Part shown: positions 1 to 64,000 of the stretch, piece by piece | Layout: every line of letters begins with the position of its first letter | How positions within the stretch are numbered: position 1 is the stretch's first letter | NCBI RefSeq assembly: GCF_019052805.1 | Contig: NZ_JAHQRJ010000002.1 | Span: 558,001 to 622,000, forward strand | Reading direction: 5' to 3' | Source of the DNA: Noviherbaspirillum sp. L7-7A | Lineage (GTDB): Bacteria; Pseudomonadota; Gammaproteobacteria; Burkholderiales; Burkholderiaceae_D | DNA length: 64,000 bases | The notes under the pieces: model-generated | Told to the model about the DNA's origin: nothing | The model's database searches: none | What the model saw: the letters and a program-made list of their open reading frames with translations, nothing else | Position numbers and translations under genes: made by a program

Positions 1-591
1 GGCATCGGCCAGTGGGTGCTGCAAGAGGCCTGCCTGCAGAGCCGGCGGCTGATGGACAAATTCGGCCGTGCGCTGTGCGTGTCGGTGAACATGTCAGCGC
101 GCCAGCTCAAATGCCGGGCCATCGTCGACCAGGTCGCGGCGGCGCTGCAGCTAGCCGGGCTGGAGCCGGCGTTGCTGGAATTGGAGCTGACAGAAAGCGC
201 GCTGATCGAGAACATCGAGCATACGGCGCGGTTGCTGAAGGAATTGAAGGGACTGGGCGTGCGCATTGCGGTGGACGACTTCGGCACTGGCTATTCCGGC
301 CTGGCCTATCTGCGCCGCTTCCAACTGGATGTACTAAAGCTGGACCGCTCCTTCGTGCATCAGCAGGACGAGGACGACCAGAACTTCGATTTCATCAAGG
401 CCTTCGTCGACATGGCCCATGCGCTGAAGCTGTCGGTCGTGGCCGAGGGCGTGGAGACCAGCGAAACCCTGCAGTTCCTGCGCAAGGCGGCCTGCGACGA
501 GGCACAGGGCTATTTCCTGGCCAAGCCGCTGTCGCTGGCCGAGTTCGAGGCGTACCTGTCGCGACTGCCGGCGCCGGGCCGGCCGAATTGA
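1..591 (+). CDS. EAL-domain cyclic-di-GMP phosphodiesterase, C-terminal part
   Basis: The reading frame is open from the first base, so the gene is cut by the window edge and only its last 196 codons are visible. The visible part is the second half of an EAL domain: ELTES at the metal-binding strand, DDFGTGYSGL with the paired aspartates of the DDFGTG loop, the KLDRSFV strand, VVAEGVE and the terminal GYFLAKP. These residues are those expected of a catalytically competent enzyme that hydrolyses cyclic di-GMP to pGpG in the cytoplasm; the EAL signature itself lies upstream of the window. A sensor and/or GGDEF domain probably precedes it, but that cannot be seen. Confidence 0.9.
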   Translation, partial: GIGQWVLQEACLQSRRLMDKFGRALCVSVNMSARQLKCRAIVDQVAAALQLAGLEPALLELELTESALIENIEHTARLLKELKGLGVRIAVDDFGTGYSGLAYLRRFQLDVLKLDRSFVHQQDEDDQNFDFIKAFVDMAHALKLSVVAEGVETSETLQFLRKAACDEAQGYFLAKPLSLAEFEAYLSRLPAPGRPN

Positions 592-652
592 CGAGCTGAG
601 GGCCTGACAACCGCCGGCCCGGCCGCATGCATTGGGCCGGGCCGGTCGTGGC

Positions 653-2104
653 TTACTGCGCGAAGGAGCAGGCCTTCACTACGCCATACAGCGGATCGCC
701 GAAGGTGGTGTTGTCGCAGGCAATGCCATCGGTCGAGGAGCGGTAGGCATAGATGCCATTGGCGCCGTAGCGTACCTGGCGGGTGCCGCTGAAGCTGCAG
801 CTGCCGTTCTCGCTGGCGCACTGGGCCCAGTTGGGCTCGCTGCCGGTGGCGACGCTGGTAGCGGCCGTAGTGACCGCAGTGGTCACGGCCGAGACCGTGC
901 CGGCCACGAGAGTCTGCAGCGTGCCGCCCGCTTCATAGGCGCCGATATCGATGATGCCGTTGGCGGGCCGGGGTGCAGTGCCGACTGGAAAGCGGTATTG
1001 CAGGGTGGGCGACAGCGACAAACCGCCAGACGACGAGCCGACCGCCGCGCCGGCATCGATCATGGCTGCGCCCAGTGCCGGAATCAGGTCGAATGCGGCA
1101 CGGTTGATGAAAGATGGCGACAGCGAACGATAGTTGTTGCGGTCGATCGCGCTGGCCTGGTTGGTGGCATTGCCGGTGCCGGAGAAGATGTTGTTCTGCA
1201 GCAGCGCGGGTGTGCCGACCTGGTCGCTGATCATCACGAAGGTACCGCGCACGCTGTCGTCATTGAGGAAGGTGTTGTTGACCACGTAGAGTTCACGGCC
1301 GGGATTGCTGGCGCCCTCCATGCCATAGGCCAGCATGGTGGCGGCCTGGTTGGCGCTGGGCTGCTGCAGCACGTTGCCAATCACGTAGGCATTGCCGGCG
1401 TTGGGCAGGTCGATCTCGTAGCTGGGCTGGTTGGTCGATGCCGAGAAGCGGCTGTAGACGATGGTGTTGGTGCGGGCCCGTGACTTTAGGTTGTGGCCGA
1501 CATTGGCATCATGCGAATAGCTGCCGCGGAAGACCAGGCTGTTGATGTTGCCGATGTAGAGATTGTGGGTGTAACCGGTGCCACGGCCATTGAAGGCGAA
1601 TTCAGTGTCCTCGATCACCACGTCGGAAGCGGCGTCGTTGTTGGTCAGGATGCCGTTCTCGTTATCGTGCAGATAGCTGTTCTTGAGCGTAAGGCCGCGC
1701 GCGTCGAGGCGGATCGCCGCGCCGTTCTGGTCAGGCACTGCGGCGCCGTACATCTCGACATTGTCAATGGTGGTGTCGTTGCCGTAGAGCACCCAGGTGC
1801 CCTTGCCGACGGCGTTCTGGCCGGCGGCATTGATCTTCGGGCGGCCGTTGACGCCGCGTATCGTCAGGTTGCTGGCGTAGATCACGCATACGTCGCCGTC
1901 ATAGTTGGCCGAGCCTTCAATTTCGATGGTGTCGCCGGCGGCGGCGACTGCAATTGCCTTGCAGGGCGAAGAAAAGGTCTTGCCCGGCCCCACTGACAGC
2001 GTGGCGGCAGAGGCGCCAGCCGACACGGACAGGGCGCACAAGGCGGCGAGGGAAAACAGCGGGCGTGGCGAGATCAGTGGAAATCTGGTCATGGATGAGT
2101 GCAT
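653..2104 (-). CDS. Secreted right-handed parallel beta-helix protein
   Basis: A 483-residue protein with a signal peptide (hydrophobic run at about residues 12-30 ending in an Ala-rich cleavage site). The body shows repeated short Asn/Gly-rich strands such as NLTIRGVNGRP, TIDNVEMYGA, LKNSYLHDNENGI and LVFRGSYSHDANVGHN, the ladder pattern of pectate-lyase-like right-handed beta-helices (families Beta_helix/NosD). The last roughly 55 residues form a separate Cys-containing module (CASENGSCSFSGTRQVRYGANG ... VACD-like ... VVKAC) that in this bacterial group is often attached to secreted carbohydrate-active enzymes. Probably binds or cleaves a polysaccharide outside the cell, but no catalytic residues can be assigned. 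It stands alone, convergent with the EAL gene and downstream of the PBP gene on the same strand with a 315-bp gap. Confidence 0.8.
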   Translation of the reverse strand: MHSSMTRFPLISPRPLFSLAALCALSVSAGASAATLSVGPGKTFSSPCKAIAVAAAGDTIEIEGSANYDGDVCVIYASNLTIRGVNGRPKINAAGQNAVGKGTWVLYGNDTTIDNVEMYGAAVPDQNGAAIRLDARGLTLKNSYLHDNENGILTNNDAASDVVIEDTEFAFNGRGTGYTHNLYIGNINSLVFRGSYSHDANVGHNLKSRARTNTIVYSRFSASTNQPSYEIDLPNAGNAYVIGNVLQQPSANQAATMLAYGMEGASNPGRELYVVNNTFLNDDSVRGTFVMISDQVGTPALLQNNIFSGTGNATNQASAIDRNNYRSLSPSFINRAAFDLIPALGAAMIDAGAAVGSSSGGLSLSPTLQYRFPVGTAPRPANGIIDIGAYEAGGTLQTLVAGTVSAVTTAVTTAATSVATGSEPNWAQCASENGSCSFSGTRQVRYGANGIYAYRSSTDGIACDNTTFGDPLYGVVKACSFAQ

Positions 2105-2419
2105 CTTTCTTCACAAGGGTTAGCGTCAGTACCAGCGGTTAAAACAGTCCACACTGACCTTCGGAAAGTTTGGATAGTTCATAGCCTGGCGGAAACCCCG
2201 AATTGACACGAAGAAATTTACTCAACAATAAAACGTGGATGCCGTAGATGCCACAAGGAATGTAGGAAGGAGATTGCGTTGTCGGAAGAAAAGACTGTTA
2301 TTGGCGAAAATATTGCAGAGCAATTTTTTTGCTGAAATTGTGGTTTTTATTGTTTCTAAGAAATTTAAATTTACGTTGATCAATCAAATTCTTACTGCAT
2401 GGAAATTAAAATGATTTCT
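2105..2419. other. AT-rich intergenic region between PBP gene and beta-helix gene
   Basis: About 315 bases without a gene, clearly more AT-rich than the flanks, especially 2310-2420. It should hold the terminator of the PBP gene and the promoter of the beta-helix gene, but I see no convincing hairpin or -35/-10 pair. Confidence 0.5.
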
Positions 2420-4861
2420 TCATTGAAATAGTCCAAAAAAGTCGTCCACCATTTTTTGCATGCGCTGCCAGTGGCTTTCCACTGCCCGGATGGTGTCTCG
2501 CACGTTACTTATGGTTTCCTGCAACCGGCCCAGCCATGACAGGTCGGCATGCTCCTCCCTGGGCGGCACCGGCCTGGGTGGCTGCGGTGGCGTCGCCGCG
2601 CCCAGCAAGTCACGCAGCCAGTCGACCAGCGGCCCCCAGATTTCCGCGCCTGGCCAGGCATCGCGCGCTTTCGGAAATTGGGCGCTGGCGTCGATCATGC
2701 GACGGCTGGCGGCCTGCCGCAGGAAATCGCTGGACAGCAACAGCGCGTTATGGGCGCCCTGCCCCCAGTAACTACTGCGCATGGTGATGCGGGCATCGTT
2801 GAAGCCGACCCAGGAGCCGGTCACCAGACGCGGATGCATCAGGATGAACCAGCCGTCGGTGTTGTCCTGGGTGGTGCCTGTCTTGCCGGCAACATCGAGC
2901 TGGATGCCAAACTGCCTGCGCACGCCCTGCCCGGTGCCGCGGTCGACCACGCCGCGCAGCATCTCGACCAACTCTTCCGAGACGTCGCGCGACCACACCT
3001 TTTTGGCGCGACCGGAAAACTCCACCAGCACCCGGCCAGAGCTGTCCTCGACCCGGGTCACCATCATCGGCGCCCGGTATTGCCCGCCGCTGGCGATCGT
3101 GCCGTAGGCCGATGTCATTTCCAGCAGGGTGACCGGGCTGGTGCCCAGGGCCAACGACGGCACTTCCTTCAACTGGCTCTGGCGCACGCCGGCACGGCGC
3201 GCGAAGTCGGCGGCCCGGGCCGGGCCAACCGCCTCCATCACCTGCGCCGTCACCGTGTTCTTCGAATAGATCAGGCCGTCGCGCATGCTGACCGGGCGTC
3301 CGCTTGGCGCCGATTCGTCTTCCGGACGCCAGACCGTGCCGTCGTTCATCCGGATCTCGCGCACCTGGTCGATGAACTGGCGGTCCGGTTCCATGCCCTG
3401 CTCCAGCGCCGCGCCATACACGAATGGCTTGAAGGTGGACCCGGGCTGGCGCTGCGCGCGTGCCACATGGTCGTACTGGTCGGCATCGAAACTGGTGCTG
3501 CCGACCCAGGCCTTGACATCGCCGGTGGTGGGATCGATGGCCACCAGTCCTGCCTGCAGCCGGGTTTTCTCGGCGCGCAGTCGGGCCATGAACTCGCCAT
3601 CCTGCCTAAGCGCGGCCAGCGCCGCCGCCGGCTCGGTGCCGGCCGCCACCGCATTGCGATAGGGGCCGGACTCGCGGATAAAGGCATCCACCAGCGCAGT
3701 CTTGCTGCGCCAGAAATACTCGAACGGCGGCGCCTGCTGCTGGGCGCTGACATAGGCGCCGGTGCTTTTAGATAGCAGCCGCTCGCTGCTGCTGGCCCAT
3801 TCCACATCGGCCACCGCCTGCAGCGCATCCATCTGGCGCTTCACCGACTGGTTGGCGGCCGCCTGCAGGCGGGAATCGATGGTGGTGTAGACCTTCAGGC
3901 CGTCGGAATAGATGTTGTAGTCATTGCGGTCGGCCCAGTCGACCAGCCATTTGCGGATATGCTCAGCGAAATGCGGCGCCGCGCCGCGCGCTTCCAGCTG
4001 GCGCTCGAAGTCGAGCTGGATCGTCCGGCCCTTCAGTGCATCGAAGCTGGCCTGGCTCAGCACGCCGCGCCTGACCATCTGCGACAGGACCACATTGCGC
4101 CGGGCCGTGGCCCGCGCCTTGTTCTGCACCGGGTTGTAATAGCTGTTTCCCTTCAGCATGCCGATCAGAGTGGCGCTTTCAAGCACGCTCAGCTTGGCGG
4201 CCGGCTTGTCGAAGTAGGTCCGCGCGGCCATTTCGATGCCAAAGGCGTTGTAGAGAAACGGCACGGTGTTGAGATAGTTTTCCAGGATCTCCTGCTTGGT
4301 GAAGGTGTGCTCTAGCTTCAACGCCGTGATGGTTTCCTTGAGTTTTCTGGTAATCGAGCGCTTGCGGCCGATTTCCTCGGGATAGAGGTTGCGTGCTAGC
4401 TGCTGGGTGATGGTGGAGCCGCCCTGAACGCTGCCGCCCAGGGTACGCACCAGCGCGCCGGCGGTGCGGTAGAAGTCGATGCCGTGATGCTCGTAGAAAC
4501 GATGGTCCTCGGTGGCGATCAGCGCCTTCGGCACGCTGGGCGCAATGCGCGAGAGCGGCACCCATTCCCGGTTGAAGCGCTTGTAAGTCGCCAGCAGCTG
4601 GCCATCGACTGAGATCAGCGTGCTGGGCTGCTCGTTGCGGGTCTTGCGCAGGTCGGTCATGCTGGGCGTAAACGGAATCAGCAGCAGCGTATAGAGGAAC
4701 AGCAGCAGCGCGCCGGCCATGGCCAGCAATGCCAGCGCCTTGCCTGCGGCCACGCTGCGGCCGCCCCAGCCCAGATCGGGCTGGATCAGCGCCCGGAACG
4801 GGCTGGCAATGCGCCGCCATCGCCCCTGCGGCCTGGCCGTTGTGTTTTCCGTATCGTCCAA
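2420..4861 (-). CDS. Class A penicillin-binding protein (PBP1A-like peptidoglycan synthase)
   Basis: Bifunctional glycosyltransferase/transpeptidase that polymerises and cross-links peptidoglycan. One membrane helix near residues 40-65 is followed by a GT51 domain (catalytic Glu in ATEDHRFYEHHGID, then GGSTITQQLARNLYP) and a transpeptidase domain with nucleophile motif STFK (about residue 475), SKN (about 533) and KTGTT (about 660). A Pro-rich and basic C-terminal tail of about 80 residues follows. The frame is open to 5104, but the first 81 codons lack PBP character. I place the start at the TTG at 4861, which has AGGA six bases upstream and gives an 813-residue protein starting LDDTENTT. 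Divergent from the LOV kinase gene with about 260 bp between. Confidence 0.88.
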   Translation of the reverse strand: MDDTENTTARPQGRWRRIASPFRALIQPDLGWGGRSVAAGKALALLAMAGALLLFLYTLLLIPFTPSMTDLRKTRNEQPSTLISVDGQLLATYKRFNREWVPLSRIAPSVPKALIATEDHRFYEHHGIDFYRTAGALVRTLGGSVQGGSTITQQLARNLYPEEIGRKRSITRKLKETITALKLEHTFTKQEILENYLNTVPFLYNAFGIEMAARTYFDKPAAKLSVLESATLIGMLKGNSYYNPVQNKARATARRNVVLSQMVRRGVLSQASFDALKGRTIQLDFERQLEARGAAPHFAEHIRKWLVDWADRNDYNIYSDGLKVYTTIDSRLQAAANQSVKRQMDALQAVADVEWASSSERLLSKSTGAYVSAQQQAPPFEYFWRSKTALVDAFIRESGPYRNAVAAGTEPAAALAALRQDGEFMARLRAEKTRLQAGLVAIDPTTGDVKAWVGSTSFDADQYDHVARAQRQPGSTFKPFVYGAALEQGMEPDRQFIDQVREIRMNDGTVWRPEDESAPSGRPVSMRDGLIYSKNTVTAQVMEAVGPARAADFARRAGVRQSQLKEVPSLALGTSPVTLLEMTSAYGTIASGGQYRAPMMVTRVEDSSGRVLVEFSGRAKKVWSRDVSEELVEMLRGVVDRGTGQGVRRQFGIQLDVAGKTGTTQDNTDGWFILMHPRLVTGSWVGFNDARITMRSSYWGQGAHNALLLSSDFLRQAASRRMIDASAQFPKARDAWPGAEIWGPLVDWLRDLLGAATPPQPPRPVPPREEHADLSWLGRLQETISNVRDTIRAVESHWQRMQKMVDDFFGLFQ

Positions 4862-5122
4862 ATTATTTCCTGAATGACGCGCCCTCCGATAGAGGGTTCC
4901 TTCGAGGATAGTGGCTGGACACCGGCAGCGCTTGCGTGGATTCAACCGTAGCGTATCCGGACGGCGCTGCAGCAATGGTGATTGATGAGACGCATGCGGC
5001 TGGGGATAGCAGAATTGCACTATGTAAATAAATGGTGCGCTGTTGCCCCAGGGTTTGCGTCGAGGCAAGACGTGCCAGGCGAAATTGGCGTACAAGCTTG
5101 GCAAACATTCTCAAAGCACTAG

Positions 5123-6868
5123 ATGGTTACTGGAAGCGGAAAGAACGACGGCGGCAAGCCGATCGACGAACAAGGCGGCGGCCAGAGCGCCGGGGTGCCG
5201 GCCGACGGTGAGGTCGAAGGCAATAGCTACAGTCCGCTGGGCCGGCCCGGCATCCGCTACTGGCAAGCCAGCTACATCACCGAGCCCGGCCTGAACGACC
5301 GCAGCAGCGTGTTTTTCGCTGCCGTGGAAATGACCCGCATGCCCATGGTGGTGACCGACCCCAACCAGGACGACAATCCCATCGTCTTCGTCAACCGCGC
5401 CTTCCTCGACATGACGGGCTACGAGGAAGAAGCTGTGCTCGGCCGCAACTGCCGCCTCTTGCAGGGTCCGGAGACGGACCGCGACACGGTGCGGGAAGTG
5501 CGTGAAGCTGTTGCCGAACAGCGCGCTGTCGCGGTCGACCTGCTTAATTACAAGGCGGATGGCAAGCCGTTCTGGAATGCGCTGTTTCTCGGACCCATCT
5601 TCGACAAGGACGGCAAGATCCTGTATTTCTTTGCCTCGCAAATGGATATCACCCGGCGCTGGGTGTCCGAACAGTCCTTCCGCCAGGCGCAAAAGATGGA
5701 AGCCATCGGCCAGCTCACCGCCGGCCTGGCGCATGACTTCAACAACCTGCTGCAGGTCATCACTGGAAACCTGGAGGTGGCGGCCCTGCATTGCGGCGAC
5801 AACCGCTCCCTGCGCACGGCGATCGAGCAGGCCGAAATGGCGGCCGCCAAGGGCGGCAAGCTGACCCAGCAACTGCTGACCTTCGCCCGCAAGCAGCGGC
5901 TAGACCCGAAGCGCATCAGCCTCAATGCGTTGGTGGTGGAATTCAGCGAGATGCTGGTGCGCACGCTGGGCGAAAGCATTGACCTGCGGCTCGACCTCAA
6001 GCCCGGCCTGCCGTTCTGCACGCTGGATCCGACCCACATGGAGATGGCGCTGTTAAATGTGCTGATCAATGCGCGCGACGCGCTGCCCGACGGCGGCCGG
6101 GTCACGATTGCCACCGCCATCATCACCGAGGGCAACCGGGGCGCGGCGCACCATCTACCGCCCGGGCCGTATGTGGTGCTGTGCGTGATCGACGAAGGCG
6201 AAGGCATGCCAGCCGAGGTGCTGCAGCGCGCGACCGAACCGTTCTTCACCACCAAGGGGATGGGCACTGGCCTCGGGCTGGCCATGGTACATGGCTTCGT
6301 CCAGCAGTCGCAGGGCAGGCTGGAGATCGATAGCAAGCCGGGCGAAGGCACCACGGTGCGCATGATCTTTCCGCTGGCGTCCGACCGCGATGCGGCCAGG
6401 AGCGAGCCCGAAAGGGCCGAGAAAGACCTGGAAACTTCGAATGGCGTGCCGGCGGCAACACAGACCATTCTGCTGGCCGAAGACAGCGAGGACGTGCGCC
6501 AGGTTGCCGCCAACTACCTGCGCAGCCTGGGCTACCGGGTGCTGGCGGCGCACAGCGGCGAGGAAGCTCTGGTGCTGCTGGAGCGCCATGGAAAGGTGGA
6601 CCTGCTGTTTACCGACCTGATCATGCCGGGCGGCATGAATGGCCTGGTACTAGCCGAGCGGGTGCGCCAGAACCAGCCCGAGTTGCCGGTGCTGCTGACC
6701 ACCGGCTTCATGGATGAACTGGTGCGCCGGGGGTCGGGCGCCTTCGGCAAGGACATCCTGACCAAGCCCTACCGGCGCAGCGAACTCGCCGAACGGGTGC
6801 GCGCGGCGCTGGCCAAGCGACATCCCGGCCAGCCGCCGGCTACTCCGGACTTCCGCCATGAGGGTTGA
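5123..6868 (+). CDS. LOV-domain blue-light hybrid sensor histidine kinase
   Basis: A 581-residue soluble signalling protein. Residues about 60-180 are a PAS domain of the LOV subclass: GRNCRLLQGPETD places the flavin-reactive cysteine at Cys110, and NYKADGKPFWN supplies the FMN-contacting asparagines. A HisKA dimerisation helix (phosphoacceptor His204 in LAHDFNNLL), an HATPase domain (N-box Asn316, DEGEGMP, GTGLGLAMVHG) and a C-terminal receiver domain (phospho-Asp498, Lys548) follow. Family knowledge: LOV kinases form a cysteinyl-flavin adduct in blue light and change autophosphorylation. No membrane segments are seen. The ATG at 5123 has a poor ribosome site. It overlaps the next gene by 11 bases, so both are co-expressed. 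Confidence 0.9.
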   Translation: MVTGSGKNDGGKPIDEQGGGQSAGVPADGEVEGNSYSPLGRPGIRYWQASYITEPGLNDRSSVFFAAVEMTRMPMVVTDPNQDDNPIVFVNRAFLDMTGYEEEAVLGRNCRLLQGPETDRDTVREVREAVAEQRAVAVDLLNYKADGKPFWNALFLGPIFDKDGKILYFFASQMDITRRWVSEQSFRQAQKMEAIGQLTAGLAHDFNNLLQVITGNLEVAALHCGDNRSLRTAIEQAEMAAAKGGKLTQQLLTFARKQRLDPKRISLNALVVEFSEMLVRTLGESIDLRLDLKPGLPFCTLDPTHMEMALLNVLINARDALPDGGRVTIATAIITEGNRGAAHHLPPGPYVVLCVIDEGEGMPAEVLQRATEPFFTTKGMGTGLGLAMVHGFVQQSQGRLEIDSKPGEGTTVRMIFPLASDRDAARSEPERAEKDLETSNGVPAATQTILLAEDSEDVRQVAANYLRSLGYRVLAAHSGEEALVLLERHGKVDLLFTDLIMPGGMNGLVLAERVRQNQPELPVLLTTGFMDELVRRGSGAFGKDILTKPYRRSELAERVRAALAKRHPGQPPATPDFRHEG

Positions 6869-7235
6869 GCGCGCGCCGCATGTGCTGGTAGTCGATGATG
6901 AAACGGCGCTGGCCGATATCATCGGTGCCTACCTGGAAGCCAGCGGCTACCGCATCACCGTAGCCAATGACGGCTGGCAGGCGCTGGCGCTGTATGAGCG
7001 CGACCCGGCCGACGCCGTCATCACCGACTTTGCCATGCCGGGCATGAACGGCCGCGACTTGGTGGCCGACCTGCGGCGGCGCCGGCCGGACCTGCCCGCC
7101 ATCATGGTCTCAGGCTATGTCAGCATGCAGCAGCTTGATCTGGACCCGCTACTGCTGCTCAACAAGCCGGTCAGCCTGGCCACCCTTACCCGCCATCTGC
7201 GCGACCTGCTGGGCAATACCGGTTCCGGGCAATAA
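6858..7235 (+). CDS. Single-domain response regulator (receiver only)
   Basis: A 125-residue CheY-like receiver without an output domain. Acidic pocket Asp13-Asp14, phosphoacceptor Asp57 in ITDFAMPGMNG, Ser85 and Lys103 are all present. Its start lies inside the end of the LOV kinase gene, in another frame, which points to translational coupling and to a phosphorelay: kinase His204, its own receiver and this protein as partner or phosphate sink. The final target is unknown. No DNA-binding domain is attached. Confidence 0.9.
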   Translation: MRVERAPHVLVVDDETALADIIGAYLEASGYRITVANDGWQALALYERDPADAVITDFAMPGMNGRDLVADLRRRRPDLPAIMVSGYVSMQQLDLDPLLLLNKPVSLATLTRHLRDLLGNTGSGQ

Positions 7236-7302
7236 GCGGCGCTGGCGACGCAGTCGCGGAGAACAGGCCGGCAATTCGGCCTGCATGCAAGCTGAAAATG
7301 CC

Positions 7303-7329
7303 TTGGACCACCATCGGAAAGGCTATACT
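7303..7329 (+). promoter_or_regulatory. Possible promoter of the FKBP gene
   Basis: TTGGAC at 7303 and TATACT at 7324 with a 15-base spacer, 33 bases ahead of the FKBP start codon. The spacer is short for sigma-70, so this is a weak call. Confidence 0.3.
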
Positions 7330-7361
7330 ACGCGCCACCTTCCCTTGCCCAGAACCATGCC

Positions 7362-7760
7362 ATGCGACTTTTCGCCATCCTGCTCTCCAGCGCCCTGATT
7401 GTTCCGATGGCCTTCGCCGCCAACGATACCGAAACCCTGCCATCCGGCGTCACCATCCAGAAGCAGAACAAGACCAGCGGCGCCCAGCCCAAGGCCAGCG
7501 ACCAGGTCAAGGTGCACTATCGCGGCACGCTGGAAAATGGCACCGAGTTCGACAGTTCCTACAAACGCGGCGAGCCGGCCCGGTTTCCGCTCTCCCGCGT
7601 GATTCCCTGCTGGACCCAGGCGGTGCAGAAGCTGCATGTGGGTGAAAAGGCCAAGCTGGTCTGCCCGGCCGGCACGGCCTACGGCGCAGCCGGCATCCCC
7701 GGCATCATCCCACCCAACAGCACGCTGAACTTCGATGTCGAACTGATCTCGATCGAGTAA
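7362..7760 (+). CDS. Exported FKBP-type peptidyl-prolyl isomerase
   Basis: 132 residues: a signal peptide of about 20 residues (hydrophobic core, cleavage near AFA-AND) and a single FKBP domain. Diagnostic stretches are VKVHYRGTLENGTEFDSSY, the GEPARFPLSRVIPCW loop and the GTAYGAAGIPGIIPPNSTLNFDVELI end strand; the Tyr, Phe, Asp and Ile of the proline-binding pocket are retained. It should catalyse cis-trans isomerisation of prolyl bonds in the periplasm and help secreted proteins fold. It lacks the N-terminal dimerisation domain of FkpA, so it is the short single-domain form. It stands alone in its own transcription unit. Confidence 0.9.
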   Translation: MRLFAILLSSALIVPMAFAANDTETLPSGVTIQKQNKTSGAQPKASDQVKVHYRGTLENGTEFDSSYKRGEPARFPLSRVIPCWTQAVQKLHVGEKAKLVCPAGTAYGAAGIPGIIPPNSTLNFDVELISIE

Positions 7761-7855
7761 CTACCAACCAGCGGGTGGCAGCCGGCAGGTGCCGCCCGCG
7801 CCCCGCCGTCAGGCGCGAGATTGACGGCGCGCATTCTTTCTCCGACCATTGCGTC

Positions 7856-8926
7856 ATGCCCCCTCTATCCGCTTTTATCCCCGTTCTGTTCATCGTCTCG
7901 CTGGCGCTTCTGCTGAGGCACTTCCTGGGCGCGCTGGCCTGGGCTTTTCTGCTGGCCGTGATCACCTGGCCGCTGCATGAAAAACTGCTGCGCCGCGGCT
8001 GGTCGCCGCTGGGCAGCGCGGCCACGCTGCTGTCGGTACTGGTGCTCAGTTTCAGCGGACCGTCGATCTTCCTGTTCAATGCACTCGGCAACGAGGTGTC
8101 GACCGTCGAGCGGCTGCTTGGACAACTGAACCAGACCGGCGTGCCGGCGCCGCCCTGGCTGGCCAAGCTGCCGGTGGTTGCCAAGCCAGTGCTGACTTGG
8201 TGGCAGGAACACCTGGCGGTGCCGGGCGGTCTGGCGACCCTGATCCGCACCACCGCCGGCGACCTGATTCCGCATGTGACCAGCACGATTAGTACGCTTG
8301 GGCCCACCATCCTGGCCAATGCGCTGTACCTGTTCCTAGCCATGCTGACGCTGTTCGTGATCTATGTGCAGGGACACACCGTGGTTAGCTATGTCGACCG
8401 CGCCGGCATGCGCATCGCGCCTGCCTACTATCCAGTACTGCGTCGGCTGTTCCCGCTGTCGGTGCGCGGCACCGCGCTCGGCCTGTGCTCGGTGGCGCTG
8501 CTGGAAGGCGTGGTCCTGGGTTTCGCCTACGCCATCGCCGGTGCGCCGGCGCCGGTGCTGCTGGCGGTGATTACCGGCTATATGGCGCTGATACCGGGTG
8601 GTGCGCCGCTGTCGTTCTCCCTGGTGTCCTTGCTGCTGCTGGGCCAGGGCCATGCCGGCGCGGCGCTGGGCCTGTTCTGCTGGGGCGCGTTCGAACTGTT
8701 CCTGGTCGACAAGTTCGTCCGGCCCAAGCTGATCGGCCGACGCGTCGAACTGCCTTTCCTGGCGGTGCTGTTCGGACTGCTGGGTGGCGTGTCCACGATG
8801 GGCGTATTGGGCCTGTTCGTCGGGCCCTTCATGATGGCGGTACTGTTCTGGTGGCTGCGCGGCGGCCGGGTGGACGCCATGGTGGCTACTGAAAAACCGG
8901 CCAAAACGGACGAAGTGGCGTTGTAA
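7856..8926 (+). CDS. AI-2E family (PerM-type) membrane transporter
   Basis: About 356 residues with some eight hydrophobic segments and the typical layout of the family (UPF0118, AI-2E_transport): two N-terminal helices, a polar region, then clustered C-terminal helices including YMALIPGGAPLSFSLVS and FLAVLFGLLGGVSTMGVLGLFVGP. Members export the quorum signal AI-2 in E. coli (TqsA) or act in Na+/H+ exchange; substrate cannot be assigned here. The frame extends 27 codons upstream to 7775, but that stretch is polar and unlike the family, so the ATG at 7856 directly before the first hydrophobic helix is preferred. Confidence 0.85.
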   Translation: MPPLSAFIPVLFIVSLALLLRHFLGALAWAFLLAVITWPLHEKLLRRGWSPLGSAATLLSVLVLSFSGPSIFLFNALGNEVSTVERLLGQLNQTGVPAPPWLAKLPVVAKPVLTWWQEHLAVPGGLATLIRTTAGDLIPHVTSTISTLGPTILANALYLFLAMLTLFVIYVQGHTVVSYVDRAGMRIAPAYYPVLRRLFPLSVRGTALGLCSVALLEGVVLGFAYAIAGAPAPVLLAVITGYMALIPGGAPLSFSLVSLLLLGQGHAGAALGLFCWGAFELFLVDKFVRPKLIGRRVELPFLAVLFGLLGGVSTMGVLGLFVGPFMMAVLFWWLRGGRVDAMVATEKPAKTDEVAL

Positions 8927-9049
8927 GCGACTCGGGATCTGCAAACTTCTTCATCCCAAGTGCGAAATTTGCAAGGCTATACGAAATTCGGCGAACTTTC
9001 TGAATTTGCACGCGATCAGATTACGATTTGACAATCCTGGGCCAACTGT

Positions 9050-9670
9050 ATGAAACAAGTCTCCGTCGATAACGTCGTCAATACCTACCGTTTTTACGCT
9101 CCACTTTACGACCGCATGTTCGGCGCGATCTTTGATCCGGGCCGGCGGGCGCTGGCCGAAGCGGCCTGTGCCATACGTCCGGCCTCGCTCCTCGAAGTCG
9201 GCGTCGGCACCGGCCTCACGCTGGCGCAATATCCCGCCAGCAGCGAGATCGTCGGCATCGATGTCTCCAGCGACATGCTCGACATCGCCCGCTACCGGGC
9301 CGAGCAGCTGGCCGAGCACAACATCCAGTTGAGCCTGATGAATGCGGAAAGCATGGACTTCCCCGACGGCTATTTCGACTGCGTGGCCCTGCCCTATGTG
9401 CTGTCCGTTACGCCCAACCCGGACAAGCTGGTGGCCGAGATCCGCCGGGTCTGCCGCAAGGGGGGCACCATCTTGATCCTGAACCACTTCAGTGGTAGCC
9501 GCTTCTGGTGGCTGCTCGAACGCGCGGTGCGCTCGCTGGCCGACCGCATCGGCTTCCGTTCTGACTTCTGCTACAAGGAGCAGATCTTGCGCCACGACTG
9601 GGAAGTGCAGTCGGTCAGGAATGTGAATTTCCTTGGCCTGTCCAAGCTGGTGACGATCAAAAACCTCTGA
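9050..9670 (+). CDS. Class I SAM-dependent methyltransferase (UbiE/PmtA-like)
   Basis: 206 residues with a Rossmann methyltransferase fold: motif I LLEVGVGTGLTL, an acidic residue at the end of strand 2 (VGIDVSSDML), motif II region FDCVALPYVLS and motif III KGGTILILNHF. The N-terminus (YRFYAPLYDRMFG) resembles phosphatidylethanolamine N-methyltransferases of the Rhodobacter PmtA type and UbiE-like enzymes, so a lipid or quinone substrate is possible but unproven. It is a single-gene unit followed at once by a strong terminator. Confidence 0.82.
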   Translation: MKQVSVDNVVNTYRFYAPLYDRMFGAIFDPGRRALAEAACAIRPASLLEVGVGTGLTLAQYPASSEIVGIDVSSDMLDIARYRAEQLAEHNIQLSLMNAESMDFPDGYFDCVALPYVLSVTPNPDKLVAEIRRVCRKGGTILILNHFSGSRFWWLLERAVRSLADRIGFRSDFCYKEQILRHDWEVQSVRNVNFLGLSKLVTIKNL

Positions 9671-9673
9671 TTC

Positions 9674-9694
9674 CGCCGCGTTTCGCGGCGTTTT
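9674..9694 (+). terminator. Rho-independent terminator of the methyltransferase gene
   Basis: A perfect 7-bp stem CGCCGCG/CGCGGCG with loop TTT, followed by TTTT, four bases after the stop codon. Confidence 0.88.
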
Positions 9695-9948
9695 ACTTGC
9701 CTGCAGCCTCGCAGCGCCCTGCTTGATTAAGGGCGCTGCCTGATGCATTGTGCGTGCGCAATTTCTGCTTAATGGGAAAGCCGATGCGCGCGGCGCGTGC
9801 GCGACCCATTCAATGAAGGTCGGCGTCCTCGATATCGCCACACCGCCCCATCACGCTGCCACGGCAGCCTCGTTCATGTCTGAGCCCAATCAGGCGATCA
9901 GCGCAGACTGTCGCTGATAGGCCCACCCTCGGCCGGTTGAACCCTTCC

Positions 9949-10200
9949 ATGCCACATCGTACTTATGCCGGCTCCGGCTCCGGAGTAAGCACCCAGCACA
10001 AGCAATCCGACACCGCTACGCGGGAGCGGGCGTTGGCGCAGGTATTGGACAAGTGTTACCGCAGCGGGGAAGTGTTTGAGCAAATGCGGCATGACAGAGC
10101 ACTCTCCGACAATGAAAAAGCGTTCCACTGGTTGCTGAACCGCCAGCTCGACCTGGTCAATGCATGCCATAAAAGGGAGCTTGGGACGGGCACTCAGTAA
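9949..10200 (+). CDS. Small hypothetical protein
   Basis: 83 codons from ATG 9949 (an in-frame TTG lies at 9937). After a polar start the protein has helical, amphipathic content (ALAQVLDKCYRSGEVFEQM, KAFHWLLNRQLDLVNA) that looks like real coding sequence rather than a shadow. No family recognised. The opposite strand is also open over this stretch (9898-10344), but its composition is less protein-like. Confidence 0.45.
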   Translation: MPHRTYAGSGSGVSTQHKQSDTATRERALAQVLDKCYRSGEVFEQMRHDRALSDNEKAFHWLLNRQLDLVNACHKRELGTGTQ

Positions 10201-10550
10201 CCCATGCCGGCGTTGGCGCATGGCGACGCCACGTACGCCATTTCCATGATTTCGGTAACCCGCTCGCGCCGTGAGGTGTGCCGGCAACAAGCTACGCTCG
10301 ATCCTCTCCACAATTTGATCTGCGACAGCAAGTGCGACAGGCATCCGGGGCTAACTGGAGTGACGACAGCAAGCGATATGCGGATCAATACTAGTGCATC
10401 CCAATTCGACCAAGGCACGGTAATTGCAAGCGCAAGCCTGTTTCGGATCGCATGGCTGCTATGGCGGAAAAGCGCACCAGCGTGAGGCATGAGCAAGCCC
10501 GGCATGTATCACCGCCATGCAGTCCACGCAGCATCTTGAGGAGGAAAACC
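10201..10550. other. Intergenic region without a supported gene
   Basis: About 350 bases. An open frame of 93 codons starts at 10204, but its composition (scattered Cys, Ser, Thr, no ribosome site) does not look coding. No repeat or strong terminator seen. Confidence 0.4.
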
Positions 10551-10838
10551 ATGAACAGCATCAGCAGCAAGCTTATCGCCGAACAACTTTGCACGCTGGC
10601 CACGTTGCTGGAAGCTGAAGCCTTGCGCTGCAAGGCCTATGGCGCGCCGAATGCCAGGGATGTATCGAGGCAGGCACGCGTCGTGCGTACGATGGCCGAC
10701 CAGCTATGGGATGCCAATGTCGCAGTGCCGGTCGGACGCCAGCCGGAGCAGCGCGGTCAGGCCAAGGATGGCAAGCCGACGCGCCCGAACCGGCCGGCGC
10801 TGGATATGCAGCGTGCCATCGGCAGCTTGGTGCTTTAA
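10551..10838 (+). CDS. Small hypothetical protein, alpha-helical
   Basis: 95 residues from the ATG at 10551, chosen because GAGGAGG lies seven bases upstream, although the frame is open further back to 10452. The first 60 residues are helical (KLIAEQLCTLATLLEAEALRC, VVRTMADQLWDA); the rest is basic and Pro/Arg rich. No family recognised. It is not obviously linked to its neighbours. Confidence 0.65.
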   Translation: MNSISSKLIAEQLCTLATLLEAEALRCKAYGAPNARDVSRQARVVRTMADQLWDANVAVPVGRQPEQRGQAKDGKPTRPNRPALDMQRAIGSLVL

Positions 10839-10869
10839 TCCTTTCACCCTTTAATCCTTTAACAAATTC

Positions 10870-10895
10870 GATCTGGTGGGCCGGCCGGCCAGATC
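10870..10895. repeat. Inverted repeat between hypothetical gene and glycosyltransferase gene
   Basis: Arms GATCTGG (10870-10876) and CCAGATC (10889-10895) enclose a GC-rich core that itself contains GCCGGCCGGC. It is preceded by two copies of TTTAATCCTTT (from about 10836 and 10854). There is no T-run, so it is not a canonical terminator; it could be a cruciform or a protein site. Confidence 0.5.
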
Positions 10896-10964
10896 CACTA
10901 GATGATCACGCCCTAGAATGCCTGCCTGGCGCCAGCCATTGCGGCGGCGCAGCGCTCGAAAGGC

Positions 10965-12134
10965 ATGGATCTGGCATTCTGGCTGTCGCTGGCCGCATTC
11001 ATCGCAGTCAGTGCGGTGTCCGTCGACGTTGCGCTGGGCTGGCGCCGCATCACCCACCTGAAGGATGTCGCCGTGCCGGCCGGCGCCCACCAGCCGCGGG
11101 TCTCGCTGATCGTGTCAGCACTGAATGAAGCCGGCACCATCGAGCCGGCGCTGCGCTCGCTGCTGGCCATCGACTACCCCGACCTGGAACTGATCGTCAT
11201 CGACGACCGCTCCACCGACGCCACCGGCGAGATCATCGACAGGCTGGCGGCCCGCCAGCCGCGCCTGCGAGCTCTCCACCTGCGCGAATTGCCGCCCGGC
11301 TGGCTGGGGAAGAACCATGCGCTTTCGAAGGGCGCGGCCGCGGCCAGCGGCGACTACCTGCTCTTTACCGATGCCGACGCGGTGTTTGCGCCGAGCGCGG
11401 TGGCGCGCGCGGTCGCCTGGTGCGAAGCCAGGCGGGTCGACCACCTGACGCTGTTCTTCGACCTAGTGGCCCGGCCGCTGCTGTTGCGGCTGATGGTGAT
11501 CAGCTTCGCCGCCGCCTTCATGGGCCGCTTCCGCCCCTGGAAAACCGCCAGCTCGGCGCGCCACCATATCGGCATTGGCGGCTTCAACCTGGTGCGGCGT
11601 ACGGCCTATGAAACCGTCGGCGGCCATGGCGCGATACCGCTGGCGGTGCTGGACGACATGGAACTGGGTCGCCTACTCAAGGGCGCCGGCCATGTGCAGC
11701 ATGTGTTGTCGGGCGAGGACATGGTATTCATCGAGTGGTACCGCAGCACGCCGGAACTGATGCGCGGCCTGGAAAAGAATGTGTTCGCCGGCTTTGACTA
11801 CCGGCTCAGCATGCTGGCCGGCGTCACTGTGCTGGTGCTCATTACCCGGGTCTGGCCATGGCTGGCGCTGCTGACCACCAGCGGCCCTGCCTGGTGGCTC
11901 AGCCTGGCTACCGTGACCGTCGGGCTGGCGCTGTACCTGGACTTGCTGCGTGCCCGCAAATGGCCGCTGCGCTGCCTGCTGTTTGCGCCGCGGGTGCCGG
12001 CCATCGAGCTGGCCATCTGGTGGCGCGCCTGCCTGTTGACCCTGCTGCGCGACGGCGTGACTTGGCGCGGCACCCACTACCCGCTTGCGCAGCTGAGGGC
12101 CGCGCACCGCGCCATGGCCGCACGCGGCAAGTGA
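10965..12134 (+). CDS. Membrane-associated family 2 glycosyltransferase
   Basis: 389 residues. An N-terminal membrane helix (residues 1-24) is followed by a GT-A domain: SLIVSALNEAGTIEPAL, LIVIDDRSTD (first Asp pair), GWLGKNHALSKGA, and LLFTDADAVF, the metal-binding DxD equivalent. Three or four C-terminal hydrophobic segments (about 285-365) anchor it. The arrangement resembles the HpnB-like hopanoid and CrtQ-like carotenoid glycosyltransferases, so a lipid acceptor is plausible; acceptor and sugar are unknown. The helicase gene follows after 51 bp and may be cotranscribed. Confidence 0.82.
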   Translation: MDLAFWLSLAAFIAVSAVSVDVALGWRRITHLKDVAVPAGAHQPRVSLIVSALNEAGTIEPALRSLLAIDYPDLELIVIDDRSTDATGEIIDRLAARQPRLRALHLRELPPGWLGKNHALSKGAAAASGDYLLFTDADAVFAPSAVARAVAWCEARRVDHLTLFFDLVARPLLLRLMVISFAAAFMGRFRPWKTASSARHHIGIGGFNLVRRTAYETVGGHGAIPLAVLDDMELGRLLKGAGHVQHVLSGEDMVFIEWYRSTPELMRGLEKNVFAGFDYRLSMLAGVTVLVLITRVWPWLALLTTSGPAWWLSLATVTVGLALYLDLLRARKWPLRCLLFAPRVPAIELAIWWRACLLTLLRDGVTWRGTHYPLAQLRAAHRAMAARGK

Positions 12135-12185
12135 CACCGATTGCGGCCACATCGCCGATAATGGCGTCTTTTTGCGCAGCCGCTT

Positions 12186-13409
<1,224 letters not shown>

Positions 13410-13571
13410 TATCGATGAGGCCGCTGGCATGACCAACCAAAAGCCTTGTTGATTTCCGTCACAGCCGGGACTGTTGCAGCCGAGTTGATGCATAGCATAA
13501 TGTCACTGCTCAAATGATGACATTCCGACAAAACCGGCGCTCCCGCCGGATCACCAGGCTGGACAGTATTT

Positions 13572-15317
13572 ATGACGAAGAGCGGCACGTTCGGCGACGA
13601 CGCCGACGCAATGGCATCCCAGCACGGGGAATTCCTGGCGGGCGTTTTGGCGATGGCGCGCATCTCGCGTCTCACCGTGGCGCTGGAGTCGGGCACCGAT
13701 GCCGGACTGGAGCTGCTGGAAGCGGCCAGGCTGACCGGGCATGCCGAAACCTGTCTGCTGTTCGAGGACTGGGAAGACGAGCCGCTGGCGGCACTGCTGG
13801 CGGCGGCAGCGCAGGCAGCGGTCGATGACGTGCCGGTCAGCTTGCCCGATGCCGGCAATGAAGCGCTGGCATTGCAGCAGCTGTTCCACCAGGCCCAGGC
13901 GCGCCGTCGCCGTTCCTTCCTGCTGATCCTGAACCGCATGGAGCGCCTGCTTGCCCGGCCAACGCATGATCCGCAGTACCAGGCCTTCGAGCAGGCGCTG
14001 GTCGCGCTGGCGGACGACCGCGAACTCGATTTGCATCTGTTGCTGGTGATGGATGAATCCGCGGAATTTCTGCTGACCCGTCTCGAGCACCGCATGCCGG
14101 GCATAGGCGACGGCTGCCTGCGCATTCCCGCTCCCAGCCATCCAGTGCCCGGCGCTGAAGCCGGAAGGATGCGCCGCCACGAACTGCCGGCACAGGGCGC
14201 TGCCGCAACCGCATCGACTGTCAGCGCGAGCCGCGACCGCTCGTTCGGCATGCTGCTGGAGCGGCTTACCGCGAAACTGCCGCCTGAACAGGCCGGGGAC
14301 GGCACGGAGCCCATGCGTCAACACCGGCCGGACCCAACCCATGGCGACGTGCATGGCATCGACCCACATGTCGCCTTTGCGGACACGGTGACGCCGCAGC
14401 CAGCCGCTGACGATGCGATCGCCGATCCGCCCCCGCCTGTTCATGCTGCCTTGCCTGCCGTTGCGGAAATTCCGCAAGCGCCGCATCCGGCATGGCAGGA
14501 GGCGCCAGTGCCGCAACGTGGCGCCAGCCAGCAGGAAGAAAGTACGCAGGACAAGGGCGCGATGCAGGCGACTTCCGGGCATACCCCCGCCGCCAGCGCG
14601 ATGTCCGGGCATGACATGCTTGACATGCCTGACATGCGTTCGACCGTTCCACCCCGTCGCCGCGCATGGCCGTTGGCGCTGGGGCTGCTGCTGGTAACTG
14701 GTGCCAGCATGCTGGCATGGCACGGGCTGCCAGCATCCGACAGCCGCAGCACTGGCCCAACGCCGGCGGCAACGCAGGCAGCAGCGCCATCCTCCACATT
14801 GCAGGCACAGCCCGCGCCGGCAGCAGATGAGAAGCTTGCCGTGGCAAGACAGCCAGACCTTCCTGCAACGTCGACGGCTTCGAAGCCGCCGGACCCGGTG
14901 CCCCCGTCAGCGACGCCCTCTGCTTCGGATAAGCCGGCCAGCGCGGCAGCATCCGGGAACACCGCCAGCGCCTCCACACCAGCAGCTGCGTCGGCGTCTA
15001 CGCCTGCCGTGGTATACGTCCACGTGCGGGACGCCCGCGAGCGCGACAAGGTGCAGGCACAGCGTCGCGCCCTTGGCGCGCAGGGAATACGGCTAATGGA
15101 AGTAAAGGTTACGAGCAAGGGACCGAGCGTTGCCGACCTGCGCTACTTCCATGATGAAGACCGCAACGAGGCGCTTGCCGTGCAGAAGGCGCTGCTGGCT
15201 GCCGGCGTGCCGGTCGGCAGGCTCAGCCGCATGAACGGCTTTGAAGGCAGCACCCGCCGGCGCCAGTATGAAGCGTGGCTGGCGGGACCGACCCAGCCAG
15301 CCGCGACCCGGCGCTGA
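13572..15317 (+). CDS. Single-pass membrane protein with NTPase-like N-terminus, function unknown
   Basis: 581 residues. Residues 1-200 look like part of a P-loop/STAND-type module: RSFLLILNRMERLL would be a Walker-B-like strand, followed by LDLHLLLVMDESAEFLLTRLEHRMPGIGDGCLRIP, the pattern seen after Walker B in nSTAND NTPases. No Walker A (GxxxxGK[ST]) is present, so ATP hydrolysis is unlikely. A long Ala/Pro linker, one membrane helix (about 364-383) and an exported Ala/Pro/Ser-rich stretch follow. The last 100 residues form a compact domain (VVYVHVRDARERDKV ... VADLRYFHDEDRNEA ... AGVPVGRLSRM) like the SPOR-sized domains that compare rows of paired numbers or bind peptidoglycan. That reading is inference only. 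ATG 13572 has GGACAG upstream. Confidence 0.6.
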   Translation: MTKSGTFGDDADAMASQHGEFLAGVLAMARISRLTVALESGTDAGLELLEAARLTGHAETCLLFEDWEDEPLAALLAAAAQAAVDDVPVSLPDAGNEALALQQLFHQAQARRRRSFLLILNRMERLLARPTHDPQYQAFEQALVALADDRELDLHLLLVMDESAEFLLTRLEHRMPGIGDGCLRIPAPSHPVPGAEAGRMRRHELPAQGAAATASTVSASRDRSFGMLLERLTAKLPPEQAGDGTEPMRQHRPDPTHGDVHGIDPHVAFADTVTPQPAADDAIADPPPPVHAALPAVAEIPQAPHPAWQEAPVPQRGASQQEESTQDKGAMQATSGHTPAASAMSGHDMLDMPDMRSTVPPRRRAWPLALGLLLVTGASMLAWHGLPASDSRSTGPTPAATQAAAPSSTLQAQPAPAADEKLAVARQPDLPATSTASKPPDPVPPSATPSASDKPASAAASGNTASASTPAAASASTPAVVYVHVRDARERDKVQAQRRALGAQGIRLMEVKVTSKGPSVADLRYFHDEDRNEALAVQKALLAAGVPVGRLSRMNGFEGSTRRRQYEAWLAGPTQPAATRR

Positions 15318-15634
15318 GTCAGGCTGAGCAGAGCCGAACGCGCTTGCTGCCACGGATTTCACGGGCAGCGAAGGCGCACGCCGCTTGTTCCTTTCCTTAT
15401 CGCACCGCCACACCTCTGGTGCGAAAGCGATTGATCTCTATAATGGCGCGGGCGTACCATCCGGCATGCCTTGAGCAGGTTTGCTCTAACCAGGCGCCGG
15501 CCAGCACGGTAGCGCCACCACATGGCCCGCCACCTGTCCAGAATTCACCAGCCAGCGCCAGCAAGCGGCAAACACCGCATGGCGCCTGTCCGGCACGCTG
15601 CCTCGTGCAGCATCCTCATCGGAGAACACGATTT
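15318..15634 (+). promoter_or_regulatory. Intergenic region with a possible promoter for the NYN gene
   Basis: 317 bases with no supported gene. A perfect TATAAT -10 box sits at 15439-15444 with no good -35 17 bases upstream; this leaves a 5' leader of about 180 bases. The coding frame of the next gene is open back to 15275 but that extension does not look protein-like. Confidence 0.35.
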
Positions 15635-17341
15635 ATGGCTGCACCCAATGACAACATCAGCATGGCCCTGTACTGCGACTTCGAAAACGTCGCGCTCGGC
15701 GTGCGCGATGCGAAATACGACAAATTCAACATCCGGCCGGTGCTGGAACGGCTGCTGCTCAAGGGCAGCATCGTGGTTAAAAAAGCCTATTGCGACTGGG
15801 ACCGCTACAAGGAATTCAAGCCGCAGATGCATGAGGCATCCTTCGAACTGATCGAGATACCCCATGTGCGCATGTCCGGCAAGAACTCGGCCGACATCCG
15901 CCTGGTGGTCGATGCGCTCGACCTCTGCTACACCAAGTCGCATGTGAACACCTTCGTCATCATCAGCGGCGACTCCGACTTCTCGCCCCTGGTTTCCAAG
16001 CTGCGCGAGAACGCGAAATACGTGATCGGCGTTGGCGTCAAGGATTCCACCTCCGACCTGCTGGTGGCCAACTGCGACGAGTTCATCTTCATTGACGACC
16101 TGGTGCGTGAAAGTCGGCGCGCCGCCGCCAGCCGCGAAACCCGCCAGTCTCCGGCCGCCGGACGCCGTCCGGCGCCGGTGGAAGACGAGCACAAGCCCAA
16201 GGAAAGTCTGGAAGTGCGCAAGAACCGCGCAGTCGACCTGGCCTCGGAAACCTTCGAGGCCCTGATGGCCGAGCGCGGCGACAATGGCAAGATCTGGGCA
16301 TCCGCGCTGAAGCAGGCAATCAAGCGCAGGAAGCCCGACTTCAACGAGGTGTACTTCGGCTTTCGCACCTTTGGCAATCTTCTGGAAGAGTTGCAGTCGC
16401 GCGGCATGCTGGAGATCGGCCGCGATGACAAGTCGGGTTCCTATGTCTACCGCAGCAGCCGCGCCCTGGCCGAGGCCGCGAACCTGATTCCCGTAGCCGC
16501 GGTCGAGGCAACAAGCGCCGAGAAGCCGGAAGCCCCGGGCCGTGGGCGCCGCAATGACCGTGATCAGCGCCCTCGTTCCCAGCGCGAGGAACCGGCGGAA
16601 GCCGCAGCGCCGGCGCCAGCCTGGTATGAGCCTGGTGCGCAACTGGAACCGCAGGCAGCACAGCTGCCTGACGACCAGTCGCCAGAAGGCACGCAGCACG
16701 ACACGGCAACGGAAACAGCCGAGGCGCAGTCCGCATTTGCTGCCCCTGACGAGGCAGGCAGGGAACAGGGACGTCGGCGCGGCGCCCGCAAGTCCGCGCG
16801 TGGCCGGCAAGGTGCAGGCCAGGCGGATTCGACGGATGCCATGCCAGCAGCAGCTGCTGAACCAGAGACCATTCCAGAGCCAGCCGCGGTCGCCGATGCC
16901 ATCGACTCGCCGGCGCTTCCGGCCACGCCAGAGCCTGCATTGGCTTCAGGCATCGATTTGCCGGTTAGCAACGCACAGCGCCGCGCCATGCGCAACAGCC
17001 GGATGCCTGCACGCGCCAGAAAAGCAGGCGAAGTCAAGCCTGCCGCCCCGGAAGCTGTACTGGCAGCTGCGAACAGCGCTTTACCAGGCGCACCTGCCGA
17101 TGTTGCCGATGCTGCCGGAAACGATGGCAGCAACGGGCAGCGCCGCGGCGGCCGTCGCACCAAGTCAGGCGCCCAGGCCAAGCCGGACACGGCGATTGAT
17201 GCCATGCCGCGACTGGACACGCCGCAAGTTCAGGAAGAAAGCAGTGCGGCTGGAGACGCGCAGCAGCCGACGCCGGCAAAGAAACGCAGCAGCCGCTCAA
17301 CCCGTGCCCGCAAGCCTAAAGCGGACGCAGCGGCCGAATAG
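15635..17341 (+). CDS. NYN-domain (PIN-like) nuclease with LOTUS/OST-HTH domain
   Basis: 568 residues from ATG 15635. Residues 1-150 are a NYN/LabA (DUF88) domain: the acidic metal ligands fall in ALYCDFENVA, NSADIRLVVDALDL and IISGDSDFSPLV, the layout of PIN-like RNases. Residues about 190-275 (VDLASETFEALMAERGDNGKIWASALKQ ... FRTFGNLLEELQSRG) form a winged-helix OST-HTH/LOTUS domain, which binds RNA, including G-quadruplexes, in studied members. The remaining 290 residues are low-complexity Ala/Glu/Pro with basic clusters ending in RSSRSTRARKPK. Family knowledge suggests RNA processing or decay; the target is unknown. Confidence 0.85.
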   Translation: MAAPNDNISMALYCDFENVALGVRDAKYDKFNIRPVLERLLLKGSIVVKKAYCDWDRYKEFKPQMHEASFELIEIPHVRMSGKNSADIRLVVDALDLCYTKSHVNTFVIISGDSDFSPLVSKLRENAKYVIGVGVKDSTSDLLVANCDEFIFIDDLVRESRRAAASRETRQSPAAGRRPAPVEDEHKPKESLEVRKNRAVDLASETFEALMAERGDNGKIWASALKQAIKRRKPDFNEVYFGFRTFGNLLEELQSRGMLEIGRDDKSGSYVYRSSRALAEAANLIPVAAVEATSAEKPEAPGRGRRNDRDQRPRSQREEPAEAAAPAPAWYEPGAQLEPQAAQLPDDQSPEGTQHDTATETAEAQSAFAAPDEAGREQGRRRGARKSARGRQGAGQADSTDAMPAAAAEPETIPEPAAVADAIDSPALPATPEPALASGIDLPVSNAQRRAMRNSRMPARARKAGEVKPAAPEAVLAAANSALPGAPADVADAAGNDGSNGQRRGGRRTKSGAQAKPDTAIDAMPRLDTPQVQEESSAAGDAQQPTPAKKRSSRSTRARKPKADAAAE

Positions 17342-17419
17342 ACCGGACTGCTTGGCAAACGCGTCGACTGGGAACAATGCTGCATCCAACCGGTCGAAGG
17401 GTTCTTTAGCGGGGTTGCC

Positions 17420-17629
17420 ATGCCACAGACCGTGTCATTCAAGGGCTATACCGTGTCAGGCAGTGCCCGTCCCTCCCAGGGCCGCTGGCAAGTCTCGTTC
17501 ATCATTGAAAAGGACAGCCGGCTGATACAGAAGGCTGCCTTCATGCTGTCGGCTTGCGCCGTATCGGCAGCCGAAGAGGCTGCCATCTTGCGTGGACTGC
17601 AGCGCGTCAATGAATGGGACGAGGACTAG
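17420..17629 (+). CDS. Small hypothetical protein
   Basis: 69 residues: a predicted short beta-rich N-half (VSFKGYTVSGSARPSQGRWQVSFIIEKD) and a helical C-half ending in acidic residues. Amino-acid use is protein-like and the ATG at 17420 is preceded by GGGG. No family recognised. Lies 78 bp after the NYN gene on the same strand. Confidence 0.6.
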   Translation: MPQTVSFKGYTVSGSARPSQGRWQVSFIIEKDSRLIQKAAFMLSACAVSAAEEAAILRGLQRVNEWDED

Positions 17630-17700
17630 CGCGTAACGTGTGACCCATTCACTGCGCACGCCTGCTGCCGGCATGCGCGATCATGCCGGCATGCCATCGT

Positions 17701-17961
17701 TCAGCGCGCCGTGCCGGAACCGGAACCCGATGTGCCGCCCGAACCGGCGCTGGTCGTGCCGCCCAGCTTGCCGCTGCCGTTGTCCGCGCCCACCGTCGCC
17801 GACGTCGAGCCGCCGGATGTCGAACCAGTGGCGGTGCCGGTGCTGTTGCCCGGTCCGCCCGAAGCGCTGGAATTGGCATCGCCCTTATTGCATGCAGTAA
17901 TCGACAAAGCGATGACGGCAACGGCTAGCAGCCGCGTGCCCGTGCTGGAAAATGTTTGCAT
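17701..17961 (-). CDS. Small Gly/Ser/Thr-rich lipoprotein
   Basis: 86 residues with a lipoprotein signal peptide (LLAVAVIALSITAC, lipidated Cys at about residue 24) and a low-complexity tail of Gly, Ser, Thr and Ala. It should be anchored to the inner or outer membrane. Its tail is disordered and carries no domain, so no role can be given. AAGGAGG lies a few bases ahead of its ATG. Confidence 0.65.
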   Translation of the reverse strand: MQTFSSTGTRLLAVAVIALSITACNKGDANSSASGGPGNSTGTATGSTSGGSTSATVGADNGSGKLGGTTSAGSGGTSGSGSGTAR

Positions 17962-18041
17962 AAAACCTCCTTGATATGGTCATGATTAAGCCGCTCGCCC
18001 GGCCCGCCGCATGCCGGGACCAACGCGGCCCCTCGCAATGG

Positions 18042-19457
18042 TCAGTCCTGCGCACCTGCCCCGCCGGCGCCCTGATCCGGCCCCGGTTTCGGCATGGTGC
18101 CGGCATGGTAGACCGTCTTGATGTTGACGAATTCCTGGATGCCGAACCAGGACAGCTCGCGTCCGTAACCCGACTGCTTGACGCCGCCAAACGGCAGGCG
18201 CGGGTCGGATTTGACCAGCGCATTCACAAACACGCTCCCTGCCTGCAGCTCACGCGCAATCCGGTCGGCACGCGCCTTGTCGGCTGTGAAGACCGCTGCG
18301 CCGAGGCCAAACACCGACTGGTTTGCCAGAGCGACCGCATGCTGCTCGTCCTCTGCTTCAATCAAAGCCGCCACCGGCCCGAAGATTTCGTCATCGAAGG
18401 CAGTCATGCCCGGTCGCACATCCGACAGCACCGTAGGTGGATAATAGGCGCCGGACCCCTCCGGCACCACGCCACCGGTCAACAGCCGGGCGCCCTGCTG
18501 TACGCTCTGCATGACCTGCTCATGCACCTGATCGCGCAGATCGGCTCGCGCCATCGGCCCGATATCGGTGGCCGCATCCATCGGGTCGCCAAAGCGGATC
18601 GCCTGAAATTTTTCCAGATAGCGCTGCTCGAATTGCCGAAACAACGGCTTGACGACAATGAAGCGTTTTGCGGCGATGCAGCTTTGGCCCGCATTGATCA
18701 GGCGGCTCTTCACGCAGGTTTCCACCGCCATGTCGAGGTCGGCGTCTTCCAAAACCAGGTAGGCGTCGCTGCCGCCAAGTTCCAACACGGTTTTTTTCAA
18801 TTCTGACCCGGCGATGCCGGCCACCGATCTGCCGGCTGGCGTACTTCCCGTCAGAGTCACCGCGCTGATTAGCGAATGGCGTATCAACCGCTCCACCCGC
18901 GCGCTCTCAACGAGCAGCACGGTGAATGCATGCTCGGGAAAACCGGCGTCCCTGAAAATATCCTGAATGGCCAGCGCGCAGCCCGATACATTGGATGCAT
19001 GTTTGAGGACACCCACATTGCCTGCCATTAAGGCAGGCGCGGCAAACCGGAACACTTGCCAGAATGGAAAATTCCAGGGCATTACTGCCAGCACCACGCC
19101 TAGCGGATCGTAAGCAACGTAACTTTCCTCTGCATCGCTTTCCACTACTTGCTTTTGTAGAAAGCGATAGGCATTTTCGGCATAAAAATCACAGCAATCA
19201 GCACATTTCTCCACTTCGGCGACGCCGTCCCGTAATACCTTGCCCATTTCCTGCGCCATCAATTCAGCCAGCGTATTTTTTCTTTCACGCAAAAGCGCAG
19301 CCGCACTGCGCACCAACTTGGCGCGGTCAGCAAAAGAAGATTTACGCCAATTGAGGAATGTGTCAGCAGCCCGCTGCAACAACTGGTCACTAACTTGATC
19401 GCTCTGCGTTTCAAAAGATCTGATTTTCAGCCCGGTGTGCGGGTTTATGCTTTCCAT
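18042..19457 (-). CDS. NAD(P)-dependent (succinate-semi)aldehyde dehydrogenase
   Basis: 471 residues, the normal length of the aldehyde dehydrogenase superfamily. Visible motifs are the oxyanion Asn in PWNFPFWQ, the cofactor region [13 protein letters not shown], the general base in LELGGSDAY and the nucleophilic Cys in [11 protein letters not shown], plus [10 protein letters not shown]. The pattern [23 protein letters not shown] is closest to the YneI/Sad group of succinate semialdehyde dehydrogenases, which oxidise succinate semialdehyde to succinate (4-aminobutyrate breakdown). No aminotransferase gene is adjacent, so the in vivo substrate is uncertain. Confidence 0.85.
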
Positions 19458-20051
19458 TTTGCATCCTTTGATGGATCAAGAATTGTTCCGAATGGCAGAT
19501 TGAAAAGAGAACTTCAGGAATCAAGCAGTCAGTTGAATACTCTTCGACATTCTGCCAAGCCAGTCTTCAGAATACGACCATTCTCGTCTAAAGACGTTCA
19601 GCGAGAAAATTGATCCTTTTTCTATAACAATTTTCGTTCGTTTAAACACCTGGATTTCAAGGCCTTAAATCAAGAACGGAAATCGCGGCAGTGCCTGCAC
19701 GTTGCATGGCGGTCTGATGCAAAGGAAATCCGATACACCCGGTCGTAAGTGCCTTGCTTGCTCCATAAGCGCCAGCGCATCGTTCCATTGAAATGAGAGT
19801 AATCCCAGCTTTCAAGACCATTGGCTTTTAAAAGCGTTACTGACAACGGCTCAGCAACCAATGATTTATTAGCAACTTTTTAAAGAGTTAGTGATCGAAG
19901 TGTAAAAAGTCTTTTTGACTGACTTTCAATTCGACTTTAAAGGTGATTAATATCAAACCTGCCGTTTTCACAGTTGAAATAATCAGTTAATTAATATACG
20001 CTTCGGTCGCCATCAATATACGGCAGTGCTTAACCAATTACAGGGATCTAT
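19458..20051. other. AT-rich intergenic region upstream of the H-NS gene
   Basis: About 590 bases, much lower GC than its surroundings. A 63-codon open frame on the minus strand (19670-19861) begins with TTG and has no ribosome site; I do not accept it. The AT-rich stretch before the H-NS gene would suit H-NS autoregulation, as known for hns genes. Confidence 0.45.
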
Positions 20052-20330
20052 ATGGCCACTTATAAAGAAATACAAGCGAAGATCGAAGACCTGCAAAAAC
20101 AGGCAGCTGCACAGCGTGAAAGCGAATTGGGCGCAGCGATTCAGCGCATCAAGGAAATGATGTCGGAATATGGCATTACGGTAGCGGATCTCCAGTCTTC
20201 GAAAAAGAGCGGTTCGAAAAAGTCCAGCGTTGTTCAATTCCGCAATAGCGAAACTGGCGACACCTGGAGCGGACGCGGCAGAATGCCGAACTGGCTGTCC
20301 GGCAAAGACAAGGAACAGTTCCGCGTCTGA
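20052..20330 (+). CDS. H-NS-type nucleoid-associated protein
   Basis: 92 residues: an N-terminal coiled-coil dimerisation region (TYKEIQAKIEDLQKQAAAQRE) and a C-terminal DNA-binding domain with TWSGRGRMPNWL, the AT-hook-like loop of the beta-proteobacterial BpH3/H-NS group. Binds the minor groove of AT-rich DNA and silences acquired genes. The linker holds a basic Lys/Ser stretch. ATG 20052 is preceded by AGGGATC. Confidence 0.92.
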   Translation: MATYKEIQAKIEDLQKQAAAQRESELGAAIQRIKEMMSEYGITVADLQSSKKSGSKKSSVVQFRNSETGDTWSGRGRMPNWLSGKDKEQFRV

Positions 20331-20581
20331 CGCAAGACTGGGCCCGGCTTGACGTCGCGGCCTGCCAGCACAAATGCACCGCCCTGCGATTCGGCCAGGG
20401 CTCATTTGTGCCGGCTAACCCGTGCCATCTGGAATAGCAGGTGGACGTTGAACCGGAAGCAGACCTGCTTTCCTGCCTCCACGCTTTTTCCCGAAATCAA
20501 TTCAGCAAAGCAATTAATAGCGCAGTCAGGTACGCCCGCGCATAGGTCGTTATACTTGAGGCATTCATTTTGGGGAAACGC

Positions 20582-22753
20582 ATGAAGAAGCAACTGCTCA
20601 TTACACTGCTGGCCGGTCTCACCGTGGCGGCACAAGCCGCGCCATTGGCGCCGGCACAGCAACAGGCGCAGGCGGCCAATCTTTCCGCGCAGATTCTCAC
20701 CCGCCATCACTACCGGGCAGTACCGCTGGATGATGCGATGTCCCAGAAGATCTTCGATCGCTACCTGAAGATGCTGGATCCGGAGCATCTGTTCTTCCTG
20801 CAGACCGACCTGGCGCAGTTTGCCTCGTTGCGCTCACGGCTGGACGATGCGATCTTTCAGGAAGACCTGAAGGTACCATTTGATATCTTCAATCTCTACC
20901 AGCAACGCGTGAGCGAGCGGCTTGGCTACGCCCGTGAACTGCTGAAGCAGGATTTCGATTTCTCCCAGAACGAGGTCTACCAGTACCAGCGCGACAAGGA
21001 ACCATGGCCCGCGAGCCAGGAAGAAATGCGCGACCTGTGGCGCAAGCGGGTCAAAGGTGACTGGCTGCGCCTGAAACTGGCCGGCAAAGATGACAAGTTC
21101 ATCCGTTCCACGCTCGATAAGCGCTATGCAAGCAATATCGCGCGCGTGGAAAAATACAAGGCCGAAGACGTGTTTCAGGTCTTCATGGATTCGTATGCCA
21201 CCTCCATCGAGCCGCATACCGACTATATGAGCCCGACGGCATCGGCCGACTTTGACATCGCCATGAGCCTGTCGCTGGTCGGCATTGGCGCGGTGCTGCA
21301 GGAGCGGGAGGAATACACCACCATCCGCGACCTTGTCCCTGGCGGCCCGGCAGCGCTGTCGAGCAAGCTCAAGGTGGGCGACCGCATCGTAGCCGTTGGG
21401 CAAGGCGCCGATGGCGCAATGACAGACATCGTTGGCTGGCGCGTCAACGACGTGGTTGGCCTGATCCGCGGCGCCAAGGACACCACCGTACGGCTCGATG
21501 TGCTGCCAGCGGACGCCGGCCCCGATGCCAAGACCCGTCGCATTGCCCTGACACGCAACAAGATCAGCCTGGAGCGCCAGGCCGCGAAGAAGTCGGTGAT
21601 CCAGGTCAAGGAAGGAACGGCCACGCGCCAAGTCGGCGTGATCACCCTGCCGATGTTTTACCAGGACATCGAAGCCCGCCGACGTGGCGACAAGGAATTC
21701 AAGAGCGCTGCGCGCGACGTTGCCCGCCTGCTCGACGAACTGAAGAAGGACAAGATAGACAGCGTGCTGATCGACCTGCGCAACAATGGCGGCGGCTCGC
21801 TCGATGAAGCCATCGAGCTGACCAGCATCTTCACCGGCGTCGGCCCTGTGCTGCAGGAGCGCAATTCGCGCGGCGACATCAAGGTCGACAGCGCCAAGGC
21901 GCCGCGCGCGGTCTGGAACGGCACCATGGGCGTGCTGATCAACCGTGGCTCGGCGTCGGCCTCGGAGATCTTCGCCGCTGCGATCCAGGACTACGGACGC
22001 GGCGTGGTAATCGGGGAACCCAGCTTCGGCAAGGGCACGGTGCAGACCGTGATCAATCTCGACCAGATGGCGCGCAATGAAAAGCCGCAGTTCGGCGAAC
22101 TGAAAATGACGATCGCCCAGTTCTTCCGTATCAATGGCGGCACTACTCAGCTGCGCGGCGTGGTGCCGGACATCAAGTTCCCCACCGTCTCCGACACTGA
22201 GCAGTTCGGCGAGTCCAGCTACGACAACGCACTACCGTGGACCCAGATCAAGCCGGCTGGCTACACACCTTTGGGCGACCTGTCGCGGCTGCTGCCGGTG
22301 CTGGAAAGCCGTCACGCCAACCGGATTGCCAAGGACAAGGACTTCCAGTACCTGCTGGAAGACCTGCGCGAAGTGCAGGAGCAGCGCGGCAAGCGCCAGC
22401 TTTCCCTGAATGAAGCGGAGCGCCGCCGCGAACGTGAAGTGCGCGAGGCGCGCCTGAAGCAGCGCGAGGAGGGCAAGGACGCCGAAGCCGCGTCCAAGGG
22501 CGGCAAGACCGCCCGCCAGGCCGCTGCCAGAAAGATCGTCCCGCAGGATGCGGGTCTGCAGGCTGGCGAACGCAGCCTCAGCGAAGAACTGGCGGACGAA
22601 AAGGCGCAGAAGGAAGCCAAGGACGTGTGGCTCGATGAAGCTGCCCGGATCGTCGGCGACACCGCCGCGCTGCTAAAGGCGGAACCAAAACTGGCTGCGC
22701 GCAACAGCCCTTCAGGCAGCTCTCCTGGCATTGCGGAAACGGGCAAGCGTTAA
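20582..22753 (+). CDS. Carboxy-terminal processing protease (Prc/Tsp type)
   Basis: 723 residues from ATG 20582 (GGGGA seven bases upstream; an upstream TTG at 20570 is less likely). Signal peptide, then an N-terminal TSP domain, a PDZ domain (GIGAVLQEREEYTTIRDLVPGGPA...GDRIVAVG) and an S41 peptidase domain with NRGSASASEIFAAAI (catalytic Ser) and GKGTVQT (catalytic Lys). The C-terminus has a long charged helical DUF3340 region. It cleaves periplasmic proteins from their C-terminus, including peptidoglycan hydrolases and lipoproteins in model species. Length fits Prc rather than short CtpA. Confidence 0.92.
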   Translation: MKKQLLITLLAGLTVAAQAAPLAPAQQQAQAANLSAQILTRHHYRAVPLDDAMSQKIFDRYLKMLDPEHLFFLQTDLAQFASLRSRLDDAIFQEDLKVPFDIFNLYQQRVSERLGYARELLKQDFDFSQNEVYQYQRDKEPWPASQEEMRDLWRKRVKGDWLRLKLAGKDDKFIRSTLDKRYASNIARVEKYKAEDVFQVFMDSYATSIEPHTDYMSPTASADFDIAMSLSLVGIGAVLQEREEYTTIRDLVPGGPAALSSKLKVGDRIVAVGQGADGAMTDIVGWRVNDVVGLIRGAKDTTVRLDVLPADAGPDAKTRRIALTRNKISLERQAAKKSVIQVKEGTATRQVGVITLPMFYQDIEARRRGDKEFKSAARDVARLLDELKKDKIDSVLIDLRNNGGGSLDEAIELTSIFTGVGPVLQERNSRGDIKVDSAKAPRAVWNGTMGVLINRGSASASEIFAAAIQDYGRGVVIGEPSFGKGTVQTVINLDQMARNEKPQFGELKMTIAQFFRINGGTTQLRGVVPDIKFPTVSDTEQFGESSYDNALPWTQIKPAGYTPLGDLSRLLPVLESRHANRIAKDKDFQYLLEDLREVQEQRGKRQLSLNEAERRREREVREARLKQREEGKDAEAASKGGKTARQAAARKIVPQDAGLQAGERSLSEELADEKAQKEAKDVWLDEAARIVGDTAALLKAEPKLAARNSPSGSSPGIAETGKR

Positions 22754-22773
22754 ACCTGCAACGCCATTTTCGC

Positions 22774-23787
22774 TTAGTCATCCAGGCCGATACGGCCAAG
22801 CACGGCAGTGCCGGGTACCTGGACATACTCCAGCACGGTATCGGCTACTGCCTGCGCCGTACCGTGCTGCTGGCGGAAAACGGTCTGCCCAAGCAGTTCC
22901 GACAAGTTCAGGGAAACACCGGCGTACAGGCTGCGTGTGCCGACCTCTACCAGACGGCCGCCAACGTCGGAATAGCCGCGCGCCCGATAGCCTACCGCCA
23001 CTTCGACATAGCGCAGAACCGGGTGATGACGCAGCGCCTCCACGCCGCTTGCCTTGGCAACCAGCAGATAGGTCTGACCTGAATAATCGCCAAAGGGCTC
23101 GAACCGACGGCCATTCTCCCTAGAGGGCTGGTACAGAATCCGTAGGTCGATGAGCTTGTCCAGCCCGGGCCGTGACTCCATCAGCACGCCGGCGGCCACG
23201 CCTGCTGCATTGATCAACGCATCCTCCTTGCTGAAGTGCCATTTCTTCGCATAGCCATCCAGCACCTCGACCCCCGTGAAAATGCCCAGTGTCAGCCATG
23301 CCGCCATATCGAGCGACGTGGCGGGATCATTCCCAACCCAGTTAAATGCCTTGGTCATCAGCCGCGTGCCAGCATAGTTCATGAAGAAATGGCCCAGCTT
23401 GTCGGCACCTCCGGCATAGGTTTGCCGGCCGAACCAGTGCTCGTTTCGGGAATTGAAGTGGCTGCTGAAGCCATTGCCCCACCATTTCTTCCATCCATAC
23501 AAGCCAACTGACAGGCTGCTTGCAACGATTAATGCGAGATTGCGTCGTCGCAGTTGCTCGCTGTCAATTTCCGGAGGCCCGCTCCGGCTTCCGGTGCCGT
23601 CCACCGCCACACAGGCAGCCGTGCGGCGCGCGCAGTCTTGCTGTAGGTTGCTCGGCCGCCAGCGTAGGTCCGGCTCGAGCGACACAGGCTCCTGGGCATG
23701 GGCAGAACATGCCGCCAGCCAGACAAGCGCAACAGCAAGGGACAGGCGAAAGCAGGAAAGCGCCCCGGGTGAAGCAGAATGATGCAT
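22774..23787 (-). CDS. DUF2279-type exported protein (predicted periplasmic lipoprotein)
   Basis: 337 residues from ATG 23787; the frame is open to 23829, adding 14 residues. The N-terminus is a signal peptide with a lipobox-like WLAAC. The central part (GGADKLGHFFMNYAGTRLMTKAFNW, TGVEVLDGYAKKWHFSKEDALINAAGVAAGVL) matches the YfiM/DUF2279 pattern: an invariant DKLxHF and a Gly/Ala-rich helix. The C-terminal third predicts beta strands. Function unknown; convergent with the protease gene with 20 bp between stops. Confidence 0.7.
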   Translation of the reverse strand: MHHSASPGALSCFRLSLAVALVWLAACSAHAQEPVSLEPDLRWRPSNLQQDCARRTAACVAVDGTGSRSGPPEIDSEQLRRRNLALIVASSLSVGLYGWKKWWGNGFSSHFNSRNEHWFGRQTYAGGADKLGHFFMNYAGTRLMTKAFNWVGNDPATSLDMAAWLTLGIFTGVEVLDGYAKKWHFSKEDALINAAGVAAGVLMESRPGLDKLIDLRILYQPSRENGRRFEPFGDYSGQTYLLVAKASGVEALRHHPVLRYVEVAVGYRARGYSDVGGRLVEVGTRSLYAGVSLNLSELLGQTVFRQQHGTAQAVADTVLEYVQVPGTAVLGRIGLDD

Positions 23788-24064
23788 TGGTAAGCGCTCT
23801 GGGAACGCCGTAAATACGAAAGCCATCAATCTCTTGCCGCCTTCAAAATAAATTCGTCAAATGCAATGTATCGCGTGGCAGCCGTTATTCCTTGATACCC
23901 ATTAAGGGAAGCCACCAATCACTTATCACCGTGTGGCTTTGCCGCATGCTGCGAATATGCATCGGCGAACAAAAAATTTCTGCTGCCGTTATGGCTAGAT
24001 CTGCCAAAGAAGCGCATGATAGGACGTCCGTGGAAAAGTAAAATCCTGAAGTCGAAACAGTGAA

Positions 24065-24823
24065 ATGAAGAACGGTTCCGGAAGTGAAAAGCAGGATATG
24101 AGCGCGTCTCCGAATTCCCTTGAAAGTCTGCTGCTGCAGAGTTGCATCCAGCCGGCGGCCACACAGTCGGCAATAGATGATCCCGGTGGCTTGCAAGGCC
24201 AGATCAATCTTGTTCTTAAGTTCATGCAGGCCTGCATTGCCCAGGCCCGGCTCGACAACGGCTTGCATGCGCTGGAAGTACAACAAGTCCTCACCCATTT
24301 CCAGGCAGTTCAGCCATTGCTGCAACGAGTGCCTGCCATGCTGGACCTGCTGCTCAAGGCCGGCATCGAGATCAATGGCAATCCCTTCCTTGACGAAGAC
24401 ACGACATTGCACGCGCTGCGCCAGTTTCTCCGTTCAAGCAGCATCAAGCCCGTGCTATCGCAGGTCGTCTACGACCTGGAGCCGGATCAGGTGGAAATTG
24501 TCGAGGACTTGCTGGATATCGATCCGGAACATGACCTCGGCGAAGACGCAATTAATGGCGGCTTCTTCCCCGCGGCCGAAATCCACAAGACCGGCTCTTT
24601 CCCGCTATCTGAACTGGTAGGCCCGCGCGGCCAGGCAGACGGTTGCAGGGAATGGGACTGGGTATGCACCAACAGCGGCCTGACGCGGCACACCGCAGGG
24701 GATAGGCGTATTGCAGGGTTCGTGCTCGACCTCAATCGCGCCCTGCCCGAGATCCCGGCCAGGCTGCGCCCGATGCTGGCCGAAGCCAGGCGCAAGGGTC
24801 TGGGTTACCTGATCTTTTATTAA
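24065..24823 (+). CDS. Hypothetical protein, 252 residues
   Basis: No family recognised. The N-half is helical and Leu/Gln-rich (GGLQGQINLVLKFMQACIAQ, QVLTHFQAVQPLLQR), followed by an acidic segment (PDQVEIVEDLLDIDPEHDLGED) and a C-terminal part ending in KGLGYLIFY. No signal peptide or membrane segment. The acidic run and codon use suggest a soluble, genuinely expressed protein. Its start is the first ATG of the frame; an alternative is 33 bases downstream. Confidence 0.6.
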   Translation: MKNGSGSEKQDMSASPNSLESLLLQSCIQPAATQSAIDDPGGLQGQINLVLKFMQACIAQARLDNGLHALEVQQVLTHFQAVQPLLQRVPAMLDLLLKAGIEINGNPFLDEDTTLHALRQFLRSSSIKPVLSQVVYDLEPDQVEIVEDLLDIDPEHDLGEDAINGGFFPAAEIHKTGSFPLSELVGPRGQADGCREWDWVCTNSGLTRHTAGDRRIAGFVLDLNRALPEIPARLRPMLAEARRKGLGYLIFY

Positions 24824-25021
24824 GGGCCCCGAGATTCCTGGCCGCCTGTTTCCGTGGCGACTGGACGCTGGAAAAAGCATGCATCTGGTCAACGCAGATT
24901 GTTCAAAACAATATCAAGGCCTTTGAAACGCAACTAGTCACCGCGCCCTCTCTCTCATAGCCACAGCCAGCCGGGGCTCGGGCAATTTGCCCGGCTGCCA
25001 ACCTGGACAAGGAGAGTTGAG

Positions 25022-25780
25022 ATGGCAAGAATCCAGCAATCGGTTGATATCAGCGTGCCGGCGCGCGTCGCCTATAACCAGCTGACCCAGTTCGAGGACT
25101 ATCCCCGCTTCATGCAGGAGGTCGAATCAGCGCAGCAAGTCGACGACACCCATGTGCGCTGGACCACCCGTGTAGGCCAGCAAAAGCGTGATTGGAATTC
25201 CGAAATCATCGAGCAGCAGCCTGACCAGTGCATCGCATGGCGCAACCTGGACGGACCGATCAACACCGGCCGGGTCGATGTCGAAGCACTGGGCGAGAAC
25301 GGCGCCCGCGTAACCTTCACCTTGGAAGCCGATGGCGCACATTCCGGCACCGAAGGTGATCATGCGATGGCGAAACAGGTGCAGGAAGACCTGCAGCGCC
25401 TGAAACAGATGATGGAAGGCCAGGGCCATGAAACCGGCGCCTGGCGCGGCGAAGTGCATGGCGGCCAAGTCACCGGCGGCGAAAGCGGCGCTGCGGCAGG
25501 CCCAGCCGGGTCAGGCAGTTTGTCGGAAAATGCATTGTCGAAAGAGATGGACCGGAATAATGCCGATGGCCGTTTCAATGTCGCGGAAGAGGTCAACCTC
25601 GATCAGCAGTCCGATGCTGTCCGCCATGCAGGCAACCTGCCGCATCAAAGCACGGAAGGCTATGGCGACATGGGCACGAACGAGGCAATGAAGAATGCGT
25701 TGCAGGGAGAGGGAACACCTGCCGCCGACAAGGAGAAGCTGGACGATTCGATCAAACGCGCAGTGCCGCCCTCCAATTGA
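25022..25780 (+). CDS. SRPBCC-family protein (polyketide-cyclase/COQ10-like) with disordered tail
   Basis: 252 residues. Residues 1-135 form a START/SRPBCC fold: IQQSVDISVPARVAYNQLTQFEDYPRFMQEVE, then alternating strands (HVRWTTRVG, WNSEIIEQ, RVTFTLEAD) and a long last helix (KQVQEDLQRLKQMM). Such domains bind hydrophobic ligands in a cavity. The last 115 residues are Gly/Asn/Glu-rich and predicted disordered, an unusual addition for this family and reminiscent of stress-related proteins. GGAGAG precedes ATG 25022. Confidence 0.8.
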   Translation: MARIQQSVDISVPARVAYNQLTQFEDYPRFMQEVESAQQVDDTHVRWTTRVGQQKRDWNSEIIEQQPDQCIAWRNLDGPINTGRVDVEALGENGARVTFTLEADGAHSGTEGDHAMAKQVQEDLQRLKQMMEGQGHETGAWRGEVHGGQVTGGESGAAAGPAGSGSLSENALSKEMDRNNADGRFNVAEEVNLDQQSDAVRHAGNLPHQSTEGYGDMGTNEAMKNALQGEGTPAADKEKLDDSIKRAVPPSN

Positions 25781-25867
25781 TCAGAAACCAGGCACTGCTT
25801 GGAATAGCGCCGCGCCAACAGGACAGCGGCGCTTGACGGTCAGGGCATTTGATGCGGGCCTTACAAT

Positions 25868-26137
25868 TTAGGCCCGCACCAGTGCAGGCGTGGCAGCAAA
25901 GCGGCCGGCGTCATTGGCGGCAATATGTGCGCAAGACTGTGTGGTGCTGCCCAGGTTTTTTTCACGGCCCAGCCTGGCTAGCAATGCCTGCATTGCCACC
26001 GCCATACGCTGATTTGGGGTCAGTTGCGGTTGCTTAAGGCTTGCATGGCGCAGCGCGCTGCTCCATAGCGTTTCAACATCCTCGTCTGTCAAGCCGGCTT
26101 TACGGGCCAGCCATGGTAATACTTTTGGCGTTTTCAT
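25868..26137 (-). CDS. Small hypothetical protein
   Basis: 89 residues: MKTPKVLPWLARKAGLTDEDVETLW followed by a helical middle (NQRMAVAMQALLARLGREK) and a polar end. Composition and AGGT upstream of the ATG look real. No family with known role is recognised; the stop-side end abuts a pyrimidine-rich gap. Confidence 0.6.
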   Translation of the reverse strand: MKTPKVLPWLARKAGLTDEDVETLWSSALRHASLKQPQLTPNQRMAVAMQALLARLGREKNLGSTTQSCAHIAANDAGRFAATPALVRA

Positions 26138-26508
26138 TTTTTACCTGCTATTACTGTTTCCGGCGAGACACGTCTATGGCACAACGACGGCACTTGCTTC
26201 AGTCGCGCTACCATCGCGCCCACCCTTTCCTTTGTCTTTGACGAACTGGACCAGACTGGCTCCGCGTTTCATCTTCTACCGGGAATATAGGGGTGCCGGC
26301 TGCAATGACGCCATTTTCATTGTGGATACCGGCTATCCATCACGTGAATGGATGAGGTGGTTATCCGCAATTCCAGACAGGGCGATTTCGCGGTCTTACC
26401 GTCAGCAGCACTGAAACACGAGCATCAACCAAGGCTTTGTTAACGCAGCTTGAGTGCATTGTCGCTTTACCACATAGTGCATGCCCGCCGGTGGGTTCAC
26501 CGAGGATC
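26138..26508. other. Intergenic region, no supported gene
   Basis: About 370 bases with no convincing coding sequence on either strand. Arms CCGCCGGT (26485) and ACCGGCGG (26511) could form a loose hairpin over the stop codon of the next minus-strand gene. Confidence 0.4.
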
Positions 26509-26724
26509 CTACCGGCGGTATTCATCCAATCGTTGCAGGTCATTTCGACGCACCGGCGCTGGCGGCTCTTTCGCTGGAGCCGGCGGCGGAAGGTCCGGTT
26601 CGCTGACAGGTGGATGATCCGAACGATTCGGGCGTGGCCCGGGTATAGGAATACCTTCTGGAATAAACGGCTCGTCCGGTGCTTTATGCAGTATCGTGGT
26701 TGCTCTCTCGGCTTGCAATCTCAT
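26509..26724 (-). CDS. Small proline-rich hypothetical protein
   Basis: 71 residues starting MRLQAERATTILHK, then a Pro-rich middle (PFIPEGIPIPGPRP, DLPPPAPAKEPPAP) and a charged end. AGGAG lies five bases ahead of the ATG, a strong reason to accept it. It begins 24 bases after the stop of the upstream small membrane-protein gene, so the two are probably one operon. Function unknown. Confidence 0.55.
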   Translation of the reverse strand: MRLQAERATTILHKAPDEPFIPEGIPIPGPRPNRSDHPPVSEPDLPPPAPAKEPPAPVRRNDLQRLDEYRR

Positions 26725-26748
26725 GCTCGCTCCTGCTGGCTAAGGTTG

Positions 26749-26904
26749 TCACTTCGCGAAGTAAAGCGGTAAGAATAAAAGCGCAGCCAGACCCAGCGCA
26801 GCCAGAAAGGTCATGATCGTTACGACAAAGCGGGCGATCCTGTCTGCCTTTTCCGGCTGCCCGGCTTTTACGGAAACCGGCGGTTTTATCGGTGTACGGT
26901 CCAT
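26749..26904 (-). CDS. 51-residue single-pass membrane protein
   Basis: A short frame, ATG 26904 to TGA 26749. The N-terminal 26 residues are basic/polar (MDRTPIKPPVSVKAGQPEKA); residues 27-49 form one membrane helix (VTIMTFLAALGLAALLFLPLY), ending in FAK. The sequence has the topology of a bitopic small protein with a cytoplasmic basic N-terminus. AGGAA sits almost directly on the ATG, a weak ribosome site. It is first in a likely two-gene operon with the proline-rich protein. No family recognised. Confidence 0.5.
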   Translation of the reverse strand: MDRTPIKPPVSVKAGQPEKADRIARFVVTIMTFLAALGLAALLFLPLYFAK

Positions 26905-27360
26905 TTCCTACAAAAGGCATCCAGACAGCGGTTCTGCGCAGGTCACAGCAAACAGGGTGCCGCAAATTCGGTGCCGGATCGTGCCACGCGTGCTTGGACT
27001 GCGACAGATCCGGTATTGTTCGCCTTTATGAGTCTTGTACTGGCGGGAAACCGGATTCTGGCCCTATCGCAAAGGGATTTCAAGCGGTTGTGGCTTATGG
27101 TTACCTTGCTGCTAGATTGCTGATCCACGCTTCTCAGATGGTTCTTGTCTCTCGGGCCCGGAAGTCCGACCAGAATGAAATGCATCAGCACCAGATTTTT
27201 CCCGGCTGCCGCCGACACAATGAGGCCGATATTCTCCGGGCATGTATGGGCTATGGCTACCTGTTCAGGTGCGAAAACTCTTTCTTATTTCCACCTATGT
27301 TGTCCTCGGCCAAGTTCGTTGTGCCGACCAGTATTGCCCTCGCTTGGTAACGTAACTCGG
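26905..27360. other. Gene-poor region between small operon and rRNA operon (first part)
   Basis: Several short open frames exist on both strands, but none has a ribosome site or protein-like composition. No repeats, tRNA or terminator recognised. Confidence 0.4.
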
Positions 27361-27848
27361 AAAGCACCTCAACAGCATGTCATCGGGGAGAACAAGACCG
27401 GCGCAACCGGAGACCTTGCATCGAAAGCGGTGGCAAAAGCGCTGGGGGACCGGTCGACTTGGCTAGTAACGCCTTCCCCTGTACTGATGCTCGTACCGTA
27501 TGCAGTGTTCAGGACACACTATGATCTGTTGTGCGACATGGTGCAGGTCGCGCGACTGGCTTTATTTAACTATGGATTCGCCATCGACACCGGCAGCAAC
27601 TTCATGACGCTCATACAGGACATCGGGCCGCTAAAGGTAAACGAGGAATTGGGCGGCTCCGGAACGCCGGAGTGCATCTGACGCCGCATTTCATCGCTAT
27701 GATTCTGGCGCACAATAATGGCAGCCTGAAGGGCTCGAATGCAAAAACCTTGCGGATGCATCTGATGGATGCCCTAGGACTGCCGGGTGCATTGAAACGG
27801 GTGCTTGCTCTTAGAGAGGTCTTGAATGGTGGTCCCATTATCAACTAA
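27361..27848 (+). pseudogene. Possible decayed coding region with one frameshift
   Basis: One frame reads plausible protein up to TGA 27679 (LVPYAVFRTHYDLLC, LALFNYGFAIDTG), and the next frame continues with protein-like sequence to TAA 27846 (MILAHNNGSLKGSNAKTL, LPGALKRVLALREVLNGG). The two halves could be one gene split by a single-base change near 27640-27680. No family recognised, and no clear start; a chance arrangement is possible. Confidence 0.28.
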
Positions 27849-28185
27849 AAGCCTGCCCGGATCGCATCTTGCCAGCTGCCTTGCCTAAGTGCCTGCGTGC
27901 GGTTACCTACAGACGCATAAGCACACCCGATTCGGGAATCGCAAAGAGTCAGACGCCCTTTCGAAATCGGAGCTGGCATAGTCGAGTCAGCGGAATCTGC
28001 TGTTGAGCGACGACCACTAGCGGTTGTAAGGATGTTGCAAGCAGAGACGTTAGATGGCCACCAATACCGTGTCGATGGCTTTTGCCTGAAACGGGTAAGA
28101 TGGACCTCGCACTCGACGGCATGTACGAAAGGAAGGGAGTAATCAGCCTGTCATTTGAACGGCTATAAATACCCTCGCCCCAAAG
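27849..28185. other. Spacer downstream of the rRNA operon
   Basis: About 340 bases without a supported gene or repeat, lying between the possible pseudogene and the terminator of the rRNA operon. Confidence 0.4.
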
Positions 28186-28222
28186 CAAAAACCCCCGATG
28201 CCTGCTGGCGCCGGGGGTTTTC
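28186..28222 (-). terminator. Terminator of the rRNA operon
   Basis: On the minus strand, AAAACCCCCG and CGGGGGTTTTT flank a 14-base loop just after the 5S gene, followed by a T-run. Confidence 0.88.
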
Positions 28223-28230
28223 TAATAACA

Positions 28231-28345
28231 GCCTGACGATGACCTACTTTCACACTGGTTGCAGCACTATCATCGGCGCAAAGTCGTTTCACGGTCCTGT
28301 TCGGGATGGGAAGGGGTGGTACCAACTCGCTATGGTCATCAGGCA
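28231..28345 (-). rRNA. rrf: 5S ribosomal RNA
   Basis: About 115 nt. The minus strand reads TGCCTGATGACCATAGCGAG at the 5' end, contains CCATCCCGAACAGG, and ends GAAAGTAGGTCATCGTCAGG; the two ends pair to form helix I. Last gene of the operon. Confidence 0.93.
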
Positions 28346-28539
28346 TGACTTGTCGGTTGTCTGTCGCGCTGCCGGCTCCTCGCCTGGCATGCGCCACATC
28401 CAACCCAAAGGGAAGAAGCAGCCGCATCGCTCCTGCACCACGCAGGCAAACGATGCAACGATCAATGTCTTGTCTTGCAGGTTGTGAGTATCGGAACGTC
28501 ACGCACCACACAGCGCCGCTATGCACCATCAAGGTTATA

Positions 28540-31423
<2,884 letters not shown>

Positions 31424-31596
31424 CTATAACGTTGACCTCTGGAGTCACCTCCAAAGACGTCACAGGCAAGCGCTGTGTTTCATTTGATGCATGTTTGTTT
31501 CGATACAATCACAACCCGGCAATGCTGCTTACAATGAACATGACTGCTCACTGTCTTCGCATTGCGAATTACATTGATCTTTACTACTTCTTCCAC

Positions 31597-31610
31597 TTTG
31601 TTAAAGAACG
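31597..31610 (-). promoter_or_regulatory. boxA antitermination element in the 16S-23S spacer
   Basis: Minus strand reads CGTTCTTTAACAAA, matching the NusB/NusE-binding boxA element found between tRNA-Ala and 23S in rRNA operons. Confidence 0.6.
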
Positions 31611-31703
31611 AATACAGCCTTGTTGATTGCAATGATCAAACCTAAGTCCCGCAACGCTGTTGCTGACTTACGTTTGTACCTTGCCACAGTGTGATCAGGA
31701 TAA

Positions 31704-31779
31704 TGGTGGAGGTTGACGGGATCGAACCGACGACCCCCTGCTTGCAAAGCAGGTGCTCTCCCAGCTGAGCTAAACCCCC
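31704..31779 (-). tRNA. tRNA-Ala (anticodon TGC)
   Basis: 76 nt including an encoded CCA. Acceptor GGGGGTT pairs with GACCTCC-type 3' arm, D-arm AGCTCAGCTGGGAGAGC, anticodon loop CTTTGCAAG, T-arm GGTTCGATCC. Lies between tRNA-Ile and 23S as usual in this class. Confidence 0.96.
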
Positions 31780-31824
31780 AGGGACTTGCCAACTTCTCGC
31801 TATGACTTCAGCGCTGCTGCCAAC

Positions 31825-31901
31825 TGGTGGGTCTGGTTGGGCTCGAACCAACGACCCCCGCGTTATCAACACGGTGCTCTAACCAGCTGAGCTACAGACC
31901 C
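31825..31901 (-). tRNA. tRNA-Ile (anticodon GAT)
   Basis: 77 nt with encoded CCA. Acceptor GGGTCTG/CAGACCC, D-arm AGCTCAGCTGGTTAGAGC, anticodon loop TTGATAA, T-arm GGTTCGAGCC. First tRNA after 16S. Confidence 0.96.
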
Positions 31902-32030
31902 CGCACACGATGCGACGCCCCTGCTGCAGCGCCTTGTGTACCGATCACTTCATGACCTTGACTGTGTTTTGACTGTTCTCGTTTTGCCGAACAACCGATA
32001 AGTGTGGACACCCAACTATGTGCATATCTC

Positions 32031-33563
<1,533 letters not shown>

Positions 33564-33743
33564 CAATCTCTGTTTTGTGCCATTGCTGGCAGGTTCCGAA
33601 GAACCGTCGCTCACTCAAAATACTGACAGACCGATTCTTGCGAATCGTTCTACTTCTTTGTTGTGAGCACTTGCTTAATAATTTGAGCATCCGGCGTTGC
33701 CGCCGGCGCACTTCATCAAGTGCCCACACTTATCGGTTGTTGG

Positions 33744-33757
33744 TTGTTAAAGAACCG
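33744..33757 (-). promoter_or_regulatory. boxA element in the rRNA leader
   Basis: Minus strand reads GGTTCTTTAACAAC, a boxA-like antitermination site between the rRNA promoter and 16S. Confidence 0.6.
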
Positions 33758-33840
33758 GGCAATTCGGTCTGCTGCCGGCCGCCCCGTGGGACTTGCCGGC
33801 TGCTGCGAAGCGTTGTGTTCGTCAGCAGCAGAGAGGCGAG

Positions 33841-33869
33841 ATTATGTGGCATTTGCTGTTTGGCGTCAA
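33841..33869 (-). promoter_or_regulatory. rRNA operon promoter
   Basis: On the minus strand, TTGACG (-35, 33864-33869) and CATAAT (-10, 33841-33846) are separated by exactly 17 bases, about 280 bases ahead of the mature 16S 5' end. The downstream bases CTCGCC are GC-rich, like the discriminator of stringently controlled rRNA promoters. Confidence 0.8.
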
Positions 33870-34225
33870 CAGTTTTTTTCGCTTCGCTTCAAAAAACCGG
33901 ACCAGCATGTTGCCTTTTCCTGCCCCCGCCGCGCTGTTCTGCAGCGGGAGGCGAACTATAGCAAAGCCCGGTTTTGGAATGCAAGGGGTGGCGCTAAAAT
34001 TTTTTCCTACAGCGCAGATTTTCTTTTGAGAGGTGTCGTCATATGGGCCCTTTAACTAAATCATCTACCGCAACCTTCTCAATTGGCGCCCAATGCCAAT
34101 TTAAGACCATGGTCTTGGCAAACTCGACGTTTCGTAACATTGCTCGTTGTCAAACAAATTGCACAATTGCTTTTATGGCAATTTCTTTGGTGCTAGGATG
34201 GTTTCCCAAAACAAGGGAGTGGACC

Positions 34226-34552
34226 ATGATAATCAAGATGCTGCTCGAGGAAGGCGGTCAGTTCTTTTATTGCGAAGCCAGAAAAGCGGCTCCTCATTCC
34301 TTTGAAGGAATTGTGCACTTTTTGCATAAAGTAGGCGATGGCAATGCTTTCGTCCGCGATAAAAGTTATGCAGTAGGCGAAAAATTCGAGACACGTACTG
34401 ATGCACTGACAGCAGCAGAACGGTACGGAAAGCAGATTGCCACGCAGCGCGAGCGGTTACCTGCAGGGGTAGACGAGCAGTCGGATTATTGCAATAACTT
34501 GCCGTCACAGAGCCGACCGAGCGGCCCGAATCTGGAAAAAGCTGCCCGCTAA
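34226..34552 (+). CDS. Hypothetical protein, 108 residues
   Basis: The frame is open from 34043, but AGGGAG six bases ahead of ATG 34226 decides the start, and the upstream codons do not look protein-like. Start MIIKMLLEEGGQFFYCEARK, then a mixed alpha/beta stretch and a polar tail. No signal peptide, membrane segment or known family. Divergent from the rRNA promoter, 355 bp away. Confidence 0.55.
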   Translation: MIIKMLLEEGGQFFYCEARKAAPHSFEGIVHFLHKVGDGNAFVRDKSYAVGEKFETRTDALTAAERYGKQIATQRERLPAGVDEQSDYCNNLPSQSRPSGPNLEKAAR

Positions 34553-34590
34553 GCGCGTATCGCTACGCTAGCCTGGCGGGCGCGTACAGG

Positions 34591-35034
34591 TCACGGCTTC
34601 ATTTGCATGCGCACTTCACCACCAGGATGGGCGGCACTATGAACGTTGACATAGAGGCCGCCGTTCATATAGGCAGCATACTGCGTATCGTTCAGTCGTG
34701 AGCCAGCGGGTACTGTGAAGGTGGTCACCGATGTTTTGGTCAGCGGAATGATTACGGGGCCATTGCTCCCCGCAGCGCCCTGATGAATATGCGCGGCCGT
34801 GCCTTCCATACCCGTCACAATAACGGAACCGCTCACGGTCCGGTCTGCTCCCACGGTAATTGTGCTTCGTCCCGACGCGGCAGTCGAAACTGGAGGCACT
34901 TCTTGTGCGCCGGTCAATGGAGCGCTGGTCTTTTCAACGATGCCACCGCCTGTGCCTTGCAGCGCAGAACAGGCTGACAGCAGTATGGCCGTTGCGACGA
35001 AAGCAGCCCTGGATTTCAAAGCGAGATAAATCAT
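34591..35034 (-). CDS. CHRD-domain lipoprotein
   Basis: 147 residues: lipoprotein signal (ATAILLSAC, lipidated Cys about 22) then a CHRD domain with the hallmark pattern LTGAQEVPPV, GSVIVTGMEGTAAHIHQGAAGSNGPVI and the final GGLYVNVHSAAHPGGEVRMQM. CHRD domains take their name from chordin; in bacteria their role is unknown, though the conserved His/Glu residues suggest metal binding. Single-gene unit. Confidence 0.88.
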   Translation of the reverse strand: MIYLALKSRAAFVATAILLSACSALQGTGGGIVEKTSAPLTGAQEVPPVSTAASGRSTITVGADRTVSGSVIVTGMEGTAAHIHQGAAGSNGPVIIPLTKTSVTTFTVPAGSRLNDTQYAAYMNGGLYVNVHSAAHPGGEVRMQMKP

Positions 35035-35211
35035 GTCATGTCTCCGGTGTGGGTATTCTTAATTTGCTTCGAAACACATCAGTACATTAAAACCATCGAG
35101 CCGGTATCGATATCTACTCGACCACTCATTGTCGTACATAAAGCAGTTTGCCGTCGAGCAGCTCATGCTCACCTGCATCTATTAGTGTATGCGAGCACAA
35201 GCGCAGGCTGG

Positions 35212-35346
35212 CTAGTTGGCTTTTCCGAATCCGCCGCTGCCGGGCGTTTCAATGACGAACACATCTTCAGGGTGCATTTCTACCCTGGCGACGACGCCAT
35301 GACGCCCAGCGCGCCATACACCCGGGACGTCGGTGCGTTTCAAAAT
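35212..35346 (-). pseudogene. Remnant of a hydantoinase B/5-oxoprolinase C-terminus
   Basis: The last about 30 codons read RTDVPGVWRAGRHG ... EMHPEDVFVIETPGSGGFG, the glycine-rich closing motif (VxIETPGGGGxG) of N-methylhydantoinase B/5-oxoprolinase (HyuB). Nothing upstream resembles the remaining 500 or so residues, so this is a decayed fragment. The upstream part of the same frame (to 35418) is not similar. Confidence 0.45.
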
Positions 35347-35749
35347 GTTGTCTGGATTTTTTCTGCCGCGGTATTTTTCCGACATAAAACGTGCATGATT
35401 TTTTAGATACTTTATCAATAAAACTTTTTTGTTAAGATTTGATCTGTTGGTTTGATATTGGACGGGATAATTGCGTCGGTACTCGGATGATGAGGTTCAC
35501 AGAACTTCTCACCTGTCACTGCCGAGTCCTACTGAAGGCTTTGGCTCCGACTGGTGCGAAGGGATAAATGCCTTCCTGATGAGCAGGCTGTCTCACGGGA
35601 TGGCATTGCTGCCAAGGCATTTCGGCGACGGGATTGGCCGAATCGCGGTAACAGACATGTGTGAACTAGCCTCAATGCCGGCAGACAGCGGGCGTATTCA
35701 GTCGGGCTTGCTCAACAACATGGTGTAGAACAAACAGGAGTCAGGGATC
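35347..35749. other. Intergenic region upstream of winged-helix regulator
   Basis: About 400 bases, AT-rich near 35400-35470. An 85-codon frame beginning with TTG (35471-35728) has no ribosome site and is not accepted. The promoter of the regulator is expected here, but I cannot place it. Confidence 0.4.
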
Positions 35750-36328
35750 ATGGCCAAGGAAAAAACCGCTGCAAGTCACAGTCCGAGGGCAGGCGACAGG
35801 GCGCCGGCGCAACTGGCGCCGTCCGCTAAAACACCGATCGTCTCCTCCGCGCCTCTTGCTTCCGGCCGTAACGCCGAATTAAGCGAGTTCGAATTCGGCA
35901 TGATCATTGCCAGCAATGCATTCAATCGCTGGGCCGTACGCTGCATGACGGCGGCTGGCGTGTCCGATTTGACCATTACCGATGTGCTGGTGCTGCACCA
36001 CATCAACCATCGGGCACGGGAAAAAAAGCTGGCCGACATTGCCTTCATCCTGAATATCGAAGACACCCATGTCGTCAACTATTCCCTTAAAAAACTGCAG
36101 GGCCTCGGACTGGTCAGGACGGAGAAGCGCGGCAAGGAAGTGCTTTATTCGACGAATGAGCAGGGCCAGGCGCTGTGCCAGCGTTATCACGAGATCCGCG
36201 GACAGGTACTGGTTTCCGGGCTTACCGGAAGTGGTACCGAGGGGTTTGAACTGAGCGAACTGGCGCGCTTTCTGCGCGTGCTGTCGGGACTGTACGAGCA
36301 GGCCGCGCGCGCTGCAGCGTCGCTGTAG
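35750..36328 (+). CDS. Winged-helix (MarR-like) transcriptional regulator
   Basis: 192 residues. A disordered Ala/Pro/Ser-rich N-terminus of about 45 residues precedes a winged-helix domain: ITDVLVLHHINHRAREKKLADIAFIL, recognition-helix region THVVNYSLKKLQGLGLV and wing RTEKRGKEVLYSTNEQG, closed by a helix used for dimerisation. It matches the HTH_27/MarR type that senses small molecules. Possible targets are the nearby alcohol dehydrogenase or its own gene, which is inference. AACAGGAG lies ahead of ATG 35750. Confidence 0.8.
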   Translation: MAKEKTAASHSPRAGDRAPAQLAPSAKTPIVSSAPLASGRNAELSEFEFGMIIASNAFNRWAVRCMTAAGVSDLTITDVLVLHHINHRAREKKLADIAFILNIEDTHVVNYSLKKLQGLGLVRTEKRGKEVLYSTNEQGQALCQRYHEIRGQVLVSGLTGSGTEGFELSELARFLRVLSGLYEQAARAAASL

Positions 36329-36500
36329 CTAATAGCTAACCCGCTGGTGGCAGGCGACTCGCATTGCCTTGGCCTGCATCCTGCAACAGGCATTCCAGTC
36401 CGGATGGGAATGCCATCCGGACGCCTCGAAAAGATGGCCCAGCTCAGTGCGCGTCTACGCCTGCGCTATGGCAAAGTAGGCGCCATGCTGCCGCCAGGCG

Positions 36501-37613
36501 TCATTCGAATACGATGACGCCGCGCGCGGCATTGCGGCCGGCCTGCATGTCGGCGAAGGCCTGCGGCGCCTCGTCTATCGTGTAGGTGCGGCTGATGAGC
36601 TCATCGAGCTTGAGCCTGTGGTTGCGGTAAAGGCCGATCAGGCGCGGGAAGTCCTCGCGTGGACGGGCCGAGCCGAAGTAGCTGCCGGTCAGGGTCTTTT
36701 CGCCAAAGGTCAAGGTGGCGGTGCGAATCGAGGTGATGTCCTTCTGTCCGGCCACGCCAACCACCACCGCGGTGCCGCCCTTGCGTAGAACACCGTAAGC
36801 CTGGGCTGCGATCTCGCCCAGGCCGACGCATTCGAAGGCATAGTCGGCGCCGCCTTCGGTCAGCTTCAGGATGGACTTGACCACGTTCTCCTGGCCAGCG
36901 CTGTTGACGACATGGGTTGCGCCGAATTGCCGGGCGGCTTCCAGCTTGGCATCGGAGGTGTCGACTGCGACGATCATCCGGGCACCAGCGATGGCGCATC
37001 CCTGGATCGCATTCAGGCCCACGCCACCACAGCCAAAGATGACCGTGACCGACCCCGCATCCACTCGCGCGGTGTTGACGGCAGCGCCATAACCTGTCAT
37101 GACGCCGCAACCGATCAGGGCTGCCTTATCGAGCGGCATCTGCTGATCCACCTTGACCACGTTATCAATGTGCAGGGTTGCGTATTCGGCCATTACGCCG
37201 CAGCCAGAAAAGACATGCAGGCGGTTGCCCGCCAAGTCACGAGTGCGGCTGGTGCCGTCGGGCAGGCTGATGGCCGCCTTCGCGGCTTGGTCGCATAGCT
37301 GCGGCCGGCCGGTCTGGCAGTAGCGACATTTGCCGCACATGCTGACGAAGGAACTGACCACATGGTCGCCAACCTTGTAATCGGCTACGCCTTCGCCTAC
37401 TGCGACGATGCGACCGGCGCCTTCATGTCCCAGTACCACTGGCGGCGGAAACGGGATGGTGCCGTTGGTGGCCGACAGGTCGCTGTGGCAGACGCCGCAG
37501 GCAGCCAGCTTGATCATCACCTCGCCGTGGCGTGGTGGCTCGACAATGATTTCCTCCACCGTCACCGGTTGATTGATTTCACGGCAGATCACCGCTTTCG
37601 CACGCTGTTCCAT
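36501..37613 (-). CDS. Zinc-dependent alcohol dehydrogenase
   Basis: 370 residues of the medium-chain dehydrogenase family. Catalytic zinc ligands are Cys39 (CGVCHSD), His in LGHEGAGR and a later Cys (SGCGVMAEY region); the structural zinc cysteines lie in MCGKCRYCQTGRPQLC. The Rossmann signature is VIFGCGGVGLNAIQG with Asp in VAVDTSD giving NAD preference. The layout resembles the class III/NDMA-type alcohol dehydrogenases. It should oxidise an alcohol to an aldehyde; substrate unknown. Convergent with the winged-helix gene. Confidence 0.88.
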   Translation of the reverse strand: MEQRAKAVICREINQPVTVEEIIVEPPRHGEVMIKLAACGVCHSDLSATNGTIPFPPPVVLGHEGAGRIVAVGEGVADYKVGDHVVSSFVSMCGKCRYCQTGRPQLCDQAAKAAISLPDGTSRTRDLAGNRLHVFSGCGVMAEYATLHIDNVVKVDQQMPLDKAALIGCGVMTGYGAAVNTARVDAGSVTVIFGCGGVGLNAIQGCAIAGARMIVAVDTSDAKLEAARQFGATHVVNSAGQENVVKSILKLTEGGADYAFECVGLGEIAAQAYGVLRKGGTAVVVGVAGQKDITSIRTATLTFGEKTLTGSYFGSARPREDFPRLIGLYRNHRLKLDELISRTYTIDEAPQAFADMQAGRNAARGVIVFE

Positions 37614-37823
37614 GTCCTGTCTCCCTTGGTGTGAATGCTTCAGGCCGCCGACCTTAAAGGCAAGCGGCCGTGCTTGTCAATCCGCTTGCCCTGCCCGGCG
37701 GCGTCGGCCATGACGACCCGGCCCGGTCATGCAATGTCGAAACTACCTGGACCGTACTGAACTTTCGCCGCGTTGTCAGTCCAACTTTTTCTGGGCGCGG
37801 CTCGCCTGATTTCGGATGCGGAT

Positions 37824-39491
37824 ATGGCAGGAAATTCTTCATGGATCATCCCGGCGCTCGCGCTGACTCTGCTGGCTGCTTGCGGCGGTGGTGGCGGTTC
37901 CGATAACGCGTCGGCACAGGGCTCAACACCTGTTGCCCCAGCAGCCGCCGGGCCGGCTTCCGACGCCGATACCACTTCCGGCAACCAGCCTGCCCTGCCC
38001 GATCCCCTGTATGCCAACCAGTGGCACCTGAAAAATACCGGCCAGGCGGCCGACGCGGGGCCGGCGGCCACGGCTGGCCAGGATCTGAACGTCGAACCGG
38101 TATGGAATGGCTGCAACGACAACGGCACCTGCCAGGGTGAAGGCATTGCCATCGCGGTGGTCGACCGCGGCATGGAGATTGCGCACCGCGACCTCCAGCG
38201 GAATGTCTCCACCTCGCTTGCCGGCCGGGTGTATTCGCTGAACAGGGCGCCGGCCAATGGCGACCCGACGCCAGCGCAAACCGATCGCGAGAATGCGCAT
38301 GGGACGGCGGTGGCCGGCATCGTCGCCGCGCGCGACAACAATGGGCTGGGCGGGCGCGGGGTGGCGCCACGCGCCACGCTGACGGGCTATGCGCTGTTGC
38401 AGGCCAGCACCAACAGCAACGAGGCGGATGCGATGGCCTTTCAAGCGAAGGATGTGGCCGTTTCCAACAACAGCTGGGGTCCGGCGGATGGCAATGGCCA
38501 CCTCAGCGATGCCAACTCGCTATGGCGCGATGCGATCGAATTCGGGCTGGCCAGCGGCCGCAATGGCCTGGGCACGATTTACGTGTGGGCCGCCGGCAAT
38601 GGCTATACCAGCGGTTTCAATGAGCGCTCGACCTATGACGGCTATGCCAGCTACCGCGGCGTGATCGCAGTCGGCGCGCTCACTGCGCAGGGGCATCGGG
38701 CTTCCTACTCTGAACCAGGGGCCAATGTCTGGGTCAGCGCGCCGGGCGGCGAGCAGTGCGCCAACAGCCTAGCCATTATTACCACCGACCTGTCCGGCGC
38801 AAAGGGATACAACACTGGCGCGGGCACTCCCGAGCTCGGCGACGCCGACTACACCCGCTGCATGAATGGCACGTCGGCGGCGGTGCCCTCGGTGTCCGGG
38901 GTGATGGCGCTTATGCTGCAGGCTAACCCGGCGCTGGGCTGGCGCGATGCGCGCGCGGCGCTTGCCCGGAGCGCGCGCCAGACCGATGCGGCCGATGCGT
39001 CCTGGAAGACCAATGGCGCAGGCCGCCGCATCAGCGAAGTCTATGGCTTCGGCGCTGTCGATGCCAAGGCGGCGGTGGATGCGGCCCGCGGCTGGGTCAA
39101 TCTGCCGCCGCAAAAGGTTTACCGTTCGCCGTCCCAGGCGGTGAACCTGCCGATACCCGACAACGCGCCAACCGGCGTATCAAGCACGCTGACAGTCGCC
39201 GGCAGCAACATCGCAAAAATCGAGTGGGTGGACCTGGTCTTCAATGCCGCCAGCCATCCCTATTCAGGCGACCTGCGCATCGTGCTGACCTCGCCATCCG
39301 GCACTGAGCTGGTGCTGGCCGATACCCATCTCTGCGACGGCCGCTGCGTGCCCTATGACGGCTGGCGCTTTGGCATTGCCCACCTGCTCGATGAAGCCGC
39401 GGACGGCGTATGGAAGATCAGCGTGAAGGACGGCGCGGTGGATGATCTCGGCAATGTCGACAGCTGGCAACTGACGGTGTATGGCCATTGA
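37824..39491 (+). CDS. Kexin-like S8 serine protease, lipoprotein, with P-domain
   Basis: 555 residues from ATG 37824 (an in-frame TTG at 37773 is less likely). The signal peptide ends in a lipobox LLAAC at Cys20, then a Gly/Ser/Ala linker. The catalytic domain carries the triad Asp114 (AVVDRG), His159 (NAHGTAV), oxyanion Asn259 (WAAGNG) and Ser351 (MNGTSAAVP). A C-terminal proprotein-convertase P-domain (residues about 440-555: VDLVFNAASHPYSGDLRI ... GVWKISVKDG) follows. The usual S8 prodomain is absent: DPLYANQWHLKNTGQ begins the catalytic core directly after the linker. The next gene appears to encode it separately. Confidence 0.88.
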   Translation: MAGNSSWIIPALALTLLAACGGGGGSDNASAQGSTPVAPAAAGPASDADTTSGNQPALPDPLYANQWHLKNTGQAADAGPAATAGQDLNVEPVWNGCNDNGTCQGEGIAIAVVDRGMEIAHRDLQRNVSTSLAGRVYSLNRAPANGDPTPAQTDRENAHGTAVAGIVAARDNNGLGGRGVAPRATLTGYALLQASTNSNEADAMAFQAKDVAVSNNSWGPADGNGHLSDANSLWRDAIEFGLASGRNGLGTIYVWAAGNGYTSGFNERSTYDGYASYRGVIAVGALTAQGHRASYSEPGANVWVSAPGGEQCANSLAIITTDLSGAKGYNTGAGTPELGDADYTRCMNGTSAAVPSVSGVMALMLQANPALGWRDARAALARSARQTDAADASWKTNGAGRRISEVYGFGAVDAKAAVDAARGWVNLPPQKVYRSPSQAVNLPIPDNAPTGVSSTLTVAGSNIAKIEWVDLVFNAASHPYSGDLRIVLTSPSGTELVLADTHLCDGRCVPYDGWRFGIAHLLDEAADGVWKISVKDGAVDDLGNVDSWQLTVYGH

Positions 39492-39536
39492 GCGTGGCTC
39501 AACGCGTAGCCAAGAAAAGACGAGACAGGAAAAGCA

Positions 39537-40076
39537 ATGATGAAGCTTTCACGATATGTGACGATCCTGGCCCTGGCCGCTTTCGCGACCCAGGCCTGCG
39601 CCCAGGTCAAGGCCGCCCCTGGGAACTATGTCTGGTATGACGGCGGCAAGCCACGTCAGCTGCAACTCGACAGCACGGTGGTGGCGGAATTCGGCGACCG
39701 GGCGGAAGCCGGCGGCGAACCACTCATGCGCGGCAATGGTGTTCGCATCTGGCGTCAGCAGGACCAGGCGGCGACCCGGGCGGCGGCGGGCGGTGCGGCG
39801 TCGCCGGTGTTTCGCGACAGCCAGGGCAGCGCCATGCGCGCCTTGCCCGGTAATGTGATCGTGCGGCTCGACCCATCGTGGAGCGGGCAGCAGGTTGATG
39901 ACTGGCTCCGGGAAAACCGGCTGTCCGAAGTGCGCCGCTTGCCTATCGGCGGCAATGTGCTGGTGCTGTCGTCGCCGCCCGGACTGGCCGCGCTAGAACT
40001 GGCGAACCGGCTGCAGCAGTCCGGCCAGGTGCTATCGGCGCAACCGGAGTGGTGGGAGCAGCGCAGCACGCGCTAG
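39537..40076 (+). CDS. Secreted S8-prodomain-like protein, probable chaperone of the protease
   Basis: 179 residues with a signal peptide (ILALAAFATQACAQ). The C-terminal 80 residues (NVIVRLDPSWSGQQVDDWLRENRLSEVRRLPIGGNVLVLSS ... ANRLQQSGQVLSAQPEWW) follow the beta-alpha-beta-beta-alpha-beta plan of subtilisin-type propeptides (inhibitor I9/fervidolysin-like), which fold and inhibit the cognate protease. It lies 45 bp after the kexin-like protease gene, which lacks this domain, and is on the same strand. By analogy with the Aeromonas ASP/ORF2 pair it would fold the protease from outside. No catalytic residues. Confidence 0.7.
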   Translation: MMKLSRYVTILALAAFATQACAQVKAAPGNYVWYDGGKPRQLQLDSTVVAEFGDRAEAGGEPLMRGNGVRIWRQQDQAATRAAAGGAASPVFRDSQGSAMRALPGNVIVRLDPSWSGQQVDDWLRENRLSEVRRLPIGGNVLVLSSPPGLAALELANRLQQSGQVLSAQPEWWEQRSTR

Positions 40077-40144
40077 GATCAGGGATGGTTTGACAGCGCC
40101 TGGCGGCCCGTGGATACTCGCCTGCTCGGTGAGCTGCCACGGAT

Positions 40145-40561
40145 ATGAGAAGCATGTCAGAAGCGCCTGTTTTCCCGATACGCAATCCCTGCCCTCCCGG
40201 CGCCTGCCAGTGCGACCGCGATCGGCTGCTGGACGACCCCCATGCCGACAAGCGCATACTGCAGCTCACCAAGGAAGAGGAAAAACGGCTGTTGGCGCGG
40301 ATCGAAGCCGTCTCCACCTATCATGACCTGAAGCGCATCGTGCACCGCATGGATCAGTTGCTGGGCCTGGACGTGCGCATCGAGCCGGGTCCGAATGAAG
40401 TGCGCTCAGCACGCGGCTTTCAGATCCAGCTGACGGAGCGTCCCGGCCTGTGCCGCAAGACCCGGCAGGCCATTCCGGCGGCAATCCGCCGCTGCCTGGA
40501 AAGCCATCCCGAACTGGCCTATGCCATCCTCGATGAACGAGGCCTGTTCGGCGCAGGCTAG
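40145..40561 (+). CDS. Hypothetical protein, 138 residues
   Basis: A Cys/Arg-rich N-terminus (NPCPPGACQCDRDRLL) is followed by a helical region (KRILQLTKEEEKRLLARIEAVS) and a mixed C-half ending DERGLFGAG. A cluster of Cys at positions 15-22 suggests a metal site. No family recognised. Its stop codon TAG is the insertion target of an IS630 element and later part of the CTAG duplicated by IS701, yet the reading frame is intact. Alternative start at 40154. Confidence 0.6.
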   Translation: MRSMSEAPVFPIRNPCPPGACQCDRDRLLDDPHADKRILQLTKEEEKRLLARIEAVSTYHDLKRIVHRMDQLLGLDVRIEPGPNEVRSARGFQIQLTERPGLCRKTRQAIPAAIRRCLESHPELAYAILDERGLFGAG

Positions 40562-41934
40562 CGGTAGTTTGTTAAAGACGGAGATGAAGGTTGATTCCGT
40601 CGTTCCCAATAAGGAATTTCACCAAAGCAGCCAGTTCGGCAGGCGGGGGCTTGGCGAAGCAGGCATGCCAGCAGCGCGTGAGCCAGTGCAGCGGTGTCAA
40701 CCATGCCCGTACCGAACGCAGCAGGCGGGGCCAGCGACATCGCATTGGCAGACGGACGGCTTGGCTTTTTTTTCCGCACCGGGGAAGTGTCCGGATTGTG
40801 CAGTCGCGCTTGCTGCGCTTCCTGCCACCAGCAAAAAGCAAAGGCACAGCACACTAGCACCCAGTGGCGGCGAATCGCCCGGTCACTGCGCACCATGAAG
40901 TCTGCCCAGCCAAGCTGATCCTTCATTTGCTTGTAGCCTTGCTCAACCCAGTGCCGCAGGCCGTACAACCGCACCACTTCTGCCAAAGGAGCCGCCTTGA
41001 GCGGCAGGTTGGTCGTCAGGTACCAGGTCGACGGCTCCGGTAACGTGCTGCGGTCGGTAGTGGCGCAAATGGCGCGCACCGGCTTGCCAGGGCCATACCC
41101 CAGGAAGGTCAGTTCCGCAGCCCACCATTGTTCGACATGGCCGTCCCGGAAGTGGCGCGTCACCTTGTGCCAGTCGCGTGAATGCAGTTCCTCGATCGCT
41201 TCGTCGAAGGAGTGGGCAACATCGGCAGGTGCCCAACCACGTCCTACTGTGCCGCGGTGTGACAGCACAAAGGGCAGGCGGCGTTGCCGCAACGTTGCCA
41301 CGAGTTCGCGATGGTCGCCGTAAAAGCAGTCGGCCACAATGGCCTTGAAGGCAATGCCAGCAGCCAATGCCCGCTCCACCAAAGCCAGGGCAATTTGTGG
41401 CTTGCTACGGAAGGCAGGATCTTTCTTGCCGTCTTCCAGTCGGCTTTCCGGGGTGTACGGGGCGACATGCAGAGGATAATACCGCTGCTCATTGGCCCAT
41501 AAGGTCGTGACCGCGACGATGCCGTTATCGACCTTGCCAACCGAACCCAGGTACTGACGTGCTACATGGTCGGTGGCATAGCCATCCTTACGGTCGCCAG
41601 TGTCATCAATGACAAGAACCCCATCAGCATCACTTGCTGTAAGCGGATCGTCCCCCAGCAACTGCAATGTCCGCATCGTGATGAGGTCGGCATCCCAACA
41701 GGACTCGGAGAGGAAGAACTGCAGTTGCTGTACGGGCGCTGTCTGCGCCTCGACGAGCGGCTCGGCACCGGCTAATGCCGTGAGCGTCTTGGGCCGGTCG
41801 CGCGGTGCCAGCAGACCAGCAAGATAAGTGCGAAAGTGATGACGTTGCGCCAGCGAATGAAACAAGGGATCGAAGTGCGTTGCGTAATCTTCGAGTGGAC
41901 CGGGTGCTGGCGGGCAAGGACGGCGGGCAGTCAT
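40558..41934 (-). CDS. IS701-family transposase (DDE)
   Basis: 458 residues. DDE catalytic positions are visible as VLVIDDTGDRKDG (first Asp), AIVADCFYGDH (second Asp) and the Glu in HWVEQGYKQMKDQLG. A C-terminal Arg/Lys and Pro-rich region follows. The reading frame is complete; its stop TAG is supplied by the CTAG target duplication. It cuts and pastes the surrounding IS. Confidence 0.93.
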   Translation of the reverse strand: MTARRPCPPAPGPLEDYATHFDPLFHSLAQRHHFRTYLAGLLAPRDRPKTLTALAGAEPLVEAQTAPVQQLQFFLSESCWDADLITMRTLQLLGDDPLTASDADGVLVIDDTGDRKDGYATDHVARQYLGSVGKVDNGIVAVTTLWANEQRYYPLHVAPYTPESRLEDGKKDPAFRSKPQIALALVERALAAGIAFKAIVADCFYGDHRELVATLRQRRLPFVLSHRGTVGRGWAPADVAHSFDEAIEELHSRDWHKVTRHFRDGHVEQWWAAELTFLGYGPGKPVRAICATTDRSTLPEPSTWYLTTNLPLKAAPLAEVVRLYGLRHWVEQGYKQMKDQLGWADFMVRSDRAIRRHWVLVCCAFAFCWWQEAQQARLHNPDTSPVRKKKPSRPSANAMSLAPPAAFGTGMVDTAALAHALLACLLRQAPACRTGCFGEIPYWERRNQPSSPSLTNYR

Positions 41935-41994
41935 GGCAGCATACCTCCTGCCACCAGCCTAGACCATCAGTCCACTCCTTTCAACAAACTACCG
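40562..41994 (-). mobile_element. IS701-family insertion sequence
   Basis: 1433 bp with terminal inverted repeats CGGTAGTTTGTT (12 identical bases at each end) flanked by a 4-bp direct repeat CTAG (40558-40561 and 41995-41998), the known target duplication of IS701. One transposase gene fills it. It sits at the left junction of the larger IS630 element. Confidence 0.93.
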
Positions 41995-42188
41995 CTAGAG
42001 CGTTTTCATTCTGACTGGCCGTAGCCCGCATGGTGGATATAGCGCTCGCATTCTTCACGAGGGAATCGATCAAGTAAATTGCCGATAGTTGCCCACAGTG
42101 TGTCGACAGTGCGCCTGGCTGCCTTCCTGAGCAGCGTTTTGAGCTTGGCAAAGACCTGCTCGATCGGGTTGTAATCAGGGCTGTAATA

Positions 42189-43346
42189 CCAATCCCAAGG
42201 TTAAAGAACGGTGAGCTGAGGTAGGTGTCTGAGGAGGACGATATTCTCGGGCGGAGGGCGACATGTTGGCTCCAGAAACGTTGCTGCAACTGCAGAAATA
42301 CAATTTCGATCTGTTGGCACACCAGGAGCCGAGTGGACGGCGGCGATTGCGCTACATTGCCCTGGCACATATTAAAGACGGCAAGACCCCAACTGAGACG
42401 GCGTTGGCTTTGCGTGTGACACCACGTGCCGTCACACGCTGGTTAAAATGGTTTATCGATGAAGGGCTCGACCGCGTGGCCGGTATCCCGCATTACTGGA
42501 GTACGCAGCGGCTTCCCGTGTCACAGGAAGAAGCCTTTCGCCAGGCGGTCGAGCAGTTGCAGCATCGTCGTGGTGGCGGCCGCGTGCGCGGAGAAGATGT
42601 CCGGCAGCTGCTGGTGCAGCAGTTTGGCGTGGACTATACCCTCAACGGCGTCTACGAATTACTCAAGCGGCTCGATATGGCCTGGATATCGGCCCGCTCG
42701 GTCAGCCCGAACGCCAATGCTGCCAGGCAAGCAGAATTCAAAAAAAAAATCTATCCCAAGAGGTACAGGCCGTTCTACCCCCTGAGGTCAAGCTGGAGCA
42801 AGTCGATGTCTGGTTTCAGGACGAAATGCGCATTGGCCAGCGCGGCACCCAGACCCGGATCTGGGCACGTCGGGGCACCCGGCCGCGGGTCGTGCGGCAG
42901 CAGCAATCGGAATCGGCTTATCTCTTTGGCGCCGTGTGCGCGCAGCGCGATGCGGCTGTGGGTCTGGTGCTCCCATTTGCCAATACCAAGACCATGGCGC
43001 TTCACTTGCAGGAAATTAGCCAGGCTGTTCCACCGGGGCGGCATGCCTTGCTGATACTGGATCAGGCGGGATGGCATACCACGCCGAAGCTGCCGCAGCT
43101 GGCCAATATCACGCTGTTGCCGCTGCCGGCCGGCTCACCCGAGTTGAATCCTGCTGAACAAGTCTGGCAACAACTGCGTGAGCGTAGCCTGGCAAATCGG
43201 TGCTATGACAGCTATGAGGACATCGTCGACGCCTGCTGTGAGGCCTGGAACAAATTCACGCAAATCCCCGGCGCCATTCGCTCATTGTGCACGCGTACCT
43301 GGGCCCGCTTGACGTCCGAACTTAGGAACAAATGACATGGGATTGG
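42189..43346 (+). mobile_element. Inner IS630-family element
   Basis: 1158 bp with inverted ends CCAATCCCA (left, 42189) and TGGGATTGG (right, ending 43346), flanked by TA at 42187-42188 and 43347-43348. It is inserted within the outer IS630 transposase gene in the opposite orientation. Confidence 0.93.
42263..43335 (+). CDS. IS630-family transposase, two frames joined at a poly-A run
   Basis: The first frame (from ATG 42263, GGAGGG upstream) has a helix-turn-helix (TPTETALALRVTPRAVTRWLK) and a linker, ending AEFKKK at a run of ten A residues (42740-42749). The -1 frame continues VDVWFQDEMRIGQRG (first Asp), LLILDQAGWHT (second Asp) and GSPELNPAEQVWQQL (Glu). Many IS630 elements use -1 slippage at such A-runs. 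If the run is a sequencing error, the gene is simply one frame. Confidence 0.85.
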
Positions 43347-44341
43347 TATAAGGCGGCAAGTAACGCAACTGGGCGCCGGCAGCCTGCACCGCTTCGGCAA
43401 TACCTGTGACCTTGTGCGAGCCCAGATTGTCCAGCACCACAATATCGCCGGGCTGCAGTTCGGGAACCAGCATCTGTTCTACCCACGCCCGGAAGGCCGG
43501 GCCATTGATCGGGCCATCCAGTACCAGCGGTGCAACCAAGCCTGTGGTGCGCAAGGCGCACACAAACGTCGTGGTTTTCCAGTGCCCGTACGGTGCCCGC
43601 CCCAGACAGCGCTTGCCAATCGGCGAGCGACCGCGGGTCGGCGTCATGTTCGTACTGGCCCAGGTCTCGTCAAGAAAGACCAAACGGCCCACTGGCATGT
43701 CAGGCTGGCTGGCCTGCCATGCCGCTCTTGCCTGCGCTACGTCCGGGCGCGCTTGCTCACTGGCATGGAGTGACTTTTTTTCAGACTCAGGCCAAGCCGT
43801 GCCAAGGTCTTCCACATGGTGCTCACCCCGACTTGGATGCCATGTTCGGCATGAACCCATTCGCGTAATTGCTGCAGAGTCCAATCGTTCACAGCGGCCA
43901 CCTGATTGGCCAAGGCTTGTTCCAGGCCACTGAGTTTGAGCGGCACATGGTTGCATTGCATCCCAGGGGTATCTTCGCCGTGGCGGCGTCGACGCGAACG
44001 GGCTCTGGCGACATACGACTTACTCACGCCAAAGCGCGCTGCTACTTCCTGAATGCTGCCTTTGGCATTCAATACCCGGTCACGCAAATCTTGCCCGTAG
44101 GCTTGTCCTATATGCCAGACCATCGCCGTACTCCTCTGCCTGAGTACTGCTTTGACTTTCCCACAAGCCTGCGCGTTTCTAATCTTTAATGACGCAGGTC
44201 AGAACATATGCGCTCTAGCTGGGGAACAGGCCTCTGCTTGCCGCAAGGCAGGCCTGAATCTCATCCGTTTGCGGAACCAAGCTTTCCGGCGCCGCATCGA
44301 ATAGGAGCGGCCCGCATGCCGCAATCAGTCAGGGGAAGCAA

Positions 44342-45142
44342 ATGAAATGGAATCTCACCAGCGGCATCGCCGCCGTGGTCGGCGTGGCGACCGTGGCCGG
44401 CTTTTTCTATCTCACCAGGACGCAGCGCAGCCCGGACGATACGGCCCGCGCGCCCGCCGTGGTGGCCGAAGCGCCGGCGCCGCCGGCCGAGCCTGCCATC
44501 CGGTATCCGGTGCCGCCCGAAACCGAAGCCGTGCCGCAACCCTTGCCGCCACTGGACAAGAGCGACAAGGCGGTGAACGATGCGCTGGTCGAGTATTTTG
44601 GGCGTCAGTCGGTGCAGCAGTTGTTCGGCCTGGACAGCATCATCCGGCATATCGTGGTCACGGTAGACAACCTGCCGCGTGAGACGGTCGCTACGCGGCT
44701 GCTGCCGACCAAGCCGGTGCGCGGCGCCTTTTTGGTGAAGAAAAGCGCCGACGGCATGACGATCGCGCCATCCAATTCGGCACGCTACCTGCCTTACGTC
44801 GAACTGGCGCGGCGCACCAACGCTGCCCAAGTGGCGCGCATCTATGCCGGCTTTTACCCGCTGTTCCAGAAAGCCTATGAGGAACTCGGCTATCCGAAGG
44901 GTTACTTCAACGACCGCGTGGTTGCGGTGATTGACCACATGCTGGCGGCGCCGGAGCCGGAAGGCCCGATGAGGCTGACGCAGCCGCACATCCTTTACAA
45001 ATATGCCGACCCGGCCCTGGAAAATGCCTCGGCCGGTCACAAGATCATGCTGCGCATGGGCCGTGACAATGAAGCGGTGGTCAAGGCCAAGCTGCGCGAG
45101 CTGCGCGCCGAACTCACGCGGCATGCGCCGGCCAGGCAGTAA
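44342..45142 (+). CDS. DUF3014 membrane-anchored protein
   Basis: 266 residues. A single N-terminal membrane helix (residues 7-24) is followed by a Pro/Ala-rich linker and a soluble DUF3014 domain (VEYFGRQSVQQLFGLDSIIRHIVVTVDNLPRE ... YPKGYFNDRVVAVIDHMLAAPEP). The domain faces the periplasm. No function is known for the family. GGGGAAGCAA precedes ATG 44342. Confidence 0.82.
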   Translation: MKWNLTSGIAAVVGVATVAGFFYLTRTQRSPDDTARAPAVVAEAPAPPAEPAIRYPVPPETEAVPQPLPPLDKSDKAVNDALVEYFGRQSVQQLFGLDSIIRHIVVTVDNLPRETVATRLLPTKPVRGAFLVKKSADGMTIAPSNSARYLPYVELARRTNAAQVARIYAGFYPLFQKAYEELGYPKGYFNDRVVAVIDHMLAAPEPEGPMRLTQPHILYKYADPALENASAGHKIMLRMGRDNEAVVKAKLRELRAELTRHAPARQ

Positions 45143-45154
45143 GGCCGGCAGTCT

Positions 45155-45919
45155 TTACACGCGCTTGAGATCGGAAGCGCCCAGCACGATCCGGTTCCAG
45201 GTCGGACTGATCACGATCTCGTTGATGCAGGCATGGGCCGGCATCTCGGCGATGAAGCGGATGGTGCGGCCGAGGTCGTCGGGCTGGAGCATCTTGGCCC
45301 GGTCCTCGGCCGAAGGCGGCACCGGACGCTTGTCCATGATGGGCGTGGCTACTTCGGCCGGGCAGACCGCGCAGGCGCGGATGCCATTGACGCATTCTTC
45401 CTGGTTCAGATGCGCCGTCATGGCGACCACGCCATGCTTGGCGGCATTGTAGGCCGGCCCGGTCATGTAGGTATCGTATCTGCCGGACCAGGAAGAGATG
45501 TTGATCACTAGCCCGGACTTCCTGGCACGCATGGATGGCAGCACCGCAGCAATGCAGTAATAGCTGCCGTCGAGATTGACGCGGATGACTTCGTTCCAGC
45601 CGGCCGTGGTCTGGTTGCTCCAGAAACGACCGGGCACATTCAGGCCGGCACTGTTGACCAGGATATCGACCTGGCCATGGCGGGCCAGAATGGCCTCGGC
45701 AACCCTGCCAACCGCATCAGCGTCGCTAACGTCGAGCACTTCCACTTCCGCGCGGCCGCCGGCGGCGCTGATTGCGTCGGCCTGCGTCTGCAGCGCCTCG
45801 CGGCGCCGGCCCGACATGATGACCGTCGCGCCCGCCTGCGCCAGCGCCAGCGCGCCCGCCAACCCGATGCCCGAAGCGGCGCCGGTAACCCATGCTACCT
45901 GTCCTTGCAGTGATGTCAT
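45155..45919 (-). CDS. Short-chain dehydrogenase/reductase (SDR)
   Basis: 254 residues from ATG 45919, chosen because GGAGAC lies nine bases upstream; the frame is open 23 codons further. Classical SDR motifs: VTGAASGIGLAGAL (cofactor), LVNSAGLN, INISSWSG (catalytic Ser) and YNAAKHG (catalytic Tyr-x-x-x-Lys). It oxidises or reduces an alcohol/carbonyl group with NAD(P)H. Convergent with the DUF3014 gene, 12 bp apart. Substrate unknown. Confidence 0.9.
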   Translation of the reverse strand: MTSLQGQVAWVTGAASGIGLAGALALAQAGATVIMSGRRREALQTQADAISAAGGRAEVEVLDVSDADAVGRVAEAILARHGQVDILVNSAGLNVPGRFWSNQTTAGWNEVIRVNLDGSYYCIAAVLPSMRARKSGLVINISSWSGRYDTYMTGPAYNAAKHGVVAMTAHLNQEECVNGIRACAVCPAEVATPIMDKRPVPPSAEDRAKMLQPDDLGRTIRFIAEMPAHACINEIVISPTWNRIVLGASDLKRV

Positions 45920-46027
45920 GCTGCTGTCTCCATTGATGGTTTTTATGCGGCAATGCCGGCCTATTGTAGCCGGGCTGGACAGGCTCATGGCGCATCACTG
46001 CCGGCGCTAGCGGCATGCCGGCTGCGT

Positions 46028-46426
46028 TCAGGCCGCCGGGTCAGGATGTTCGCATTGCTCGCTGGATAGCCATTGTTCCAGTTCCGACAGCGCGGCGGCA
46101 TTGAGGCTGCGCTCGCATGCAGCCAGCCTGCGCAGATGGCCGCTTTGCAGCGCCTGTGCGACTTCCTCGCGGCTGTTGAATTCCAGCCAGCGCAGGCAAT
46201 TGGCCAGCCTCTGGTTCAGGCCATCGGTCCATGCGGGTTTCCTGCCGGCCCGGCGGCCGTGGGCACGCAGATAGAGGTTGCGGGTGCGCGATGGCGTCAG
46301 GCCAAGCGCCTCGCCCACTGCCTTGAAGGTCATGCCATTGTCGCGCAGCGCCAGGATGCGGTCTTCCAGCGCGGGGCAATCCTCCATCTCGCCGCATGGA
46401 CGCGGCAATGTGGTCGTCAGGGTCAT
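46028..46426 (-). CDS. Small hypothetical protein with HTH-like segment
   Basis: 132 residues. LEDRILALRDNGMTFKAVGEALGLTPSRTRNLYLRAHGRR looks like a helix-turn-helix (sigma-70 region 4/HTH_38-like); the C-half is helical. It overlaps the upstream gene by ATGA, so the two are translationally coupled. A DNA-binding role is inference. Confidence 0.55.
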   Translation of the reverse strand: MTLTTTLPRPCGEMEDCPALEDRILALRDNGMTFKAVGEALGLTPSRTRNLYLRAHGRRAGRKPAWTDGLNQRLANCLRWLEFNSREEVAQALQSGHLRRLAACERSLNAAALSELEQWLSSEQCEHPDPAA

Positions 46427-46653
46427 GAGGCCCCGCCGTCATGATGGTTGAGCGGGCCGTCCTTTCTGTCCTCGAACCGGACCCAGGCTACCCTGTCGCC
46501 GTTTTCCAGCTGGAAGACGCCCATGCGCGCGGCTTGGTCAGCATCACGCTTCACCGCTTCGGCAACCTGAAGGGCAACGGCATGATCGTCGACATAGACA
46601 GCAATGGATTCTAGGATCCAGCGACGGCGGCCCGCAGACGCAGCAAAACTCAT
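46423..46653 (-). CDS. Small hypothetical protein coupled to the HTH protein
   Basis: 76 residues starting MSFAASAGRRRWILESIAVYVDDH. Mixed helix and strand; contains MGVFQLENGDRVAWVRFEDRKD, a small beta hairpin. ATGA overlap with the next gene. No family recognised. Confidence 0.5.
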   Translation of the reverse strand: MSFAASAGRRRWILESIAVYVDDHAVALQVAEAVKRDADQAARMGVFQLENGDRVAWVRFEDRKDGPLNHHDGGAS

Positions 46654-46879
46654 GTTCAGGCTCGTATGCGTTTAGGAAGGTTGCATTGTGTAAGGCCGCA
46701 ATAAGCTCGTCTGTAACATTGCTTACATATCGAGGCGCTGCTGTACACATTCGTGCCTGAACGCCTGCCAGTAAGCCTCGCCGGCGTTGCTGATGGATAG
46801 AATTACCCACTGAAGGAAAGTGGCGAGTTGCGAAGACGCGCAGCCTGTCGCCCTGTACGGGCCACAGGCCGGAACGACC

Positions 46880-47089
46880 TTAGTGGGAGGAGAGGGAGAT
46901 GGGGGAATCTGGCAGCTTGTCTTCGGCTGGCGCATAACGCTTGTCAGCCGCTGGCACTTCAAGCTCGCAATACTTCACACCGACGGTAGCGACGCATTCC
47001 TCGAATTCGGTAGCATCGGCCGTGTCGGCAAAAACATAGATGATGTCGCCTGCCTGGACTTCAGTCGGCGATATTCGCATGGTGACCAT
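46880..47089 (-). CDS. Small hypothetical protein
   Basis: 69 residues from ATG 47089 (GAGG seven bases upstream; frame open to 47131). Start MVTMRISPTEVQAGDIIYVFADTADATEF, then CVATVGVKYCELEVPAADKRY. Predicted beta strands; two cysteines. No family recognised. Confidence 0.5.
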   Translation of the reverse strand: MVTMRISPTEVQAGDIIYVFADTADATEFEECVATVGVKYCELEVPAADKRYAPAEDKLPDSPISLSSH

Positions 47090-47158
47090 TGCATTGCCTC
47101 GTGATGGGTGACGGACGAGAAAGTCTAGCATGGTCGGCCAGCGGTTTCCTGTGGTACA

Positions 47159-48109
47159 TCAAGCCCGCCTAGCGGAACCAGCCTGGCGGTAAAGATAGTC
47201 ATCGGGCAGGCCCATGCGCCGGCAGGCGCGCACCGGCGGGCAAGTGCGCAGCACCAGCCGGTCGGCATCGGCGCCGGCACGCAGCAGCAGCATGCGTTCC
47301 CAGGGCCGCAGGCCCCAGTGGCTATCCAGACCGAGCCGTTCACGGACCCAGGCAGGCAGCAGTGCCACCGCAGCCCGGATCAGCAGGCCCTGGGCCATGC
47401 GCAGCGGGCCGGGCAGCAGGGGCGCATTGCGCATGATGCCGAGAAACTCGAAAACGACGGGGGAAGGTTCGAGGATGCCGCACATCGACTGCATCGTCTG
47501 CTCGAACTGGCCCTGGCTGGCTGGCGCGCCAAGGGCGCCGTACAACAGTGCCGATGCGCGTCCTTCGCCATAGAAACTGTCGCGCTGCGCCGCGTCGAGC
47601 GGCCTGACATAGGCGTGGAATGCCTCCAGAAAACCAAAGCTGGCGGTGGCATGTACCCAGTCAAGCAGCTGCTGCTCGTCAGCCCGGAAGGCCATGCCGC
47701 CCGGCGTGACGCCGTGGATAGTTGCATGGCGTCGATTGATGGCGGCGATCATTCCCTCCGCCTTGCTGCGCGGACCATAGACCGTGACCATGGCGGCCAG
47801 TCCGGTACTGCGCAGCCGCCTGGCCGGATCGGTCCTAAAGCTGGTGGCATGCCAGACGCCGGTGCGCACCCTCGGCTCGGCCAGTTCTAGCAGCACCGCG
47901 GTCACGCCGCCGACAAACAGTGCCAGCGGGTTCTTGAAGACCTGCCAGGAAACGGAATCGGGCGCGGTCAGCGCGGGTTCGCCGGCTGGCGTGCTGAAGT
48001 CGATGCCAGCGCCGTCTGGGGCGGCGAAATAGTCACTGGCAATGGCTTCGACGCGGCGCTGAAGCGGCGTCCACAGTAGCAGAGGGCCATGCCGGCGCAA
48101 GAGTCGCAT
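47159..48109 (-). CDS. MpaB-family (DUF2236) oxygenase-like protein
   Basis: 316 residues from ATG 48109 (AAGGA eight bases upstream; earlier in-frame ATG at 48127 is possible). The DUF2236 core is clear: SWQVFKNPLALFVGGVTAVLLELAEPRVRTGVWHATSFRTDPARRLRSTGLAAMVTVYG, then HATIHGVTPGG and LLDWVHATASFGFLEAF. The family includes latex-clearing protein-like heme oxygenases and MpaB; the conserved His residues could bind heme. Substrate unknown. Confidence 0.75.
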   Translation of the reverse strand: MRLLRRHGPLLLWTPLQRRVEAIASDYFAAPDGAGIDFSTPAGEPALTAPDSVSWQVFKNPLALFVGGVTAVLLELAEPRVRTGVWHATSFRTDPARRLRSTGLAAMVTVYGPRSKAEGMIAAINRRHATIHGVTPGGMAFRADEQQLLDWVHATASFGFLEAFHAYVRPLDAAQRDSFYGEGRASALLYGALGAPASQGQFEQTMQSMCGILEPSPVVFEFLGIMRNAPLLPGPLRMAQGLLIRAAVALLPAWVRERLGLDSHWGLRPWERMLLLRAGADADRLVLRTCPPVRACRRMGLPDDYLYRQAGSARRA

Positions 48110-48221
48110 CCCAAGGTTCCTTTGCATGTTGAGAGCGCCGGCATGGCTTGCCCGGTCCGTGCAAGATATCAGGAAAAAGGGCGGATGCAAGCGGCAGCTT
48201 GGCTGCTAGCCCGGGCAGGCG

Positions 48222-49889
48222 CTAATGAACGGCGTGCATGCCCGACTGCGCCGGGTTGCGCATGTCGGGATGGTAGAAGCGAAAGCACTCGCGGCCATCC
48301 TGCTTGGCGCGGTACAGCGCGCAGTCGGCGTCCTGCAGCAGGCGTTCCGGATGGACGCCATCCTGCGGGCAGATGCTGATGCCGATCGATGCGCTCGGCC
48401 TGATGCTGTGGCTGCCAAGCACGAACGGCGCGTTCAGTGCGACAAGCAGCTTGCCGGCAATGGCCGACGCCGCGGCGATATCCTGCCCGCAGTCGGCCAG
48501 GATCACGAACTCATCGCCGCCCAGGCGCGCCACCGTGTCATCGGGCCGCACGCAGTGCCTCAGGCGGCGGGCGATTTCGGCCAGCAGCAGGTCGCCGGCC
48601 TTGTGGCCCAGTGTGTCGTTGACCTGCTTGAAGCGGTCGAGGTCGATGAAGAGGATGGCATGCATGCCATTGGCGCGCCGGTCCTGGGCACGCTGCCTGA
48701 GCCGGGTTTCCAGCAGCGCCCGGTTGCACAGGCCAGTCAGGGAATCATGCGTGGCCATGTGCTCCAGCGCCTTGGCATTGCGCACTTCTCTGGTCACGTC
48801 GCGGGTGGCGCCGCGATAACCGTGGAACACACCGTCCTCGAAGATGGGCTCGCCAGAAATCCGGATATAGCGCACTACGCCAGGATAGCCTTCCAGGCCA
48901 ACGGAATAGACCGCATCCCGGAACGGCCGGCGCGCGGCGACACTGCTCTGGCAAGCCAGGAAACCCGGCTCGCTGGTATCGAGCGCGCAGTCTTCGAGAC
49001 TAGTGCCCAGCAGTTGGCGTGGCTCGAGCCCCAGGCGGGACTGGATGCCATCGGATAGGAAACGGAAGCGGCCTTCGGCATCGGTTTCCCAGTACCAGTC
49101 CGAGGACAGGGATGTCAGGCTGCGGAACTGCTGCTCGCGCCTGGCCAGTTCGCGCTGGGCTTCCATCTGGGCAGTGATATCGCGGCCGACAGCCACGAAG
49201 CCGGTGCTGTGCCGGCTGTCCGGATCGCGCAGCGTACGGCTGTTAATGCCGAGCCAGACCCAGTGACCCGCCTTGTGCCTGACCCGCATGTTGTACATGG
49301 CGGAGCGGTCGTCGGCGGCATCGCTGCTGCGGGCAGCATGCATGGCCGCCAGGTCAGCCGGATGCAGATAGTCAAATACATTAGTGCCTACCATGTCCTC
49401 CGGACGGTAGCCCAGTATCTCCTGGTGCGACGGAGACACATACTGGTAGATGTTGTCGGCATCGCTGTAGGCGATCAGGTCGCGCACATGTTGCGTCAGC
49501 AGGCGGTGCTCGGCCTCGCCCCAAGCCAGCCGGGCGCGCGACCGCACCTGCTCGGTAATATCGCTGAATGCGCCCGCATAGCCAACCGGCTGCCCGGACC
49601 GCAGACGCGGCACGGCTGTCTCGCGGACATAGCGGTACTGGCCATCCCTGCCTGTCACCCGGTATTCCAGCTCGAAACGCTGGTTTGCCTGCCGGGCTTG
49701 CCGGCGCAGCTGCACAACCTGTGCGGCGTCGTCGGGATGCATGGCGGCATCCCAGCCGGCGAGCGTGGTATCGCTGCCGTCGGGCAGTTGCCAGGCGCCG
49801 CCATGGTCGAAGAAGATGAAGCGGTCGCCATCATCTAGTTCCCAGAGAATGACGCTGCCGCCGGCAGAATGCTGCAAGTTGTTTTCCAT
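48222..49889 (-). CDS. Diguanylate cyclase with three PAS domains
   Basis: 555 residues. PAS modules at about residues 1-120 (ending AGAFSDITEQVRSRARL), 130-245 (YVSPSHQEILGYRPEDMVG) and 255-375 (SDGIQSRLGLEPRQLLG ... RGATRDVTREVRNAKALEHM) are each followed by a short connecting helix. A GGDEF domain follows (ALFIDLDRFKQVNDTLGHKAGD, then LGGDEFVIL at about residue 456) with the RxxD-like inhibitory site not obvious. The intact GGDEF motif predicts an active cyclase making c-di-GMP. No membrane segments. PAS ligands unknown. Confidence 0.9.
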   Translation of the reverse strand: MENNLQHSAGGSVILWELDDGDRFIFFDHGGAWQLPDGSDTTLAGWDAAMHPDDAAQVVQLRRQARQANQRFELEYRVTGRDGQYRYVRETAVPRLRSGQPVGYAGAFSDITEQVRSRARLAWGEAEHRLLTQHVRDLIAYSDADNIYQYVSPSHQEILGYRPEDMVGTNVFDYLHPADLAAMHAARSSDAADDRSAMYNMRVRHKAGHWVWLGINSRTLRDPDSRHSTGFVAVGRDITAQMEAQRELARREQQFRSLTSLSSDWYWETDAEGRFRFLSDGIQSRLGLEPRQLLGTSLEDCALDTSEPGFLACQSSVAARRPFRDAVYSVGLEGYPGVVRYIRISGEPIFEDGVFHGYRGATRDVTREVRNAKALEHMATHDSLTGLCNRALLETRLRQRAQDRRANGMHAILFIDLDRFKQVNDTLGHKAGDLLLAEIARRLRHCVRPDDTVARLGGDEFVILADCGQDIAAASAIAGKLLVALNAPFVLGSHSIRPSASIGISICPQDGVHPERLLQDADCALYRAKQDGRECFRFYHPDMRNPAQSGMHAVH

Positions 49890-50220
49890 ATCGAAGCCGA
49901 AATGCTGGGGAACGGCGCCTTGCCAGGAGGCGCTGTTCCTATGAGGCAGCCGTCAGTCATCGCCTCTTGCTTTGCGGGGCGGCCGTGATTGCCAAAAGAA
50001 ACGCATAATTGTTGCGTCATGGTAACTGCTTTCCGCTCTTATTTCCAAGTGTAATTATTTTGTTGGTGCGATCGTTGTCCAGGCACGCCATCCCGGAAAC
50101 TGAATTACCCTGCCCCGCCTGTGTTTTTGACTATTCCCTTGCACACGAACAAAGGCCGACTGCGGGCTAGAGCGAAAATTGTCAACACCTGTTTTTCACG
50201 GCCAGACACAAAGGAATGCC

Positions 50221-50694
50221 ATGCCTACCTTCACCCTAAACGGTCAGAGCACGACGCTCGACCTTCCCGATGACATGCCGCTGCTCTGGGCAATACGGGA
50301 CGTCGCCGGCCTGACCGGCACCAAATTCGGCTGCGGCATCGCCCAGTGCGGCGCCTGCACGGTCCACCTCGACGGCGAGGCGGTGCGTTCCTGCGTCACG
50401 CCGCTGTCGGCGGTGGCCGGCAAGAAAGTGGTCACCATCGAAGCCATGGCACAGGACCCGGTAGGCCAGAAGGTACAGGCCGCCTGGCGGGAAATCGATG
50501 TGGTCCAGTGCGGCTACTGCCAGTCCGGGCAGGTGATGTCGGCCACCGCGCTGCTGCGCGCCAAGCCAGCGCCCACCGATGCCGACATCGATACCGCGAT
50601 GGCGGGCAATATCTGCCGCTGCGGCACCTATGGCCGCATCCGTACCGCCATCAAGCTGGCTGCCGGCCAGCCGACCAAGGAGCCACGGTCATGA
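50221..50694 (+). CDS. 2Fe-2S subunit of an isoquinoline 1-oxidoreductase-type enzyme (IorA-like)
   Basis: 157 residues with two 2Fe-2S clusters: plant-type ferredoxin cysteines C38, C43, C46 and C58 ([19 protein letters not shown]), and the four-helix-bundle cluster cysteines in CGYCQSG and [12 protein letters not shown] lies five bases upstream of ATG 50221. It transfers electrons from the molybdenum centre of the next gene's product, with which it overlaps by ATGA. It lacks a Tat signal and probably travels with its partner. Confidence 0.9.
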
Positions 50695-52928
50695 ACGACG
50701 ACATTTTTTCCGCCACCCCACAATCGCCAGGGCGCCGCCGTTTCCTGCGGGTTGGCGCCGCCGCTGGCGGCGGCCTGCTGATCGGCTTCGGCCTGGGCGC
50801 GTGCGGGCGCGAGCAGCGCAACGAAGTGCCGGCCGAAGCCGCGGTGGGCAATGCCGCCACCAAGACCTCGGGCGATGCGCCGGGACTGGCGCACAACGCC
50901 TTCATCCGCATCGACCGTGAAGGTCTGGTCACGCTCATCGTGCACAAGGTGGAAATGGGCCAGGGTACTTATACCGCCATGCCGATGCTGCTGGCCGAGG
51001 AGCTGGAAGTCGATCTTTTCAAGGTCAAGCTGGAACAGGCGCCGGCTGACAACAACCTTTACAGCGACCCGCTGCTGGGCGGCCAGGTCACTGGCGGCTC
51101 GACCTCGGTACGCGCATCCTGGGAGCCCCTGCGCCAGGCCGGCGCGGCGGCGCGGCTGATGCTGGTGGAGGCGGCGGCGCAGGCCTGGAAGGTCGATGCT
51201 GCGGGCTGCACTGCGAAGAACGGCATGGTGACCCATGGCGCCAGCGGCCGCACCATGCATTACGGCGAACTGGTCGATGCGGCGGCGAAGCTGCCGGCGC
51301 CCAAGGCCATTGTGCTGAAGAAGCCGGCCGACTTCACCCTGATCGGCAAGAAGCACCAGCGGCTCGATTCGGGCGACAAGGTCAATGGCCAAGCCAAGTT
51401 CGGCATCGACGCGCGGCTACCCAACATGCTGGTGGCCACGGTGGCGGCCTCGCCGGTGCCGGGCGGCGCGCTGCAGTCGGTCGACGAAGCCGCCGCAATG
51501 GCGGTCAAGGGCGTGCGCCAGGTGCTCAAGATCGACAATGCGGTAGCGGTGGTGGGCGAGCATATGTGGGCCGCCAAGCAGGGCCTAGCCGCGCTCAAGC
51601 CCAAATGGTCGGACGGCGCGCATGCCGACATGACCACCGCTTCCATCGTGGCCGACATGAAGGCGGCCGCTGAGAGCGGCAAGGGCGCGGCGGTGGCCCG
51701 CAAGGACGGCGACGTTGGCAAGGAAGCGCCCAAGGGCGGGCAGGTACTGGAAGCGGTCTATGAGATGCCTTTCCTCGCCCATGCCACTATGGAGCCGATG
51801 AACTGCACGGTCGATCTGCGGGAAGACGGCTGCGACCTCTACGTCGGCACCCAGGTGCCGACCTTCGCGCAGGGCGCGGCCGCCAAGATCGCCGGCCTGC
51901 CGCCGGAGAAGGTGAAAGTCCACAATCATTTCCTGGGCGGCGGTTTCGGACGCCGGCTTGAAGTGGACTTCATTGTGCAGGCGGTGGCGTTTGCCAAGCA
52001 GCTGAAGCAGCCGGTCAAGTTTGTCTGGACCCGCGAGGAAGACGTGCAGCATGACATGTACCGGCCCTACTACTACGATCGCCTGGCCGCCACGCTGGAC
52101 GAGAAGGGCAAGCCGCTGTCCTGGTCGCACCGGATTACCGGCTCGTCCATCATGTCGCGCTTTGCGCCGCCGGCAGTGAAGAATGGCGTCGATCCGGATG
52201 CGGTGGAAGGCGCTAAGGACATGCCCTACGCGATTCCGAATGTGATGGTCGACTATGTGCGGCACGAGCCGCCGGTGCCGACCGCATTCTGGCGCGGCGT
52301 CGGTCCGACCCACAATATCTTCGTGGTGGAAAGCTTCATCGATGAACTGGCGGCCGCGGCCAAGCAAGATCCGCTGGTCTACCGGCGCGATCTGCTGGAC
52401 AAGTCGCCCAGGATGCGGGCGGTGCTGAACCTGGCCGCTGAAAAAGCCGGATGGGACCAGCCGCTGGCGCCCATTGCCGGGCGTCGCGTCGGCCGCGGCC
52501 TGTCGACCCAGTTCGCCTTCGGCAGCTACATGGCGCAGGTGGCTGAAGTCTCGGTCGGCGCCGATGGCGAGGTGCGGGTGCACCGAGTGGTGTGCGCGGT
52601 TGATTGCGGACAGGTGGTCAACCCCGACACCGTGGTCGCGCAAATCGAGAGCGGCGTGGTCTTCGGCCTGACGGCGGCGCTATGGAACGAGATCACTTTC
52701 GACAAGGGCCGGGTGCAGCAGTCCAACTTCCATGACTACCGGATGATGCGCATCAACGAGGCGCCGCGCATCGAAGTGTTTATTGCTCAGAGCAGCGATG
52801 CGCCGGGCGGCATCGGCGAGCCGGGCACCTCGGCCACTGCGCCAGCCCTGGCCAACGCGATTTTCGCCGCGACCGGCAAGCGCTTGCGCAAGTTGCCGGT
52901 GGCAGGCGACGCACTGAAGACCGCATGA
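50691..52928 (+). CDS. Molybdopterin subunit of an isoquinoline 1-oxidoreductase-type enzyme (IorB-like)
   Basis: 745 residues of the xanthine oxidase superfamily, single-chain IorB layout. A Tat-like signal ([16 protein letters not shown]) is followed directly by a Cys at GACG, possibly a lipobox. Cofactor contacts: [27 protein letters not shown] and the catalytic Glu in GGIGEPGTS. It should hydroxylate an aromatic/N-heterocyclic or aldehyde substrate outside the cytoplasm, passing electrons to a cytochrome. Substrate cannot be told. It starts inside IorA (ATGA). A terminator follows. Confidence 0.88.
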
Positions 52929-52957
52929 AAAAGCCTCGGCCTGCTGGCCGGGGCTTT
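52928..52957 (+). terminator. Terminator of the plus-strand iorAB-like operon
   Basis: AAAGCC-T-CGGCC (52930-52941), loop TGCT, GGCCG-G-GGCTTT (52946-52957). The stem has one T-G wobble; the A-run on the 5' side makes it bidirectional. Confidence 0.7.
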
Positions 52958-52980
52958 CAGGATGTGAGGTAGCAGCCGAG

Positions 52981-53145
52981 TCAGGCGCTTGCTGTCTGCG
53001 GCTGGCCCTTCACCGCGTTGCGGTATTTGGCGCGGGCCTCCGCGCGCTTGACCGCCTCGCGGGCGCGATTGGCTTCCTTCATTTCCTTGCGTTCCTGCTT
53101 GCCGCGCAGCTGGGCGACATTCTTGTTTCCGACGCGGTTGGTCAT
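52981..53145 (-). CDS. Small basic helical protein
   Basis: 54 residues from ATG 53145; AGGAGG lies eight bases ahead, so the 43-codon upstream extension is rejected. Composition: highly charged, alternating Lys/Arg/Glu/Ala (RGKQERKEMKEANRAREAVKRAEARAKYR) forming one long helix. No family recognised; resembles small cytoplasmic DUF4169-like or ribosome-associated proteins only in composition. Confidence 0.55.
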   Translation of the reverse strand: MTNRVGNKNVAQLRGKQERKEMKEANRAREAVKRAEARAKYRNAVKGQPQTASA

Positions 53146-53416
53146 TGCCTGTTCCTCCTGCTTGTTGATGTCCGGCTTATCGTAGAGCCATTTGGTCAGA
53201 CTACCTATAGGACGGCAGGAGAAAGGCTTGTAGGAATCGACGCACTGGCCAGCGGAGCGACCTTGCAAAGCCATAGCGGACAGGAGCGACGCAACTGCCG
53301 ATATAGTCCTACCTCATCATCAGCACTTGTCCTACCTTGTGAAATGCTGCTTTGGGTCTATTCTCCAGACACAAGCCGCATGCGCGGTTTGACACCTCAA
53401 TATAAAGGAGATCGCC

Positions 53417-53605
53417 ATGAACAAGGACCAGGTAAAGGGCGCAGTCAAGGACGCCGCCGGCAAGGTACAGCGCAAGGCAGGCGAGGCCATGGGCAGCAAC
53501 AAGCAGCAGGCCAAGGGCATGGCGAAACAGGCCGAGGGCAAAGTGCAAAAGGCTGCCGGCGACATGAAGGATAGCGCCGTGAAGAGCGGCAGCAGAAACC
53601 GCTAG
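53417..53605 (+). CDS. CsbD-family stress-related protein
   Basis: 62 residues, MNKDQVKGAVKDAAGKVQRKAGEAMG repeated in a second module, the CsbD pattern (Lys/Gly/Ala/Gln-rich, hydrophilin-like, disordered to helical). GGAGATCGCC precedes ATG 53417. Family members are induced by osmotic or general stress; molecular role unclear. Confidence 0.88.
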   Translation: MNKDQVKGAVKDAAGKVQRKAGEAMGSNKQQAKGMAKQAEGKVQKAAGDMKDSAVKSGSRNR

Positions 53606-53622
53606 ACGACGCTGTCTGACCA

Positions 53623-53651
53623 GAAAACGGCGGCTTGAAGCCGCCGTTTTT
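53623..53651 (+). terminator. Terminator after the csbD-like gene
   Basis: AAAACGGCGGCTT, loop GAA, GCCGCCGTTTT followed by TTG. It also serves as a possible terminator for the convergent flavoprotein gene. Confidence 0.85.
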
Positions 53652-53669
53652 GCGTCCGGAGCGCTCTGA

Positions 53670-54944
53670 CTACAGCAACGTGTCGGCCCAGATATTGCGG
53701 GCCCAGTCCATCGCATAGCGACCCTCCAGCGCATTGGGCGCCGCCGAAAGCCCGCCGCTGCCGGGCACGGCGATCAGGGTCTTTTTCGCTTCGTCATAGC
53801 TGTGGACCGATGCCACATGGATCACGTCCTGGTCGGAGACGAAGCTATAGCAGGTATTGGTCAGAAGCGGATGCGCCGGCGGCGGACGGTCGGCAAGCAG
53901 TTCGATGATGGCTGCCGCGCAGACCTTGGCATGCTGGTTGGCCATATGGGCTGACTTTGGCATCAGCGGCGCGACCTGGATCGCATCGCCCAGCACATGG
54001 ATATGGCGAGCCTGAGTGGATTCGAAGCTCAGGAAATCGACTTCGCACCAGCGCCGGTTGGCATTGGCCAGGCCGGCGCCCGCAGCGATGCTGCCGGCAG
54101 CCTGGGGCGGCAGTAGATTGATCACCGCGCCACTGACTTCCTCCCCCAGTTCGGACACCACCGTCCGCGTCTTGGCGTTCACATCCACCGTGTTGAAGCT
54201 GGGCCGGTAATCGACCATGCCCGGATAGCGTTCGGCCCATACCTTCTTGAACAGCGCGCCCTTCGATACCACGTCCTCGTTGCCATCAAGCAGGATGACG
54301 CGCGATTTCGGCTTGACCTGCTTGAAGTAGTGCGCCACTTGGCAGGCGCGCTCATAGGGACCAGGCGGACAGCGGTAAGGCGCCTGCGGAATCGAGATCA
54401 GGAAAGTTTCGCCGTCTTCCATCGCTTCCAGCTGGCGACGCAGCCCAAGCGTCTGCTCCCCCGCCTTCCAGGCATGCAGGATGCGCTCGCGGGCGCCGGG
54501 CTGGCGCATGCCGGGCAGCCGGTCATACAGGAAGTCGATGCCTGGCGACAGGATCAGCCGGTCATAGCGCAAGGCCTTGCCATTGCCCAGCGTGACCGTG
54601 CGCTTGTCCGGATCGATGCCGGTGGCAAGCTCGCGCACCATGGTGATGCCGCTGCGGCTGGCCAGCTCGCCGTAGCTGATGGTCAGGTCTTCCAGACGGC
54701 GCGATCCGCCCAGCACCAGGTTGGACAGCGGGCAGGAGATGAAGGCCGGATTGGGCTCGACCAGGGTGATATCGATGCTGCCGGCGCTCCACAGGGACAG
54801 ATAACGGGCAGCAGTGGCGCCGCCGTAACCGGCGCCGACTACCACCACTCTGGGACGCGTTTGACCGGCGCCGCTGGCGCGGCTGGCAACAGCCCCGAGC
54901 GCCGCGCCCATGCCCAGCGCCTGAAGAAACTGACGACGTTTCAT
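53670..54944 (-). CDS. Flavocytochrome c sulfide dehydrogenase flavoprotein (FccB/SoxF)
   Basis: 424 residues. A Tat-like N-terminus (MKRRQFLQALGMGAALGAVASRASG), FAD-binding RVVVVGAGYGGATAARYL, and the FCSD-specific C-terminal flavin-binding domain (from about residue 345). Redox-active cysteines are expected at ISCPLSN (about residue 70) and at the second Cys of NTCYSFVS (about 376) or RCPPGPYE. It oxidises sulfide to sulfur/polysulfide in the periplasm, passing electrons to the partner cytochrome encoded 13 bases upstream. Last gene of the sox operon. Confidence 0.88.
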   Translation of the reverse strand: MKRRQFLQALGMGAALGAVASRASGAGQTRPRVVVVGAGYGGATAARYLSLWSAGSIDITLVEPNPAFISCPLSNLVLGGSRRLEDLTISYGELASRSGITMVRELATGIDPDKRTVTLGNGKALRYDRLILSPGIDFLYDRLPGMRQPGARERILHAWKAGEQTLGLRRQLEAMEDGETFLISIPQAPYRCPPGPYERACQVAHYFKQVKPKSRVILLDGNEDVVSKGALFKKVWAERYPGMVDYRPSFNTVDVNAKTRTVVSELGEEVSGAVINLLPPQAAGSIAAGAGLANANRRWCEVDFLSFESTQARHIHVLGDAIQVAPLMPKSAHMANQHAKVCAAAIIELLADRPPPAHPLLTNTCYSFVSDQDVIHVASVHSYDEAKKTLIAVPGSGGLSAAPNALEGRYAMDWARNIWADTLL

Positions 54945-54957
54945 GCTGTTGGCTCCC

Positions 54958-55296
54958 CTATTTTTTCAGTTGTGCCAGATAGCCCGCAATCAGGTCGATC
55001 TGCTCGCTGCTATAACCCTTGGCCAGTTGCTGCATGATGGTGGAGGGCCGGCTGCCATCCTGGAAGGCCTTCATGCTGGCCACCAGTGCATCCCGGCTCT
55101 GCCCTGCCAACGGCGGCAGGCTGCTGCCGGGCGCCGTCCTTCCTCCGGTGCCGTGGCAGCCGGCGCAGCTGGCATAGAGCCTTCGGCCGGCATCCTCGGT
55201 TAACTTCGTCTCGGCCTGCGCCGTGGCCGGGCACTGCGCTGCGAACACGGCAAGCATGATCGCAAGGCGTGCGTTTGCAATAAGGGTTGATGTCAT
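54958..55296 (-). CDS. Class I cytochrome c, partner of flavocytochrome (FccA/SoxE-like)
   Basis: 112 residues from ATG 55296 (AAGGACAGGA upstream; frame open 7 codons more). Signal peptide (LAIMLAVFAAQCPATAQAE), one heme motif CAGCH at about residue 45, and a distal Met expected in the MQQLAKGYS helix. Single-heme, unlike diheme FccA of Allochromatium. It would accept electrons from the flavoprotein and pass them to the respiratory chain. Confidence 0.82.
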   Translation of the reverse strand: MTSTLIANARLAIMLAVFAAQCPATAQAETKLTEDAGRRLYASCAGCHGTGGRTAPGSSLPPLAGQSRDALVASMKAFQDGSRPSTIMQQLAKGYSSEQIDLIAGYLAQLKK

Positions 55297-55351
55297 TCCT
55301 GTCCTTCCGTGAGGCACTGTACTTCCAAAGCCGGCACCTGGTGTGCAGGTC

Positions 55352-56104
55352 CTATGGCCGCACCGCCGGCGCTTCCATCTCCATTCCCCTGGCTCGCTGT
55401 GCCAGGTAGAGTTCCAGTTCTACCAGTTCCAGCGAACCTGCCGGATACGGCGCCGCCCGCACGCCATTGAGGCAGTTGCGCAGACGCCGCTGCAGCGATC
55501 CCATGGCCTGCCATTCAAGCCGGTAGATCGGGTAGCCGGTCGCGTGCGCCTGCGGAATGATGCTGCTGCCCAGGCGCTGTCCCCAGTGCTGGTCGTGGCA
55601 CTGGGCGCAGGACAGATTGAGCTGGCCCATGCGCTGCTGCCAGCGCGCCTGGCCACGTTCGACGAATGGCTGCAGGCGCGCATCGTCCGGCAGCGAAGCC
55701 GCCATGCCGCGCGACTGCAGCGCGATATAGCTTTCCAGGCTCAGCAGCGCCTCGCTCTCGGCCGGCAGTACCGAAGCAGACTGATGCCGCACGCGGCACC
55801 GGTTGATGCGCTGTGCCAGGTTGATCGGGCGTCCTGCCTGGGCATCGAATGCCGGATAGCGGGCTGCCACGCCGCGCATCGCGCCTTCCGCATCGCCGTG
55901 GCAGGAGGCACAGGACTTGCCGTTGCCCTCATCGCTGCGGCGCCAGGCGATCTCGCCTTCCTTCACCCACAGCATGGCCGGATTCTGACTGTCGTCGCGC
56001 TGCATGGCCTGGGTTGACGGTCCCATGAATGCCATGCCCGACTTCCGTTGCGCCGCCGCCGTCAGACTCAGCACGGCGCACAGCATGAAGAGGACAATCC
56101 GCAT
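55352..56104 (-). CDS. soxA: SoxA, diheme cytochrome c of the sulfur-oxidation SoxXA complex
   Basis: 250 residues from ATG 56104, 7 bases after the soxZ stop. Signal peptide (LFMLCAVLSLTAAA), heme motif CASCH (65-69), an axial-ligand type Cys103 (NRCRVR), second heme motif CAQCH (166-170) and Cys211 (RNCLNGVR), which in SoxA is the active-site cysteine persulfide ligand. SoxXA oxidatively attaches thiosulfate to the SoxY cysteine. The diheme form, with both hemes retained, is present here. Confidence 0.9.
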   Translation of the reverse strand: MRIVLFMLCAVLSLTAAAQRKSGMAFMGPSTQAMQRDDSQNPAMLWVKEGEIAWRRSDEGNGKSCASCHGDAEGAMRGVAARYPAFDAQAGRPINLAQRINRCRVRHQSASVLPAESEALLSLESYIALQSRGMAASLPDDARLQPFVERGQARWQQRMGQLNLSCAQCHDQHWGQRLGSSIIPQAHATGYPIYRLEWQAMGSLQRRLRNCLNGVRAAPYPAGSLELVELELYLAQRARGMEMEAPAVRP

Positions 56105-56111
56105 GGCGCTT

Positions 56112-56435
56112 TCAGCCAGTGACCGTGAGCTCAACCGATTCTGTCTGGCTGAAGTTGTTGTCCCCTTCCCAGATAAAGGTCAGCTTGCCGCTTTCGGTAG
56201 CCACCGTATGGAAGATCAGGTTGGGGTTGGCGGCGATCGCCGGGAACAGTTCAGCGCTGAATACGATCTCGCCGTTATAGCGGCAGGTGAAGCGGCGGAT
56301 AATATTGCGCGGCAAAACCTGGCCATCCGCGCCGGGCCGGTAGCCGGTCTCCATGGGATGGCTGATCAGGGTACGGATCTCGATCACCTCGCCGCGCTTG
56401 GCCGAGGCCGGGAGCTTGATCAATGTGCGGGCCAT
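56112..56435 (-). CDS. soxZ: SoxZ, sulfur-carrier partner
   Basis: 107 residues: IKLPASAKRGEVIEIRTLISHPMETGYR and IIRRFTCRYNGEIVFSAELFPAIAANPN are the beta-sandwich of SoxZ, ending FSQTESVELTVTG. It forms a heterodimer with SoxY that carries sulfur intermediates. Its ribosome site GGAGAG overlaps the end of soxY. Confidence 0.92.
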   Translation of the reverse strand: MARTLIKLPASAKRGEVIEIRTLISHPMETGYRPGADGQVLPRNIIRRFTCRYNGEIVFSAELFPAIAANPNLIFHTVATESGKLTFIWEGDNNFSQTESVELTVTG

Positions 56436-56437
56436 GG

Positions 56438-56908
56438 CTAGCTCTCTCCTTCGATGCAGGCGGCCAGCGTGACTACCACGTCTACCGTATCCGACCAGTA
56501 ACTGCCATCGGACAACTTTGCCACCGCGCTCAGCTTTTGCGAAGTGGCCAGGCGTATCCTGGTCGACACTTTTGCGCGGCCGGCGCGCGCACCGAGCGTG
56601 AACCGGGCGACGTCGCGCTGCGGATTGCGTTCATTGAAGATGGCAATGGCGGCCACATGGTCTGCCGCCGTCATGGCGCTGTCGACGCTGACCGTGACAG
56701 GCACCGCATTGCCGTTGTCGACCAGGCTAGCAATGTCAAACTTGACCCGGCCCGGCGTGGGCTTGACGCCGCCGGTCCAGGCCTGTACCGCTGCCGCCAG
56801 TTCGTCGGGCGCGGCGGCGGCAGGCCGCACCAGGATCGTCGCGCCCAACGCAGCGCCGCCGGCCAGCAGGCGGCGCCGTTTCGGGTTGGGGCCGGGTTTC
56901 GCAAACAT
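56438..56908 (-). CDS. soxY: SoxY, sulfur-carrier protein, with atypical C-terminus
   Basis: 156 residues. Tat signal (KRRRLLAGGAALGATILVRPAAAAP), then the SoxY beta-sandwich (VKFDIASLVDNGNAVPVTVSVDS, HVAAIAIFNERNPQRDVARF). Normal SoxY ends in GGCGG with the swinging-arm cysteine. Here the tail is VVVTLAACIEGES: the Cys is in place but the flanking Gly residues are not. The last codons are also the soxZ ribosome site. Whether it still carries sulfur is uncertain. Its ATG overlaps the soxX stop (TGATG). Confidence 0.85.
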   Translation of the reverse strand: MFAKPGPNPKRRRLLAGGAALGATILVRPAAAAPDELAAAVQAWTGGVKPTPGRVKFDIASLVDNGNAVPVTVSVDSAMTAADHVAAIAIFNERNPQRDVARFTLGARAGRAKVSTRIRLATSQKLSAVAKLSDGSYWSDTVDVVVTLAACIEGES

Positions 56909-57399
56909 CAGTTGCCTTCCTTTTCTTTCAGGGTGCGCAGATAGGCCACCACATCCTCGACCTGCTGTGCATCCAGTATCGGCTTGCCGCGCACCGCCGG
57001 GGCGACATTGTTCAAGCCGTCGATCCGATAGTAAGCCGGCATGATGGTGTCCGGATTGATGCGGCCGGCGTCGACGATGCGCAGCCGCAGTTGCGCTTCG
57101 CTCCAGCGGGTGCCGCTGCCGGCCAGGTCGGGCGCCAGGTTGCCCTGGAAGCGCTCCTCCGGCAGCGGCCCGGCGTGGCACAGCAAGCACAGGCCGACCT
57201 GACGGTTGGCGACGATGGCCCGGCCGCGGGCGGCATCTCCCGCCGCCGTTGCAAGCGGCTGCGGTATGCCATCGCCTTCCACCCGGTAAGGCACCAGTCT
57301 GGCTTCCTGCTGCGGCACCTGCAACCCCTGCGCTAGGCCAGGCCAGGGCAATGCCCACAGTAAAGCCCATCCTGCCATCCCCCCCGGCACGCGACGCAT
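56908..57399 (-). CDS. soxX: SoxX, monoheme cytochrome c of SoxXA
   Basis: 163 residues. Signal peptide (GWALLWALPWPGLAQ), heme motif CLLCH at about residue 71, and axial Met in TIMPAYYRID. Pattern GNLAPDLAGSGTRWSEAQLRLRIVDAGRINPDTIMPAYY is classical SoxX. Follows the molybdoenzyme gene by 12 bases. Completes SoxXYZA in this order; soxB, soxC and soxD are not in the window. Confidence 0.9.
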   Translation of the reverse strand: MRRVPGGMAGWALLWALPWPGLAQGLQVPQQEARLVPYRVEGDGIPQPLATAAGDAARGRAIVANRQVGLCLLCHAGPLPEERFQGNLAPDLAGSGTRWSEAQLRLRIVDAGRINPDTIMPAYYRIDGLNNVAPAVRGKPILDAQQVEDVVAYLRTLKEKEGN

Positions 57400-57411
57400 T
57401 GCTGCCTCCGG

Positions 57412-59616
57412 TCAAGCCCTTTTCAGGCTGTGGTTCTTCAGCGGCAAATCCCGTATGCGCTTGCCAGTGGCAGCGAAGATCGCATTGAGCACCGCCGGCG
57501 CCGCCACGGCAATGGTCGGCTCGCCAACCCCGCCCCAGAAGCCGCCGGATGGCACGATGACGGTTTCCACCGCCGGCATCTCATCCATGCGCATTACCTG
57601 GTAGGTGTTGAAGTTCTCCTGCTCCATGCGACCTTCCTTGACAGTGCATTCGCCATACAGCGCGGCCGACAGGCCATAGACGAAGGAGCCCTCCACTTGG
57701 GCTTCGATCTGCTGCGGATTGAGCGCATGGCCGGGGTCGGTCGCGGCGACGATGCGATGGATCTTCAGCGCACCCTCGTCGCTGACCGAGACTTCGGCCA
57801 CCGCTGCCACATAGCTGCCGAACCCCATGGTCTGCGCCACGCCGCGATACACCCCCTTGGGCAAGGGCTTGTCCCAGCCGGCGCGCTCGGCTGCTGCGTT
57901 CAGCACTGCCAGGTGCTTGGGATGATCGGCCATGAGCTTGCGGCGCAGCGCCAGCGGATCCTGCCCGGTCGCATGGGCGACTTCATCCAGGAAGCACTCG
58001 AGATAGATCGCGTTCTGGTTGAGGTTCACGCCACGCCAAAAACCGGGCGGTACCGGTGGATTGCGCATCGCATGGTCTATCAGCAGATTAGGGAAGCTAT
58101 AGCCTATCGAGGCTTCCGGACCGGGCGGGTTCAGGCCCTGGAACACGACCGGGTCCTTGCCGTCCTTGATGTTCTGAGGGAATACCCCCGCAATGATGGA
58201 CTGCCCGGAAATGCGCATCTGCAGCGCAGTGATGTTGCCCTTGTCGTCCAGGCCGGCCGCCAGCTTGCACTGGGTAATCGGATGATAGCGACCGTGCAGC
58301 ATGTCTTCCTCGCGCGACCAGATCAGCTTGATTGGTGTACCCGGCATCTCCCGTGCGATCGCCACTGCTTGCCGCACCCAGTCATGGACCGCGCCGCGAC
58401 GGCCGAAACCGCCGCCCAAATGCAGCTTGTAGACCTCGCATTTCGACGGCGGCAACTCGGCTGCCTCGGCCGCCGCCGCGAGTGCTGCCTCGCCATTCTG
58501 GGTGGGCGTCCAGACCTCGCAGCGCTCCGGCGTCCAGCGTGCCGTCGCATTCATGGTTTCCATCGTAGCGTGGTTCTGGTAAGGGTAGGAGTACACCGCC
58601 TCCACCTTCCGCCTGGCGGTTGCCAGCGCCGCGCCGGCGTCGCCATTGCTGTTTCCCACGGCCGCTTCCTTGGCGTCCAGCCCGGCCTTGAGCGTCTCGG
58701 CGATGCTGGCGCTGGATACCTTCGCATTCGGCCCGTAATCCCATTCGACTTTCAGCGCCTCCAGCGCACTCTTTGCCCGCCACCAGGTATCGGCTACCAC
58801 TGCCACGGCGCTGTCGCCGACCTGTATCACCTTCTTGACGCCGGGACGGTTCTGGACCTCGGCCGCATTGAAGGCTTTCACTTTTCCGCCAAACACCGGG
58901 CAATCGCGGATGGCGGCATTGAGCATGCCCGGCAGCTTCAGGTCCATGCCATAGACCTGGGCGCCAGTGGTCTTGTCTACCGTGTCGAGGCGCGCTAAGC
59001 GCTTGCCCGCGATTTTCCAGTTTTTCGGGTCCTTGAGTTGCACCGATTCCGGCGGCGTCAGGCTGGCCGCGGCCGACGCCACCTTGCCATACGTGGTCTG
59101 GCGTCCGGATGGCTGGTGAGTGATGACGCTGGCTGCCGCCCGGCATTCCGACACGGGCACCTTCCATTCATCGGCCGCTGCCTGTACCAGCATCATGCGC
59201 GCCGTGGCGCCGCCCTTGCGTACATAGTCATGGGATTCGCGGATGCCTCGGCTGCCGCCGGTGGAGAAATTGCCCCAAGCGCGGTTGCGCGCCAGGTTTT
59301 GCCCTGGTGTCGGATATTCGGTTGTTACCTTGGCCCAATCGCAATCCAGTTCTTCGGCCACCAGTTGCGCCAGCCCGGTCAGCGAGCCCTGTCCCATCTC
59401 CGACCGCGCGATCCGGATCACCACCGTGTCGTCAGGCTTGATGACTACCCAGGCATTGACTTCGGGCGCTGCAGCCGCCGTCGCTCCCCCATCTGCAGCA
59501 TTGGCGTAAGGAATATGAAAACCCACCATGAGGCCGCCGAACGCTGCTGCGGTGGTGCCGAGGAAGCGGCGCCTAGATACATTCACTTCGCTGCCATGCG
59601 TGTCAGAGCGGCTCAT
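57412..59616 (-). CDS. Tat-exported molybdopterin oxidoreductase, IorB-like, in the sox operon
   Basis: 734 residues. Twin-arginine signal ([21 protein letters not shown]), xanthine oxidase-type molybdopterin domains with [34 protein letters not shown] and catalytic Glu in GVGEPTIA. Overlaps its 2Fe-2S partner by 4 bases and lies 12 bases before soxX, so it is transcribed with the sox genes. It is a paralogue of the protein at 50691 but clearly diverged. Likely oxidises an aldehyde or N-heterocycle in the periplasm; a sulfur-containing substrate is possible but unproven. Confidence 0.88.
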
Positions 59617-60116
59617 GTCGTGCTCCCGTCGGCATGCTGGATTGCCAGGCCCGCCTGTCGCGTACTGCCGCCCTGCCCTGCCGCCTTGATGGCCGCACGC
59701 ACCCGGTTATAAGTGCCGCAGCGGCAGATGTTGGTGATGGATTGATTGATGTCGGCGTCGGTAGGTTGAGGCTTTTCCTTCAGCAATGCTGCGGCTGCCA
59801 TGATCATGCCGCTCTGACAGAAACCGCATTGCGGTACGTCGAGCGCAACCCAGGCTTTTTGCAGCGGATGGGAGCCGTTGCCGGACAAGCCCTCGATGGT
59901 TACGATCTTTTGCTCGGCAGTCACGGTGGATACCGGCCGCACGCAGGTCCGCACGGGCTCACCATCAATATGCACGGTGCAGGCGCCGCACTGGGCGACG
60001 CCACAGCCATATTTGGTGCCGGTCAGGCCAAGCTGCTCACGCAGCACCCATAACAGAGGCGTGTCGGGTTCGGCTTCGAATTCACGCATTGTCCCGTTGA
60101 CGTTCAGTGTTGCCAT
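59613..60116 (-). CDS. 2Fe-2S subunit, IorA-like, in the sox operon
   Basis: 167 residues, first gene of the unit. Cys pattern [23 protein letters not shown] for the plant-type cluster and CGFCQSG ... NICRCGTY for the second. AGCTGGAGAC precedes ATG 60116. It passes electrons from the molybdenum subunit. C-terminal extension ([21 protein letters not shown]) is longer than in the paralogue at 50221. Confidence 0.9.
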
Positions 60117-60256
60117 GTCTCCAGCTCCATTTTTTGTTTATGAGGTAGTAAAACAGATGCGAATAGGCGGTTTATATTAAGCGTTCCCGGCGCGGTTTGC
60201 AGGATTCATCTCGCTTCCGCATCGATCATCGAGCCCTCTCCTTCATTGGCAAGCCC

Positions 60257-60814
60257 ATGACTGCTACCGATCTGCCTGCCGTAGTCGCCTATCAGTTCGC
60301 TGTGATACAGCAGTCGCGCGGCCAGCCTGGCATTGGCCTGACGTTGCATTTGCTGCTGAAAGATGCATCCGGCGAGTCGACCTTTTTTCTCCAACTGGAA
60401 CCGTCATCGGTCTGGAAGGTGCGCGATGCTTGCGCAGGTCTGGCGGCAAGGCATGCGGATCAATACCAAACCTTCCTGGCGAAAAGACGCGCCTCCCACC
60501 AGCTGAATTATGGCGACAAGTTCTTGAAAACCCTGCCGGCTAAGGATGCTTATGGTCTTTTCTACCGGCGGCAGAACGAGTTGCCTGTTCCCGTCACGTT
60601 CCGCACGATACTGCACGAGGAAAACACCGGCATTCTTGTCGAAGCGGTGCCAGCAGCCCAAGGCCTTCTTCTGCGGTTTTCACTGATGTCGTCCACTTAC
60701 TTTGCTTGTCTGCTCCCCGATGACCTGGCATTTTTGCTGGCAGACAGTATCGATGAAGCGATATGGGCTGCGGAGTGGGAACGTGGCGGCGTGGCAGACG
60801 CCGCCGGCCATTGA
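60257..60814 (+). CDS. Hypothetical protein, 185 residues
   Basis: From ATG 60257 (frame open to 60197). Mixed alpha/beta protein: AVVAYQFAVIQQSRG, TLHLLLKDASGESTFFLQLEPSSVWKVRDACAG, LLLRFSLMSSTYFACLLP. No signal peptide. No family recognised. Lies between the sox unit (divergent) and the replication origin, so it could be part of either or neither. Confidence 0.55.
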   Translation: MTATDLPAVVAYQFAVIQQSRGQPGIGLTLHLLLKDASGESTFFLQLEPSSVWKVRDACAGLAARHADQYQTFLAKRRASHQLNYGDKFLKTLPAKDAYGLFYRRQNELPVPVTFRTILHEENTGILVEAVPAAQGLLLRFSLMSSTYFACLLPDDLAFLLADSIDEAIWAAEWERGGVADAAGH

Positions 60815-60846
60815 TGAGCCTTCAGCGACGGCGCACGGATTGTCAA

Positions 60847-62127
60847 GGTGAGTAATTCTGTGAACTTGAACGATGTTAGTCTCTCAGGAGACGACGTGAC
60901 CGCCACTCTGCTTCTCCCGGGCGGGCTTTTCTCCAGCATATCCTTAAAGGTGAGTGTTTTTGTGAAGGACTAGCTGCTGAGATGGCATTTGGCCATGTCT
61001 CATCCAGCTAATGCGTCCTTCTGTCTATCCAAAGGTGAGAAGTTTTGTGTTCTTTATTCATCTCAGGACGCTTCCTGCCATCAAAGGTGAGAAATTTTGT
61101 GAAGAAGCTCAGCATTCGCCATACCTGACCTCCTCATAGACTGCGAAAGGTGAGTAACTTTGTGAACCTGCAGGCTTGAATTCCCCCGATACCCGCAGTC
61201 TTCTGCCTTCAAACGTTCCTATGGTGAGAAATTTTGTGAAGTCTTAGAAAATGAACGAGGCATGAAAGGCAGGATTTCAAAGGTGAGCAAATCTGTGAAG
61301 TGCGCTAGCGCCCTCAGTATTCGCCAAGAAAAAATATTTAATAGAAACAAAGCCTTGGGTGAATTTTTACTGTATTTTTAAAAAGGTGAGAACTTGTGTG
61401 AAGTGAAAATCATGTGAAAACGCAACGATCAGATGGACTGTGAGGTGAGATATGTTGTGAACCTGATCATCGTTACCGCGCAACGGTGAGTGTTTTTGTG
61501 AACATAGCACTTGACTGTGGGGCACCATTGCCTGCTGGATCCAAACCACAGGTAGCGGTAGAACAGTTTGACTGCCATGTGGCGTTCAGGTGAGAAGTTT
61601 TGTGAAGATATCGCACGAGCGTGCTCCGGCAGCTGCTTCTTGATAGCCATATCAAATAAAGGTGAGAAGTTATGTGAACGCCTTCCCCTGTTTTTGAGGT
61701 CGGTCGCTTCGTTCAATGAAAATATCTTTTCCTGGAAACCATTTTTCTCTGACCAGTGCAGTAATTTTGGAAAGCGATTGTTCAATCTGCATCGAGCAGC
61801 GCCTGTACGGCATTGAAACAGGCGGATTCGCTAATAAAAGAATGATTGGTGTGCCTAGACGTGGAGGTGAACAAGCCAAATCCATCACATTGAGAGTTAT
61901 TAGCAGTAAACCCTTGTAAACCTTAACTACCTTAAGGATACCCGCAAGCCCTTGCCAGATAAGGCTCTCCTGCGATTATGGTGAGTATTGCTGTGAACAT
62001 CGGTGAGCATTGCTGTGAACTCTCGTGAGAGCCGAAGTGAAGAGCAGCGAACTATGGTGAGTGGCTCTGTGAACACAGGTGAGTGGACAAGTGAAGCGCT
62101 TTGTTTTTGGGTGAGAGAGTTTGTGAA
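60847..62127 (+). repeat. Iteron array of a plasmid-type replication origin
   Basis: 19-bp direct repeats, consensus GGTGAGNNNTTTTGTGAAS. Starts: 60847, 60949, 61034 (end diverged), 61086, 61149, 61223, 61282, 61385, 61444, 61485, 61589, 61661, 61980, 62002, 62024 (degenerate), 62056, 62078 and 62109. All read in the same direction as the rep gene. The first twelve are 41-104 bp apart; the last six are 22-32 bp apart. An AT-rich stretch at 61325-61385 could be the unwinding element. No DnaA box was found by eye. Rep initiators of the Rep_3 family bind such repeats. Confidence 0.92.
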
Positions 62128-62169
62128 GCCGTATTTTTCGGGCTTATGGTGATTGCACAACGAAGTCCG

Positions 62170-62181
62170 TTCACCGGTGAA
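62170..62181. promoter_or_regulatory. Palindrome of half-iterons, probable rep operator
   Basis: TTCACCGGTGAA is a perfect 12-bp palindrome built of two iteron halves (GGTGA) facing each other. In Rep_3-type plasmids such inverted half-iterons are bound by Rep dimers that repress rep. A further CACC lies at 62201. Confidence 0.55.
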
Positions 62182-62247
62182 AAAATATTTGCCCAACTTT
62201 CACCTTATAGGCATGATGGCAATCTCCGCGTTCTGTCCAGCATCCGT

Positions 62248-63603
62248 ATGGCCACATCCAAAAAGCCTAAAAAGGCACCGAACTCGACTGCGCTTGCCGT
62301 ATTGAGCCCCGAGCAACCGGAGTTGCTTGCATCCGAATTCAGGAAAGCCAACGACGCGATCGGTTTCCGTGTTGTGGAAGGCAAGTTCTCGCTGCTGTCG
62401 CGTCGTATTTATAACGCCTTTATCTTCCGCGCCCAGGAAGTTGGCAAGACCGGTGTCGATGCGCCGGCCGATGTCCCGGGTTTCGAGGAATACTACTGGA
62501 TACGCATGGCTGATCTCTGTGCCAACACGGAGTACACCAGCCGAGACTATGAGTTTTTCAAGGAGCATGCAGAGGCGCTGCAGAACATCAAGGTGGAAGC
62601 GACTTCCGACAAGATGTGGGCAAGCGAGCGCCTGCTGGCAGGTCTGACCATCTTCAATACCTCGGGATTGCGCAACAAGGGTGGCACCGTGTTCATCGGC
62701 TTTGCTTTTCCGCCTCAGGTGAAGGAAAAGGTGCTCAAACCCGATACCTATACCAAGCTCAGTCTCTACTATCAGGCTGTATTGCGCAGTGCGCACAGCC
62801 TTGCCTTGTATGAAGTGTGCCGCCGCTATGCAACCAGCCCTTCCCACCTGACCAACCGCGACAGCTGGCAGGAGTGGTATCACGTCCTGTCAGGAAATTC
62901 GATCAAGGACGTAGTGCTTCCCGAATACAAGTACTTCAAGCGCGACATGATCGTGAAGGCACTGTCCGAGATTAACAGCGTGACCGACATCGACGTCGAA
63001 CTGATCGAAACCAAGCGAGGCCGCAAGGTGGAGGAAATACAGTTCCGGGTGCAGTTAAAGGCGCAGGCCTCACTGCTGGAACCAGGTGCCGCTATCGTCA
63101 TCGATTCATCCGTAATCGAACGCATGCTACGTCTGGGGGTCAGCGAGGCCGACGCGAAGGAATACTATTCCAACTACGAAGAAAAATTGCTGCTGGCTAC
63201 CATTGATTTTGTCGAGAAGCGCATCAAGAAAGGGCCGAATGTCGATGCACCGGCTGGATATTTCCGAACCGCATTGCAAAAGGGTTTTGCCACCGTGGCC
63301 CCTGTTGCGCAGCCGTTAAGCAAAAACAAACCTGCGTCCAAGCCCAGAAAGGGATATCGCGAACGGTTCATCGCAGCGCGCAATCAGGAAGCACTGCGCT
63401 ATTACGGCGAACTGTCCGCGCAAGAACAGACCAGCCTGTTCAACGAGTTTTCCGTCCAAGTCGATCGCAGCATCAAGCCCCACCTGAAAAAGGGTCTGAA
63501 TTCTCCTATGGTCAGCGCTGCATTTGCTGACTGGCTTGCGACTCGCACTTGGGGAGAAGTGACAGATGCTGCAGTGCTGGATTTCGCTGAACTGGATGGC
63601 TGA
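62248..63603 (+). CDS. Rep_3-family replication initiator
   Basis: 451 residues from ATG 62248 (in-frame ATG 62146 would include the palindrome and is less likely; frame open to 62101). Two winged-helix domains typical of RepA/RepB initiators: FRVVEGKFSLLSRRIYNAFIFRAQ ... EYYWIRMADLCANTEYTSRDYEFFKEH, and SLALYEVCRRYATSPSHLTNRDSWQEWYHVLSGN ... DMIVKALSEIN. A further basic C-terminal domain (SKNKPASKPRKGYRERF) follows, as in the long initiators of Burkholderiales secondary replicons. Binds the upstream iterons to open the origin. Confidence 0.88.
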   Translation: MATSKKPKKAPNSTALAVLSPEQPELLASEFRKANDAIGFRVVEGKFSLLSRRIYNAFIFRAQEVGKTGVDAPADVPGFEEYYWIRMADLCANTEYTSRDYEFFKEHAEALQNIKVEATSDKMWASERLLAGLTIFNTSGLRNKGGTVFIGFAFPPQVKEKVLKPDTYTKLSLYYQAVLRSAHSLALYEVCRRYATSPSHLTNRDSWQEWYHVLSGNSIKDVVLPEYKYFKRDMIVKALSEINSVTDIDVELIETKRGRKVEEIQFRVQLKAQASLLEPGAAIVIDSSVIERMLRLGVSEADAKEYYSNYEEKLLLATIDFVEKRIKKGPNVDAPAGYFRTALQKGFATVAPVAQPLSKNKPASKPRKGYRERFIAARNQEALRYYGELSAQEQTSLFNEFSVQVDRSIKPHLKKGLNSPMVSAAFADWLATRTWGEVTDAAVLDFAELDG

Positions 63604-63716
63604 GGCATTCGCGACACAGCGTCTGCGCTCCGCCGTGGCGTAGCGATCATTCGCATCAGCGCCGATTGTTCTTTCAAATTACGTTGGCAGCGTCTGGCTG
63701 TCACCTTCACCAGGCT

Positions 63717-64000
63717 TCAGGACGAAGTACTTTTCTTGTCCTCTTCCGTCCCCTCTACTTGTAGTGCCGATGCCAAGCCCGGTTGGGATGCCGGTGTTTC
63801 GGCCAAAGTTTTCTTGACCGCGCTAATGATGTCTGCCCTGAGGTTTTCCGGGGCGTTGGAGAGGTCAATCTTAAGCCGGCCGTCTTCAAATTCGCGAATG
63901 GAACCCAGCCGGACGTTTCCCCATTGCAGCGGATAGGCGCGCGACCGCTCGCGGGTAAGCGGCTCCTGCGTTTTGCGATCGCGCAGGCGCTCGAGGTCCC
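63717..64000 (-). CDS. Probable ParB-type partition protein, C-terminal part
   Basis: The last 94 codons of a gene that runs out of the window; stop TGA at 63717. Sequence DLERLRDRKTQEPLTRERSRAYPLQWG then GSIREFEDGRLKIDLSNAPENLRADIISAVKKTL, a short beta strand and amphipathic helix of the kind that ends ParB/RepB proteins of Burkholderiales replicons, plus a polar tail. Convergent with rep, 113 bp between the stops. Assignment leans on position beside rep. Confidence 0.5.
   Translation of the reverse strand, partial: DLERLRDRKTQEPLTRERSRAYPLQWGNVRLGSIREFEDGRLKIDLSNAPENLRADIISAVKKTLAETPASQPGLASALQVEGTEEDKKSTSS

Follow-up and report, generated by a model that had tools for sequence, protein, structure and literature searches.

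Background

The canonical Sox system consists of SoxXA, SoxYZ, SoxB and SoxCD, and its genes are widely used markers of thiosulfate oxidation. Incomplete Sox systems, which lack SoxCD as well, are described in PMC9959259. For SAR324, the available part of PMC4782131 reports a flavocytochrome c beside SoxYZ, no other sox subunits found in the bins, and proposes a novel mechanism; an isoquinoline 1-oxidoreductase was also reported from SAR324 draft genomes, and is not placed beside soxYZ in that part of the source. SoxYZ-like carriers beside quinoprotein dehydrogenases were suggested to help form disulfides or to protect a cofactor (PMC12997753). At the level of single proteins, NCBIfam distinguishes a quinoprotein dehydrogenase-associated SoxYZ-like carrier (TIGR04557), a fused SoxYZ found beside PQQ enzymes and SoxH, and a 'SoxY-related AACIE arm protein' (TIGR04487).

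The operon analyzed here resembles canonical Sox in the heme and cysteine positions of SoxXA and in a SoxYZ carrier with an arm cysteine. It differs from it in that SoxB and SoxC are absent from the genome, AACIE replaces GGCGG in the arm, and the operon includes a molybdenum hydroxylase. As in the SAR324 report, flavocytochrome c and soxYZ are adjacent. As with TIGR04557, a SoxYZ-type carrier is tied to a periplasmic dehydrogenase, but SoxY and SoxZ are separate here and stand beside a molybdenum enzyme.

Results

Gene content of the operon

The window is the whole stretch of 64,000 nucleotides that was analyzed. The eight tightly packed, same-strand genes of the initial annotation were all recovered at 53670-60116 on the minus strand, in the order iorA, iorB, soxX, soxY, soxZ, soxA, small cytochrome c and fccB, with neighbors overlapping by at most 4 bp or separated by at most 55 bp:

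59613..60116, minus strand: iorA-like [2Fe-2S] small subunit, xanthine-oxidase family (Fer2 and Fer2_2 above gathering cutoff)
57412..59616, minus strand: iorB-like molybdenum-binding large subunit (MoCoBD_1 and MoCoBD_2 above cutoff; 4-bp overlap with iorA)
56908..57399, minus strand: soxX, single-heme cytochrome c (TIGR04485, 78.6 bits, cutoff 61; 12-bp gap to iorB)
56438..56908, minus strand: soxY paralog with AACIE arm (TIGR04487, 203.8 bits, cutoff 172; 1-bp overlap, TGATG, with soxX)
56112..56435, minus strand: soxZ (TIGR04490, 77.5 bits, cutoff 76; PF08770 above cutoff; 2-bp gap to soxY)
55352..56104, minus strand: soxA (TIGR04484, 223 bits, cutoff 110; 7-bp gap to soxZ if the start is the ATG at 56104)
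54958..55296, minus strand: small c-type cytochrome at the fccA position, single CxxCH (Cytochrom_C above cutoff; 55-bp gap to soxA)
53670..54944, minus strand: fccB, flavocytochrome c sulfide dehydrogenase flavoprotein (FCSD_central 142.8 bits, FCSD-flav_bind 85 bits; 13-bp gap to the cytochrome c gene)

Promoter and terminator counts showed no excess over shuffles, and an Rfam search gave no match.

SoxXA retains the hemes and the active-site cysteine of canonical Sox. SoxA has two CxxCH hemes and a cysteine aligning with the conserved C-terminal cysteine of diheme SoxA 1h31; its cysteines and heme histidines were at least 97% conserved over 53 loci. The plain 'soxY' call had to be corrected, since the protein, which carries a twin-arginine leader (KRRRLL), reached 88 bits against true SoxY (TIGR04488, cutoff 125) and is by score a member of TIGR04487; its arm reads VTLAACIEGES instead of the canonical GGCGG. 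An equivalent operon on a plasmid record of Methylobacterium sp. NMS14P is annotated with the TIGR04487 protein name. As this paralog was already named, part of the system was already recognized; the name covers one protein, to which the present analysis adds the operon, iorAB as partner and the iorAB-soxYZ module. Elsewhere in this genome, at C2:487835, an apparent fused SoxYZ was noticed.

IorB has a twin-arginine leader (SRRRFLG) and the catalytic-Glu motif FWGGVGEP, and its best solved relative is the large subunit of an aldehyde dehydrogenase (8gy3, 265 bits). The two molybdenum domains, the [2Fe-2S] subunit and the Glu of GxGEP assign the enzyme to the IorAB/aldehyde dehydrogenase type of the xanthine oxidase family. 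With isoquinoline 1-oxidoreductase and 8gy3 it shares the two subunits, the leader and GxGEP; unlike them, IorB belongs to a clade of its own, with a Trp five residues ahead of the catalytic Glu, and is linked to SoxYZ. No signal peptide was seen by eye in IorA, nor was a cytochrome domain found in IorB. Xanthine dehydrogenase proper (XdhA NF043082, 185 bits against a cutoff of 780) and CO dehydrogenase (models far below cutoff) were both rejected; for the latter, the sequence also shows GFWRGV, the feature compared being the cysteine loop of CO dehydrogenase.

FccB carries a twin-arginine leader (KRRQFL), has 3vrd, 5n1t and 1fcd as best solved relatives and holds three cysteines that align with 3vrd and are conserved over 13 loci. 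Its domains and cysteines are those of a flavocytochrome c sulfide dehydrogenase (FCSD), an activity thus predicted from sequence. In the small cytochrome, CxxCH and one Met were conserved over 13 loci. FccB resembles the SoxF of sox operons. The three cysteines are common to FccAB/SoxEF flavoproteins; in contrast to these, the pair is encoded inside this operon and its cytochrome is small, with a single heme.

Conservation of the iorAB-sox junction

Similarity to this SoxY yielded 111 distinct loci, which are therefore not a random sample. The junction noticed in the initial annotation proved to be conserved: 83 of these loci have a same-strand IorB match no more than about 4.5 kb upstream of soxY ('linked' below). 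The motif WGGxGEP occurred in 82 of these 83 (83/85 including duplicates), the exception being PGGIGEP in L121. SoxA was encoded nearby in 64 loci and not in the other 19, of which L082 is contig-cut. The shared core is thus iorAB-soxYZ, and a smaller module of that composition exists; a crude filter of same-strand frames passed no CxxCH genes near iorAB-soxYZ loci. When the window proteins served as queries, 30 of 32 loci (L062-L093) showed a same-strand iorB ahead of soxXYZ, four of the 30 having the cytochrome-fccB pair in between. The two exceptions, L066 and L092, are cut by a contig end and start with soxX. This order is not due to chance. No conserved substrate genes were found in the flanks: the common families, cluster 6 (21 loci) and cluster 7 (13 loci), looked on inspection like solute-binding proteins and short-chain dehydrogenases, and every other family recurred in at most seven loci.

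A GGC arm was found in none of the 83 linked SoxYs, against 16 of 28 unlinked ones (the 12 unlinked loci with another arm include L149, L181, L066 and L092, cut at contig ends). All 62 linked SoxYs whose arms were compared had kept the arm cysteine and lost GGCGG, with variants such as SACLD, TACLD, ITGCG and SACG in related loci. On a tree omitting those four loci and L210 (extended C-terminus), a single arm change is required. The match between arm and iorAB is therefore not independent evidence, and the argument that the arm motif proves functional linkage was dropped.

IorB also occurs away from this arrangement. Three genomes with such soxXYZA and no adjoining iorAB seen encode a WGG-type IorB elsewhere at 63% identity (in G922 the stretch beside soxXYZA, L198, stops about 2 kb upstream of soxX). 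Among 34 control genomes, one (G923, L224) proved to be a carrier, and G360 and G995 held an IorB of the WGG type that was 50-52% identical; at least seven (G831, G796, G984, G865, G1026, G860, G912), together with the controls from Burkholderiales, served as controls irrespective of their SoxY arm. WGG-type IorAB, 60-71% identical, lies on plasmids of Sinorhizobium, Rhizobium, Agrobacterium and Methylosinus. By tblastn, no sox genes were found within 5-10 kb on each side of seven such loci, and a cytochrome gene adjoined IorAB in all five that were annotated. In an IorB tree (FastTree, rooted on three rows, excluding the Agrobacterium rows and L218), the deep branches of the WGG clade were soxYZ-linked and stand-alone rows were nested inside. 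Among its rows, L219 has soxXYZA and fccB after iorB, L210 has soxXA beyond fccB, and L082 is contig-cut.

SoxB, SoxC and sulfide dehydrogenase among carriers

The genome is 99.97% complete. Profile searches across all of it gave no SoxB match (TIGR04486) and a single SoxC match of 21 bits (TIGR04555, cutoff 420), in agreement with the reported lack of soxB and soxCD, SoxCD being covered through the SoxC profile. This genome is hence not expected to take thiosulfate oxidation to completion along the known route, and oxidation to sulfate through it is rejected here for the absence of SoxB. Among other carrier genomes, 18 of 32 had SoxB above cutoff (20 counting two fragmented matches). In G719, which belongs to the same family, the operon's contig also carries SoxB and SoxC, about 10-15 kb away, and some carriers with both above cutoff still keep the cluster. 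No SoxB occurred in the 83 iorB-linked stretches; SoxB matches were near 12 SoxY-found loci, and iorB was unlinked in all 12. The description 'Sox without SoxB' therefore applies to this genome and operon, many carrier genomes having SoxB.

The proposed link to sulfide dehydrogenase was backed by co-occurrence. In a 399-genome order sample, 76 genomes matched TIGR04487 (E up to 1e-20), a set that includes other types such as G224 (L142, SoxY ending SGCGM). FCSD was present in 69 of these, compared with 125 of the 323 genomes without a match. Among soxB-lacking genomes the figures were 20/22 and 39/190, and at genus level, by hand count from tables, 30/31 and 54/128. Within the cluster, fccAB occupies at least three positions, and its presence switches 13 times on a tree of 63 loci from which L142 was omitted besides L149, L181, L066, L092 and L210. 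SoxB was absent in nine and present in three loci with fccAB, as against five and 24 without (Fisher p 0.0008, 41 loci). These raw counts favor fccAB as a SoxB replacement, but independent pairs on the tree did not reach significance, so that this replacement stays a hint.

Discussion

As the operon has no sulfate-making step, it probably oxidizes another sulfur compound, an organic thiol being one candidate. What was observed is the gene set and its conservation, together with the retained heme and cysteine positions and the altered SoxY arm. On this basis we tentatively prefer, while giving it somewhat less than an even chance, the reading of a Sox variant in the periplasm that works independently of SoxB, probably on organic thiols bound to SoxYZ, a substrate that we infer. 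SoxXA would form a disulfide between a thiol, most likely R-CH2-SH, and the arm cysteine of SoxY, passing two electrons to heme. Exported IorAB would then hydroxylate the carbon adjacent to sulfur on the bound thiol, so that this carbon could depart as an aldehyde and a persulfide remain on SoxY. Removal of the sulfide-level sulfur may fall to FccAB, its place being taken in other species by a Sox or FCSD system at another site, and the electrons of all three enzymes would reach c-type cytochromes. In favor of this reading are the shared iorAB-soxYZ core, the WGG-type IorB encoded elsewhere in three genomes, the retained arm cysteine, the co-occurrence with FCSD, the lack of SoxB in the iorB-linked stretches and the absence of SoxB and SoxC from this genome. 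An organosulfur compound or sulfide as substrate and a shared electron path, as put forward in the initial annotation, are likewise what we infer. The specific proposal of a Sox system oxidizing carbon, in which IorAB attacks a C-H of a thiol disulfide-bound to SoxYZ, the aldehyde leaves and FccAB takes the persulfide, is speculative and on present evidence unlikely. Against the preferred reading, 18 iorAB-soxYZ loci besides L082 showed no soxA nearby, and the stand-alone IorAB of rhizobial plasmids counts against an obligate IorAB-SoxYZ partnership.

Those plasmid loci, where a same-clade IorAB is accompanied by a cytochrome, with no sox nearby, and the aldehyde dehydrogenase 8gy3 as closest solved relative are also what speaks for a rather unlikely alternative: IorAB alone may oxidize some small molecule in free form, which would probably be an aldehyde, a thioaldehyde or a heterocycle, the linked Sox and Fcc proteins just capturing and oxidizing sulfide or thiol set free by IorAB or by other reactions. 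If the genomes with stand-alone IorAB hold no such SoxYZ at all, IorAB is capable of using a free substrate. However, the soxYZ-linked deep branches of the IorB tree, with stand-alone rows inside, argue against this, as does the carrier being the sole Sox part seen in iorAB-soxYZ loci.

It appears improbable that the pathway is inorganic, with SoxXA loading thiosulfate or sulfide on SoxYZ, IorAB replacing the SoxCD sulfane dehydrogenase and FccAB oxidizing sulfide. The match of SoxXA and FccB heme and cysteine positions to solved relatives and the absence of SoxC are consistent with it, but no sulfate release from SoxY is known without SoxB, and carriers with SoxB and SoxC above cutoff retain the cluster. 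To our knowledge, moreover, the xanthine oxidase family performs carbon hydroxylation and not oxidation of sulfane sulfur.

A molybdenum center of the IorAB type requires a terminal sulfido ligand. That SoxYZ is a service factor, giving sulfane sulfur to this center or protecting the enzyme, parallels what was suggested for the carriers beside quinoprotein dehydrogenases (PMC12997753) and fits the frequent iorAB-soxYZ arrangement without nearby soxA, but is very doubtful, as stand-alone rhizobial IorAB would have to manage without SoxYZ, unless soxYZ lies elsewhere, and the presence of FccAB and SoxXA in the operon points to energy metabolism more than to repair.

Conclusion

No description of iorAB with soxXYZA, Polynucleobacter included, was found among the papers listed from the literature outside subscription journals. 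The claim that no pathway of this composition has been described holds to that extent, its SoxY being already named by NCBIfam. The SoxY arm AAC[ILV][ED] and IorB WGGxGEP can serve as simple markers, limited by arm variation among related loci and by WGGxGEP in some IorBs not adjoining this SoxYZ. If the variant handles another compound, counts of soxA, soxX, soxY and soxZ would overstate thiosulfate oxidation in Burkholderiales and Alphaproteobacteria, and sulfur turnover would include a step, perhaps one acting on organic sulfur, that so far lacks an assigned enzyme. Should the carbon-oxidizing reading be true, the operon would represent a carrier-bound, oxygen-free route to C-S bond breakage.

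Operon and host genome

The eight genes iorA-iorB-soxX-soxY-soxZ-soxA-cytochrome c-fccB form a single close-set run, in agreement with the tightly packed one-strand operon of the initial annotation.

Features of the window (positions, strand, description)
53670-60116, minus strand, eight-gene operon
60174-60179, TAATAT box upstream of iorA
50179-52928, plus strand, second iorAB pair; its IorB (50694-52928) is 42% identical to the operon IorB and carries the motif PGGIGEP

Reading by eye gave twin-arginine leaders for IorB, SoxY and FccB, ordinary signal peptides for SoxX, SoxA and the small cytochrome, and none for IorA and SoxZ, which would be co-exported with IorB and SoxY, respectively. SoxXA, the cytochrome and FccB showed no sign of decay, since heme ligands and cysteines were retained in SoxA, SoxX, the small cytochrome and FccB.

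The host genome (G000; 5.22 Mb, three contigs, 99.97% complete) bore out the proposed lack of soxB and, as far as SoxC is concerned, of soxCD: a whole-genome search found no soxB and no SoxC match over the cutoff. The one match to flavocytochrome c sulfide dehydrogenase (FCSD, FccAB) was the operon's own. One other SoxY-domain protein was present, an apparent SoxYZ fusion of 282 aa (G000:C2:487835-488161, locus L001) adjoining a metallo-beta-lactamase-like gene and resembling carriers beside quinoprotein dehydrogenases. By eye, a 500-aa frame at 62101-63603 (plus strand) looks like a plasmid replication initiator, and contig C2, at 710 kb, is a candidate megaplasmid or second replicon.

A divergent SoxY carrier

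Against TIGR04487, 'SoxY-related AACIE arm protein', the operon SoxY scored 204 bits, above the cutoff of 172; the true SoxY model gave 88 bits, below its cutoff of 125. The protein ends in VTLAACIEGES, in contrast to the GGCGG end of thiosulfate-pathway SoxY. A Methylobacterium plasmid has an equivalent operon, in which iorAB and a cytochrome-FccB pair precede soxX and a SoxY annotated under the TIGR04487 name is flanked by soxX and soxZ; the protein was thus already recognised by NCBI. Among distinct loci collected by SoxY similarity, 83 of 111 were linked to iorB (same strand, upstream, within about 4.5 kb), and the GGC arm occurred in none of these 83 SoxYs, versus 16 of 28 unlinked ones. 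However, a SoxY+SoxZ body tree of 106 rows required a single arm change, and six linkage changes; the arm therefore marks one lineage and does not constitute repeated evidence.

Distribution and the two forms of the cluster

The iorAB-sox synteny singled out in the initial annotation recurred in other genomes. A SoxY scan of genome contigs yielded 33 loci, and in 30 of the first 32 (L062-L093) iorB preceded soxXYZ on the same strand, the remaining two starting at soxX at a contig end; the 33rd (L094), at 29% identity, was only distantly related and had no iorAB. TIGR04487 matched 76 of 399 order-level genomes at E up to 1e-20 (25 over cutoff) and 46 of 240 genomes in the class of G792, titled as Falsiroseomonas, at E up to 1e-25 (14 over cutoff); of 369 genomes sampled at class level around the window, the window's own was the only one to exceed the cutoff. 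Occurrence within the genus was patchy, with the cluster in two of four genomes examined. Outside the core genes, no family was general to the flanks, which argues that the module stands alone.

The gene soxA was nearby in 64 of the 83 linked loci and absent from the vicinity in 19, including L082, which is cut by a contig end. The small form, iorAB-soxYZ, marks the molybdenum enzyme and the carrier as the constant pair. Four genomes (G496, G534, G628, G714) had the small form plus a separate soxXYZA with a TACLD arm.

TAATAT lay 46-113 bases before iorA in eight loci of the window's family or Oxalobacteraceae (the window, L173, L063, L071, L174, L175, L135, L178; expectation 0.006 per 300 bases) and was missing in L065, L072, L176 and L177. 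Over all loci it occurred in 11 of 77, including L193, whose upstream stretch was not cut to 300 bases.

Relation to SoxB

Among 32 carrier genomes, 18 had SoxB over cutoff, two had fragmented matches and 12 had only weak matches or none, so SoxB is unnecessary for the cluster; seven of these 12 are titled as isolates (L063, L065, L068, L071, L089, L090, L091). SoxB was found in none of the 83 iorB-linked stretches and was present in 12 unlinked loci. Both systems can be neighbours: in G719, from the window's family, one contig carries the cluster and, about 10-15 kb past iorA, SoxB and SoxC.

Association with sulfide dehydrogenase

In the order sample, FCSD occurred in 69 of the 76 genomes that matched TIGR04487 and in 125 of the 323 that did not; where soxB was lacking, the counts were 20 of 22 versus 39 of 190. 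Relatedness inflates such figures; a hand count by genus gave 30/31 versus 54/128. FCSD also co-occurred with soxB itself. In the first carrier set it was found in 33 of 39 genomes (missing from G764, G768, G778, G781, G782 and G794). The fccAB genes follow soxA in the window, lie between iorB and soxX in others (e.g. L086, L089, L090, L093) and precede iorA in L072, and their presence or absence changed 13 times on a tree of 63 loci. The same pair has thus come together more than once, at different places, which speaks for a shared function. An excerpt of a report on SAR324 drafts places flavocytochrome c beside SoxYZ and mentions isoquinoline 1-oxidoreductase separately (PMC4782131); on that excerpt, the same iorAB-sox system might be present there.

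IorB and its relatives

WGGxGEP surrounded the catalytic glutamate of IorB in 82 of the 83 distinct linked loci, the exception being L121 (PGGIGEP). The closest solved relative is 8gy3, named aldehyde dehydrogenase large subunit. The second iorAB pair of the window is convergent with the operon and lies under 1 kb past fccB; locus L173, from the same genus, has a similar pair next to its operon.

IorAB was also found without sox genes nearby. Plasmids of Sinorhizobium, Rhizobium, Agrobacterium and Methylosinus encode IorB relatives (60-71% identity) with WGGxGEP, and tblastn of seven stretches, 5-10 kb on each side, revealed no sox genes near iorAB; a cytochrome gene adjoined iorAB in each of five annotated stretches. 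Seven plasmid records, none of them from Sinorhizobium or Rhizobium, matched the operon SoxY at E up to 1e-12; the Methylosinus match adjoins soxZ and soxB and is some 95 kb away from iorAB. These plasmids are evidence against a fixed IorAB-Sox partnership. Since their IorB rows nest inside the soxYZ-linked clade (Agrobacterium left out of the tree), the more parsimonious history is that linkage was lost.

On the plasmid of Methylosinus trichosporium OB3b (L217), the annotation puts a multiheme cytochrome gene and an arylsulfatase gene ahead of iorAB, and an aryl-sulfate sulfotransferase gene farther upstream; judging from these neighbours, a sulfur-containing aromatic substrate is possible. 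Three genomes (G658, G886, G922) had an AACIE-like soxXYZA with no iorAB seen beside it, although the G922 contig holds just ~2 kb upstream of soxX, and all three had an IorB with WGGxGEP elsewhere (63% identity). More distant IorBs of this type (50-52% identity) occurred in G995 and G360, where SoxY ends in GGCGG and GGAGACG, respectively. In G360, of the same class, iorAB (L256, 5916-10333) stands behind XdhC-like and MobA-like transferase genes (by eye), and soxYZ with the GGAGACG arm is on a different contig.

Proposed mechanism

Enzymes of the xanthine oxidase family use water to hydroxylate carbon, and FCSD oxidises sulfide with cytochrome c. SoxXA attaches thiosulfate to a SoxY cysteine, according to an excerpt of PMC9959259. 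By the path we propose, a thiol would be loaded onto the SoxY arm, IorAB would hydroxylate the carbon adjacent to sulfur so that an aldehyde departs, and FccAB would take up the persulfide left behind. The substrate could be other than a thiol. A persulfide-type product is plausible because methanethiol oxidases yielding sulfane sulfur are reported from Rhodobacteraceae, in the part of PMC10936201 consulted.

A literature search turned up no paper describing the operon. The finding itself stands, the module occurs widely, and one of its proteins has already been named.
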